Origin: Acanthamoeba castellanii str. Neff
Lineage: Eukaryota > Discosea > Longamoebia > Acanthamoebidae
Direction of reading: 5' to 3'
Assembly (NCBI RefSeq): GCF_000313135.1
Contig: NW_004457410.1
Coordinates: forward strand, 108,258 to 172,257
Length of the DNA: 64,000 nt
The notes below the pieces were generated by a model. That model worked only from the letters and a program-made list of their open reading frames with translations. It was not told the DNA's origin and made no database searches. Both the position numbers and the translations under genes were made by a program. Positions 1 to 64,000 of the stretch are shown in pieces (the stretch's first letter is position 1; each line of letters opens with the position of its first letter).

Positions 1-1870
1 CGAGACGTGCGACAACTGCCGCGATGCGGCCAACGCCCAGGTGATCAAGAGGGACGTGACCAAATACGTTCAGGCGGTCATCAGGTCAGTTATCTCCGAT
101 CGCTGTGTGTATCTGCAACCACCACAAGTGATTAACTTACGTTCCTTGTCTATGCTCCTCTCATCGTAAAAGGATCGTGCGAGCGATTGGCTCAGGACAC
201 ACCATGGTGTACGTGAGGGATCTCCTGCGCGGTGCCAAGGACGCCAAGTTCACCGCCAAGCTCAAGCGCTCTGGACACGCCAACGTGCCCGGGAAGGGAG
301 AAGGTACGAAGTGAGTACGAAGAGTGTGCTGGAGACTCTTCAGAGTTGGCTATTTGCGGGCGCCTTACCTACCTTCTCCCTCGCGCGCTACGCAGGAGGC
401 GATCTCACCATCCAGGACATCGAGCGTATTCTGCATTACATGGTCATCGAAAGCATTCTGAAGGAGCAGTTCGAAGTGCAGCAGCCGTATGGAACGGTCA
501 TCGCCTACATGCAGGTACGCCCGCGTCACTTCGCGGTGGAAAAGACCGCATTCCACAACAGCCACTAACAGCTCACTCTCTCTCCACGCCTCCACAGATC
601 GGACCGAATGCCGAACGAGTCGAGAGAGGCCAAAAGATTGAGTTGTCGTTCGTCGTTGGCAAGAAGGTTCGTGCTTGTCTGCTTGTGCCGTCTGTGCTGT
701 GGTTGCAGCATCTCGTCTGATGAAATGTCATGGCGCGGAGCAGAAGGCCGTCAAGAGAGTCGAGGCGCCCAAGCAAACCAAGGCAGTGCGCACCGCCGCC
801 GGCCAAATCGATCCACGCGACCTACTCAACGAAGAGATCTTTATGCTCCGACAGCAGGTACGCGTCTACAGACGGGCCGCACTACCCCCCTCCTCTATTA
901 TACCGCTAAACGTTTGTCGTCTGCCTGTGATCAAACAGCTTGTGTCCGAGGCGAACCAGGTCAACCTCATGCCCTACATGGTGTTCACTCAAACCGAGAT
1001 GCGCAACATCGCTGACGCGCTTCCCACGACTCTCAAGGTAAGCAACCATCCCTGAGACGACGCAAGCACGCACGCACAAACCAGCCCACTCACCATGTGT
1101 GGTTGTGTAACGACAGGAATTCCAAGCCGTCGGTATGGGCCAAGAGAAGGTCAAGAAGTATGGCCCGCGCGTCATCGAGCTGGTCAAGACGGTACGCACA
1201 CCACCTCGCCGCACTACACAAGCAATAATGATTGGTTGCTAATCCGGTGCTGCGATCACCAGTTCCTCGCCCAGTACCCTCAGATGAAGCCCGTGGGCAG
1301 CGTTGGCTCCTGGGTCACAAAGCGAAAGTATGTAATTGGGCCACCTGCCACCATCATGTCTAGTGGTTTGCTCACAGATAGCTCTCACGCAGGCGAGCGC
1401 AAGGAGGCGATCAGGACGATGACGGAAGCGACGACGACTTCAATCCTCCGCCTGCGGTTGGCACCAAGCGGGCCGCTCCCGCGCCCACCACTCAAGCCGC
1501 CAAGCGCGTACGCCCGACGCCCGCACCCACCCCTGCGCCGGCCGTCTTCGGCAGGGTTCGCTTCGCCTCCTCCTGCCCTTGCTTTGCTTTTGCTTTGCGT
1601 CTGCAGGCCTGCCTTATTGACTCTTCTTCTGCGGTGCAGGCGGCACGAGGCCGAGGCGCAGCGGCGGCGGGTCGTGGCGTCGGGTCAGCTCCGTTCCTGA
1701 CGAACGCTGTAGGTCGAGGCGGACCGGCGGTTCGCGGCGGCATGGGCGGTGGAGCAGCCGGGCGCGGCATTCGGCCTCTGGTGCCGGTGCCGCTGGCCAA
1801 GCAGCAGCAAGCTGCCCAGCGAGGCTCCCCGCTCAACGCCTTCCGCTACAAGGGCGGACGCGGTGCTTGA
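1..1870 (+). CDS. BLM/Sgs1-type RecQ DNA helicase, C-terminal part (5' end outside window)
   Basis: ATP-dependent 3'-5' DNA helicase of the RecQ family, acting in homologous recombination and replication-fork repair in the nucleus. Only the C-terminal exons are here. The first exon (to about 84) carries CDNC, the second half of the RecQ zinc-binding module, followed by RDVTKYVQAVIR, which resembles human BLM. Exons at about 171-304 and 394-513 read as the RQC winged helix (GKGEG turn, then DIERILHYMVIESILKE). Exons from about 800 to 1300 read as an HRDC domain (LLNEEIFMLRQQ, PYMVFTQTEMRNIADALP, GMGQEKVKKYG). The last exon (from about 1640) is a Gly/Arg-rich tail with several RG/RGG units, ending in FRYKGGRGA and TGA at 1868-1870. 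The helicase core is upstream. Family assignment is firm; assignment to BLM rather than another RQC-HRDC RecQ is likely. Confidence 0.88.
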
Positions 1871-2033
1871 CGATGCTCGCACCTCGTGGTGCGCTGGCAC
1901 CCAGTCATGTACAGACACACACACACCCCCAAGCCATTGTCTCGCACCGTCAACACGGACAGCTCTTTGTTGGTCCCAATTAGTTGCGTGTTTGTTTGTG
2001 AAGAGAAGACGGCGTCGTGCAGGAAGACGACGA

Positions 2034-4357
2034 CTAGTCGGCCTTCTTGGCGGCGGCGACGGCGGCGATGACGGACTTGCGCTTGGGGTAGGGGATGGTG
2101 AAGCAGCTGATGCCCAGGTGGTCGGCCAGGTGGCCCACCACGTCGCACACGAAGTGGACATAGATCAGCGCCGTCACGCCCAGCACCCCGTAGAACAGCT
2201 GCAGCTCGCTCACCAGCCCGTTGCTGTCAACATGCCCCCCCCCCAGTCAGAGGTGCCGGTTGGCGTGCGCGTGCGGTGTCACACACACACATATACACAA
2301 CACACACGAGGGAGAGGCGGGTGTACTTGGAGAGGAAGGTGCAGAAGAGAGGACCGACGATGGGGAGAAGCGGGACGGGGTTCCACACGTTGTACTCCGT
2401 GCGGGTGATGCGCGCGATCAGCATGCGGTTCTGGCGGGCGCGCCACGAAGAAGAATAATTAACCAACGATGAGCGAACGCCAAACGAAAAGGTAAAGAGG
2501 TCGCCGTACGAGAATGTAGGAGAACTGGAGGCCAGCGAAGAAGATGGCGGCCGTCGTGTAGTTCTGCAGCAGGTTGACTGCAATATTCAAGAATTATATA
2601 TATTGTATATATAATGAGTATACCCACCGATGATGTTATTGACTTGATCGTTTCTATCGCATGAAAGGAAGGGGCGTACTCTTGGAGAGGTGGAACCAGG
2701 CGGTGGAGGACAGGCCCGAAGCGGCGAGCGGGAAGAGGAGCAGCAGCGAACGCAGGAGGTTGGACTTGTGCTTCTTCACGTTACGCAGTACTACCACCGT
2801 GCTGCACAATCACATGGGCCACGCACGCGCCAGTAAGCGGTGTGTGCGATGTGTGTGTGTTGCGTGTGTGGTGTGTCGTGTGTGTGTGTGTGTGTGTGTG
2901 TCGTTGCTGCGAACGTACTTGACGAAGGCCATGGTGAAGCCACCGATGAAGAGGAGGCCCAAAATGGCGTTGGTGACGGAGAGGTCGGGGAGGTCGGCCG
3001 CCAGGCTCTCCACGCCCAGCGCCGTCTTCCACGACGTGCTCCACATCGCCGGTCCTGCGCGTCAAAGCCCCCCAAGTTGTGCGAGTGAGTGCGTGTGTGT
3101 GCGTGTGTGTGTGCGTGCGTGTGGTGTGTGCGATGAAGCGAGGTGAGGGGGTACCCTTGATGGCGGCGGTGAGGAGGAGCGCGCACATCACGAACTGGCC
3201 CTCGGTCGGGTTGGCCAGCACGCCCAAAATCAGCTCTCCCGTGTGATACCTACCGTACGTAGGTACCAGCAAAAACCCAAACACCCATCAATACCGCACG
3301 ACACACACACAACACACATATATACACACACACACAGCACGACAGGTATATAGGAGAGACCAAAGGTGAATTTCGTACTCTTCCCAGTGGGCCATGAAGA
3401 AAGGCATGGCCGTGGCCCAGAAGCCGGCCCACGCGGTCCACGGGCCCAGGTGCATGGCGTTGAACATCAACACGCCGGCGAACTGCAAAAACAAAACAAA
3501 ACAAAACAAAACAAAACAAAACAAAACAAAACAAAACAAAACAAAAAACAAAAAAATTTGAAATGAAATGAGAAATCAGAGTGCAACAAATTATGTTGAG
3601 GGGGGGTGCAAGCGTACGGGCACGAAGAGCGAGTCGCAGCCGTGGTCGAAGAGCTCGCCGAGCGGGGACGACGTGCCGGTCCGTCGAGCCTGTCGGCCGT
3701 CGATGTTGTCGAAGATCTGTGTGTGCGGTGTGTGTTGCGCGCGCGCGAGTGAGCACCACCGCACACGCCTGATAGCACGAAACGCACGACACGACAGGCA
3801 CACGGGGGCGGGGCTGGAGTTACTTGGTAGGCGTAGACGCCGAGGGCGGCGAGGGCGTAGACCCAGGAGGGCGCCACGCAGCCTACGGTGTTGGGGCAGT
3901 AGTAGAGCAGCGAGATCATGTTGGCCACGATGCAGATCAGCCCGCACAGCGTAATCTACGTACGTCATGTGTGCGTGTGCGTGTGCGCGTGCGCGTGCGC
4001 GGTGTTAAGACGAACGCACGCGACCCCGCACACAGAACCAGTGTCGCCGCACGTACCAGGTTGGGCCTGCGCATACGACACACACACACACACGCACACA
4101 CACAACGAGGAATTGAGAAAGCAGAAGAAGGAAGAAGGAAGATGAAGAAGATGAGCGTACGCCATCCAGATGGGGAAGAAGGTGACGGTGCACCAGTCCC
4201 AGTGGCGCTTGAGGAAGAGGTTGGCGAGGAGGGACTTGTCGGTGCCCGAGTAGCGGTAGTACTTGAGGTTGTGCAGACCCTCGGCGCTCAGGTAGGTCGA
4301 CGAGGACTTGCCGCCGCGCGAGCTCCTCTTGGTCTTCTTCACCTTCTGTGTCGACAT
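2034..4357 (-). CDS. Choline/ethanolamine phosphotransferase (CDP-alcohol phosphatidyltransferase)
   Basis: Integral ER/Golgi membrane enzyme that transfers phosphocholine or phosphoethanolamine from the CDP-alcohol to diacylglycerol, the last step of the Kennedy pathway. The start ATG is at 4357. The N-terminal exon reads [21 protein letters not shown], matching the LxxLxxYKYxGxDxS start of eukaryotic CEPT1/EPT1. The exon around 3630-3720 has the catalytic CDP-alcohol signature DG-x2-AR-x8-G-x3-D-x3-D (DGRQARR...GELFDHGCD). Several hydrophobic exons follow (for example [14 protein letters not shown] and [17 protein letters not shown]), as expected for a multi-spanning enzyme. The protein ends in a Lys/Ala-rich tail at the stop at 2034-2036. 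The gene is cut by many short introns, one with an AAAAC microsatellite. Choline versus ethanolamine specificity cannot be read here. Confidence 0.92.
3486..3558. repeat. (AAAAC)n microsatellite
   Basis: About 14 tandem AAAAC units lie inside an intron of the CDP-alcohol phosphotransferase gene, just upstream (on the minus strand) of an exon reading [13 protein letters not shown]. On the sense strand this is GTTTT-rich, unlike the GT/GTC repeats of most introns here. Confidence 0.95.
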
Positions 4358-4786
4358 TACGATGCTTGCTTGGCGCCAACAAACATTAGATCAATCAATC
4401 ATTCATTAATTAATAAATGTTAAACATTTATAATTTATGAAAAGGAGGGAAGCAAGCATGAAGGTGGGGAGGAGGGTGAGAAGAAATTGAAAATCAACTC
4501 ATTGGAATTTTAGCGTCAAGCTTCGCGTCGATATCGATGAACAAAGTGGTCACAAAGATCACTGAAATCTTCGTGAAGGTGGGTACCCACCTTGTGTTGC
4601 TAAGAATGAAGGATGGAAGCCAAAGCACAGGACTGTTGTTCGCGTCAGCTCTTTACTCCCACAGAACTCCGGAGAATTGAAAAGAAATTGCATTTCTTCC
4701 TTTCCATCTTTGTTAATTAATCTACGATCAAGACTGCGCCTGGGCCAGCTCCACTCCTCTTTCGTTCAGCTCACCGAACCCAACAA
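4358..4786. other. Intergenic spacer upstream of the phosphotransferase gene
   Basis: About 430 bp between the phosphotransferase start (4357, minus) and the stop of the next minus-strand gene (4787). The stretch at about 4385-4440 is very AT-rich (ATTAATTAATAAATG-like) and may hold the phosphotransferase promoter and the 3' processing signals of the upstream gene. No further gene is recognisable. Confidence 0.5.
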
Positions 4787-6036
4787 TCACAGGGCAAAGT
4801 GGCGGTGGATGAGGGTCAGGGTGTCGGCGAGCTCGTCGACATCGGCGCTGATCTCAAAGGCCTCGACGGCCGCACGCAGCGCTCGGTGGGCCTCCTGCGG
4901 CGGCTGCCCAAAGAAGCCCCGGGCCAGCCCGGCCGCAGACACAGCCTCGGCCAGACCCGCCACCGCCTCCGTCGTCGTCTTCGTTGAAGGCTGGGCCGCT
5001 GCCTGTTGGAGATACCACGGAGTCGGGCTGCTGAACTTGGCCTGCTGGAACTGCTGCTGCTGGAGGAGTTGCTGCTGGAGGTGTTGCTGTTGGAGGAGTT
5101 GCTGCTGCTGAACGAGTTGCTGCTGAAGGATCTGCTGCTGAAGGAACTGCTGCTGGAGCTGGTGTGGTTGATGTGGCACCTGGAGAGCGGGCCGGGACGT
5201 CTCTTGTTCTTCTTCGTCGACTTCCTCTTCAGAGTCCCCTTCCGATTCCTGCGGGCTGTTGTCGTATTCGTCGTCGTCGTCATCGTCAGAGATGGCTCCC
5301 CGCTTGGCCGGGGCGGTGCGGCCCTCGAAGGCGTTCTGCACGAGGGCCTGGGCCTTGGGCGCCAGCTTCTCGAACCCGAACAGGAACGATTCGGCCGTGG
5401 TGCTCCCATCGCGAGGGAAGTTCTTTACGCATGCGTGTACCGGCCAACTATGTGAGTCGTCACCCGCAGCAACACAGAGCCAGACGCAACGGGGGCATGT
5501 GTAGAAACAGACGTGGTGAGTGGGCACGAACCGGGAAGCAGTCGACGTGGTACCAGAGGTAGCCGCTGTGGTCCCGGTCGTACTGCTGGCCTGCAGAAAA
5601 ATAAAATGCAAAATTATCAGAAAAAATAATCAATAAAGAAGTCGAGTAGAAGGCACATTGTTGATGGATATAGAGGAAGAGGAAAGAGGAAGGGCGGGGC
5701 GGGATATAGGCACCGATGCGAACGGCTCCGTTGGGAATCTGTCGCGAGCAAGCCTTGCACTAGATGATGAAAAAGATGGCCTTGAGCATTGCGTAAAAGC
5801 AATTTGGAAGAGTTCAGAGACAGTACCTGAGAACGAGCACTCTTGGCGTACTCGACGCAGCACGGGAAGTCGCCGCCTCCACCCCGGCTCGGGACAGTAG
5901 CAGCGGACGGTAGCTGTAAAACAGGCTGCGCAGTCCCCCACGAGGGCGTCCCAAAGGCGACTCGCGAGGCGTCCATAGGCTTGCGTGGCGCTTTTCCTCC
6001 TGTTGACTTACGCGCGGTTTGCTTCGTCCTGGCCAT
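4787..6036 (-). CDS. Chimeric protein: histone H3 N-terminal tail fused to a PARP-type zinc finger
   Basis: About 316 residues from four exons: 6036-5827, then exons beginning near 5775 and 5594, then from about 5430 to the stop at 4787-4789. Residues 2-19 are ARTKQTARKSTGGKAPRK, identical to canonical histone H3 residues 1-18. The sequence then leaves H3 (PMDASRV...) and there is no histone fold. Residues 61-105 form a PARP-type CCHC zinc finger: VEYAKSARSQ, then CKAC (C71, C74), RQIPNGAVRIG, then WYHVDCF (H100, C103). In PARP1 and DNA ligase III this module binds DNA nicks and ends. After the finger come an FGFEKL...LVQNAFEG helix, an acidic D/E stretch, a long Gln-rich run, and a C-terminal helical segment ending HRHFAL. 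No PARP catalytic domain is visible. Likely a nuclear DNA-damage or chromatin protein with a histone-mimic tail. Splice sites are clean GT/AG and restore the zinc finger in frame. Confidence 0.85.
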
Positions 6037-6194
6037 CTCTTCGCTCCCGATCTGTTCAACTGTTTCCCTACTACCCTTCGATCTTGGGTTCGATTTGTGG
6101 ATGGCTGCCGCGCTTTTTTTGTTTTTGTTTGGCCCATAGTTCTTTTCCTCGAATCAATTTTTGCTTAATTAATTAAATTGGCCGATTTTCCGAT

Positions 6195-9100
6195 TCACGG
6201 CTGCGGGACGGCGCCTTCTTCCTCGAGCTTCTGCGCCTGGGGCTGCTCGGCGTGGATGGCGCTGGTGGCGTAGTACCGCACGTCCCGGTCCCGATCCTGG
6301 GTCAGCTTGGCCAGCATGTCCCCCACGTCCTTCCGCCCCTTGTAGGCATCTGATATTACACACGACACACACGACACACGCACACAGGCAGCGCGCGTGA
6401 AAAGGCCACCCCCCACGCACACGGGCCAATGGTGTCGCAGCAGACACCGAGAAAAGAGGGGGAGTACCCTTAGAATACAGCTTCGCGACCACCTGCGACA
6501 CGGCCACCCTCACGTTGGGCACCTGGCAGGCAAGGAGCAAAAACGCGGTCAGCACGTCACAGCACGCACGCCCGATGAAAGAAAGACGGAAAGAAAGAAG
6601 TGCAGGGTGCTGGTGGGTACCTTGTCGATGGCGAGTGCAAAGAGGTGGGGGAGGAAGGTCTCCACAAAATACTCGGGACTCACGTCGTCCACGATGGCAC
6701 CGCAAATATTGACATACCTGGCATACCACACCATACCACACCGCACCATTTCCCAGCGCCACACACACACACGCGACCGGTTAGAAGTCATCTACGACGT
6801 TGAGATAGTTACTACGAAGAAAACGAGAGCGAGAAGACGCAGACGTACATTTGGCGGTCGAGGTAGGAGGTGTCGGGGAAAGTCGAGGCGAACGCCACGA
6901 TCTGCTCCACGTACTCGTCGCGCATCCGCTGATCGCCTTCGGCCACGCGCCGCATCAACGGACCCACCTGACATGTACCCCCCCCCGCGCGCAGCGGCCA
7001 CGGTGTGAAAGGTGGTGAGTGTCGGTACAGGGTCAGGGGGGTGGTTGCATAGGGCAACGTAACGTACCGACATGTAGGCGGCCTTGCGCACGCCGGAGAC
7101 GGCGTCCTGGCACAGCTGAAGCGAGATGGGCACCAGGTGCTTGTTCACCACCGGCGCGCTGTACAGCGCACTCAGCTTCCCCAATTGTCTGTTGTTGCAG
7201 GTGGTGCGCGTAGTGAGTTGGGGAGTGCCACTGGCCGTTAGCAGCACATTCATGAATGCACCACCGCACACGCACACGCACACACGCACGCGCACGCGCG
7301 TGGTGAACGAGAGCGTTGCAACGAACCTGGCCATGAGCTTCCGAAATCGCCAGTTGGACGTCTCGTTGGTGATGTCGCACACGAGCGGCAGGTATTTCTG
7401 GGAAGAGTGAGAGAGAGAGAGGAAGAGAGAGAACGCGTGGAGAACATCGATGTGTTGTGGTTAGCTCCCAAAACGTCGGTGTGCTTGAGCGTGAGTGAAG
7501 TGTGGCACCTCTCGCGAGGCCTCCGACAGGACAGACAGAAACTCGCTGATGTGCTTCACCACGCCCACCTTGACCTGTACCCAGTACCACCGCTGCTCGT
7601 CAGCTGGCAGTGTCGTGTGTGTGTCGTGTGTGTCTGGTTAAAGAAAAAGCACCTCGTCCAGGTCCTTCATGAAGAGCTCGAAGAAGGGGCAGAGGTCCTT
7701 CTCGGTGAGCTCCTGGCCGAGGATGGCGGCCACCTCGTGGAGGGCGTGGGCCAGCGGTCGCCGCACCTTCCACTGGAGGTCCTTGACCAGGGCCTCGTAG
7801 GTGGCCTTCACCTCGCCCCACCGATCGCGCCCGATCGTGTAGATCACCGCCGGAAAGTCGAACGCGCAGTAGTTCACGATCTCGGCGTCGCCGTACTTGG
7901 TGGCGGCCGTCGGGGCCACCATGCCGTTGTAGAGCTGCAGCAGCTCCGGCGTGACCGCGCGGCCCTCGAAGGTCGCGATGAAGCGGCCCAGATTCTGGAA
8001 CGCCGCGCTCCTCACCCATCGCGACGTCTGCGCGTGTGTCATGTGTGTTTTTAGTGTCGTGTTGTCGTGCGTGTCGTGCCGTGTCGTGTCGTGTCGCGCG
8101 GTGAGTGCTGGCGTACGTCGTCGACGAGCTTCTCGAAGATGGGGATGAGTTTGGAGGCGCGCTCCTCTGCGGTGATGGACTCGGAGAGGGCGACGAGGCT
8201 CTCGGCGCAGGCCTTACGCACGCCCCAGATCTCGTCGTCGGCCATCTTCACGAACAGGGGCACGAGCTCCCGCGAGATCACCTCCTTCGGCACCGCCTGC
8301 GCTATGTTCCCTATCCTCCCCGCCACAGCCTGTTGTGCACACGACACACACACACACACACACACACACACAACACGACACACGACACACACACAACCGC
8401 ACACAACCGCACACAACACACATAGCCGATGAGCAACCAGAGGAGGAACGCTGTGCAGCTGCACTTGTTACCTTACGAACGCGGAAAGTGTCTTCCGAGA
8501 GCTTGAGCAGGAGCGGCAGCGCAAACTCGACGCACAGCTCGGGTCCCATGATCGGCGCCAAGTGGTGCACCAGCTGGTGGCCGTGACGGCGGTGGCGGAC
8601 AACTGTGAGTCGCGGAATTTCATACAAGGTCTGGCATTTCAGGAATGGGAACGATGCGCACCTGCGCGGCCTCCACGCGGTACTCCTCCTGGGTGGTGTC
8701 CTTGCCGAGGGTGGTGATGATCGGGAAGATGTGCTCCGACAGCAGCTGAGGCCCGCCCAGCGGTGGCTTCGCCAGGGCGCTCGCAATGCTCACCACCGAC
8801 TCGGTTGACGACAGCCGCACCTGTACGCCCACAACCACGGCACGATGAGCTCTTCGTGCTCCACGGGCACCCACGCACGCGGCCACACACACCTGCGAGT
8901 TGACATCTCGGGTAAAGTGGGCGACGATGGGCAGGAGCGCCTGCACGACCGTGTCGAGAGCGGCCTCCTTCCCCTCCTATGTGACACACACACACACACA
9001 TTGTGATTTTATACAGTGCTTTGGGTTAGTAACATCCATGGCATGGGCGCTCTCGCCGAGAAGAGTGTCGCGGTGCCGGTGGCTTAGGAAGAGACGGTGC

Positions 9101-9848
9101 GTGCCTGGAATAAATAAGCGGCGATGTGCGGGATCTGCTCGACCAGCGCCTGCCGAATCACCGGCTCCACGTCCTGTTGCAGCCACATGGGCAAAACAGA
9201 CGAACAACGGAATTCGAGACATGTTAGTTCAAGCGGCCAGCAGTCTCTCCGGCGAAAAGCGAAAGAGAGAGGAGGGGGGGAGAGATGGGAGGCAAAGAGC
9301 GAAAGAGACAGAGAGTGGATGGCCAGATGATGAGTGAGTGCGTACGCGTTGGATTTCTTTGAGGTAGGGGAGCAGCTGCGAGACGGTGTCCTCATAACCC
9401 ACCTCCTTCGCGTACTCTGACAGCTCGCGCACCAGGTACAGCCTACGTGTGTGCGGTGGTGCGTGTGCGTGTGCGTGAGAGAGTAAAAGAGAATGGGGGA
9501 GCACAAGGCAAGGGTACCGGTGGAGGATGAGGTCGCTGTTGATGTATCGCCTGATCTTCTCCAGCGCGCCGAGGGTGTCATCGATCTCGAGGTCCTCCTC
9601 CTGGTTCCCCGACGCTGCCACCCACAACAACGAGGTACCGATCATTGAGGCAAGTGTGTACCCGCAGCAGCACAGAGCACCCCAACAAATGCGCGCGAAC
9701 GTAGAGAAACAAGAGAGAAAGAGAGAGATGAAAGAAGACGTAGAGGCATGACCGTCTCGCAAGAGGAATTCAAAAAAAAAGGAGTATTACTGGAGGAGGG
9801 GGCGGTACCATCATCATCTTCCCCCTTGAAGCTCAAACTTGAGAGCAT
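6195..9848 (-). CDS. Protein phosphatase 4 regulatory subunit 1-like (HEAT/PR65 repeats)
   Basis: Scaffold/regulatory subunit of the Ser/Thr phosphatase PP4, built from PR65-type HEAT repeats. The start ATG at 9848 gives MLSSLSFKGEDDD, followed by a short intron and LEIDDTLGALEKIRRYINSD. Exons then match vertebrate PPP4R1 in order: EPVIRQALVEQIPHIAAY, FTRDVNSQVRL, MADDEIWGVRKACAESL, KLIPIFEKLVDD, SRWVRSAAFQNLGRFIATFEG. Later exons (WKVRRPLAHALHEVAAILG, AVSGVRKAAYMS) continue the repeats. The protein ends DVRYYATSAIHAEQPQ...EGAVPQP at the stop at 6195. Some 15 short introns interrupt it, many with CACACGACAC-type repeats. PP2A PR65 (subunit A) is the alternative, but the WGVRKACAE and SRWVRSAAFQNLG blocks favour PPP4R1. 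Confidence 0.82.
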
Positions 9849-10295
9849 ATCTGCGATATCTTGAATGAAGAAAAATGCCTTTCATGAATATGACGAAGCC
9901 ATGCTACAAAATCTAGAGGAAGTATTAAAAAAATTGCCAAAATTGTGGAGGGGGCAACGAACCCGTCATGCTGTCCTTGACTTTAGACACTAATTGGCTG
10001 AGTTGAAGCATCCACCGCTCACCACGTCAAAATCGTCGGGCGTAATCGGGGCCTCGTTTATGGCGTTTTTACTCCTCGATGTCTCGCAGACAGGAGCAGC
10101 GCGTTGTTGGAGAAAGACGATGAGAAATGCGTTCACGATCAACGACGCCCCAACGTGCTTTAATTCGTTGATCTGTGCCGATGCCTTGCCTCTCTCGTCC
10201 CCCCTTCTTTTGAATGCTCCTTTCGTAAAGTGTTTCCGTTTCAGCAATTTTTTTTAACTTGTGGCCTTCTCGCGGCACCAGCGCACGGCAGGAAC
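9849..10295. other. Divergent intergenic region between PPP4R1-like gene and coiled-coil gene
   Basis: About 450 bp between two divergently transcribed genes, presumably holding both promoters. An 85-codon ORF on the minus strand (9990-10247) and an 87-codon ORF on the plus strand (9994-10257) overlap each other. Neither has recognisable motifs or typical exon composition, so neither is called as a gene. Confidence 0.5.
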
Positions 10296-12966
10296 ATGGA
10301 CGTGTCACCAGGGGGGCGGGATAGTCTCGCCTTCGCGTCGTTCCTTCAAAACGCTGACCCTGGCTCCACCAAGGTCTCCTCTTCCGGCCCATTAATCTCG
10401 TGGTTTCTGCTGCGCAATCATTGTATTTTTATTTTTATTTTTATTTATTTTTTATAAATAAAAAAATAGAAGAATACTAACACCCTATGGGAATGAACCA
10501 CACAGGCGGTGCGCACTGCGGCCCTGTTGGACTTCTCCCGCCTCACAGCGGAAGAAGCACGCACCGGCCAGCGCGAGATCACCGCCGACCCGAGCGGTCG
10601 CATCGTGGGCCTCCACACCGCCTTCGATCAGCGCACGTTGGCCCTCCCGCCCGTCGTTCCTCTCTTGCTCGCTCTCACTTCCGTGGCCCGCAACCTACAA
10701 CAACTACTCTAACAACAAATATTACATGATCTCGCTGCTGGCGCTACCCAGGTTCGAGTTTGACTTCGTCACATCCAAGCCGCACAGCGATGCCACGTAC
10801 GTCCACCTCCTTGGCGCCCGTGTACTGTGTGCGCGCGTGTGTGTGTGGTGCCCATAGGCTCATGATACATGGGCTGGTCAACAGGAAAAAGCGGATCCTG
10901 AGCGAGGGCCTGGCGGCGATGGGCCTGGCAACCGGCGGCGCTGGTCACGGGGACGATCACCACCACCGCCACCTTCACGCGGAACACAACGAAGAAGGGG
11001 AAGCGGACGACGGCACCGCGTACCTGCGCGATTGGACCATGGTGTGCCTGGGCAGCGCCTCTCAGCCGCTCCTCAACTGGGGCCTGGGACCCCTCTTCGC
11101 CGTACTGCCCCCCTTCCCTGCTGCTGCTGCTGCTGCCGCTGACTAAGCGTCAGCGACTTGCGGCATCTGGTAACGAACTAACATTACGCACGTGTGGTGT
11201 GCGCGTGTGTCGTGCTGTGCGCGTGTGCGCAGGAGGGGGCTTATCAGTCCGGAGAGGACGGGGAGCGAGAGGCGTGCTACCTCCCCGCTTTGTACGGCCC
11301 TGCTCGCCGCCCTCATTGCTCCTCCTCTTCGCTTGGACCTAACCGCCTCTCCACATCTTCCGGCCTTTTTATTTTATTATTTTTATTATTATTTTGTTCG
11401 TTCCACGGTGAGTCCAGTTCTGGGATCTTAAGCGATGTGTGCTCCGGTACACACACGACACACACACTACACACCGCACACGACACACACAACACACAAC
11501 CCACACTTTCTCTGACGTTCCATCGTCGCTCATTTCTTTTTCTGCTTCTCGCACGGGGTAGGACTGCTGAAGGTGGATTTTGCGGCCAGTGTGTACCTGG
11601 CGGCCTTCGAGATCGGTACACCAACCAATGCCCTCCTTGCCCGCGCGCCCCCTTTTTATTTTACGGCTGCGCTCCTCAGTTCGGTGCTCGCTCATCTCAG
11701 CCTTGCGCCCCCTCAATGCCTTTCCGCCCTCGTGTGCGTGTGTGCGTGTGTGCGTGTGGCGGTGCGTGGTGCGTGACACTCGTGATGCCATCAGTCAATG
11801 ACGCGGTGCGGGAGTTGTATTCGGGGCGGCAGCTCAACACGTTCGAAAAGAGCGATGGGGATGTCATCGTCGAGGTGCGCCCTCCCCATCCACTCCTTCC
11901 CCGTCTTTTTTCGCATCACGGGGGCTGCACTCTCACACAGCTGCGCGCATGGGGTGTGATTGGTCGTGTCCAGGGCCTGCCTACACACCGGGTAACGTCG
12001 CTCGAGGCCTTTTGGCGCCTCCTCACCCTGTGCCTCCAGAACTCCTCGGCAAAGTTATCCTCGCTCCCCTTCTTCGTTCTTTTTCGTTCTTCGTTCTTCT
12101 TCGCTTTCCTTTTTGTTTTCACAAAAGGCTCGCGCTGACGTTTCGTGCGTGGACGTGATTGGCGGGCAGGCGCGGGGGCAAGCTCAAGTCGCACCTGTTC
12201 TTCAGGCTGCTCCTGCGGCCCGAGGCCCCGGCGCCCCTTGCGGCTGCTGGTGGCGGCGGCGGCGGCGGCGGCGGAGCTATCATCGGGAGCGGGACGAGCG
12301 CGCCCTCTTCGCCCTCCTTCCTCCGCACGCCGCCGCGCAACCCCGCCGCCGGCTCCTCGTCGGCAGCCGCGGCCGCGACGCTCAATTCGTCGCCGCCGCG
12401 TCTCGTGTCGCCCACCCGCACCGCCGAACGAACGCCCAACCGGAGCCTCTTCGAGCGCTATCGCGAGTGCCTACTCCCTCTCTCTCACACCTCTGCTTGA
12501 CTCCGCGCCAGCCAACACGGGGGGGGGTTTTTGGGGGGGGTGCGTAGGATGGAGCCGTCGATGCTGCTGTCGCCCATTCACCCGCCCCAGGACACCGGAC
12601 TCTACACGCCCACCCTCAGCAGGTTACCCTCTTCTCTCCTCCCCCCCCGCCCCGTGCGTGTCGTGTGCGCCGTGTGTATGTGTCGTGTGTGTCGTGCGTG
12701 TCGTGTGCGCCGTGTGTATGTGTCGTGTGTGTCGTGTGTGTCGTGTGTGTGTGTGTGTGTGTGTGCGTGTATGTGTGCGCGCGCGCCACGTGAGCTGTGG
12801 TGTAAGCAACTGATTTGATTGGTTGGGGATGGGGGGGTTACAGTTTTCCGGGGTTCGGTGGGGAGCGGCCCAAGTCAACGCTGGCCTCCCCGATGTGGAC
12901 GCCGCGCGGCTACTCCCTCGCCAAGCAGAGGTACCGCTCTCTCTCTCTCTCTCTCGTGTGTTGTGT

Positions 12967-13009
<43 letters not shown>

Positions 13010-15249
13010 ATGCGTGCGTGCGTGTGTGCCTGCGCGCGTTTCGTGGTGCTAGGCGTGACCCGCGTGAGCCCGCAGGTCGGCGTCGGCGAGGGACGAGAAG
13101 GCGGGCGGCATGTTCGAGCTGGTCCTTCTGGCCCCCTTCGACGCCATGAAGCGCTCCGGTACACTCTCTTCCCACCCCATTCTTGTCTGTCCGCGCGGCA
13201 CGCAATTCACACTATCATCCGCTATGCGTGTGTACATATGTGCGTGTGCGATGACGCAGATCAACTAACCAAGGAGGAGAGCGCGGTTAAGCGAGCGCTC
13301 ATGAACCTCAGCCTCATGATAGGTGCGCAATAATAATAATAATCATCAACCACCGCACCAGGCGCTGCTGACGTCAGCGATTGGGGGGGGACTGCAGACA
13401 CGCTGAAGGGGCGCGGGGGTGCCGGCTCGGCGGCGGCGGCGGGTGCGCTCGGGTGGCGGTCGTCGACGCTCACGCACCTCCTGAAGCGCGCCCTCACGGC
13501 CACCCCGCAGCAGGGCGCCGGCCTCCTCCACATGGTCGCCCTCACCGAGCCCATCCCCTACTCCCTCCCCTTCAACGCCGTACGCTCCCCTCCCCCCTCT
13601 CTCCTCCCGTCACCACGCGCCACGTGGCCTGAATTCACACACGCTTTCTCTGTGCGTGTCGTGTCGTGTGCGCGTGTGTCGTGTGTCGTGTTGCGTGTCG
13701 TGCGGCAGTGGGCGTTCCAATTGGTGTCGTCGAGCGGCTCGAGGCGGGACGAAGCGGTGAGCCTGTCGTCGATCCAGGTGAGCCCCATCCGCATGTCGCC
13801 CGCCCGCAGCCCCGACGCGCCGCCGTCCACCAAGGCCGCCAATGGCGTCGCCAGTAAATCGCCGGCGAAGCCGGGCGACGTCGCCCTTGGCAACAGCCAC
13901 AACGCCGGCGGCAGCGACAAACAGGTTGGCGACAGGGAGGAGAGCCGCGAGAAGGAGCTGCGGCGGCTGCGGAAGCAGGTGGCCCTCCACAAGACGAGGG
14001 AGCAGCTGTGGGAGAGGGAGCGCGAGCGGCTAACGCGCGAGGCCGCGGCGGCCGAGGCATCGGGGCAGCGCATGCGGGAGCGGGAGGAGCAGCTGCGGCG
14101 GGCACTCGAGGCCGGCAACGCGACGTCGCGCGCCCTGCAGGACAAGCTGCGGGCGGTGAGCGCCCAGGCGCGCGAGCGGATCGACGGCCTTCAGCGCGTC
14201 GTCGAGGCCTACCACCAGCAGCACGCCCAGCAACAGCACACCGTCGCCTCCCTCCAGGCGCGTCTCCTCGGTAACCACCCGTTTTTCCCCTGCAACGTTG
14301 AGATGTAACTGTCGATACCAGGCAACTGCTGATATATCAGCCGTTCCGTTGTTACATGTGCGACGGGTCGTATGCCTATATATCAGATGCGGAGCGCGAG
14401 CTGGCTGCCCATCGTGCCAGGGAGGGCGTGTACGCCGATTTCCGGAGCCTGGTGGCCAAGCAGGCGGAGGACATGGCCGCGTTCAACCGCAACCTGGCCG
14501 CGCTCGACGGCGCGGTGGCCGAGGAACCGTCACATGGCCGCGACGACGCTGACAACAATGACGACGGCCACGGCCACGGCGACAGTGACGATGACGATGG
14601 CGATGAGGGCCAGCGGGGCGGCGACAACGCGGACCAAGGCGTGGAAGTGGACGTGACCACCGACGACGAAAGCGTGAGCGTGATGACGCGGATGCAGGAG
14701 CGCGCGAGGCGACGTCGGGGCCACGTCGATCATGACTACGACGACGACAACGACGACGAGGAAGCGGCGACGCCGCGACGTGTGGAGGAGATGATGGCCG
14801 GCCTGCACCTGCGAGCAGCGCGCGGCCTGGACCAAAGAGGCGGAGGCGGCGGCGGTGGTGTTGGGACGAAGCGGAAGGAGACGACGGGCGTCGTGGCTAC
14901 GCCCACCCATGTCGACAAGCGGACGCGACAGCGCTCGCCCTTCCCTCCGACGCCCGCGCAACCACTTCCCCGCGGCGGCGACACGAACAGCGCCGCGAGT
15001 GCGACAAGAGATGACGAAAACAGCGAAGGAGAAGAAGAAGAAGAAGATGGCGAAGAGGAAGAAGAAGCAGAGGTGGGAGACAAAGGCAGAAGGGAGCAAG
15101 GACTCTGGCACGGCACCGGCGGGGCGGAGGAGGTCAAGCTAGGAGAGCTGTACTCGACCATCGATGGCTACCTCCACACCCTGTCGTCCATCAGGGACAG
15201 CTTCACCTCTTCTTCGCCCACCAGTGGCAGTCGCAATGCGACGCCCTGA
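10296..15249 (+). CDS. Unidentified large protein with coiled coil and acidic C-terminal region
   Basis: A multi-exon gene not recognised as a known family. The proposed start is 10296 (MDVSPGGRDSL). Exons with plausible GT/AG borders then read AVRTAALLDFSRLTAEEA, FEFDFVTSKPHSDAT, a His-rich exon (10860-11100), GLLKVDFAASVYLAAFEI and AVRELYSGRQLNTFEK. A Gly/Ser/Pro-rich exon (about 12170-12465) has a poly-Gly run. Next come LLSPIHPPQDTGLYTPTLS, FELVLLAPFDAMKRSG and KRALMNLSLMIG. The exon at 13711-14270 forms a long Arg/Glu/Gln coiled coil (KELRRLRKQVALHKTREQLW). The last exon (14389-15249) starts with more coiled coil, then becomes strongly acidic with D/E runs, a KRK patch, and ends SGSRNATP. 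A scaffold or nuclear-periphery role is possible but unsupported. The first half of the exon chain is the least certain. Confidence 0.5.
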
Positions 15250-15545
15250 TCCAGGAGTGGCAGAAATACACGTTCTTGGCTGTGAAAGTTAACTTATCAT
15301 AGTTTTCTGATTGCTTGGATTCTACGTTGGGCAGATCAAGGTGTGCTGACACCGTCCAACTACAACTACTACAAGACACAAATGAAAACACGGCCAAGCA
15401 TGTGTGACACACATTGAGTGTGAAATTCCGAAGGATTCGCCATTTCCTTTATCTTTTCTCCTTCTTTTTTTTGTTTGTGCAACCAACACCCACCTGAAGA
15501 CAAGCGAAAGGAGGAAGTCGCCGCAACAAAACATAGGAGCAAAAA
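15250..15545. other. Intergenic spacer before DENN gene
   Basis: About 300 bp between two same-strand genes. It contains no recognisable gene. A T-rich stretch near 15450-15475 precedes the DENN gene start and may belong to its promoter. Confidence 0.45.
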
Positions 15546-18500
15546 ATGGCGACGCCGGCCACCCAACCCCGGGTGCTGCCTCAGGCGCCCCTCCCGCGCC
15601 TCCCCACCACCGCGGCGGCGGCGGGTGTTGATGCGAGGGGGTTCTCGGGCGTTTCTTCTTCGTCGCGTGGGGCGACCCAACCAGCACCGGCCCCCGCCGC
15701 CGCCTCGGCTCCCGCGAAGGGCGCGCGTCCCATGCTGGACCTGGCCATCCTCTGCGTGGCGCCATCTTCTTCGCCCGCGCCGTCTGGCCCCTCCTCATCA
15801 TCTGCGACGGCTCTGTCGTCGGTGCTGTGGCGCCTCCCGAGCGACGCCACGGTGCACCCGCACCTGCCTCAATTCTGCTTCCCTGAACTCTCCGCCTCTT
15901 CTTCCTCTTCTTCCGCCTCCTCCCTGGTCGCCTCCTCCCACCCTGATTGGTATCACCCCCCCCCCAAACAAATCCCTCTTTACTTATTTTTTACTTATTT
16001 AAAATATAATTTATATTCTATGCCGCGACAACGTGAGCCGCAGAGTACTGAAATTTTTTTTCTTATTCTATTGTAGCACGTATTTCTTATTATTCTTATT
16101 ATTTATTTATTTGTTTGTAAAAATATGTCCTAACTGGCGGTGAGTAGGGAGGACTTCACGTTTACGTTGACTGATGCCGAGGGCCAGCGCCAGTACGGGT
16201 TCTGCCGCCGCTTCACGCCGCCGCTCCTGCCCCGCTCCCCCGGCGTCGAGGAGGCCGCCAAGGCCGGCGCCCACACCGCCTGCCTCTGCCTCCTCTCCCA
16301 CCAGTACACCACCCACCACCCACCACCCACCACCCACCACCCACCACCCAAAAAAAAACCACCCCACCACCCCACCACCCCACCACCCCTACCACCCACC
16401 ACCCACCACCCACCACCCACCACCCACCACCCACCACCCACCACCCACCACCCACCGCTCGCGACTAAGCCCAACTCTCTTCTTTTTCTTTTTCTGTTTC
16501 TTTGCTTCTTTTACTTCATTGCAGCGGGTGGTTCGGGCCGATGGAGCAGGTGCTGGACGCCCTGTACCGCACCCTGGCGCTGGAGCGGCACCCGGCACTC
16601 CCGCAGGCGCCGACCATGGACGACCTCCTCTCGCACGCTGGCGCCTTCGTGTCCGCCCTCCTGGCCTCCCCTCTCCCCGCCCCCGGTACGCCACCGCCAG
16701 CCTGCCCCCAGTGCCAATGCGCATTGTTCTCATTCCAACATTCCGTGTCTGTGTGTCGTGTGCGTGTCGTGTGCGTGCCGTGTGTGCCGTGTGTCGTGTC
16801 GTGTTGTTGAGCTCAGGCGAACCGTTTGCCGACTACAAGGCCAGCTGCAGCGAGTTGCTGGTCCCGCCTCCATCGGAGCGGCTCGAACTGCTGCGACCGA
16901 TGGACAACGAGGGCACCCTGCCCATCACCCACGTACACACCTCTCTTTTTCACCACGCCGTGTGCGTGCGCCACACTGCCACTGCCACCCACATGTGGCC
17001 AACACTCGCGATCGCGTCGTATGTGCCGTGTGCGGTGGTGTGCGTGCGTGCGATGTGCCGTGTGCGATGTGACATGACACACAGGGGATGATGAAGAGCC
17101 TGTTCTCGTCGCTCCTGGTGCTGCGGGTGCTGCTGCTGTTCACGGCCCTCCTGTCGGAGCGTCGCATCATCTTCCACTCCCACTCCATCCAGAAGCTCTC
17201 CCACGCCACCCACGCCGCCTCGTCCCTCCTCTACCCCTTCTCCTGGCAGGTACTACTCCACTCCCTAACCCCCTCACCCCCCCTCCCCCTCACCCGCAGG
17301 AAATAACCTCGTGTCGTGCGCGTGTCGTGTCATGTGCGCAGCACATATTCGTGCCGGTGCTGCCGCGAGGGCTGATCAACTACTGCGAGGCGCCGATGCC
17401 GTTCATCGTGGGGCTGCTGTCGTCGCAGCTGCCGCTGGTCAAGAAGATGCACCTGGAGAGCGTGGTGTTCGTGGACCTCGATGGCAACTCGATCAACGCC
17501 AACATCGAGGACGCCGCCATCCTGCCCCGCGAGCACGTCACCCTCCTCAAGCAGACCATCGAAGACGCCCTCTACACCGACAACCGTACCACCCATCACC
17601 ACATCTTCGTTCTTTTTCTTCTTCTTCTTCGTTCTTTTTCTTCTTCGTTCTTGGTATTCACGGGAGCTTCTCGCACGCGCGCAGGTTCGGAGCAGGTCCG
17701 GTTCAAGGTGGTCCAGCATGCATTCCGCGAATTCTTCCTCTCCATGCTCGCCGGTTACCGCCGGTACACTGCGCCTCAGCCCACCACCAGCGCACCACCA
17801 CCAATTCACCAATTCACCAACTCACCACCAATCGCTCTTCGCCACGTGGGGTGCCCCACCAGGTACATGGTGCCGAGCATGGACCAGCCGCGCAGCGAGC
17901 CTGAGTTCCGGTTCGACCGAGGCGCCTTCATCCGCAACCACCCCAAGAAGTCGGTCCGCAAGGTACTTTACCCAGCTGTTGGCACACCTCCGCCAACAAA
18001 CATATAAAAACAATTTATAAAATAAAATATTATTTGGGACTCACCGGATCCGGTCGCTTTGCGTGTGTGTGCGGTCGTGCGTGTGCCTAGTTTCTGTCGG
18101 TGTTCTGCCACTCGCAGATGTTCACCCAGTTCATCTCGGAGCGCGAGGCCTGGGCCAGTCGCGTAAGCTTTCCTCCCCTTTCTCTCCCCTCTCAACCACA
18201 TCACATGCGTATCACTCACTCCGCGCAATTCTCCACACTCCGGTCGTGTGTGTCGTGTGTGTCGTGTGCGCACACATGCTACAGGGACAGCAGCCGCAGG
18301 GGCTGTTTGAGCGCGAGGTGCAGGCCTACCAGGACCTGGGCGCCCAGAGCGGCCTCGGCGGCGGCGTGTCGGGGGGCGCCGGTGGTGCCGGCGGCGGCGG
18401 CGGGAACAAGAAGGAGAAGCTGCGCACGTTCCTGAGCCAGAAGAGCGAGGAGGCCAAGGCCAAGCTCGCCGACCTCCGCGAGGAGGGCGAGAAGCGCCTC

Positions 18501-20463
18501 GAGAAGATGCGCGAGGAGAAGCGCGGCGGCGCCCGCTACGATCGCTACGACCACCACGACCAGGCGCCCAGTACGCAACCATCATCAGGCAACATTCCGT
18601 TCATTTTTTTGCGTCGTCAGCTTTGAATTCCTCTCACGGCCATGCGTTTTCTCGCACGTTCTCTCTCGTGTGTGTGTGTCGACACAGCCGTAGCGATCGG
18701 CGCGCCCTCGTTCGTCTCCCACACCAGCGGCCTGCCCCGGGGCACCACCGCCGCCACACGCGGCCCGGCCCCCGGCGCCGCGCTCACTTCCGGCGGAGGT
18801 GTGCCGGGCCGGCCCCACGGTGTCGGCCGAGCGCCGGCCGCGTTGCCCAACCCCACCGCCAAACCGCCCCCTCTACCGGCCCGCCCCGCCGGCGGCGTAC
18901 AAAGCGTACCCCTCAATCCCTTCCACCATTGGTTCTCTTTTAAATTTTTAAATTTTTAAATTTTTCCCGATAGGCGCGCGACTTTTGGGAGAATAAGGGC
19001 GGACCCGAGCAGCAGCAGGAGCCGATGACGGCCGCCGAACGGCGGAAGACCCTCCCGCCGCTGCCCAACCGGAACGCTCTCTCCAACTCCGGAGCGGCCT
19101 CTCGCACTCCCGCCGCCGGCGCCTCCGCTCCCGAACCGACACCGGCGCCGATGACGTCGACAGCACACGCGACACGTGGCACGCCGACGCCGACAACACA
19201 CGCGACACGTGGGGCACCGACGCCGACGTCGGTGCTGGCGCCCAGCCCGACGCCCGCGGCCCTGCCGCCGATTGCGCGGGCGCGGATCGTGCGGCACGAC
19301 CACCCGCCGTTCGAGCTGCGGGTGCCGTTCGACCTCGTCCACGCCTACTTTGGCCCCGACGCGCCCCGTGACGNNNNNNNNNNNNNNNNNNNNNNNNNNN
19401 NNNNNNNNNNNNNNNNNNNNNNNNNNNNNNNNNNNNNNNNNNNNNNNNNNNNNNNNNNNNNNNNNNNNNNNNNNNNNNCGTCGGCGTCGACGTCGCCGGC
19501 CGCGGTGGGGCGGGGCTGGGAGGCGTCGTTCCCCCCTCAACAGCCGCAGCAGCCGCCGGCGGCAATGGCGTGGGAGGCGAGATTCGAAGATAGTCGGCTG
19601 CAGGCCCCGTTGGGCGGCCCGCCCTATACCACGGGCGCCCTGCACCGTCCAGGCCACCAGCACCACCCGAACCAGCACCAGCCGCAGATGACGTCATCGT
19701 CGATGCCGACGGCGCCCGTGCCGGCCCGCCATCGCGCCGGGTCGGCGTCGACCACAACGGCGGACCTGCTGCTCTTCGACGGGCTGGTGCCCGGCCAGGA
19801 GCTGCACCCGGTCCTCGCCCCGTTCTCGGCGTCATCCTCCGCCCCCCTCGTCGCGCCCACCACGCAACAACCTTCGACGATGGCCGGCTTCCTGCCGCCT
19901 CTCCAGCCCACCTCCCCGTCGTCGCCCGCCGCGGTCGGCTCCCCCTCCTCGTCCTTCCATGCCGGCGGCGGCGGGGTGATGCCCCTCACCATGGCCGCCC
20001 CCGTGACATCATCGTCGTCGTCTCCGGTTTCTTCGTCGTCGTCGTCGTCGGGCGGCTACGTGTTCCCAGCGGCACCGCAGAACCTGCTCTACCACCACCA
20101 CCAGCAGCACCAGCAGCCATACGTGGGCCAGGCCGGGCCGCCCGCCTACTACCCGCCCTCGTCCTTCCCGTCGGTGCCGCCCTTCCACCAGCAGCAGCAG
20201 CAGCCCCTCTACCCGCAGCAGCCGCAGTACCACCACCAGCCGCAGCAGCAGCAACCGCAGCTGCAGGCGCCTCTGCAGCCGTTCAAGCCGCTTCAACCGA
20301 CGATGCAGGCCGGCGGCGGCCTCTACCATCCGCAGCAGCAGCAGCAGTTCGGGGGCCACGGGCAGCAGGGCTTCCAAGGCCCCTTGCAGCCGCAGCCGCA
20401 GTGGCACCACCCCCAGCAGCCGGCGCCGGGACCAGGCGGCGCTGGACCCCGCCAGTTCGCCTG
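15546..20463 (+). CDS. DENN-domain protein, probable Rab GEF (DENND1/connecdenn-like)
   Basis: DENN proteins activate Rab GTPases by GDP/GTP exchange on endosomal and vesicle membranes. The uDENN part reads PMLDLAILCVAP, VLWRLPSD, LPQFCFPE, then after an intron EDFTFTLTDAEGQRQYGFCRRF. The cDENN core reads KSLFSSLLVLRVLLLFTALLSERRI (17096-17160), then SLLYPFSWQ, HIFVPVLPRGLINYCEAPMPF and VVFVDLDGNSI. The dDENN part reads FKVVQHAFREFFLSMLAGYRRYM and FIRNHPKKSVRK. A Lys/Glu helical segment (18400-18540) and a long Pro/Gln/Ser-rich tail follow, ending GPRQFA at 20463. The tail holds LLLFD (about 19768), which fits the clathrin-box consensus and recalls connecdenn tails. A 105-bp N run (19374-19478) interrupts the tail, and the frame stays open across it. 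Introns include a long CACCCA repeat. Confidence 0.88.
16308..16455. repeat. (CCCACCA)n-type minisatellite in DENN intron
   Basis: About 150 bp of CACCCACCACC-type repeats, broken by one A8 run near 16350, fills most of an intron between the exons reading CLCLLSHQ and GWFGPMEQ. The minus strand is G-rich (TGGGTGG units), so it could fold into a G-quadruplex; the plus-strand intron RNA is C-rich. Confidence 0.9.
19374..19478. other. Assembly gap (105 N) in DENN tail exon
   Basis: A run of 105 N. Sequence on both sides is the same long open frame (Pro/Thr/Ala-rich before, Ser/Gln/Pro-rich after), so the gap is inside coding sequence or a small intron of the DENN gene. Confidence 0.98.
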
Positions 20464-20581
20464 AATTTTTGCGTGTAAAGCTGCAAAACAAATGAAACAC
20501 TCAACAACAGAAACGAAACTAAATGAAACGAAAGGAGCGTCCGGGGACACAGGGGGAAAGATGAGGGGGGAGGATCGGCGA

Positions 20582-22260
20582 TCAGGCGATGAGGAGGGAG
20601 GTGGTGGGTGCGCGGCGGCGCATGGACTTGACGACGGTGGACGCCGACAGTTGGCCGGCGGAGATCTTGTCCTTGAGTTCGGCCACCATGCCCGTGCGGC
20701 TGTCGTTGATCTGGGCCTGCTGCTGCCTCAGTCGCTTCGTAGCGATGTCCTCCTGACACTTCTGCTCTCCCGCCAACCAACCAACCGTAACAGAAAGAAG
20801 AGTTAAATTAAAGTAGGTGCGGTAAACACGCTGTTCGACCGAAAACTGTTCGACCAAAGGGGGGGGGAAGCGAGGGGGTAGTGAGTGAGTGTTTGAGCTG
20901 ACCTGGAAGGCGGAGATGAACTTGTGTAAGCCCCGGAAGAAGTCGTTGATGGGCGTCTTGGGGTCCTCGCCGAAGATGCGGAGGAGCGAGGCGTAGTTGG
21001 CCTGGTACTGGGCCACGGGCTCCTTGAGCGCGGCCAGCTCCTTCGTGGCCTCGGCTAGGAAGCCCGGGAACGCGCGCCGGAGCGGCTCCTGGTCCCAGGC
21101 CTGCTCGAGCTCCTCCTCGATCATGGCCAGGCCCTGGGCCAGGGTCTGCAGCGTAGTCGGGATGACCGCGACCCGCTCCTGCGCGGCGGCCTTGACGTGC
21201 CGGAGGTCGTGCGGGAAGGTGACTGCGCTGGGGTTGGTCTTGAGCAGCAGATTGGTGATGTAGTCCATCAGGCTGTGCTTGCTGCCCTTGGTCGACGTCA
21301 CGTCCACGATCTGCCGCGGTTGTGGTTTCGTCGCAATCCGCCAAATGAGCTCTCAGTTGTGCGTTGTGTCGGTGATGGCTCTCTGGGTGACGATGTACCT
21401 TGAGCAGAGAATCGGCGGTGAAGCCCTCGGCGTCGCCCACGAAGCTGCCGGCATTGAGGAAGTTGCCCACAGCCAGCACGCACTAGGGACCAATCATTCA
21501 TTGTGTATTGGCGGGGGGAAGGGGAAACACAGTTTTGGTTAGCCGCGGCGACCATTCACGTTGGTATTTCGGCCCAACCAACACAATACACGTGTACACG
21601 TATTGTACACGCGTACCCCCAGGACGGCCTTGAATTTCTTGTTGGTCAGCATTTGGTGGCACACCGTCCCCACGCTGTTGATGTCCTGCGGGTGGCGCGT
21701 TGATGGTGGTGGACCCGAACCAGGACAACGTCAACCATAGCGCATAGAGGTGGCACATGATGACAAAATGATGAATAGTAGGGGTACGTACCACCTGGAG
21801 TTCTCGCAGAGTCTCGGTGAACTCGAGCCGGACCAGTACGCACTGGAGCCGCTGTCGCAGCCTCGGCACACTCTGTGAACGTGTGTCACCGCGGCCGTAC
21901 CATCAAGTCATCACCCTCCTAACCGTGTCGTGCCCTAACGTTCGTGTGTGTGTGCGTGTGTGTGTGCGTGTGTGCGTGTGTGTGTGTACCATGAGCTCCA
22001 GGCAGAACTGTTCGGCTTGTCCGAGGCGAACGGGGTCGTGGGCGTGCTGGCTGATGAGCTCCATCTCGGCGTCGGTGGGGATGGTCTTGAGCAGGATGTT
22101 CACCCGGTCCATGGTCAGCAGACTCATGTCCAGGCTCCACACGGCCTGCTTCACCTGCGCTGGCGTCGCTTGCAGCCTGCTGGCCACGATGACTGCGCAA
22201 CGCACGTTTTCAACCATCATGTTTGTGCCGCGTGAGCACCATTGAGCGGTGTGTATTGTG

Positions 22261-22291
<31 letters not shown>

Positions 22292-25150
22292 TGGTGTGTG
22301 TGGTGTGTGTGGTGTGTGGTGTGTCTGTGTTCTGTGTCTGTGTGATGTCGCGTGTGTGTGGTGAGCGTACTGATGTTACGGGCGCGGTTGGGGTCGAGGA
22401 GGCGCAGGATCTCGCCCTCATCTTTGTTCTTCTTGGCCTGGTCCTTTCCCTTGTGCGCCTCCCTGTGATCCAGGACCCCAGGTCAGCCAATTGGCACTGT
22501 TGGCTAACACTACGCGCGCCACGCCCACCGAGCAAAGAAAAAGGAAGAAGAAAAGGAAGAGAAGAAGAAAAAGAAGAATCTGCTGGAATTGGCAGTACCG
22601 GCGGAAGAGCTTCTCGATGTGGGCCTCGTCGAGCTTGATCTGCGCCGATTTGCTGACCTCGCCCCAGAACGCCGTATCCAACTTGGCTCCCGGGATCTTC
22701 CTGTCAATGGGAATTGGCCCACCAAATAGAGAAGGGAGAAGAGGATTGGGTGACGTCAGCGCTGCTCCGCCAGTGCGGGAGCGTCCGAAGCGACTGTTTG
22801 ATTGGCGGGTCAAAATCGATTTACCTCCAGAGCAGCCTCTTGAGCATTTTGCGGTCTTGGCCCTGCGGCTTCGGGGGTCCCTCCATTGGGCCGGGCGACG
22901 GTGGCGGTGCCGGAGCAGGAGGCGCCGCCGGCGCGCTGCTGGAGTCCTCGCCTCCCTGGGCGGGGTCTGGGAAGTTGCGAGAGGGTCAGCCCTTGCTGTT
23001 GCACGGCAACGGTAACGCGCGTAACCACGAAGAATGCAAGCAATAATGTAAAATAGAGGAGAGCGGGGTGCCGTGTGCGCACCTCGTCCCCCTGCGGCCG
23101 AGTTGTTGCTCTTGGGCGAAAGCGGCATCTTGGCCGTCACGTCAACGTCCGCTGCGCTCACATCTCTCGGCGCTGCCAATCGGAAGAAGAAAGGGCGTGC
23201 AGACTGTCAGCTCAAGCACGCACCACAGCTCAGCTGGAATAGCAGTAAACCAATGAGAGAAGCACATACTACTCGAAGATAACGCGTGGCAGGTGCCGGC
23301 CGCGCCGTCGGTGTTCTGGGCCTCGACCTCTGCGCGCAGGAAGTGGTGTCAACCATTGGCAACGAAAGCGCCCATGGGGGGGGGCGACTGGTGTGGAGAG
23401 GGGAGGAGTACCGGGGTAGAAGAAGGCCTGCTCGACCTCCTCCTGTTGCCAGTCGGGGAAGAGGAAGGAGAGGTCCTCCTCGAGCTTGTCGAGCTTCCGG
23501 GCCCACTGGGCCTGGCTGCCGACCTCCTTCCCGCGCTGCACAGCAACATGTTGCCATGGAGCATGTTACAGGCACGTGCAAGATCAAGACATTAGTTCAC
23601 GTGGGTCCGACGCGCCAATCACACATCACACACATAACAAAAAATAAAACGCACGTTGTCCTTCCTGTTTTCTTCCTCTTCGTCGTCCATGGTCTTCAAC
23701 GCTCCCGACACTGGGCCACGTGGAGCGCGGAGTGGGTGGATGAGGTGCGTTGCAAGGTCACTTAGTTTGGGGAGGGGTGGAGGGTGACGTGTACGGTGCT
23801 TGGCGAACCGCTCGACGATGTCCCACACGCGGGCGCCATAGACGCTGTTGATGGGGATCTGGATCTCCTCGAAGGCCGAGATGAGGAACATGTCCCGGAT
23901 CTGGCCCTCGGCATCGGACTCTGTCTCGGGCAGCACGGCGCCTCGCCGGACCAACGCCTTCGACGCTTTCGCGTTACTCTGTGGAGCGCGGCATGCGTGT
24001 GCGCCATTAGCTCAACGATATCGTTGACTGGAATGTGATAATGTAAAGGGAAGGAAGCGCGGCGTACCATCTTGTAGGCCACCTGGAGGGGCGTCTCTCC
24101 CTCTCTATTGAGCTCGTTGATGGGGGCGCCCATGTCGAGGAGCATGTTCAGGAACACGTTCGGTCGTAGTGCGCCGCCACGTGCACGCAACCACTCGTCG
24201 ACGCGTTACCCTGCTCCATCAGCAGCTTGGCTGCACACACGCACACGCGGCAATTGGCGATCACGGCCGTGTCGACATCATAATCAGACATCAGCTTAAC
24301 ATTCCAAATAATATCACACAAGGCGGAGGCGCACCGATGTCCATGTAGTCGTGTTCGATGGCGATGTGGAGCGGTGTGACGCCGGCGGCGTCGTGGGGAG
24401 ACACGTCGCGGCACTCCTCCATGACCCACATGACCGCCTCGTAGCTGCCGGACTCCACGGCGTGGTGGAGCGGCCCGCGGCCTTGGCTGTCCACGGCGTC
24501 CATGTCGCAGCCCTTGGACAGGAGGAGCTCCACGCACCGCACCGCGCCGCCAGCGCACGCCACTAGAAGCGGGGTCTCGCCGGCCGTCATCTTGGCGTTG
24601 AGGTCGGCTCCCTGGAGTGCAGCAAAACAAAAATTTCACCTTCAGAACGACACGCGCCACACACATACACACACACGCCACACATACACACCACAAACGA
24701 GAACGCACCTTGCGGATAAGAATTCGGCGACGTGGGACTGATCCCTTTTGCAGGCCTTGTGGAGGGGGGTTGCGTTTTGTTTGTCCCGCACGTCCACCAC
24801 GGGCTCGTAGTCGTAGAGCACTTCGACCACCGGCAAGTGGCCCATCAGCGCTGCGCAATGTAACGGCGACACTCCCTATCATGAGCGAAGACCACGGGTT
24901 AGTATAGTATAGTAAAATAGAAATATACATCCGAGATGGAAATGTATATTCAAATGCAATGGGCAGACGCACCTGGATGTTGTCGCATGCGGTGGGCTCT
25001 TTGACCGCTTTTTTCTTCTTTTTCACGTTCTGTTCCGGGGTGTAGTATTGGAGGAGCAGCTTCACTATTTGGTCGTGGCCAAAGAACGAAGCCTGACCAA
25101 AGTAACGACGAGGACGATGACGGTGAGTGGTTGTTGGTAGACGCTCATAC

Positions 25151-25199
<49 letters not shown>

Positions 25200-26934
25200 C
25201 AACCGATGCAAGAGAGAAAGAGCAAACCTGATAGATGGGAGTCAACCGATCGCTGTCCTTAGCCCTGAGGTCGGCGCCCTCCTTCAACAAAAGCTCGGCC
25301 ACGTATCCGTTGCTCACACGACAGGCATAGTGCAACGGAGTACCTCCTGCATGAGAATAGCAAGGGGTAAGTGTGATCAAAACAACATAAATAGTAATCA
25401 ATAATTATGATATTCTGTTATATCCGAATTAGAGCGTTCGCGCGCAACAACACGCAAAACGTGTGCCGCACCGGTGTTGTCGGCAAGATTGACGTTGCCG
25501 CTGTGGGCAATGATCGCTCGGCAGGTTTCGACATCGGAGTAGGTGGCGGCGTAGTGCAGGGCCGTGCAGCCGAACGACTCCTGCGCATTCACCGGGCAGC
25601 CTGGGGCGAGTTGGGCGCAAGCAATGGGTTAGGCAGTGCGCTCCATTATCGCAAGATGATGATGACGATGAGGATGATGATGATGAACCTTTGGCGAGCA
25701 GGGCCTCGACGATGGCCGACTTGCCGGAGTGGTAGGCGGCCTTGTGGAGGCAGGTCTGCTTTTGGTCGTCCACCAGGTGCGGGTCGGCCCCCGCGCTGAG
25801 CAGGAGGTTCACGCACTCGAGGTGGCCGTGCAAGGCGGCGTTCATGAGCGGCGTCCAGCCCTCCTCGTCGTAGCCGTTCACCGGCGCCCCGCACTTGATG
25901 AACGCCTCCAGCATCTTCACATTCCCTGCATTCCACCACCACCACCTTAACGTTAGGCCTGGGCACTGCACCGGAAGAATGTCACGGCGGCACACACCTT
26001 GGTAGGCGGCGTCGTAGATGTCGTCGCAGCCCTGCTTCAAGGCCTTCTGCTGGGCCGCTCGTCGTCGGTGGGTCGCCTGCTTTGACTCCAACTGTGCGGA
26101 CCCACAAACAAACAACCATCGCGTCACACCACAAGAATGAGGAAACTACAAACTTGCATTGCGAGTGGCGTGATGATGTGGAGGTGTTGTGTTACGAGCT
26201 GCGCGCATTTGTTTTTGTTTTTGTTTCTTGTTTTTGGTGGAAGGGGTGAATACCTCGTGCTGCTCGGCCGCCTTGGCGTCGGACTGGCGCTTGGCCTTGG
26301 TCTGCTGCCGCGAGATGAGCTGCTCGATCAGGGTCTGCCACTCCTCCATCTCCTGCTGGTTCGGGAATGCCAATATGTAGCGCCTCTTCTTTCCATCCAT
26401 GCGCACCACCTCAAACGCATATTTGTACACTGGACATGTGCACGTGTTGTGCCAGTGCGTGCGTGTCATGTGTCGTGTGTGTCGTGTGTGTGTCGTGTGT
26501 AAGCCTAGAAGAAAGGTGACAGCAGCAACAGAACGAGGGGATGCCGACGTACGTCGGTTGTCGGGGTGAGGTGCGAGGAGGGTTTCCATGAGGGAGAAGT
26601 GTCCCTTGTATTCCAGCTTCTTCCGGCCTCGGGTGGCGCGACAATAGAGTATCATGTCGGAGAAGAGAAAGAAGTGGCGCATCTGTGCCTTGCCATGGGA
26701 CACCTTCTTGATTGGCCCCTCTTTGACCAGCCGTCGGCCTTGATTCGCTGTCAATTCGACCTGTGGCCCCCACCACCACAAAACACGATCAATATGCTGC
26801 CTTAACCATATTATGCGTTATCCACGCCTCCCCCCCCAATAATCTAAGCCAATAAATCAGGTGAGGGCGATGAGGTCGAGGATTCCAACCTGAAGGCCCC
26901 TAACGGAGGCCTGGATCTCCCTCAGCCTCTCCAT
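20582..26934 (-). CDS. Formin with PH domain and ankyrin repeats (PH-ANK-FH1-FH2)
   Basis: Formins nucleate and elongate actin filaments at barbed ends. The start ATG at 26934 gives MERLREIQASVRGLQ. A PH domain follows (GRRLVKEGPIKKVSHGKAQM, RHFFLFSDMILYC, FEVVRMDGKKRRYILAFPN, EMEEWQTLIEQL; to about 26270). At least six ankyrin repeats span about 26000-24290 (DEEGWTPLMNAALHGHLECV, FGCTALHYAATYSD, GGTPLHYACRVSNGYVAELL, NATPLHKACKRDQSHVAEFL, AGVTPLHIAIEH). A helical region with ARKLDKLEEDLSFLFPDW precedes a short FH1 (PPAPPAPAPPPSPG, about 22900). FH2 begins KMLKRLLWRKIPGAKLDTAFWGEV and includes the hallmark GNFLNAGS (21440-21470) and TLMDYITNLL-type segments. The C-terminus has a basic KSMRRRA patch, possibly DAD-like. 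The N-terminal residues resemble the end of a RhoGEF DH domain. Continuity across roughly 20 exons is by eye. Confidence 0.82.
25151..25197. repeat. (CA)n microsatellite in formin intron
   Basis: About 23 uninterrupted CA dinucleotides between ankyrin-repeat exons. On the sense (minus) strand it reads (GT)n, as in many introns of this window. Confidence 0.95.
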
Positions 26935-27164
26935 GTTGATGGGTAGCTAGAAGTGGTCGTTGGACCACACTCGTTGTCCAAGTGCCTTTTTTTTCCTTTT
27001 CGTGTAGTGGCGGCAGAGCAGGCCAAACGGACAGTTGGGGCAAGAGGCGCTGTGTCGACAGAAATGTCAGCTCCTCGGTGAGATCGCCACGGTGTGCGGC
27101 CACATTAAACTGTTAACCACAAAAAGCAGGCCGCACCACATCAAGTCAGGCCTGAGGGAGAACG
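26935..27164. promoter_or_regulatory. Short divergent promoter region, formin / BAR-SH3
   Basis: About 230 bp separates the formin start (minus) and the BAR-SH3 start (plus). If both start codons are right, the two genes must share this bidirectional promoter. No specific element was identified. A second possibility is that the formin has a further upstream exon here, since TTCTAG just before its ATG could be a splice acceptor. Confidence 0.5.
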
Positions 27165-30100
27165 ATGAGCAGCCGGCTCCTGTCTTCCCTCAAGGGCTAC
27201 GCCTCGTCCTCTCGCTCCCAAGTTCGTACCTCCCATTTCCTATTAATTAATTAATCAATTAATTGCGGGAAATCATAATATTGTGATTAAGTTTGTTAAG
27301 TTTGTTAAGTTGTTCATTAACGGCCACACGACAGCAGGGGAGCGGCAGCAGCGCAGGAGGAAGCGGAGGGTCGCACCGTGCCCGGCTGTTCTCCGGCTGG
27401 GGCGGAGGCGACGGCGCGGGCGAGGGCGCGTCGGAGGTGCCCCACGACCCGGGCTTCGACGACGCCAAACGGAAGTGGGGCGAGTTGGACGAGTTCTTCA
27501 CCACCGTCTATCAGGCCTACCTGCAGGCCACCACCGGCATCATAGGTACGACCGTTGCCCTCTGCACCGCTTCTTTCTTTCACTTCACGCGAACGAAAAA
27601 AACGAAGACCGGTCGCTTTTTCTTTTCTCTTTATTTTACTCTCACGCTCACCATTCACCAACCTCCAGATGTGGCACGTCCCTTGAATAGGCTGGAGAGT
27701 ACCGTGAGGTACGGTGTGCTGCCTCCCACACGCTGCGATGAGTGTGCCGGTGTACATGTGAATCTTACCGACAACTTCAATTGAACGCGATGGTGGTACA
27801 TGGGACGTGATTTGTGTGTGGCGCCACACAGGGACTACTTCGACGACCAGGAGGCCGAGTCGCGGGTGGTGCGCCGCTTCTCGTCGTCAGTGGTCAAGCT
27901 CAACGTGGCCACCATGCGCTTCGAGGTACTCGTGCTCCCCCACCCGCACGCGCGGAGATTCTCAGCGCCCGGCGCGCGCACACACACACCACACACTCTC
28001 CTGACAAACAAAGCTCACGCACATGCACGCGCTACGAAACCCGGTGCAGGAGGTGCTGGAGGAGGAGCGGGTGCAGGCCGACCTCGAGGAGTGGATCCTC
28101 AAGCTGGAGGAGATCAAGCGCGACATCGAGGCGCGTGAGCGCCTCTACTCCGAGTTCGTGCGCGAGAAGAAGAGCTGGAACCACGCCCACCAAAAGGTGC
28201 CCCGCCACCCACCCGCCATCAACCCACACGCGCGTGTCACACATCTGGTCATCGTCGGCATTCTTGGAATACCCGCTCTCAGCTCAGTTTTTGTCCCATT
28301 TCCGGCCGTCTACGACACAGGCGGAGCACAAGCGCATGACGGACGACCCGGCCACCATTGCCAAGCTCAACAGAGTACACCACACCACACCTAATTAATT
28401 CGGGAGCTTCCTAACGTGGCTGGCTCGCGTGGCTGACGTGGCTTCATCGGGAAACAACCAGCTCGAGTCGGCGTGGCAGGCCGCCCACGAGGGCTTCAAG
28501 CGGACCAACAAGAAGATCATCCTCTCCGTGAATGAGCTCAGCACTCAAGTCAAGCCCGCCCTCCAGGAGTACCTCCAAGCCGTACTCGCCTCCATCCACC
28601 CAATCACGACATGATTGAGCCTGCCTTCTTCTATGCCATTTACTGATTGTGTCGTGCGTGTCGTGCGTGTTGTTGTTGTTGTTGTTGTTCCAGTTGGGAG
28701 TGGCGCAATATGGGCTGTACCACACGCTGAACGTGGCCTATGCCGAGTGGCAGGAGGACGACGACCCACAGTCGGCTCCCTCCATCATCCCGGTGCGCGT
28801 CAAGACCGGCAGCAACAGCACCCGCGCGTCCATGGCCTCTCCCCAGAAGAGCCTGCCCGCCACCCCCGCCCCCGCCCCCGCCCCCACGTCCACGCCGACT
28901 TCTCCGACGGTGGAGGAGTCCTCGTCGCCCGCCCCTCCCTCACCCACCACCGTGGCCGCCGCCGCTTCGCCCGAAACCGACCAACCACCGCGCGACGATC
29001 AACCGAACCCGGTCACCCCGGCCACCACTCCTGTGGCCCAGCAATCCGAGACTTCGACGTCCGCCACGTCATCCGCGCCCACGCCTTCGGCGAGCATCAC
29101 GCCGACTTCCGTAGGCAGCCCTGTTCCGCCGCCCAAGACCAACATGCAAGGTACATATAACGCACCCATGCCCGCGACACGTCACGCCACGTCATCCTAA
29201 CACCAGCCTCTTTCGTGTCCATGCGCGGTGGTGGTGGTGATGGACCAGAGCGGCTGAGCATGCTCAAGCAGCGCAACTCGGCCGCCGCCAAGCCCCTTCC
29301 CAAGACCCCGCCATCCACCGGTGAAACGCCCGCCGGCGCCTCGGCGACGCCCGCACCGGCACCTTCACCGTCATCGTCGTCGTCGTCGGCATCGGCATCA
29401 CTGTCATCGTCGTCGTCGGCGTCACCGTCGTCGTCGGGCCAAGGCGGGGAGATGGAGCGGCGGCTGGAGGAGCAGGAGCGGTGGGAGCTGGGCAAGCAGA
29501 GCGAGCGGCTGGCGGCCGAGTGGCGCGAGCTGGAGGCGGCGCAGGCGCTGCTCGCGCGGCGGCAGCGCGACGAGGCCGAGGCCCTCCAGCGCGAGAAGCA
29601 GGCGTTGGAGGAGTCGCGGCGCGAGGCCCAGGCCCAGGCCCGCCGCGCGCAGCAGCAGCTCGACGAGGAGCGCGCGCTGCTCGACGAGTCCAAGCGCGAG
29701 CTGGCGCGACAGCTGGAGCTGGCCGAGCAGCGCGAGCAGGGCCGCGTGCAGATCGAGCAGGAGTTCGTGCGCATGCAGGAGGAGCGGCGGCTGCTCGAAG
29801 ACCGCAAGCGCGAGGTGCGCGAGCAGAAGATGAAGCGCCGGCTCGAAGAGGAGTGGAAGAAGATCGAGGAGGCCCGGAGGGAGCTGCTGGAGCTGCGCCA
29901 GGCCGAGCACGCGCGCACGATGGAGGCCCAGGCCGAGCAGGTCCGGGCCGAGCAGCAGCGGCTGGCGGCCGAGGCAGAGGAGCGACGGCAGCGCGAGGAG
30001 GCGCAGCGCGAGGACGAGGCGCGGGAGCACGAGCGGCTGCAGCGCATCCGCCGGCAGATGGACGACGAGCGGCGCAAGCTCGACCGCTCCCTCCGCACCC

Positions 30101-30723
30101 TCGGCCACCTCGACGCCGACGACGATGACGCCCACGACGGCGTCCTTGAGTTCAGCGGCGTGTTCGCCCGGCCGGCTCCACCGCCGGCAACACACGCAGC
30201 GGCCGCCGACGTGGACAACGGAGAGGCGAAGGAGGGCGAGAGTGGCGACGCCGGCGATGGCGAGGCGACCCGCGCTGCACAACACAAATCCAGCGAAGTG
30301 GAGCCGAAGGTAATTGCGCCTACGACCAAAGCCACACAAGAAGCGGAGGAGAAGGTGGCGGAAGTAAAGTCAACGACAGAGGAGGCTGCCGACTCCACGA
30401 CGGCAAGCGTCGACGATGGCCGGCCGCACAGTGACGAGGCGGGTGCACCTGCGGCAGCGGTGGAGGCGGCAGAGGCCCCAAAGGCGTCGGCGGCGGAGGA
30501 GGGCGGGCGGTTCGTGGCGGTGCGGGAGTACGTGGCGGCGGAGGAGGGCGAGCTGGGCCTGCAGCCGGGCTACGAGGTGCAGCACGTCGACGGCGGACCC
30601 GACGACCAGTGGTGGATCGGGGTGCTCATCCACCCGGCCTCCGCCGACGAGGCCTCGCGCCCCATGGGCATCTTCCCCAGCGCCGCCGTCGTCCCCAAGG
30701 GCGCACCAACAACCCTTTGTTGA
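27165..30723 (+). CDS. BAR-domain and SH3-domain membrane-remodelling protein
   Basis: Proteins of this type bind or bend membranes through the BAR dimer and recruit actin or endocytic partners through SH3. The start at 27165 gives MSSRLLSSLKGYASSSRSQ. A helical region follows over many exons: KRKWGELDEFFTTVYQAYLQA, RDYFDDQEAESRVVRRFSSS, ADLEEWILKLEEIKRDIEAR, NQLESAWQAAHEGFKRTNKK, GVAQYGLYHTLNVAYAEW. This has the length and heptad pattern of a BAR domain. A Pro/Ser/Thr-rich linker (28790-29200) follows, then a very long charged helix (29450-30110) rich in Glu/Arg/Gln. A variable acidic stretch comes next, then a C-terminal SH3 (VAVREYVAAEEGELGLQPG, QWWIGVL, GIFPSAAV; about 30510-30700). TGA is at 30721-30723. 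BAR is assigned by pattern; SH3 is clear. Confidence 0.82.
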
Positions 30724-30791
30724 AGAATTCTTCAAGTCGACTTCAAACCCAAATGAAACCAACTGTGTGTAAATTCGACCACAGAGCACCG

Positions 30792-31006
30792 TCACTCGAT
30801 GTAGGTGCCGATGAAGTGGAGAAATCGAGAGACGTAGAGGGTGGGCGGACACACGGAGATGGCCTGCTTGTCGTGCACCACCGACTTGAGGTTGTGCTCC
30901 AGCTGCTTGCGCATGTTGTACGGCTGCAGTATGTCGATCACCGCGCTGTGTGTGTATATGGGTCGATTGGTGTTAACAACAACAACAACAAACAACAACA
31001 AACAAC

Positions 31007-31084
<78 letters not shown>

Positions 31085-33917
31085 CGGATTATGGACATGA
31101 TGGGAGTGGCATTTGATGCGGGAGGGAGGGGGCACCAGTAGTAGATGGCGCGGAGGGCCTCGCGTTGGTCGTTGGAGGACCAGATGCCGCCGTCTTCGGC
31201 GTGGAGCACGTCCGCGCCGAGCGGTCCGCGGGGTCGCTTGTGCTCCTCCGAGACGTCCACGAAGTGCACCCCGAGCAGCAGCGAGTAGTCGATGATACCG
31301 AACCTCTCCAGGAACTACACGCACGCATGACGCGTGAGACGACACACGCCCGCCAATGTATACAAACACACTTGCGCGTGCGTGCAGAGAGGGTGTTGAA
31401 TACCTCGGCGTCGTAGGTGAGGATGTGCAGGAAGCGTTTCTTGCGCTCCCGGCCGAGCTTGATGCGGAAGCGATCCACCAGATCGAGGTCCTTGAGCATC
31501 AGGCTCGCCACCGGCGTGTCCAATTTACACGAAAACTGCAAACAGCGATATTTAGAAATGTGTCATGCTGCGTGCGTGAGTGCGTGCGTGTTGCGTGCGT
31601 GCGTGGGTGTTGCGTGTTGCGTGTTGCGTGTGTTGGCGTGAAGGATCGGGCATACCAGCGTTTTACGTCCGAGAGTGGAGCCCTTGAGGTCGTATCGCTC
31701 GTCGATGCGCTCCGCGGTACCAAATGCGTTCGTCATCACCAATATCGTCGCCTATACGTTGTGTGCGCATCCCGCATCAGGCAGCACACGTGCTGAGAAA
31801 ACACGCATCCTGCCCAGCTCCCATATGCACAGGGTGGAGAGCGAGAGCGAGAGCGAGGGAGGGAGCACCTGCTCGGTGGCCTGGATTCTGTACATGCCCA
31901 CGAAGCGCACGAGGAACGACTTCTCCCTGCGAGGCGCGCCACGCACACAACACGTTGGATGAGGGCACCACCACGTGGGGGGGGGCTCTCATCTGAGCCA
32001 AAGGCCGAACGATGCGGCGGAGAGAGGTACGTGGGGTGGGTGGTGTGCTCGTAGTAGGCGAGGAGGATCTTGCGGAGGTACTTGGACTCGGTGACGCTGA
32101 TGGTCTTGATCACCAGCCGCTCGTCGCCGCTCACGAACAGGAAGCTCCCGCTCTTGCCCTGGAAGCCCAGCTCCTGGACCTCCCCGCACAGCGCGCTCTT
32201 CACCCACACACGCATTCGCGAACAGTCGGTCGACACGAAACCACACTAGCCGCCCCCCCAATCGTGTGTGTGGCTTGGAGAGGGGGCGGCACACACCAGG
32301 TACGCGTCGTCCGAAATGCCGAGGTGCTTGCGCAACGACCTAAATATTTTGGGCGCTGCGGTGCGATTGAGATGCAATACGCGCGGCGAGCGATCAGAAC
32401 GAAAAAGGACGGCGTCGTGTACCGTATTGGCGGAAGGAAAAGGAGTCGTTGTGGGAGCGGAGGGCGAGCGTGTGCTTTTCCTGGGCCTGCGCGGGCGTGA
32501 ACAGATCGGCCGATCCGCTCGACCCGCCGCGCCGCCGCGCGTCGTCGATGGCCGCACGGAGCCCCACCTGCACCTTGGCCCACAGCGCCTGCCCGGCCTC
32601 CTGCGGCTTGGCCTGCTCCGGACCCTGCCCCTGCCGCTCCTCCGCACGCGCCTGTTGGCAATGAGCGTTACCAGAGCCGTTACCATGATCACCCTGATTG
32701 GGGACGACGACACGACACACGACACACGCAACACGACACACACGACACACACGAGATACACGGCACACACAACACTCCAACGTACGGCGGTGGAGGGCGA
32801 GGTTGTTCGTGCGGTCGCTGCCGATGCCGATGCCGATGCTGGCGGCGGGGAGGGTGACGTCGGTGGCGCAGTTCGCGGAGGTCGTGGTGGCGCGTGGTAC
32901 GACGCAGAGGGCGAAGAGAAAGAGGAGGAGGAAGAAGGCGACGATGATGATGACGACGACGATGACGCGGAAGAGACGAGGGAGGGGTTGCGGTTGCGAG
33001 TCCATCCGGACGGGGCACGCGCCGACACGGTCGCGGTGGGGGCAGCCCGCGCGGGGCGCATGGTCGCGTAGGTGGCCACCGGAGGCCACCTCGAGGCCAC
33101 CTTCCCACCGCCCCCGCTCGCGGGCTTGGCGGCGGCGGCGGTGGTCGTCGTGGATACCGACGACGACGAGGAGGAAACGAACGATGTCGACGATGATGCC
33201 GTCGCCTCTTCCCGCACGTTGCCCGCCGAATGCGTACGCTTCAGCTGCCGACCGGCTCCGTTTGGTCTGGTGGGTGTGTGTGCGGCGTGTGCGATGATAA
33301 GTGCCAAAAAGAAGAAGAAGAAGAAGAGCCGCGTAGGGTGTGCGAGGTACGGCCACAGGAGTGCCCCCGACGGGGAGGAGGACGACGAGGGTGGTCCCAC
33401 GTGGCCACGGCCCGACGACGAGGACGAGGACGAGGCGTAGGAGGAGGCCACCGGGCTGAGCTGCCGCCCGCGGGGGCCTACCGGCGGGCGCGAGGCCGGC
33501 GAGTGCGTGGCGCCGTTGCTATGGACCACGACGCCACAAACCACAAGAACGCCCCCCCCCAAACAAGTGAGGCGGTGGTAAAGAGAGAAGACGGCGACGG
33601 AAGAGTGGGGGAGGGGGTGTAAACCTGCAACTCGCGGCGCTGCTGGTGCTGCTGGTGGTGGTGGTGGCGCTCCGGGCGTCGGGGCCGCCGGCGGTCGAAG
33701 CAGGAGTCGACTTGCCGGCGCTGCGCAGGCGCACCTCCGCCCACCAGCCCCCACCCGGCGACGGCGACGACGAGGTGGGCGTCGGTGGACCCAGTGTGGG
33801 ACCACCGGAGGCCGATAGAGGCGTGCCGCACGACGTGCAGTACTTGCTGTGGGCGGGACACGGCGCCCCGCAACCCCCGCAGTAGCGCGTACCGCCACCA
33901 ACGCGTGGCGCCTCCAT
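30792..33917 (-). CDS. Phosphatidylinositol phosphate kinase with N-terminal zinc ribbon
   Basis: Lipid kinase making PI(4,5)P2 from PI4P or PI5P at membranes. The start ATG at 33917 gives MEAPRVGGGTRYCGGCGAPC and a CxxC...CxxC zinc ribbon (YCGGCG...KYCTSCG). A Ser/Thr/Pro-rich region follows (33700-32800). The exon QALWAKVQVGLRAAIDDA...DSFSFRQY (about 32655-32430) begins the PIPK fold. The kinase core reads KIFRSLRKHLGISDDAYL, GKSGSFLFVSGDERLVIKTI, FLVRFVGMYRI, YDLKGSTLGR (the DLKGS signature), RFLHILTYDAE and FGIIDYSLLLGVHFVDVSE (the IIDYSLL motif). The C-terminus reads VIDILQPYNMRKQLEHNLKS and YVSRFLHFIGTYIE, ending at 30792. Type I versus II specificity is not clear from the activation loop. 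The 3' end is 68 bp from the convergent BAR-SH3 stop. Confidence 0.9.
30975..31084. repeat. (AAC)n trinucleotide repeat in PIP kinase intron
   Basis: About 35 AAC units, with a few AAAC interruptions at the start, lie in the last intron of the PIP kinase gene, between exons reading ALRAIYYW and AVIDILQPYN. Confidence 0.95.
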
Positions 33918-34053
33918 CTTTCTTCTCTTTTATTTTGCCGTCCCACTTATTTATTTTCTTAATTATCATAATCCAAAATATAAAGCGAAAAATAACTTGA
34001 GGAGCTTTTCCGCTGCTACTTCCGCATCCTCCTCTTCCTCGTGCTTTCGCGTC
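33918..34053. promoter_or_regulatory. Very short divergent promoter region, PIP kinase / VAMP7
   Basis: Only about 136 bp lies between the PIP kinase start (33917, minus) and the VAMP7 start (34054, plus). It is T/A-rich near 33930-33995 (TTTATTTTCTTAATTATC) in an otherwise GC-rich setting. A bidirectional promoter is inferred from position and composition only. Confidence 0.55.
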
Positions 34054-35522
34054 ATGCCTCTCATCTACGGTACACCCTCTCCCCCCCAACTTGCCCAACG
34101 TTCACGTAAAACAACAACGCGTGTTTCCCGACTCTGCGGCCATTGATTCTATGCTGACCTCGCTGCCCCCCCCCTCTCCCTCTGCGTCACCGGTGTCGTG
34201 GGGTCCCAACAGGACTTGTGGCGTACGGCCGCACGGTGCTGGCTGAGTACTCCCCCAACACTGGTCCCCCCCGCCAACCAAATGCTGTTTTATTTTCTTT
34301 TTTTCAATGTTTTCCCTCTTCCGGCTGTTAACAGCGCGTGTACGTGTGCGTGTGCGTGTGCGTGTCGTGCACAGGCAACTACCTGGACATTGCGCGCCAG
34401 CTGCTGCGGGAGGTGCCCCTCCACGCGCACAAGAAGAGCTATGCCGCCAAGAAGTACCCCACCCCACCCCACCCCACCCATCACCACGACGTGGCGCCTG
34501 GTCGTGGATTCCTCTGCGAGAGAGAGAGAGATAGCAGCTTCCTCATCGCCTTTTTACTCGTGTGTGTGTGTGTGTGTGTGCGTGTGTGTGTTGTCACCTG
34601 TAACGTGTCGTGTGCCTTGTGCCTCTCCAGCATGGTCTTCCACTACATGGTCGACGACAACGGCCTCATCTTCATGTACGGCCTCTCGCTCCTTCTCTCT
34701 GTGCCGTGGGGTGCCGTGATAGGTGATGTGGTGATGGTGTGGTGTGTGGGGTGGGAACGCCACCTTCGAAGCTCACCGCGGCTTTCGGGGGGGAGGGCAG
34801 GTGCATGGCGGACGCCAACGCGGGGCATCGGGTGCCCTTCCTATTCCTGGACGACGTGCGCACCAAGTTTCTCACCCAGTTCGGCCGCGCCTATCAAAAC
34901 GCGCGGGAGAACGGCCTCGACGACGCCTTCAGCCGCACCATCCGCGAGCAAATGGTACGACACACACGACACACACGACACACACACACACGGGTCCGTG
35001 CCTGGCAACCACCACCACCACCACCACCACCACCACCACCACCACCAGCAGCAGCAGCAGCAGCGCGAGGTCGTGTTCTGACGCGTTGGTGTGCGGACAT
35101 AGAATTATTACAACACGTCGCCCGACGCGGACAAGGTCAAGCGAGTCAAGGACGAGATCAACCAGGTGAAGGACATCATGATCCAAAACATCGACAGAGT
35201 GCTCGAGCGTGGAGACAAGATCGAGGTCCTCGTCGAGGAGACCGACAAGTGCGCCAACTCTCTCTCTCTCTCTCTCTACCTCTCTCGCTATGAATGGATC
35301 ACCTCGTTGCTCAATTCGCGGTGGATGTTGTTTGTTGTGTCCCCGCGCAGGCTTCAGACGCGGTCGTACGCCTTCCAGACGAAGAGCGCCCAGCTGAAGC
35401 GATCGCTGTGGTGGAAGAACACCAAGCTGTGGTGCTGCATCCTCGGCATCTTCCTCCTCATCGTGGCCGTCATCGTGGTCATCCTCCTCATCTACTTCGG
35501 TGTCGTCAAGAAGTCGTTCTGA
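34054..35522 (+). CDS. VAMP7-like longin R-SNARE
   Basis: Vesicle SNARE for fusion at late endosomes, lysosomes or contractile vacuole-type compartments. The start at 34054 gives MPLIYGLVAYG. The N-terminal longin domain continues TVLAEYSPNTGNYLDIARQLL, FHYMVDDNGLIF, then (across an intron whose GT/AG borders restore F-M-C-M-A-D) GHRVPFLFLDDVRTKF. The SNARE motif reads VKDEINQVKDIMIQNIDRVLERGDKI, with the central zero-layer Arg in NIDRVLERG, which defines an R-SNARE. A C-terminal anchor (ILGIFLLIVAVIVVILLIYFG) is followed by VVKKSF and TGA at 35520-35522. Length is about 220 residues, as usual for VAMP7. One intron carries a CCA repeat (about 35010-35047). Confidence 0.95.
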
Positions 35523-35642
35523 GCAGCCTCACTCATCAGCAAACACGCAAATACACCACCACCCCCTCTCGAGAGGGCTTCACCGCGAGCAATGTTTTAG
35601 TGGTGTTCAGGTGTGTGTGTGTTGTATGTGGTGTTGTGTTGT

Positions 35643-38600
35643 TTACAGGGTGACCGAGTACTGGGACTTGTCGCACATGGCGTGGAGGAGCGTCTGCAGC
35701 TGCGCGACCATGGGCACGGGTCCGTTGGTGGCTCCGACGCCTGCAGCTCCCGGCTGTCCCGCCGACGAGCCCGAGCCCGAGCCCGAGCCCGGCGCCGACG
35801 ACGACGCCGAAGCAGATGACATCCCCGAGCCGTGGGACGCGAGCGCGTCGGGAGACGGGGCCGGCGCGGGCAGGAGGGCGGCGCGCGAGATGTTGGCGCG
35901 CATGTCGAGCAGCTCGGCTTCGAGGAGGGCCAGCACGGCGGCCCATCTGGGCTCGAACCACCGCACCACCCATTCCCGACACCACCGGTGGTCGCTCCCC
36001 TCCACCGCCGACCCGCCGTGCGGCTGCTGCTGCTGGTGCTGCGGGGAGAGTGGTGGCGCGCCGGCGGGCGTGGACTGCCAGGCCATCGACACCACGACCT
36101 CGCCGCGCGAGTCCGTGCAGAGGAAGCGCCGCTCGGGCGTCTCCCGGCCGTGCTTGTCCACCAGCGGGTAGGGCGACAGCGCCATCGTCAGTCCGATCCG
36201 GGTGTCCTGTCGCACGCATGGTAAGCATGAGGGGTTGATCGTTGGTCGTGGGTCGTTGTTGTGTATATATAGTACGTGTACCTGCACCGTCTTGGGCCGC
36301 TCGTCATCCTCGCTCTCGAAGGTGCCCAGCACCTCCTCGCGCAGGTACCGCACGTACCACCAGCTGGGACTCCCCTCCACCAGCCGCACCTCCTCGTCCT
36401 CGCCCGACCTGCGCGTTGGATTGGCGCACGGCACGCCGGTCAGTTCCCGCCAAAATGGCAATGAGGGGCCGCGGGCGCGCCGTACGAGGACTTGCCGCAG
36501 GTGGCGAGGAAGCTGCCGTCGAAGGCGCGCAAGCACACTCGCTGGGTGTCCTGCGGGTGGCGCTCGATCCACCACGGGTCGTACACGTAGGACGCCGTAA
36601 AGGCCACCGCTCGCGCCTCCCGCGACGCCCCGCCTTCAACCAACGAACCAACCAACCACCCAGCCAGCGCCGCATCATCGAAATGAGCACACACACACCC
36701 ACACACATACACACACATGAAGGCATGCCATGATGTGCTGTGCTGTGATGTGATTTATGGAAGCCACAGGACACCTACCGGAGGAGGCCTTCTTGTCGAG
36801 GGTGGTGTCGTTCTCCCGGGGTATGGCACGCAGGTACTTCCGTGCTTGGCACCTCGTATGTACACTCTGCCAGAGTGAGACACGACACACACACACACAC
36901 ACACACACACAACGTTGGCGTCAGTCAGGGGCCAATGCGAAGGGTTCTCTGGTGTCGTCGTGTGGCGTACCGGTTGGCGTTGGCCAGTTTAAGGCCCCAC
37001 TCGGCCTTGGTGGGCTGCGCTGCTCCGGCCACCACCTTTTTGCTGTGCACGTGGAGCCTGATGACGACGATGACGACGTTGCGCCAGCAGCACACGACAT
37101 AGGGACCACAGACGCGTTAGACAACGTTTCCGGCCTCAGACGCAGATCTTTTGAAAGCGGAGGGGGCACTCACCACTTGTTGTTAAGGAGCGACTTGAGG
37201 TAGAAGCTGTCGGGTGCCGCCGGTACTTCCTCGAACTCCCACTTGGCCGCGTCTGACAGCCTGGCGACACACACACGCCACACACATACATTGGGGGGGG
37301 GATGGTGAATGCCGGAGCAGCATGTTGGACAACACAAGGCAAAGGTGGCAGCACCTGCACGAGGTGGCCGACGTGGCCCCCTTCTGGTCGACCAGGCTGA
37401 GAAGCTTGCCATAGACGGAGCGCAGGATGATCTGCGCCGATCCAGCCCCTCCGCTCCTGCTGGCCATATACGTGCGTGCGTGCATACGTGGACGGTGGTG
37501 GCATCGGCGTTGGTCAGTACATCGCTCCACCGTGGACGTGAGCGACTCATCGCATGAGGCGGGCGAGTAGCTGGGACGTACCCGGGCGTGGAGGGTTCGG
37601 CCTTGCGGCCCTGGTAGGCGTCCACCATCCACACGGCCTCTCGACACAGCGTCGCGCTGGCGTACATAACGCACGTGTGCGTTGTTTAGATGACATGGGA
37701 GGGGAAGGGGCACAAGAGAGAGAGAGAGAGCTTGCTGGGGTGAATGGTGGTGTTGTGGGTACCTGGAGTAGAGGGACCCGTCGAGGGCGGCGCAGAGGTA
37801 CTTGGTGGTGCCGGGGGCCACGAGGAAGGTCTCCTTGCCCAGCCAGTAGGCGACGGTGCCGCGCTTGCGCTCCTCGGCCTTCATGGCGTCGAGCGTCATG
37901 GCCGGGGGCGCCGCCAACGCCGGGTAGGAGCGGGCCGAGGCGAACAGGGACTGGTGGGCGAACTTGAGGGCGAACAGGGACCCATCGTCGCTCCGCTCCA
38001 GCGGGGGCGGCAGCTCTGCCTGCGGCCGGCCGGACCTCAGCACCGACATGTCCGACGGCCGCCGGCGGAAGTTCATGGCCCCGCTGACCTGCGCCGCGTC
38101 GCCACCACCACCACCTGCGCCGCCGGCGTCGTCCGGGTCGGCCCTGACGGAGCCGGACTCGCTGTTGTTGTCCAGCTCGCGCGGACGGGCGGCGGGGGTG
38201 ACGAGGGAGGCCTTTCGGTGGAAGGGCAGCGCGGGCTTGCGCGTCCGCTTGAGCTCCCCCGGATCGGCGTCGTCGGCGCCCCCCTCGCCGCTGGGCGCGC
38301 CCTCTCTCTGCTCGGCGGGCGGCGACGTGGCGGGCCGGCCGGTCTCCTCCTCCTGCGATTCCAGCATGGCGGCGGCGGCGGCGGCGTCGGCCACCGGCTG
38401 GTGCAGGATGGTGATGTCGGGCTCCTCGGGCTTGGAGCGGGAGGAGCTGCGGGTGAAGGGGCGGAAGATCTCGGCCTTCTTGCGGGCGCGGCCCTCCTTG
38501 ATCTCCTTGGAGGTGATCAGGGGCGACGACCGCCCCTTCTTGATGCCTCTGCTGCTGCTGCCGCCGCCGCCCTCCTTCCCTTCTGCGCTCTCCGCAGCTG

Positions 38601-41600
38601 ATGACTCGCCGCTGCCGCCTCCGGACGAGGCGCACTCGAGGCTGCTCGAGAACCGCCGCTGCCGCCGCCGCTGCTGCTGAGGGGATACGGCGGAGGTGGC
38701 GACGACCGGCCCGCGCCGGGCGAGTAGAGCGTCGGGTAGTTGTGGGCGTTGTCGCAAGCCGCGGCGTCGGCAGCAGCAGGGCCTTCCTCGGCCTTGGCCT
38801 TGGCCTTCTTGTCGCCCTTGGAGGACTTCTTCTTTTTCTTCTTCTTCTCCTTGTCCTTGCTGTCCTTGAGCTCCTTGACCTTTTTGGACTTGCTCCCCTT
38901 CCGCTTGCCCGCGTTCTCCTCGGTCTCGTCGGCGAGGTGGTGGCTGCCGCCGCTGCCGGTCGTCGTCGTCGTCGTCGTCGTGGTGGTGGTGGCGCTGCCC
39001 GCGGGACCGCTCTCGGTCGGCAGCGGGGCATCGCCAGCCGGGTCGGTGTCGTACCCGAAGAGCGAGTTGACTTCGGTGCGGATCTGCACCTCCTCGGCGG
39101 GCTGTCGTGGCACTGGGGTCGGCGCTGCCTGCTCCACCACGATCGTGACGGGCGCGGTAGGCGGCGACACGGACTGGGTGGCGGCGGCAGCTGCTGCTCG
39201 CACCCGCAGGGTCCTGTGCGCGCGCCTGTCTCGGGCCTTGCCCTCGTCGGCAGACGGCAAGCGGCCCTGGCTGCCGCCGTTGCCGCCGCCGGTGGTGTAC
39301 TTGCCCCGCTGCATGCGCTCCTCGACGATGCGTAGGCTGTTGATGCGGATGATGTGGGAGATCACGATGCCCACGCGCCCCGCCTTGACGTAGTTGAACA
39401 GGTGGCAGTTCTTGCGGACGTGGTAGAGCACCGACAGGTGGCCCTCCAGCAGCTGCATGACGTCGCTCTCGAACTGGTGCCACAGCTTCTGCGGCGATCG
39501 GATGAGCACCTCCTGGATGAGGTCCCATGCGCGCTCCCAGCTTTTCTACTCGTGCCATTGGCACCACGTGTCGTGACACGAGTGAGCTGCATCAGGAAAC
39601 ACCAGGTTGGCGCATGACGATGCATGACGAGGGGTGGTACCTTGCGCTCGTTGGGCGGGGGCGTGGTGGTGACGAGGTCGGAGTGGAGGGCGATCGACCA
39701 CTCGCAGTGGGCGTTGGACATCTCGCACATGACCTTGAAGAGCATGCTGCGCACCTGCTCCTGCTGCTTGGACCGCAGCTGCTTGAAGTTCATCGTCTGC
39801 TGCTTCTTCTGGAGGATGTTGAGGGCCTGCTCGTAGTGCCGCGTCGACAGCTCGAACCACGACCGGCGCATCTGCCCCGCGTCGACGCTCATGTTGACGT
39901 TGATGTCGGAGAACTGCTGGCTGTGGTTGAGATTCTTCCAGTAGACCGCCAAGAAGTTCTCCACCTTGGCCAAGTGCGCCAGCGTTTGCACCGAGTCTGT
40001 GTGTGTCGTGTTGCGTGTCGTGCGTATCGTTAGCGCACACAATGGCCTCAGAAGGAGCGTTACAGACAGCGGAGCACTCTCATCGAATGGAGATGTAATC
40101 CGTTACCGGTGATGCTGCGGAGGGCAAACTCAAACTTCTCGCGGGCGAAGATGAGGAGCAGCTCGCACTTCTTGACCTCCTCGTCGGTGAGAAAGATCTT
40201 CTCTTCGATGTGCTGCGCCGCTTTCAGCCACAGGGTCATCCCTTCGCACGAGGCCACCAGGTGCATGTGCTTGACGTGCACCGCCAAATCCAGCAGGTGC
40301 GGGTCTGTGGAGTTGCCCGCCGCGCATGCATAAGCACTCACATCAAACTAAACGCACAGCAGCAGCAGCAAAACAACAATGACAGAAACAAGCCGTACCA
40401 AGGAACTCGAATTTGTTGGGTTGACCGGCGCGGCTGTGGGCATTCAACTCCTCGAAGATGGCCGGCTGGTTGGCCATCACGATGCCCATCATGTCGCACA
40501 CGCGCTTGAAGAACAGACCTGCCAAGAAAAAGCAACGATTCGTCACGTGCGCTTTCCATTGGGGACGCTGGTGGCCACACACACGCACACACACACACAC
40601 ACACACAACCGCACACACTCACACACACACACCTTGGTAGAGGATGGGCTTGTTGCGATTGTTGGATTCCCATTCGTCCGGGGAGAGCGCCTTGAGCCCG
40701 AACTTGGCTCGAATGGAGCACTTCATTGGCAGGGGATCGTCCAAGATACTGTTCAGTTCCTTGGGAACGGCAGCCTGGCCGTTTTTGGTGACATCTTGTA
40801 TGCGCATATGTATATGGATATATGGATATATATGTAATACCAGCACAAGTGCATCAGGAAATCGATCGCCCTGAGCACACGCGCCTTGCACGCAAAGGAG
40901 GAGCGAGAGATGGGCCTCGCGTACCGAGTGCCTCGGAGCTCAGCCACTGGGTGAAGATCACGCCCTTGCTGTGGCTCTTGGGGTCGAGCATGTTGGTGTG
41001 GGGACTGCCGACAGGCAGGGAGGTCGTGGCCGGGGACGGCTCGTTCTTGAGGCCCAGGCACTGGTGGTAGATGTAGTACTCCACATTCCGCCCCTCGGCC
41101 GAGTTGGGCTGCTGCCCGGCTGCGAGAGGCAGGGCAAGTGAGAAGAGAGAGAGAGAGAGAGCGTTGGAGTGAGCGGCGGACGCAGCGGAGGAGCTGTGCG
41201 CAGGCATACCCTCGCCATCGGACTTGACGGGGGCAGATGTGGGGTCGAGGGTGGGCGGGACGACAGAGGTCCAAAATCGGGTGGAGGCGGCCGCTTGGCC
41301 GCTGAAGAGGTTGAACAGATTCAACACCAGTTGCCTGTGTGCGACGGTGGTGGTGGTTGTGTGTGAGTGTCGGTGTAGGCACAACATAGACGTAATGTAC
41401 TGTTGTGCGTGTCTCTGCTTTCACGTGCCTCCACGGGCGTCACACACAGCGAGCGTGGGGAGCCGAGAGGGGTGTGTGTGTGTTGTGTACCGGTAGGGTT
41501 CGCTGGAGGGCACCTTAAGCTGCTTCATCTTTTCGCGGAGGAGGGCGCGGATCATGTTCTTGGCCACCCGCGCGGCCATCTGATGGTACCCCCCGCCCAA

Positions 41601-43939
41601 AGCACGCGATGAGGCCAAAACGTTCGAGTGTGAGGGGGGGGAGGGCCGCGCGGCGGTTCGTACCTCGGTGAACATGAGGGACGAGTAGACGGTGTCGATG
41701 TGGCCCATGAGGTGGAGGTCGTACTGCTTGGCCGTTACGAGGAATCGGCTGCGCAGTGCGCCCAGGAAGCGCATGTTCACGCCACAGGTGTGCATTCGGT
41801 GCAGGATGTGCTGCAGGTGCGTGTGCAGGACCTGCACGGTCTCCGTCTCGTTGAGCGCATCGTCCTTCAGCTTGAGGCACCGGAACACGATCTCGAGGGC
41901 CAGATCGGGGATGATCCCCTCGATGAGCCTCGTGGTCGCAGCCCGCACCTCGTCGTTGTGCTCCTTGGCCTGTGCACACATGCAACAAGCGCCCGAAAGG
42001 TGAGTCTCCAGGTATGACAGATTGGGGGGGGGCGGATACCAGCGGGTCCCCCTTCAGCCAAAGTGAGAAGGCATCGCTGCAGAGCGGCTTCTGGTAGGAC
42101 GACACCAGCTCTGGGAAATGGACGATTGGGTACGGACGGGAGAAATAAAAACCATTGAATGCGCGGACAACGAACGGTGGTGGTGGTGGTGTGTGTGTAC
42201 CAGGGCGCAGCATCTTGTAGAACAGGGCGCGGCTGGCCATGGGGTTGGTGGGGAAGAGCGCTTGTGTCTGCTGGATGCTCTCAGGCGGGTAGAGGCGCGA
42301 GAAGTCCAGTAGGTACAGCTTCCCGTCAGCTCCCCAATGACCCTCGATGTCTGTTGGAGGGAGGGATTGGTCGGTTGGCCGGGGGGGGAGGAACTCTCTC
42401 GTTTTCACCGGAGAGGCGCGTACCTCCGGGTCCGTAGAGTATCTTCTTTTTGACCCGATGGCCCTTGAGATTAAGGCGGGTGAAGATCGCTGTGCGGGGA
42501 GGCGGAAGAAGGCGCTCCGGTGAGTGAGACGGAACGAAACGCGGGAGCGGGAGCAGGGGGGAGGCGTAAGTACCCTTGAGCTTTCTGTTAAAGGCGGGGT
42601 AGTCCGAGTGCACGGTGAGGCCAGCGTCATGAGAGCCGTAGCAAATGGTCTTGCGAGACACGGGCAGCACGGAGACCGCCAAAAGACGGAATCCCCGATA
42701 GTCCACCAACGTTTCTGTACACGTTTGGCAACGCCGGCTGAGTTGTGAGTGTTGCACATGCCCTCTTTCGTCGTTCCGCCACTCATGGCGCTGCGCGACG
42801 TACCCAGCGGAAGGAATATGCCCTCCTCTATCGCGCCCGAATCCTCCAGCCGCGCCAGCGAGCGAAGCTCGTGCCCTGAGTCGGGCGCGATATAAAGGCA
42901 TTAGCCACGACCCACGACCGCGCGAGAATGTCCTGAAGGAGGCTCGATGTTCATCGCACCTGCTGCCTTCATGGCGGATGCGTCATCCGGGAAGTCGCCG
43001 CCGTACATCCAAAGCCCCGGCATCACATCTGTGTCGAGGGCATACTTGAAGAGGATGCTCTGGACGATAAACTTCTCCCCTCCCGCAATGCCACCTGGGC
43101 GGTGCAAAAACGAGGGGTCACTCACCATGCCCGACCTTGCGATCACTCTCACTTGCAGGCCAGGTCCAGCAGTGTGTGCGTGCGTGCGTGCGTGCGTGCG
43201 TGCGGTGTGTCTGGTATGTGTCTGGTGTGTCGTGCGTGTCGTGGTGTCTGTGTCGTGTAGGCGGCGCACCAATGTCCAGGGGCTTGATGGTTTTGAACTC
43301 GACCGGCACAAACCGCTCGCTGATGATGATGCGGCCGTACACTTCAGCGGCATGCTGAAAGTCGTGGGCCAGGTAGGCCAGCTGCTGGTACTTGCTTTCC
43401 GTGTCCGGGAGTCGCACCAACTGCTGGAATCTAAGAGGCAAAACGATAAAATAAATAGAGAGCCACACGAAAAAGGTCGCATAGCGATGAGGAGGAGCAA
43501 CGACCTGTCTGCCCGAAGCCAGATTGAAACGCGCATGGATAAGGATAAATAGTAATTTTTTTAAGGTCAAAAAAAATCAAGGGGGCGGGCGTGGTCTTTA
43601 CCTCGCGTTCCAGATGCTGTCTTGTACAGGTCCAATACCCTCGGCCGGACGCTGCGGCTGGTGAGCCTCGTCGTCCGAGTCGGACCAGTCGGTGTCGTCA
43701 TCTTCATCGCTGCTCGAACTGGCGGCTGTGTTGTCATCGTCGCTCCCCGTATCGGGCCGGGGCCGAATCTCCCCAATGCGGCTGTTGGAGATGTAGTAGG
43801 CCCCAACGGGGCGATCCTCGGGTGCGGGCTGCTCGGGGGGATCGAAGGAAAGATAGCCCACGCTCTCCACCACCGCTTCTCCATCCTCCATCGTCTTCAT
43901 ATCTTCGTAGAGCATGACATCTTCCCGGCGTACTGCCAT
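35643..43939 (-). CDS. Large CLU-domain protein with disordered linker and beta-trefoil-like C-terminus
   Basis: The start ATG at 43939 gives MAVRREDVMLYEDMKTM and an acidic Asp/Ser tract. CLU-like exons follow: LRSLARLEDSGAIEEGIFLP, TLVDYRGFRLLAVSVLPVSR, GHWGADGKLYLLDFSRLYPPE, then CGVNMRFLGALRSRF (compare GINMRYLG of CLU proteins) and MAARVAKNMIRALLREK. CLU proteins bind mRNAs of nuclear-encoded mitochondrial proteins and affect mitochondrial distribution. Helical TPR-like exons (40330-39660) and WHQFESDVMQLLEGHLSVL follow, then a long Lys/Ser/Ala-rich linker with a poly-Lys run. The C-terminal exons (38000-35643) have repeated fascin/trefoil-like strands (KYLCAALDGSLYSR, GKLLSLVDQKG, WEFEEVPAAPDSFYLKSLLN, YLRAIPRENDTTL, RVCLRAFDGSFLATCG). 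The frame changes near 38650 without an obvious intron. That all of this is one gene is inferred from the lack of a convincing stop and start. Confidence 0.68.
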
Positions 43940-44165
43940 ACCACCACTACACCACGCACTGAACCGGCCTTGCCTTCAAGGAAGGATAGGAGGCGCGTAC
44001 AGGCAGGCCACTTGGTCCCAGGCAGTGCGAACTTGAGTTTGTTGTAGTTCTTCTTTTGTGAGCGACCTTGGTCTTTTCTTTCCAGAGCATCGGGGGGTAG
44101 TGCGGGAAGGGATATTCTATAAAAATACCAAATTAGTAAAATTAGTAAATTAGTACGGAAAACTA
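43644..44165. repeat. Direct repeat copy A, block 1 (CLU first exon and promoter)
   Basis: This segment, holding most of the first coding exon of the CLU-domain gene plus about 220 bp upstream of its ATG, recurs nearly base for base at 49091-49612 in the same orientation (offset 5447 up to the ATG). A few small indels separate the copies upstream of the ATG. Confidence 0.93.
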
Positions 44166-44172
44166 CAGTTGA

Positions 44173-44600
44173 CTTGGAGTGGGATCCGTGGCCTCTACGA
44201 CGAGCCGGCTGGGAGCAACACCCAGGCGATTTTGGCGAGGCCGACCTCCCCCACCACGCACACCTTCGGCGTCCTGTTCCGCAGGTTCCCCCTTGCGCCC
44301 TTTTACAGGGCGAGCGATAAAAAGACAAAAGATAAATAAGATTGGGCCAAACACGCCGCAGGGGGGCCGAGAGCGCCGTTGCAGGAGGGACTTTGCTGCC
44401 GCTGCCGGCTGCTGAGCGTAAGGCGTCTCTACGCCTTGCATGCGCCAAACGAATTTGAAGGGACGTGTGGCCGGCGGCTGCGCGGTGATGGCGCCGCAGG
44501 TGGCCCTGGTCTTCGCCTACCTTCGGAACCACCTGAAGGGCTTCATGAAGTATGTCGTGGTCATCTACATGCTCGTCATCTTCACGTGTTACGTCTCTCC
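44173..44600. other. Segment present only in repeat copy A
   Basis: About 430 bp with no counterpart in copy B. It includes a minus-strand ORF (44163-44441) with a hydrophobic stretch (GPILFIFCLFIARPVKG) and a plus-strand ORF from 44490 (MAPQVALVFAYLRNHLKGF) that is hydrophobic. Neither matches a family I recognise. The plus-strand reading could continue near 44750 as FLGLPLYYAAQLIIASNM before ending at the edge of the CpG-poor block. Confidence 0.35.
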
Positions 44601-44602
44601 AT

Positions 44603-44751
44603 CACCACCAAGCTTTCCGTTCTTGTTTTCCTCTCTTTTTGACTGACGCTTTTCGCTCTTTTTTATTTGTTTTTTCGCCGCGGGCATATTGTTGGTGTTT
44701 TGGTTGTCATCAGCGACTTGAGCGCGCCAGGAACGCCTTCGTCAGCGAGGT
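44603..44751. repeat. Direct repeat copy A, block 2
   Basis: About 150 bp (from CCACCAAGCTTTCCG to GTCAGCGAGG) recur at about 49849-50021 with small indels. Together with block 1 this makes two paralogous arms flanking the CpG-poor block that contains the retrotransposon. Confidence 0.88.
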
Positions 44752-45089
44752 ACCCGAGAACGCCGTTCTTGGGCCTGCCCCTGTACTACGCGGCGCAGCT
44801 GATCATCGCCTCCAACATGTTATGAAGAAGAACAAGGTTAATAGTGCTCCCTGTGCCAAATGGCAGTGGCAGCAGTCCCCCTCACCTCCTTCTCCTCCTT
44901 CACCAGCTTCCTCTGTGTAGTTGGTAGACATACTGTCCTCTTCTTCAAACACAGCTTTTATTTGTATTTAGCACACACACATTTCACTGGACAAGGCCAT
45001 TACTTTTTATTGGGCCATATGGCTCAGGAAGAGGCCTTCCGCCTCAGTGTGTTTACCAGCGCGGTCGGGGGCGGCACCCGCACATACAC

Positions 45090-46330
45090 ATAGGCTGGTA
45101 GGAGAGTGGTGCAGCAGAAAGTGCACTGGAGAACTTGCAGCAGAGATCCCAGCCAGGCAGGCAGGGAAGGAAGAGATGGAGAGATGTGCAGCAACAATAG
45201 AAGTCATAGCCACAACAAGAGTGTGCAGGAGTGTAAGGATCCCAGTGTCTGGTGAAGGTGTTGTAGAAGTTGAGGATGCATGAGAACTGCAGATCAGGTG
45301 GAGAGAGGGAATAGGTTGGTTGAAGTTCACTGATGATGGAGGAGCCAATGCTCCAGATGATGGCCTCATGTGCAACATTTAAGCTCATGGTTGCTTGCTG
45401 CAGATGTGAAGCCAGCACAGTGCACTCCCAGCAGAGGGCTGCAATGAGAGATTCAGGGGGTTCCAGTGGTAGGGGTGGAGGTGGGGGAAGGCCACAACAG
45501 TCAGGCACAACACAACCTGCCAGCCAGTTTGATTGCTGGCGCTTCTTCTGTTTGCTAAGGTTGTAGAAGGACATGTGGTTGTGTTGAGAGCAAGAAAGAG
45601 TGTAAAGAAAGGGTGAGAGAGAAAGGGTCTGTTTTTTCCATTGGGCAAAGAAATCAGCAAGTGGCCCACCACCCTGAAACTGGCGCACAGGTACTCTTCA
45701 TCCACATTTTGTCTGAAATCTTGTTCCACCCAAGGTGTCACAGTTCCAACAGCCTGACCATCATTGTCAATGTAGGATCCAACAACAAAAAGCCATCCTG
45801 GTATCCAACAGGGCAGCCTCCACATTGGGTCTCATAGCATTGCATCACTAAATCATCACCAATGTCAAGAGGCCACCATTTCTGTTGAAAAGATTCACCA
45901 AAGTGAAGCAGTTTCTTTATGAAGGAAATGACAGCCTCCTTCAAGTGAGCATGGATGATGTGTATGCAGCCCTTGTAACCAACTTCATCAACACAGACCT
46001 TCTTGGTGTGGAAGCCTGGCGTGGAATCGCCCTCCTTCATGTGCTGGGATGCCCTCCCACACACCACTTCCTCATCCTTGTGGTCTTGCACATCCCACCC
46101 ACCCCTGATGATGATGTGCACTTCTGGTTTGCTGACCACAGCATGCTGGGCAAGGAACAGCCACCTGACCACCCCCTTGATTGCAACACTGTGAACTTTG
46201 TAGAAGCAGAATTCGCCTATCAGCCACCTGGCTACTACACTCTGCTTGTAATCAACCTGGAACAGTCTCGATCCATTGTCACCTGGCTTCCTCAACCAGT
46301 CTCTGGACTGTAAGAAGCAATAAAATACAC
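45090..46330. other. CpG-poor block with unidentified ORFs, possible transposon 5' part
   Basis: Composition changes abruptly here: lower GC, and almost no CG dinucleotides but many TG and CA. Open frames exist on both strands: minus 45053-45688 (211 codons), minus 45738-46295 (185 codons) and plus 45885-46313 (142 codons, ending just before an AATAAA at about 46320). None was recognised. The region runs directly into the copia-like pol fragment with the same composition, so it may be the gag or 5' part of the same element, or another decayed repeat. Confidence 0.45.
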
Positions 46331-46382
46331 TTGTCCACCCAAAAAAAATGTGTTTTTTTCATTGTCTAGATGTTGTCTGTGA

Positions 46383-48998
46383 GTGTGTTGCCAACAGACA
46401 TGGACCTGGGATGTAGTCTTTGGACTTTGTCATTTGCTCCAACAAACAACACATCATATCTTCTCTCACACCTCCCTCATACTCTCCAACAGGTTATGGG
46501 CCCTGTTGTGTTGTGAAGCCACAGCAACCCACCCCAACCAGGGTACTAACACCCCCAGCACAGGGAACTGCCCCAAGAGGAAGGAGTGGTGCATGTGCAG
46601 CAACAGCAACGCCAATGTCACCACCACGTCCACCACCACTGGACATGTTCTATACGTGCTGGACCTCACAAAGAACCTCATCTCCACCAGCTGTCTAGTC
46701 CAGCTCAGGTGCACCATCTGCCTTGACTGATCTGGCGCTGCCATCCAGCACCTGCTACAGTCATTCCCTCCCCTGCTGGTGTGGTTTGCCAGCAACATGC
46801 TCATCATCAATCTACTACCCCTGGCCCACACTCAGCAGGCCCTCATTGCAAGCACACCATGCCCCACAACCTACAACCACCTGTGCATGGGCCACATTGG
46901 TTTCAACCACCTCAAGTTTGCTGCCTCCAGGGCCTCCATGCCATCACACCCAGCTCCAAGCTCTTGCCACAACATCCAGGCTCTCCTACACACATCCAGC
47001 ATTGAATATGTCCCATCACCACCATACACACCTCAGTACAACAGCATAGCAGAGTGGTTCAACCACTCTAAGATGGCCAGGGCCATGCTCTTCTCATCCA
47101 GGCTACCCCACCTTCTCAGCCAAGGCCATTGCCACAGTGGTCCATGTCCACAATTGGTTGCCTACATGTGCCAACAACAACCACTCCCCTCACAAGATGC
47201 TACACAGCAATGTGCCCACCCTCAGTCACCTTCACCCATTCAGCACACATGCCTACCTGCTACTCCCCCACCACAAGTGCAATAAGCTGGACCCACAAGG
47301 CATTGAGGCCCACTACCTTGGACCAACTCCTAGTGTTGTGCCAACCAGTGATGACCACAACAACATGGCTGCCAGCGCACCTGAACTGGCACACATGCCC
47401 CTCAATGATGACACAAGCCCTGGCATCAATCAGACCTTCAACTCATGTCACAACAAACTGTCCCCATTCACATGGAGGTGGACACCTCCATTACTGACAT
47501 TCTCAGTGAGCTTGACTCTCCTCCATCCTCACCTCAGGACTCCTCTCCCCCTACATCACCCCATGTGCCAACCTCCAAGATGCCCCCATACACCGCGCCC
47601 CAGGCTGCCATGTTAAAGCAACACCAATGTGTGAGCCACACAACTTCCACAAAGCAATGGCATCACCTGACACTCACCTGTGGCTCCTGGCCATGCAGAA
47701 GCTCAAGTCCATTATTGACAGTGCAACATGGATCCTGGTTCCCCTACCAGACAGTCACCACGCCATCAGCACCTGCTGGACCTTCAAGGTCAAGCACCTT
47801 GCAAGTGGTGCCCTTGACTGCCCAAAGGCTCAGTTTATTGGGAAGGGATATTCATAGATCTACAGCATCAACTATGACAAAACCTACACTCTGGTCATCC
47901 AAATGGAAGTCCTACGCCTACTGCTCACCTACACTGTGCTTCATCAACTTGCTGTACACCTCATGGATGTCACTACAGTGTTCCTACACACCAACATCAA
48001 CAAAGAGATATATGTCTGCCAACATGAAGGCTTTGTTGACACTGAACACCCCAACTGGGTCTGCAGGCTCAACAAAAGCCTGTACAGTCTGAAACAAGCT
48101 CCCCTCCTGTTCCTGTGGAACCACATGTGTCTACATTCAGTGCAAGGGGGGAACCTGGCAATCATCTCCATATATGTCAATGACTGCCTCATCATCACCA
48201 AACCTGCCATCAAGAATATCCTATCCAACAAGTTAACCATGAAGGACCTCAGCATTGCCATATCAATCCTCAGCATCAATATCAACTACAACCACATCAG
48301 CAGACTCATGCAACTCCACCAATATGGTCACATCAACAAGCTCCTGTAGACATTCAACATGAGTGACTGCAACCCAGCAACAACACCCATGGAGTCAGAC
48401 TCACACTCAACAACAGTGAAATGCCAAGCAACAAGATACATACCACCAAATCATCAGCAAGCTGCTCTACATCACCATCACATTGAGACCAGACATTGCA
48501 TACACTGTCAGCTACCTCTCCCACTTCGTGGCATCCTTCAACAACACACACTGGACTGCCACAAAACAGATCCTACACTACCTCAAGGGCAGCTGAGATC
48601 TGGCCATCACATACTGGCAACCAGACTCCATCTCTCCAACTGACTTCATCCTGATCAGCTTCTTCCTACTCACAGGAGGACGCATCATGTGGACCTTGAA
48701 GACACAGACCACCATTGCTCTCTCCTCCACTGAAGCCAAATTCAACTCAATCTCCAAAGCAACAAAGCAAGTGATCTACATTCACAAGTTCTTCATCAGC
48801 CTTGACATCAACCAGTCCAACCCAATCATCATTCACAACGACAACCAGAGCATGATCACAATTGTCAACCAGCAGCAGACCATGTTCCACTCAAGAATCA
48901 AACACTACAACATCAAACTGCATCATGTCTGTGACATGATCTCCAAAGGACTCATTGTCCTCAAGCACAAACCAACGACCATGATGCCAGCCAACATT
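46383..48998 (+). mobile_element. Decayed Ty1/copia LTR retrotransposon (pol remnant)
   Basis: Pieces of a copia-type polyprotein appear in the right order. GHVLYVLDLTKNLISTSCL (about 46645) is the pre-integrase/protease junction. HIGFNHLKF (about 46900) and YTPQYNSIAEWFNHSKMARAM (47030-47090) are integrase, with most of the catalytic core between them missing. NWLPTCANNNHSPHKML and KLDPQGIEAHYLG are the integrase tail. The reverse transcriptase reads WTFKVKHLASG, HLMDVTTVFLHTNINKEIYV, VCRLNKSLYSLKQAP and IYVNDCLIITK (YVND for the usual YVDD), then DCNPATTPME. RNase H reads TIALSSTEAKFNSISKATKQ and IIIHNDNQSM. Frameshifts (about 47100-47135 and 48430-48441) and stops at 47855, 48347 and 48594 show it is dead. 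No LTR was found; the 3' end is lost in the N run. Confidence 0.92.
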
Positions 48999-49090
48999 NN
49001 NNNNNNNNNNNNNNNNNNNNNNNNNNNNNNNNNNNNNNNNNNNNNNNNNNNNNNNNNNNNNNNNNNNNNNNNNNNNNNNNNNNNNNNNNN
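48999..49090. other. Assembly gap (92 N) at the 3' end of the retrotransposon
   Basis: A run of 92 N joins the copia RNase H coding region directly to the second copy of the CLU first exon. The real distance and any 3' LTR are unknown. Confidence 0.98.
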
Positions 49091-49386
49091 GCCGGACGCT
49101 GCGGCTGGTGAGCCTCGTCGTCCGAGTCGGACCAGTCGGTGTCGTCATCTTCATCGCTGCTCGAACTGGCGGCTGTGTTGTCATCGTCGCTCCCCGTATC
49201 GGGCCGGGGCCGAATCTCCCCAATGCGGCTGTTGGAGATGTAGTAGGCCCCAACGGGGCGATCCTCGGGTGCGGGCTGCTCGGGGGGATCGAAGGAAAGA
49301 TAGCCCACGCTCTCCACCACCGCTTCTCCATCCTCCATCGTCTTCATATCTTCGTAGAGCATGACATCTTCCCGGCGTACTGCCAT
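49091..49386 (-). pseudogene. Truncated second copy of the CLU gene's first coding exon
   Basis: From the ATG at 49386 the minus strand encodes the same roughly 98 N-terminal residues as the CLU-domain gene (MAVRREDVMLYEDMKTM ... SDDEAHQPQRP), with no coding change seen. The exon then runs into the N gap, beyond which lies retrotransposon sequence, so no complete gene can follow as assembled. It is either a recent segmental duplication or an assembly duplicate. Confidence 0.75.
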
Positions 49387-49612
49387 ACCACCCTACACCA
49401 CGCACTGAACCGGCCTTGCCTTCAAGGAAGGATAGGAGGCGCGTACAGGCAGGCCACTTGGTCCCACCCAGGCAGTGCGAACTTGAGTTTGTTGTAGTTC
49501 TTCTTTTTGTGAGCGACCTTGGTCTTTTCTTTCCAGAGCGTCGGGGGGGGGTAGTGCGGGAAGGGATATTCTAACTAAATACCAAATTAGTAAATTAGTA
49601 CAGAAAACGACA
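49091..49612. repeat. Direct repeat copy B, block 1
   Basis: Counterpart of 43644-44165. Near identity includes the promoter side, with indels such as CACCACTACACC versus CACCCTACACC just upstream of the ATG and a shorter AAATTAGTA repeat near 49590. Confidence 0.93.
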
Positions 49613-49842
49613 CACAGCGTGAACGGCTTGATGGTCGGAGGCCTCTGGAGGATTGAATGAAATTCGGCCCGGAGGCCTCTGGAGTTAACTTGGAAGAAAT
49701 TTCCCTGATTACGGACTGGCAAATCTTGGTTCTGGCCCTCAAAAAATATTTTTGGCCCTCAAATCATTATTTGGATTTATTTGGCATTTTTCCTGCTGAC
49801 GTGGCAACTGCGCTGCCCTAGAACCGTGGCGTTCACGCTGTG
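49613..49842. mobile_element. 230-bp MITE-like insertion with 13-bp terminal inverted repeats
   Basis: The left end CACAGCGTGAACG (49613-49625) is the exact reverse complement of the right end CGTTCACGCTGTG (49830-49842). ACA lies on both sides and would be a 3-bp target duplication. Copy A has the uninterrupted form AAAACTACAGTTG at 44159-44171. Inside are two direct copies of CGGAGGCCTCTGGAG (49636-49650 and 49670-49684) and two TTTGGCCCTCAAA-type units (about 49730-49762). There is no coding capacity, so it would be non-autonomous. A 3-bp duplication is compatible with CACTA-like or Harbinger-like transposases, but the family is not determined. Confidence 0.55.
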
Positions 49843-49848
49843 ACAGTT

Positions 49849-50021
49849 GGCCACCAAGCGCTTTCCGTTCTTGTTTTCCCTCTCTTTTTGACTGACGCTT
49901 TTCGCTCTTTTTTATTTGTTTTTTTCGCCGCGGGCACATTGTTGTCATCGCCGTCGTCGTTGTTGGTTTTGGTTGTCATCAGCGACTTGAGCGCGGCCAG
50001 GAACGCCTTCGCCAGCGAGGA
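49849..50021. repeat. Direct repeat copy B, block 2
   Basis: Counterpart of 44603-44751 with a longer ATTGTTGTCATCGCCG-type insert. Beyond 50021 the two copies are unrelated. Confidence 0.85.
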
Positions 50022-50159
50022 CTTGCACATTAAGTTGTTGCCTCAGGAGTGGCCAGCATCCATGCTAGCAAACATGTCATGTGGGACATTGTTGTCTGGT
50101 CCTCACAATGGGGCATGAGACACATGACACACACCACACACCACGACGATGACAGAGAC

Positions 50160-50870
50160 ACACCTGTTGCCCGATCCATCAGCGATGGAGAGGCACTACC
50201 CGGCCCTCAAAGTCCCATGCACCCAACGGGTTCGGCATCCATGGTGCCGACCAACGCTCGGTCAGTGTCCATGGACATTGTGGTGCGTGCGTGTGTGTGG
50301 CGTGGTATGTGCGGTGTGTGCGGTGTGTGTTGCGTGTTGCGTCGTGTGCGGGGCCTCCTCAACGACGACTACCCACCAAGATGCGAAACCGGCATAACTC
50401 GACCGCGCTTGCTGCCTCGCCACCGAGCGGGAGATGCTTCATCTGCCTGCTTCTCCATGCCGACATGGAGGAGCTCGACTTCTCGCACCCCAACTGCCGT
50501 GAGCTCGTCAACGACGCCTTCCTGCGCCACTGTTCTTCCCGCACGCGCCCATCATCAAAGGTGCCTCACCGCACACGCGCGCTCGTGATCGGTCTTCGTT
50601 CTTTGTTCTTGCTAACCAGGCCACTGTCTGTGTGTGTCGCGTGTGTCGCGTGTGTCGTGTGTGTCGTGTGTGTCGTCTTTTGTGTGTGTCGTGTGCTCTG
50701 TGCCGTGCCGACACACCACAGAGGTGGACAGCTGGGACTAGATCACGTCGGCCGTTCTCTACCGATCGCCCCAGGGTTGCTCATCTCTTGCGCCTTTCTC
50801 TCGCCACCTGCTGGAACATCTCTTCGCAGCTCATCAAAGGTGCTCTTCTCTTCTCTTCTCTTCTCTCTTT
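50160..50870 (+). pseudogene. Exon-like fragments of an unidentified gene
   Basis: Three plus-strand segments look like exons by composition and splice borders: ARSISDGEALPGPQSP...RSVSMDIV (to about 50279, followed by GT), ADMEELDFSHPNCRELVNDAFLRHC (50463-50535), and EVDSWD-stop-ITSAVLYRSPQG...FSRHLLEHLFAAHQR (50720-50838). The in-frame TAG in the last segment and the lack of a recognisable start or end suggest a gene remnant next to the rearranged region. No family was recognised. A functional gene with different splicing is possible. Confidence 0.28.
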
Positions 50871-51036
50871 CCGTGTGCGGCGAGTGTGGCTTGTGTGGTG
50901 CCACAAATTGGCGGTTGTGTGTGTGTGTGTGTGCCAAGTGCGTGCGTGTGTATATTGTTCACGTTATACGGATGTGCGCTTACACGTCGGTGGGGGTGGG
51001 GTGTAGCCTCAGGGTGGTGGGGTGGTGGTGGTGACC

Positions 51037-55358
<4,322 letters not shown>

Positions 55359-55497
55359 CCGTAGTTTTTCTGTGTGGCGGTGTCGTGCCGGGAAAAAAGG
55401 CGGCTCCACGAAATAGAGGCCACTACACAACGCCAGCCGTTGGAGCAACAACAACAAGAAGGAAGGAAGGAAGGAGAGAAGAGAAGAGAAGGAAGAG
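55359..55497. promoter_or_regulatory. Short divergent promoter region, DPP8/9 / DOCK
   Basis: 139 bp separates the two start codons. It contains a purine-rich GGAAGGAAGGAAGGAG(AGAAG)n tract (about 55458-55496) just before the DOCK ATG. A shared promoter is inferred from spacing. Confidence 0.5.
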
Positions 55498-57862
55498 ATG
55501 GAGAACCCGCGAGGTTCGGTAAGCGAGCCACCAGAGGGCTGGGCTTGGGGGGCGAGTGAGGGCGGAACCCAACACTACGACGTGGACACCCGCCTCGCGG
55601 GCGACGACGTCAAGGAAGACATTCGCCTCCACCCCGCCGCTGCGCTCCTCTACTCCTTCCCCGAGGGCGACGTGCGCGTGGGCCACAAGAAGCGCAAAAC
55701 CCACACCCTCGGACCCTCCCTCCCCGTACCCCGCCCCCCTCAAGCCTTCCTTCCTTCCTTGAATCATATCGCTGCTGCCCATTCAGGCGATTTGCGCTGA
55801 TTTTTTATTTATTGTTGTTATTTAGTGTTGTTAATTGATTCAATTTTAAAATGAGCTCAATTGGGGTGAGAAATCTTGGAGCTGATCTTTGCTCCTCTCT
55901 CTCTCTCTCTCATTTCCTTTGGGCCATGAAGGCGGAGGCGCTTGGTCTGTTGAAGTCGGACTCCTACCTGCGGGACTGCATAGGCCTTTTCACTCAGGAC
56001 TGGACCACCGTGAAGCGTCGGTACCGCGAGCGCAACAGGCGCGACGAGCGCGTGCGAAGCCGTCGCCTTCTCTCGCCTGAGGCCGAGGCCGGCCTTCCAC
56101 CGCAGACCTTCGAGTCGTTCGACTCACCCTCCTCCCGCATACCCTCTGGTACGTCACAGCTTTATCCCACCCTTTTATCCTCATTTCCCTCTCACCTCTT
56201 GTGTTGCGCGTGTGCGTGTGCGGTGGTGCGTGTCGGCAGGCCCTGCAGCCAACACGGAGGAGCTAGACGTGGGCAAGAAGGGGAAGAAGAAGAAAGGGAA
56301 AAAAGAGAAGAAGAAGAAGGGAAATCGGAGCTGCGGCGCGGCTGAGGAGGCCACCGAGAGCAGCGAGGAGGTCGCGCTGCGCCAGTACTTCGCCAAGACC
56401 GCTGATCTGTCGCTCCACGTACGGCCCTCTCCTCGCCCTACTCTCCGGAGACGCTTTGTTGCGTCGATCCGGTTGGCTCCTTAACCTCCTCATCCGCCCT
56501 CTCTGTGATGGACGCGGCAGTCCCAGAAGGTGGACTTGTTCGCCCTGTTCAACAAAACCGAGGAATCCTCCTCTTCGCCCACACCAGAAAAGCCCCGCAA
56601 CTACTTTGCTCGCGATACCTACACGTACGTGTGCGCCCCTCTTGCCCCCATTTCTCTCTCTCTCTCTCTCTTCTGCCTCGCCCCGCCACTTGTGGCGTGG
56701 AGTATACTCCGGCTCAATCTCACCGCGCCATCGCCGCGTGGCTGCTGCAGGGGCGTACAACTGCTGGTCACGCCACGCAAGATCAGTTTCGCCCTGGGCA
56801 ATTTTGAGCCCTTCTACGGAGTGCTCGCCCTCTACGACATGGCCAAGAAGGTCAAGATCTCGGAGAACTTCTACTTTGATGTGAACGACGACGACGTATC
56901 ACCTCCTTCTCCTCCCTCCTGAGATCACTGCCAGACAGCCGTTCATGGCTGACGCATTTGGTCCTTTTGGGGGTCAGGTGTCCAAGCTGACGCTCAGTGG
57001 GAGCAGCCAAGCCGAGCGGGCGAGCAAGAAGGCGCTCTTCCGTGTGGCCAAGCCCAGCGCCGACGTCTACCTCGTCCTCCGCATCGAAAAGGTCCTCCAG
57101 GGTGATCCCGAGGACTCCCTCGACCTCTACGGCAAATGCGACTCGGTACCTTTTATGTAGTCCTCAATGCCTCAGTGCCTCCCCACCCCTGCCCAGCGCG
57201 TTTGTCTTCGCGCGCCACACGAAACAATACGACACACAAACCGCGCCCATCGTGACGCGTACTCGCTGAACTGTTTCCCCATCCACGGTACAGATCAAGG
57301 AGAAGGACAGGGAGCGCCTGGAAGCACATACCAAGGAATGCTGCAAGCGCTTTGGCGAATACCGTCAGGTGACCACCTACTCCCACTCCTCTCTCTCTCT
57401 CTCTCTCTTTGCAGAGCTCAGTTCTCTTTGCCCGAACTGACATGGCGCGCGCGCGGATGGGCCACACAGGGCATGGGGTGGTCGGTGCTGCCGCTGTTCG
57501 GTCAAGACGGCCAGCTGGCGGTGCCCGAGACGGCCACCTTTCAGCCCGTGTACCGATACCGCCCCGAGGCCAGCGACGCACAATTTTTCGCATCCTGGGG
57601 CGACCAATCCAAGGCGGGCTCCAAGCGGCTCAAGACGCTGCCGGGCAACTGCGTGGTGGAGATCACCGAGGTGGCCGAGGGAGCCAAGCCCCCCGGACGC
57701 CTCACGCCCTCCCTCATCCCGCTCAAGCCCGCCTGCCCCGCAGACGACAAGCAGACCGTCCTGGTACGTGTCCCCCCCCAATAGATCTATCTATCTATCT
57801 CCTTGCGGTCCGAGTGGTGACTCACACCAACGCATGCGTTGTTGGCTTGATATCTGCGTGTA

Positions 57863-57911
<49 letters not shown>

Positions 57912-60234
57912 GTGTGTGTGTGTGTGTGTGTGGTTTCTCTACGGCAGGAGATCGAGGAGTTCGGTGGCCTGCGCGGGGATGGAGTTGCCACGGACTATGT
58001 AAATAACCTCTATATATACCCCGAACTCGTGAACGGCGCCGCCTCCGGCCGCAACCTCGCCATCCGTGTACAGCTCCTTAACTCCGACCGCGACCCGGAT
58101 GCTCCCTCGGTACCGACTCGCTTCCGTCCAGATGTCCCCGCCCTGACGCTCCTCGCGTCCATCTTCCCCTCCTTCCCCTCCCCCCCTCTCTAATTTCGCA
58201 CGTGTGTACATATATGCAGCCCCTGCCGTGCATCTGCACTCGCTCGGGCGAGCTGGCGTCGGATGCGGTCACCCTGGTGTCCTACCACGCCAAGAACCCG
58301 TCCTACTACGACGAGTTCAAGATCTGCCTCCCGCCCACCATCACGCCCGCCCACCACCTCCTCTTCACCCTCTACCACATCCCCGTCCAGATCGCCAAGA
58401 ACAAGGACGTCGCCCCCGAGGTACTACCCACCAACCAACCAACCAACCAACACACCATTGCTGCCGCCGCTGCTGCTACCCACCTCGTCGCGTGTGCGAT
58501 CTCAATCCTCGTACGAAACGTGGGTGCAGCGTAAGGTCATCGGGTACGCGTGGCTGCCGCTGTTCGTCGACGGCCGCATGGCCGGGGAAGACCACCAGGT
58601 GCCGCTGGCCGCCAACATCGCCCCCGCCTACCTGTCCCCCGAAGGCAGCTCGCACGTACTACGCCACCTCTCCTTTCTTTGCCCGTAGGGGTGGATCGAT
58701 CACTCACCTGAACCCCCCCCTCCGGTGGTGGTGGCTGGTGGCCGATCAGATCCGGTGGCTGGACGGAGGCAAGGCGTCGCTGCGATTGAAGCTCCAGCTG
58801 GTGTCCTCCCTCTACACTCAGGACCACGCCCTCGGCGAGTTTTTTGCCTACAGCGTGCCCCCCGCGTCCCCCGACGGTAAGCCCCCGCTTTTCTTGAAAA
58901 CATGCATCGCGTCTTCGGTGCCGCTCCTTTACTACCGGTGGCGCGCGTGCTGACATCTTCCCTCCTCTTCCTCCTGCTCCTGCCCTGCTCCTGCTCTGCT
59001 CCTGCTCTGCTACTGCTGCTACCGTGGCATCAGCGCTGGTGCACACCCTCAATGCGCTCACGGCCGTACCGCCCCGCAAGCTGGCGTGGTTCCTGCCGCT
59101 GATGCTCAACCTCCTCTTCCGCCTGGCGTGCGTCGGAACGCTCACCACGCAGCGACACGCCTTCGCCACCATCTTGACGATCCTCAACATGTACGTACGA
59201 GTACGCGTTGCATACGCCGTAGCCGCTTGCTCACGCGCACACGCACGCATGCTGAACGCGTATGGTGGATGGATGGCGCGCGGTCGGTCGGTCGGGCGTG
59301 CGTGAGCAGCATCAGCACGGAAATGGACATCGGGGCGGTGCTGGACAGCTACGCCAGCTACGTGGTGTGTCCCGCCGAGATCGAACGCAACAGCAAGGTC
59401 TACCTCCACCACCAGGTACCCCCCTCCCCTTTTTTCGTCGTACAGCCGGCTTCCTTCGAGTCTCTTTTTCCCACGACGTCGTGCCTCGCTTTGATGGTTG
59501 GTTCGTGCGTTCCTCCTTGTTTGCCTCGCGCTTGGCACGCGCAGATCGCGAAGCACTGGGCCTTCTTCTTTGCGAGGGCCAGCAACGCCGATGCGCCCAA
59601 GGAGGAGCTCTACAAGTTCGCCGGCTTCCTCTTCAAACTCATCTACCGGTACGGCACAGCGCGATCTTGGGGCGGAAGCTCTTGTGTGTGTGTCGTGTGT
59701 CGTGTGTGGTGTGTGGTGTGTGTGTCGTGTGTCGTGTGTGTCAGAGAGAGGAGGAGGGAGAGGTTTTTAATCTGTTGTCTGACGACGTGCGTGCCCTACA
59801 ATGTATGCATGCATGCATGCAGATCCATGGTGCTCAAGCTGCACAGCACGGGCGAGCTCAAGGACGAGGAGAGCACCAGCCGCAGAGGCCGGTTCGACCC
59901 GCAGTTCGAGGCGGAGCTGCGGAGCCTGATCACCGGCCACACGCGCGTGCTGCAGGCCGGGCTGCGCGTGGGCCTCACCAACGCCAAGCTGCTAAGCCAG
60001 GTGCTGGCCCTGGCCCTCCACGACCTCATGTCGGTGATGGACCGCGGGGTGGTCCTCCACCTGGCCGACCTCATCGCCGCCAACATGGTGCCCCCCTCCG
60101 GCGAGTCGGTCTTCCACGGCCTCCGCCTCACTTTCCTTGACATCCTCGCCGAGGTGCTGCCCACACCCCCCACCCCCACCCACTACCCCCCACCCAACAT
60201 ACACAGTCTTGCGTGCGTGCGTGCGTGCGTGTGC

Positions 60235-60293
<59 letters not shown>

Positions 60294-62566
60294 TGTGCTG
60301 GTCGGAGGAGGGCGCTCACACGCGGGTGTGGTGGTGGGTCTGTGTAATAGTACGAGCACTTGTTGCCGCTGTCCCTGCCGCTGCCTCCCGAGGTGCGGTC
60401 CATCGTGAGCCTCCCGACCGACTGGCGGGAGCAGCACCTCCCCATGGCCCTCCTCCTCGACTACTCGTCCCAGTACCTCCTCCACGACGAGATCCAGGTG
60501 CGCCGCCGCCGCCGCAACCCCCTACGCACCACACGCACACTGATCACGAGCACTGCTGAGCCGAGACACACCGGGTGGACGGAGAGGGCTGACCAGTGCT
60601 GCCGTTGTTGGTTGGTTGGTTGTTGTTGGCGCAAACGGGGCGTGTGGTGCTGTGCGCGCGGTGGGCAGATCCGGTCGCGGGCAACGCGGCTGCTGCACGG
60701 GATCGTGCTGCGGCAGCTGGCCGACGAGCGGTACGCGTGCCCCGAGTACGTGCCCCGCCTCGCCGGCCTCTTCCTCCCGTTCCTCCCGTTCCTCCTGCCG
60801 CACGCCAAGGTACGCGCGCGTTCCCCCCCCATTAATCTCTCTATATATAGATATATGTAAATATGAGTACACGCCATTTTTCCTATCGGCCATGGAGCAG
60901 CACCGGTGGTGGCGCGCGTGCTGACGCTCGTCGGCGCATCGGGGGGGGGGCAGGCATTGCGGGAGCGCTACCTGCACGAGCGGCGGGAGATCCTGCTGGT
61001 GTGGCTGTGGCTGCTCGACTCCATTCCGCACGTCCACCTCCGTTCCTGGTGGCAGAAGGAAACCCGCTCCCGCCTCCTCTTCTTCTTTGACGCTCTGCTC
61101 CTCGCCCTCGACACCTTCAACGCACGTCTACCCCCCCCCTCTCACCTCTTACCCCGCTCTCCTCGCATTCTCTCTCCTTCCATATGGGCGCCTTCTATAA
61201 CCTTGGCAACCATGGTATTCCTGGCGGGCGGGTGTGTGGCGTGTGTTGTGTGTGCGTCGTGTGCGCGTGCGTGTGTGCGTGTGCGTGTGCGTGTGTTGTG
61301 TCGCTACAACAGTACGTGGGCAAGGAGACCATCGAGGAGAAGATCGCCGAAGGGAAGATCGCGGCCGCCTCCACCAACGCCACAAAAGCGCTCGTACCTT
61401 CCCCTTTCCCCGCCACAATCCAGTTTGTGGGGCGGGGGCTTTGGGTGACGCTGGATGGCTGACGCACGCGCGTGTGGTGTGTTCGGTGGCATCAGCTGGA
61501 GAGCTTCTACACGGAGGTGGGGTCGACGTCGCGGGTGGGCGCGGCGGGCAGGCGCACTTACACGTCCCTGCGCGAGAAGCGGGTGGCGGCGCGTGCGCAG
61601 GGGCAGGCGGCCAAGGAGGGCGACCAGCGGCACTTCCGCGCCACCCTCGAGAAGCGCCACACCACGCAGGTCTCCTCGGAGCCCAAATACCTCTTCTCGC
61701 CCCTCATCGTACGATCTCACCCTCCTCCCCTCCTCCTCCCCAATAGTGTATTTATTCTTCATCTCTCCAGTTATCCTCGCCAGTTCCTCCCCTCTGCTCG
61801 CACACGCGCCCCATTTCCGTCCGTTGACACTTTTCCAAACGCCGCGCACCTCCCCCGCCTCCCGCCCGCCCGCCCGCAGGAGAAGAACCTGAGCGTGCAG
61901 GTGCAGCGGGTGGTGGTGGCCACCATCGGCGAGTTCATGAGCTGCTTCAAGACCGAGCTCTTCGGACCCGCCGGATCCGGCCTCATGGCCAAGCTCTTCG
62001 AAGTACGCTCACCCCCCACCCACCCCCATCCAAACGCCCAAACGCCCGCTTCCCCTCGTCAGTGCCCTGACCAACATTTGTGTCGCGGTGTGTGAACGCC
62101 GCGTCGTCGTCCGGCGCAGGTGCTCAAGTGCCTGCTGCAGCGCAACCAGGCAGTGGACCAGGTCGGCTGTGTCTACGGTACCGAGCCCTCCCTCCCGACG
62201 TTGGGTGGTGGTGGTGGTGGTGGTGGTGGTGGTGGTGGTGGTGGTGGTGGTGGTGGTGGTGGTGGTGGTGGTGGTGTGTTGTGACGGGTGTGTGTGTGTG
62301 TGGTGTACGGCGTTGGTCGGTCGGCAGGCTTGCTGCAGGTGTGGGCGGTGAACCACGCCAAGGACCTGTTCTACCGCAACACCAACTACGTGGCCGAGAT
62401 CTGCCCGCTGCTCATCATGCATTGTCACTCCCCGCACACGCCCTCCGCCGCCACGCCGCCGCCTTCCTCGCCCTCCTCATGAAGCAGAACTACGACGAGG
62501 TCCGCAAGAACTTCACCCGCGTCAAGGTACCCACCACCCCGCTTGTCTGGGCTAGCTTACTTTCTC

Positions 62567-62599
<33 letters not shown>

Positions 62600-64000
62600 G
62601 CTCACACGCGTGCCGTGTCATGTCGTGTCGTGTCGTGCATTCTCACTGGCACGCGTGCACACACAGGTGCAAGTGACGATCGCGCTGTCGGCGTTGGTGG
62701 GGCGAGGCATCCGGGACGATCAGTACCTGATGGACGCGCTGCAGTTCATGACCAAGGCCGCCCGCCACCTCGAGGCGCAGGACCACGCCGAGGTGCCGCG
62801 CCCCTTCGCCGCGCAGGTGGAGGACCTGGCGGGCCGGCTGCACACCATCCTGCGGGACTCGGTCAAGATCAACCAGCACGCCAACGACCCTGAGATGATG
62901 GCCGACCTCTACTTCCGCATCTCCAAGTCCTACGCCAACACCCCCGACCTACGCATCACCTGGCTCATCAACCTCGCCAACTTCCACGCCCTCCGCGTAC
63001 ACCCGCCCCCCCCCCCAGACGCCGCACACGCACACGCACACAACACACGTAATCGTTGCCATTCGTTTCCTGTTGTTTGCAACATGTTTGGTGGTTCGTG
63101 GCACGACTGACGTTGCATCTCCCTCCCCCATCACCATTTGTGGAGCAGTTGAACTGGGCCGAGGCGGGTCAGTGCGCGCTGCACATGGGCGCCCTCATCT
63201 CCGAGTACCTCGCCCTCAAGCGAGGCGCACCCGACGCGACGCAGGTGGCCCTCCCCAAGAACTGCCACGCCTTCCTCGGTACTACGCGCCCTCCGCTCTG
63301 CGCCCTCCGCTCCTCCTCGCACTCTTCCCACACAACACGACACACACGATACACACGACACACGACAAAACAACACACAACACAGGGGAGTAGCTAACCA
63401 GGCGTGGTGTGGTGTGTTGATGTGGTGGCAGGGATCTCGCCCAATGTGGTCGAGGAAGCTCTCACGGAGATCTCCATGGTGGGGGGCGGAGAGGAGGGGA
63501 TGTGCGAGTCGCAGCTCTTCAGCGACCGGGGCCTCGTCAGCGTGCTCCTCGACGCCGTCGACTACTTCAAGAAGGGCGCCCTCTACGAAATCGCCGTCGA
63601 GGCACGCACGCTACCCCCTGTGCACCCACCGCACGCACGCTCGCTCACCGGTCGTTGTTGTTAGCGCAGGTGTACAAGATCATCCTGCCCGCCCACGAGG
63701 CTGCGCGCGACTACCGCGCCCTTTCGCGCGCCCACGCCGATCTCCAGGCCATCTACCAGGACATCGCCAGCGCCGTACCACCCGCCCCGCACCCACCCCC
63801 ACCCCCCTCCCGGCAATGGCATTGTTCTGGTGTGCCTCGCTCTTCGAGTTTTTGACTGATGAGCCTACTTTGCAATGTGTGTGCCGCAGAACGAGCTGCA
63901 GAGCCGCATGCTGGGGAGCTTCTACCGCGTCGGATTCTTCGGCGCGGGCTTCGACGAGCTCGACGGACAGGAGTTCATCTACAAGGAACCCAAAATCACC
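55498..64000 (+). CDS. Zizimin-type DOCK guanine nucleotide exchange factor (3' end outside window)
   Basis: DOCK proteins activate Cdc42/Rac. The start at 55498 gives MENPRGSVSEPPEGW. The next exons read YLRDCIGLFTQDWTTVKRRY, close to the N-terminus of zizimin/DOCK-C/D proteins. A Lys-rich stretch (56270-56320) and FALFNKTEES follow. The DHR-1 (C2-like, membrane-binding) region reads NNLYIYPELVN, NLAIRVQLLNSD and YHAKNPSYYDEFKICLPPTI, then VIGYAWLPLFVDGR. A long helical (ARM-like) middle follows. The DHR-2 catalytic part begins near 62680 with QVTIALSALVG, then DLYFRISKSYANTPDLRITW, LNWAEAGQCALHMGALISEYL, and FYRVGFFGAGFDELDGQEFIY at the window end. The rest of DHR-2, with the nucleotide-sensor loop, is outside. 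One reading-frame break occurs near 62430. Zizimin class is likely; Cdc42 specificity is inferred. Confidence 0.9.
57863..57931. repeat. (GT)n microsatellite in DOCK intron
   Basis: About 33 GT units with a single TT interruption, on the sense strand, in the intron before the exon EIEEFGGLRGDG. Confidence 0.95.
60207..60298. repeat. (TGCG)n tetranucleotide repeat in DOCK intron
   Basis: About 20 GCGT units with one CGCGTG break, in the intron before the exon YEHLLPLSLPLPPEVRSIV. Confidence 0.93.
62203..62276. repeat. (GGT)n repeat in DOCK intron
   Basis: About 24 uninterrupted GGT units in the intron between the exons reading DQVGCVYG and GLLQVWAVNHAK. The sense-strand intron RNA would be G-rich with two-G runs and could form weak quadruplex structures. 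Confidence 0.95.

Follow-up and report, generated by a model that had tools for sequence, protein, structure and literature searches.

The histone H3 tail as an N-terminal part of a predicted zf-PARP protein of Acanthamoeba castellanii and of unrelated VWA proteins

Known histone mimicry involves mostly short or approximate motifs. This is also the case for influenza NS1 and the SNAG-domain mimics, which resemble the H3 tail, as the protein described here does, and use that resemblance to engage chromatin machinery. In NS1, the H3-like motif is found at the C-terminal end (PMC12937675). PAF15, a nuclear protein, has an H3-like N-terminus that is reported to be recognised by the PHD finger of the H3 reader UHRF1 (PMC7060239). 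The H3 tail itself is a substrate for ADP-ribosylation: peptides comprising residues 1–20 are reported to be modified by PARP1/HPF1, and the S10A or K9A change abolishes or nearly abolishes the modification (PMC6172693). In the amoebozoan Dictyostelium, ADP-ribosylation of H3b at S10/S28 is reported to be required to bring Ku to breaks (PMC8758696).

The gene studied here is located in 64,000 nucleotides of NW_004457410.1 from A. castellanii Neff (GCF_000313135.1; 38.4 Mb, 250 contigs), a stretch called the window throughout. It is predicted to have four exons on the minus strand (6036–4787), with introns that are all GT–AG, and to encode a 316-residue protein, the window protein, which begins with MARTKQTARKSTGGKAPRK. 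In order, the protein consists of the Met, H3 residues 1–18, a linker, the zf-PARP domain (residues 62–136), an acidic stretch, a Q-rich helix and a C-terminal helical module. Exon 1 (5827–6036, donor GTACTG) opens with the ATG at 6036–6034, followed in codons 2–19 (5980–6033) by ARTKQTARKSTGGKAPRK, and then passes through the linker into the beginning of the finger, so that tail and finger start are read without an intron. Exon 2 (5714–5759) encodes the zinc ligands C71 and C74, exon 3 (5532–5590) encodes H100 and C103, and exon 4 (4787–5422) contains the end of the finger, the acidic stretch, the Q-rich helix, the C-terminal module and the stop.

An in-frame stop lies 120 bases 5′ of the tail ATG. 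On the same strand, the upstream gene ends with its stop codon 158 bases before this ATG, and the gap (6037–6194) is likely to hold the promoter and 5′ UTR. The upstream neighbour (6195–9860, minus strand) was named by eye for its HEAT-repeat look of the PP2A A-subunit type, and the downstream gene (3965–4390, minus strand) for that of a CDP-alcohol phosphotransferase. A further ATG, out of frame, precedes that of the tail by 101 bases. Its frame (5814–6137, minus strand) reads MGQTKTKKARQPST, which is faintly H3-like, probably by chance because the sequence is A-rich. A public Acanthamoeba protein of 296 residues, P0001, equals the gene model letter for letter from Met21 onward; as this record lacks the first 20 residues, the tail is invisible in it.

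All 18 tail residues are those of H3 1–18 from the genome's own two H3 genes (C79 and C90), exactly as the initial annotation had read them after the start Met. It had also judged the match to be beyond chance, and this is borne out: the uniform expectation for the 19-codon pattern is ~2.5e-16 in 38.4 Mb, both strands, and none of 100 shuffles of the window matched even a shorter, degenerate tail pattern. At the DNA level, 11 of the 18 codons differ from those of each H3 gene, all silently, and 12 of the 54 bases differ. Neutral simulation, in which 12 random changes were placed on the H3 tail, gave a mean of 7.6 amino-acid changes and did not give zero changes in any of 200,000 trials per H3 gene; codon and mutation bias are not part of this simulation, and the margin is large. 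Thus, the peptide has been kept and not the DNA, and the H3 tail on the zf-PARP gene is old and selected. This agrees with the earlier view that the tail is no recent copy of H3. GC at third positions rises from 0.58 in codons 1–19 to 0.67 in codons 20–70 and 0.80 beyond, and the tail codons are therefore richer in A/T at this position than the exons that follow, as had been noted.

The finger matches zf-PARP (PF00645) in a Pfam profile search with 55.3 bits against a curated cut-off of 39.3, and its Cys-Cys-His-Cys ligands are invariant among five aligned sequences. The closest solved relatives are fingers 1/2 of PARP1 (E 4e-22), followed by that of ligase III (E 1e-7), which makes DNA ends the likely address of the finger. 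By sequence, then, it is a PARP-type finger of the DNA-break kind, and the fusion that was originally proposed is real, with the tail in the same exon as the start of a domain that scores above its cut-off. With an E-value limit of 1, eight Pfam families are listed for the window protein; the histone fold (PF00125), the PARP catalytic domain (PF00644), PF15715 and VWA are not among them. In an AlphaFold model (mean pLDDT 53), which served for disorder and helices only, nearly all of residues 1–57 score below 50 and the H3 tail is predicted to be disordered; blocks of the finger reach 84, and helices span residues 191–233, 280–294 and 300–314.

The C-terminal module recurs, at 54–59% identity, on C130 (L048, 47299–47487). 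There it stands after an apparent intron-containing histone gene comprising an H2B-like part (Pfam Histone, 43.7 bits) and then an H2A-like part. The latter was recognised by eye alone, neither of two pieces that were tried having matched Pfam, and the gene is possibly an H2B–H2A doublet.

A search with the finger alone produced six proteins: one with the tail as predicted, one with the tail in another frame, two that start at Met21 and two without a tail. The first, P0003, is a 422-residue metagenome protein that has the same first 19 residues and the same finger and is 40% identical overall. Its linker has diverged and its tail is identical; after the tail it reads VASKMARK, where this amoeba's H3 reads MASKSAKK. 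P0003 perhaps represents a transcript, as 1269 of the 1499 bases of its longest contig are in one unbroken frame. It comes from a separate dataset, and the presence there of the same join contradicts an assembly chimera. P0004 (193 residues, 3098-base contig) resembles the same first exon read in the +1 frame, 5′ of the same finger exons, and back-reading from this +1-frame protein suggests the same tail except that K14 is replaced by Thr or Ile. The Met21 starts are those of P0001, upstream of which the window DNA shows the tail, and of the metagenome protein P0002. The remaining two, P0121 and P0122, have predicted starts just before the finger. Apart from ~25 bases, the reading frame takes up the whole contig in both cases (1011 and 901 bases); the missing tail may thus be due to truncation and is no guide.

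A degenerate ARTKQTA pattern occurs at five sites in the genome. Two are the H3 genes and one is the window gene; the others lie in a gene for a VWA-RING protein on C143 and in an ankyrin gene on C175. Under a uniform model, 0.14 sites would be expected for this pattern and 0.0006 for ARTKQTARK. The C143 gene (L028, 2704–5286) has seven predicted exons and encodes 696 residues with the N-terminus MARTKQTARKSVGGKAPRK, in which position 11 of the tail is Val; VWA scores 51.7 bits and the C-terminal RING 49.5 bits. On C175 (L047/L022, 21741–21760, minus strand), ARTKQTARK is found in an internal exon (...RGGARTKQTARKVWPGNAPKKMARFG...) that adjoins ankyrin repeats and, by reading of the sequence, is in phase with the neighbouring exons. 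The segment is internal and is without S10 (ARK-V). Pieces of a PARP catalytic domain are located 8 kb downstream on the same strand, and because a masked run of 4995 bases lies between them and the ankyrin exon, the single-gene link is one that we infer. Finally, open frames on C113 (L029) contain PARP (83.3 bits), two ubiquitin-like parts, FG-like repeats (17.5 bits, below the cut-off of 32.2) and the internal H3-like stretches TTARKSTGTKAPRKK and CRKSPGGKAPR, whose H3 match is weak (E 0.04). These all appear to lie in one gene. Three of the four non-histone carriers found in the genome are tied to PARP domains, one of them putatively.

On C113, the PARP, FG-like, ubiquitin-like and H3-like stretches are followed by a segment that weakly matches (E 0.08) the window protein's C-terminal module. 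A query with H4 residues 1–30 gave three matches in the genome, each covering residues 3–30 at 100% identity; these are taken as H4 genes and not as H4-tail fusions. The search for Haspin gave one match, under the cut-off, and that for HPF1 gave none, an outcome that the search's own control makes uninformative.

The C143 protein has 256 homologues, of which 120 listed ones (P0123–P0242) were analysed. An H3-like N-terminus is present in 58 of these 120 and 19 of the 58 have all 18 residues. The pattern that first picked these rows fixed T3 and Q5; a looser rule, which asks for at least five of nine matches to residues 1–9 after the Met, gives an identical set of 58, with no more than four of nine matches in any of the remaining 62. 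Among the listed homologues, the named carriers include bdelloid rotifers, sponges and the fungus Endogone, in addition to protist transcript sets, and the tail-less ones with an organism name are bacterial or archaeal. A RING pattern is found in 32 of the 58 tail-bearing proteins and a U-box in at least five members. In a quick tree built from 439 columns of the VWA part (tail excluded, rooted on one tail-less row, many long branches, without bootstrap), all 59 tail rows fall inside one group of 61 and three label changes are needed. The exceptions in this group are P0161, whose record starts without a Met, and P0173.

Mean pairwise identity in this family is 0.91 for residues 1–8, 0.69 for residues 9–18, 0.23 for residues 19–36, compared with 0.48 in the VWA core. 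Among 27 representatives that are at most 60% identical, R2, T3, Q5, T6, A7 and R8 are each present in all 27, A1 in 25 (Gly in two), K4 in 22 (Arg in five), K9 in 18, S10 in 23, K14 in 23 and K18 in 17. As K9–S10 is not the most conserved part, a reading based on ADP-ribose is not transferable to the VWA family. Some members (P0133, P0154, P0169 and P0170) have, as judged by eye, added H4-tail-like stretches. To our knowledge, VWA-RING/U-box proteins with an H3 tail have no known name. The tail is the sole part that they have in common with the window protein, and since it heads so different a protein family, it looks like a reusable protein part and not an accident. The statement in the initial annotation that no family has such a fusion was thus too narrow, as there is one relative, P0003, and an unrelated VWA family with the same N-terminus.

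The window protein is tentatively proposed, at a little below an even chance, to be a nuclear adaptor with a built-in H3 tail that acts as a mobile substrate or docking platform in DNA repair. Here, the zf-PARP domain would bind DNA nicks or ends, and the free, disordered N-terminus would present H3 1–18 at these ends, nucleosome-free. PARP enzymes at the break could then modify the tail with K9–S10 as the acceptor, and ordinary H3-tail enzymes and readers could act around A1-R2-T3-K4 as they do on H3. The Q-rich helix and the C-terminal module may link several copies. As labelling of the H3 peptide depends on S10 and K9, a finger protein whose tail has a free K9–S10 could act as a mobile acceptor. 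Initiation at the upstream ATG, loss of the Met, localisation to the nucleus and to breaks, modification and the role in repair are steps that we infer. Counted in favour are the silent differences from H3, the same fusion in P0003, the homology of the finger, the predicted disorder of the tail and the published work on ADP-ribosylation, as well as C113 and C175, non-histone genes with H3-like segments that have PARP catalytic sequence in or near them. Counted against are the Met21 starts of P0001 and P0002, the out-of-frame ATG at −101, the possible change of K14 in P0004, the absence of S10 from the C175 segment, the internal position of the C175 and C113 segments, and P0121 and P0122, which are tail-less as predicted.

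Alternatively, an H3K4-type reader or eraser, such as a PHD finger or an LSD1-like enzyme, could bind the tail as its ligand, with ADP-ribosylation secondary or absent. This is possible although rather doubtful. It is the N-terminal octapeptide that the 27 diverged VWA representatives keep, with K9 in just 18 of them, and the genome contains 20 PHD matches and two SWIRM matches, one over the cut-off. There is also a precedent in PAF15, whose H3-like N-terminus is reported to be both read and ubiquitylated by UHRF1 (PMC7060239). However, these conservation data come from the other family, and the zf-PARP protein keeps all 18 residues, including K9-S10-K14, which is beyond the needs of an octapeptide ligand. 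The tail might instead be a bait for the histone-modifying effectors of intracellular microbes, which the zf-PARP or VWA RING/U-box carrier would sense or remove. The carriers in amoeba, sponges and bdelloid rotifers are consistent with such a decoy, as are the RING and U-box counts above and the K14 that may be changed in P0004; according to a review, the Legionella effector RomA methylates K14 of H3, whose tail it binds, and Acanthamoeba is among the hosts of Legionella (PMC12937675). The decoy is nevertheless improbable, as the tail is also found in a fungus and zf-PARP points to DNA and not to defence.

That the tail is outside the protein altogether, with translation from Met21 and an untranslated or vestigial upstream frame, would fit the starts of P0001 and P0002 and the out-of-frame ATG. 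Against this improbable reading stand the 11 silent and zero replacement differences from H3 across 18 codons, the full tail predicted for P0003 and the start context, with a purine at −3 for the tail ATG versus C for Met21 (both have G at +4). The match itself is all that speaks for an H3 exon captured recently by accident, or for a chimera of the assembly. This reading is barely conceivable and was rejected, given the silent divergence from both H3 genes and the same fusion in P0003; in P0004 the tail lies, in another frame, 5′ of the same finger exons.

Searches were also made outside eukaryotes. The exact degenerate H3-tail pattern gave no stretches in the viral collection and 10 in prokaryote genomes. 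Five of the latter can be followed as H3 over more than 100 residues (L039, L042, L043, L044 and L046), L045 and L040 resemble H3 first exons, and L037, L038 and L041 extend over just 22, 28 and 19 residues. None reads as a fusion within its first frame, and we attribute them to contamination with eukaryotic DNA or to chance.

Should these tails be translated, assays of such organisms for H3K4, K9 and S10 marks, by antibody or mass spectrometry, may pick up non-histone proteins as well, and marks on the tail could have effects away from the nucleosome. The window protein would further offer a natural, separable H3 tail for testing what tail marks do nucleosome-free. Histone mimicry as such is known. 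A literature search judged mainly by titles, and covering few subscription papers, yielded no description of a complete H3 tail that is under selection and forms a module on two unrelated folds, and no title concerned with an H3 tail on zf-PARP or VWA proteins.

When compared with known systems, the window protein is, like PAF15/PCLAF (PCNA-associated factor; PF15715, “histone like domain”), a non-histone with an H3-like N-terminus, and it differs in having 18 of 18 H3 residues and zf-PARP without a PF15715 match. With PARP1 fingers 1/2 and the DNA ligase III finger, it has in common a zf-PARP domain with Cys-Cys-His-Cys ligands; unlike those proteins, it carries an H3 tail, and neither a PARP catalytic nor a ligase domain is listed by Pfam. 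It is identical to histone H3 (C79, C90) over residues 1–18 and departs at residue 19, the histone fold being missing. The H3-tail VWA-RING/U-box proteins have the same N-terminal module at residue 2 on a body that is unrelated. Taken together, the H3 tail may, with an evenly balanced probability, be a portable eukaryotic module without the histone fold: old on VWA proteins, often with a RING or U-box, where ARTKQTAR would be kept as a ligand, and separate on zf-PARP and other PARP-linked amoeba proteins, where all 18 residues would be kept and would, at DNA ends, accept ADP-ribose and dock readers.
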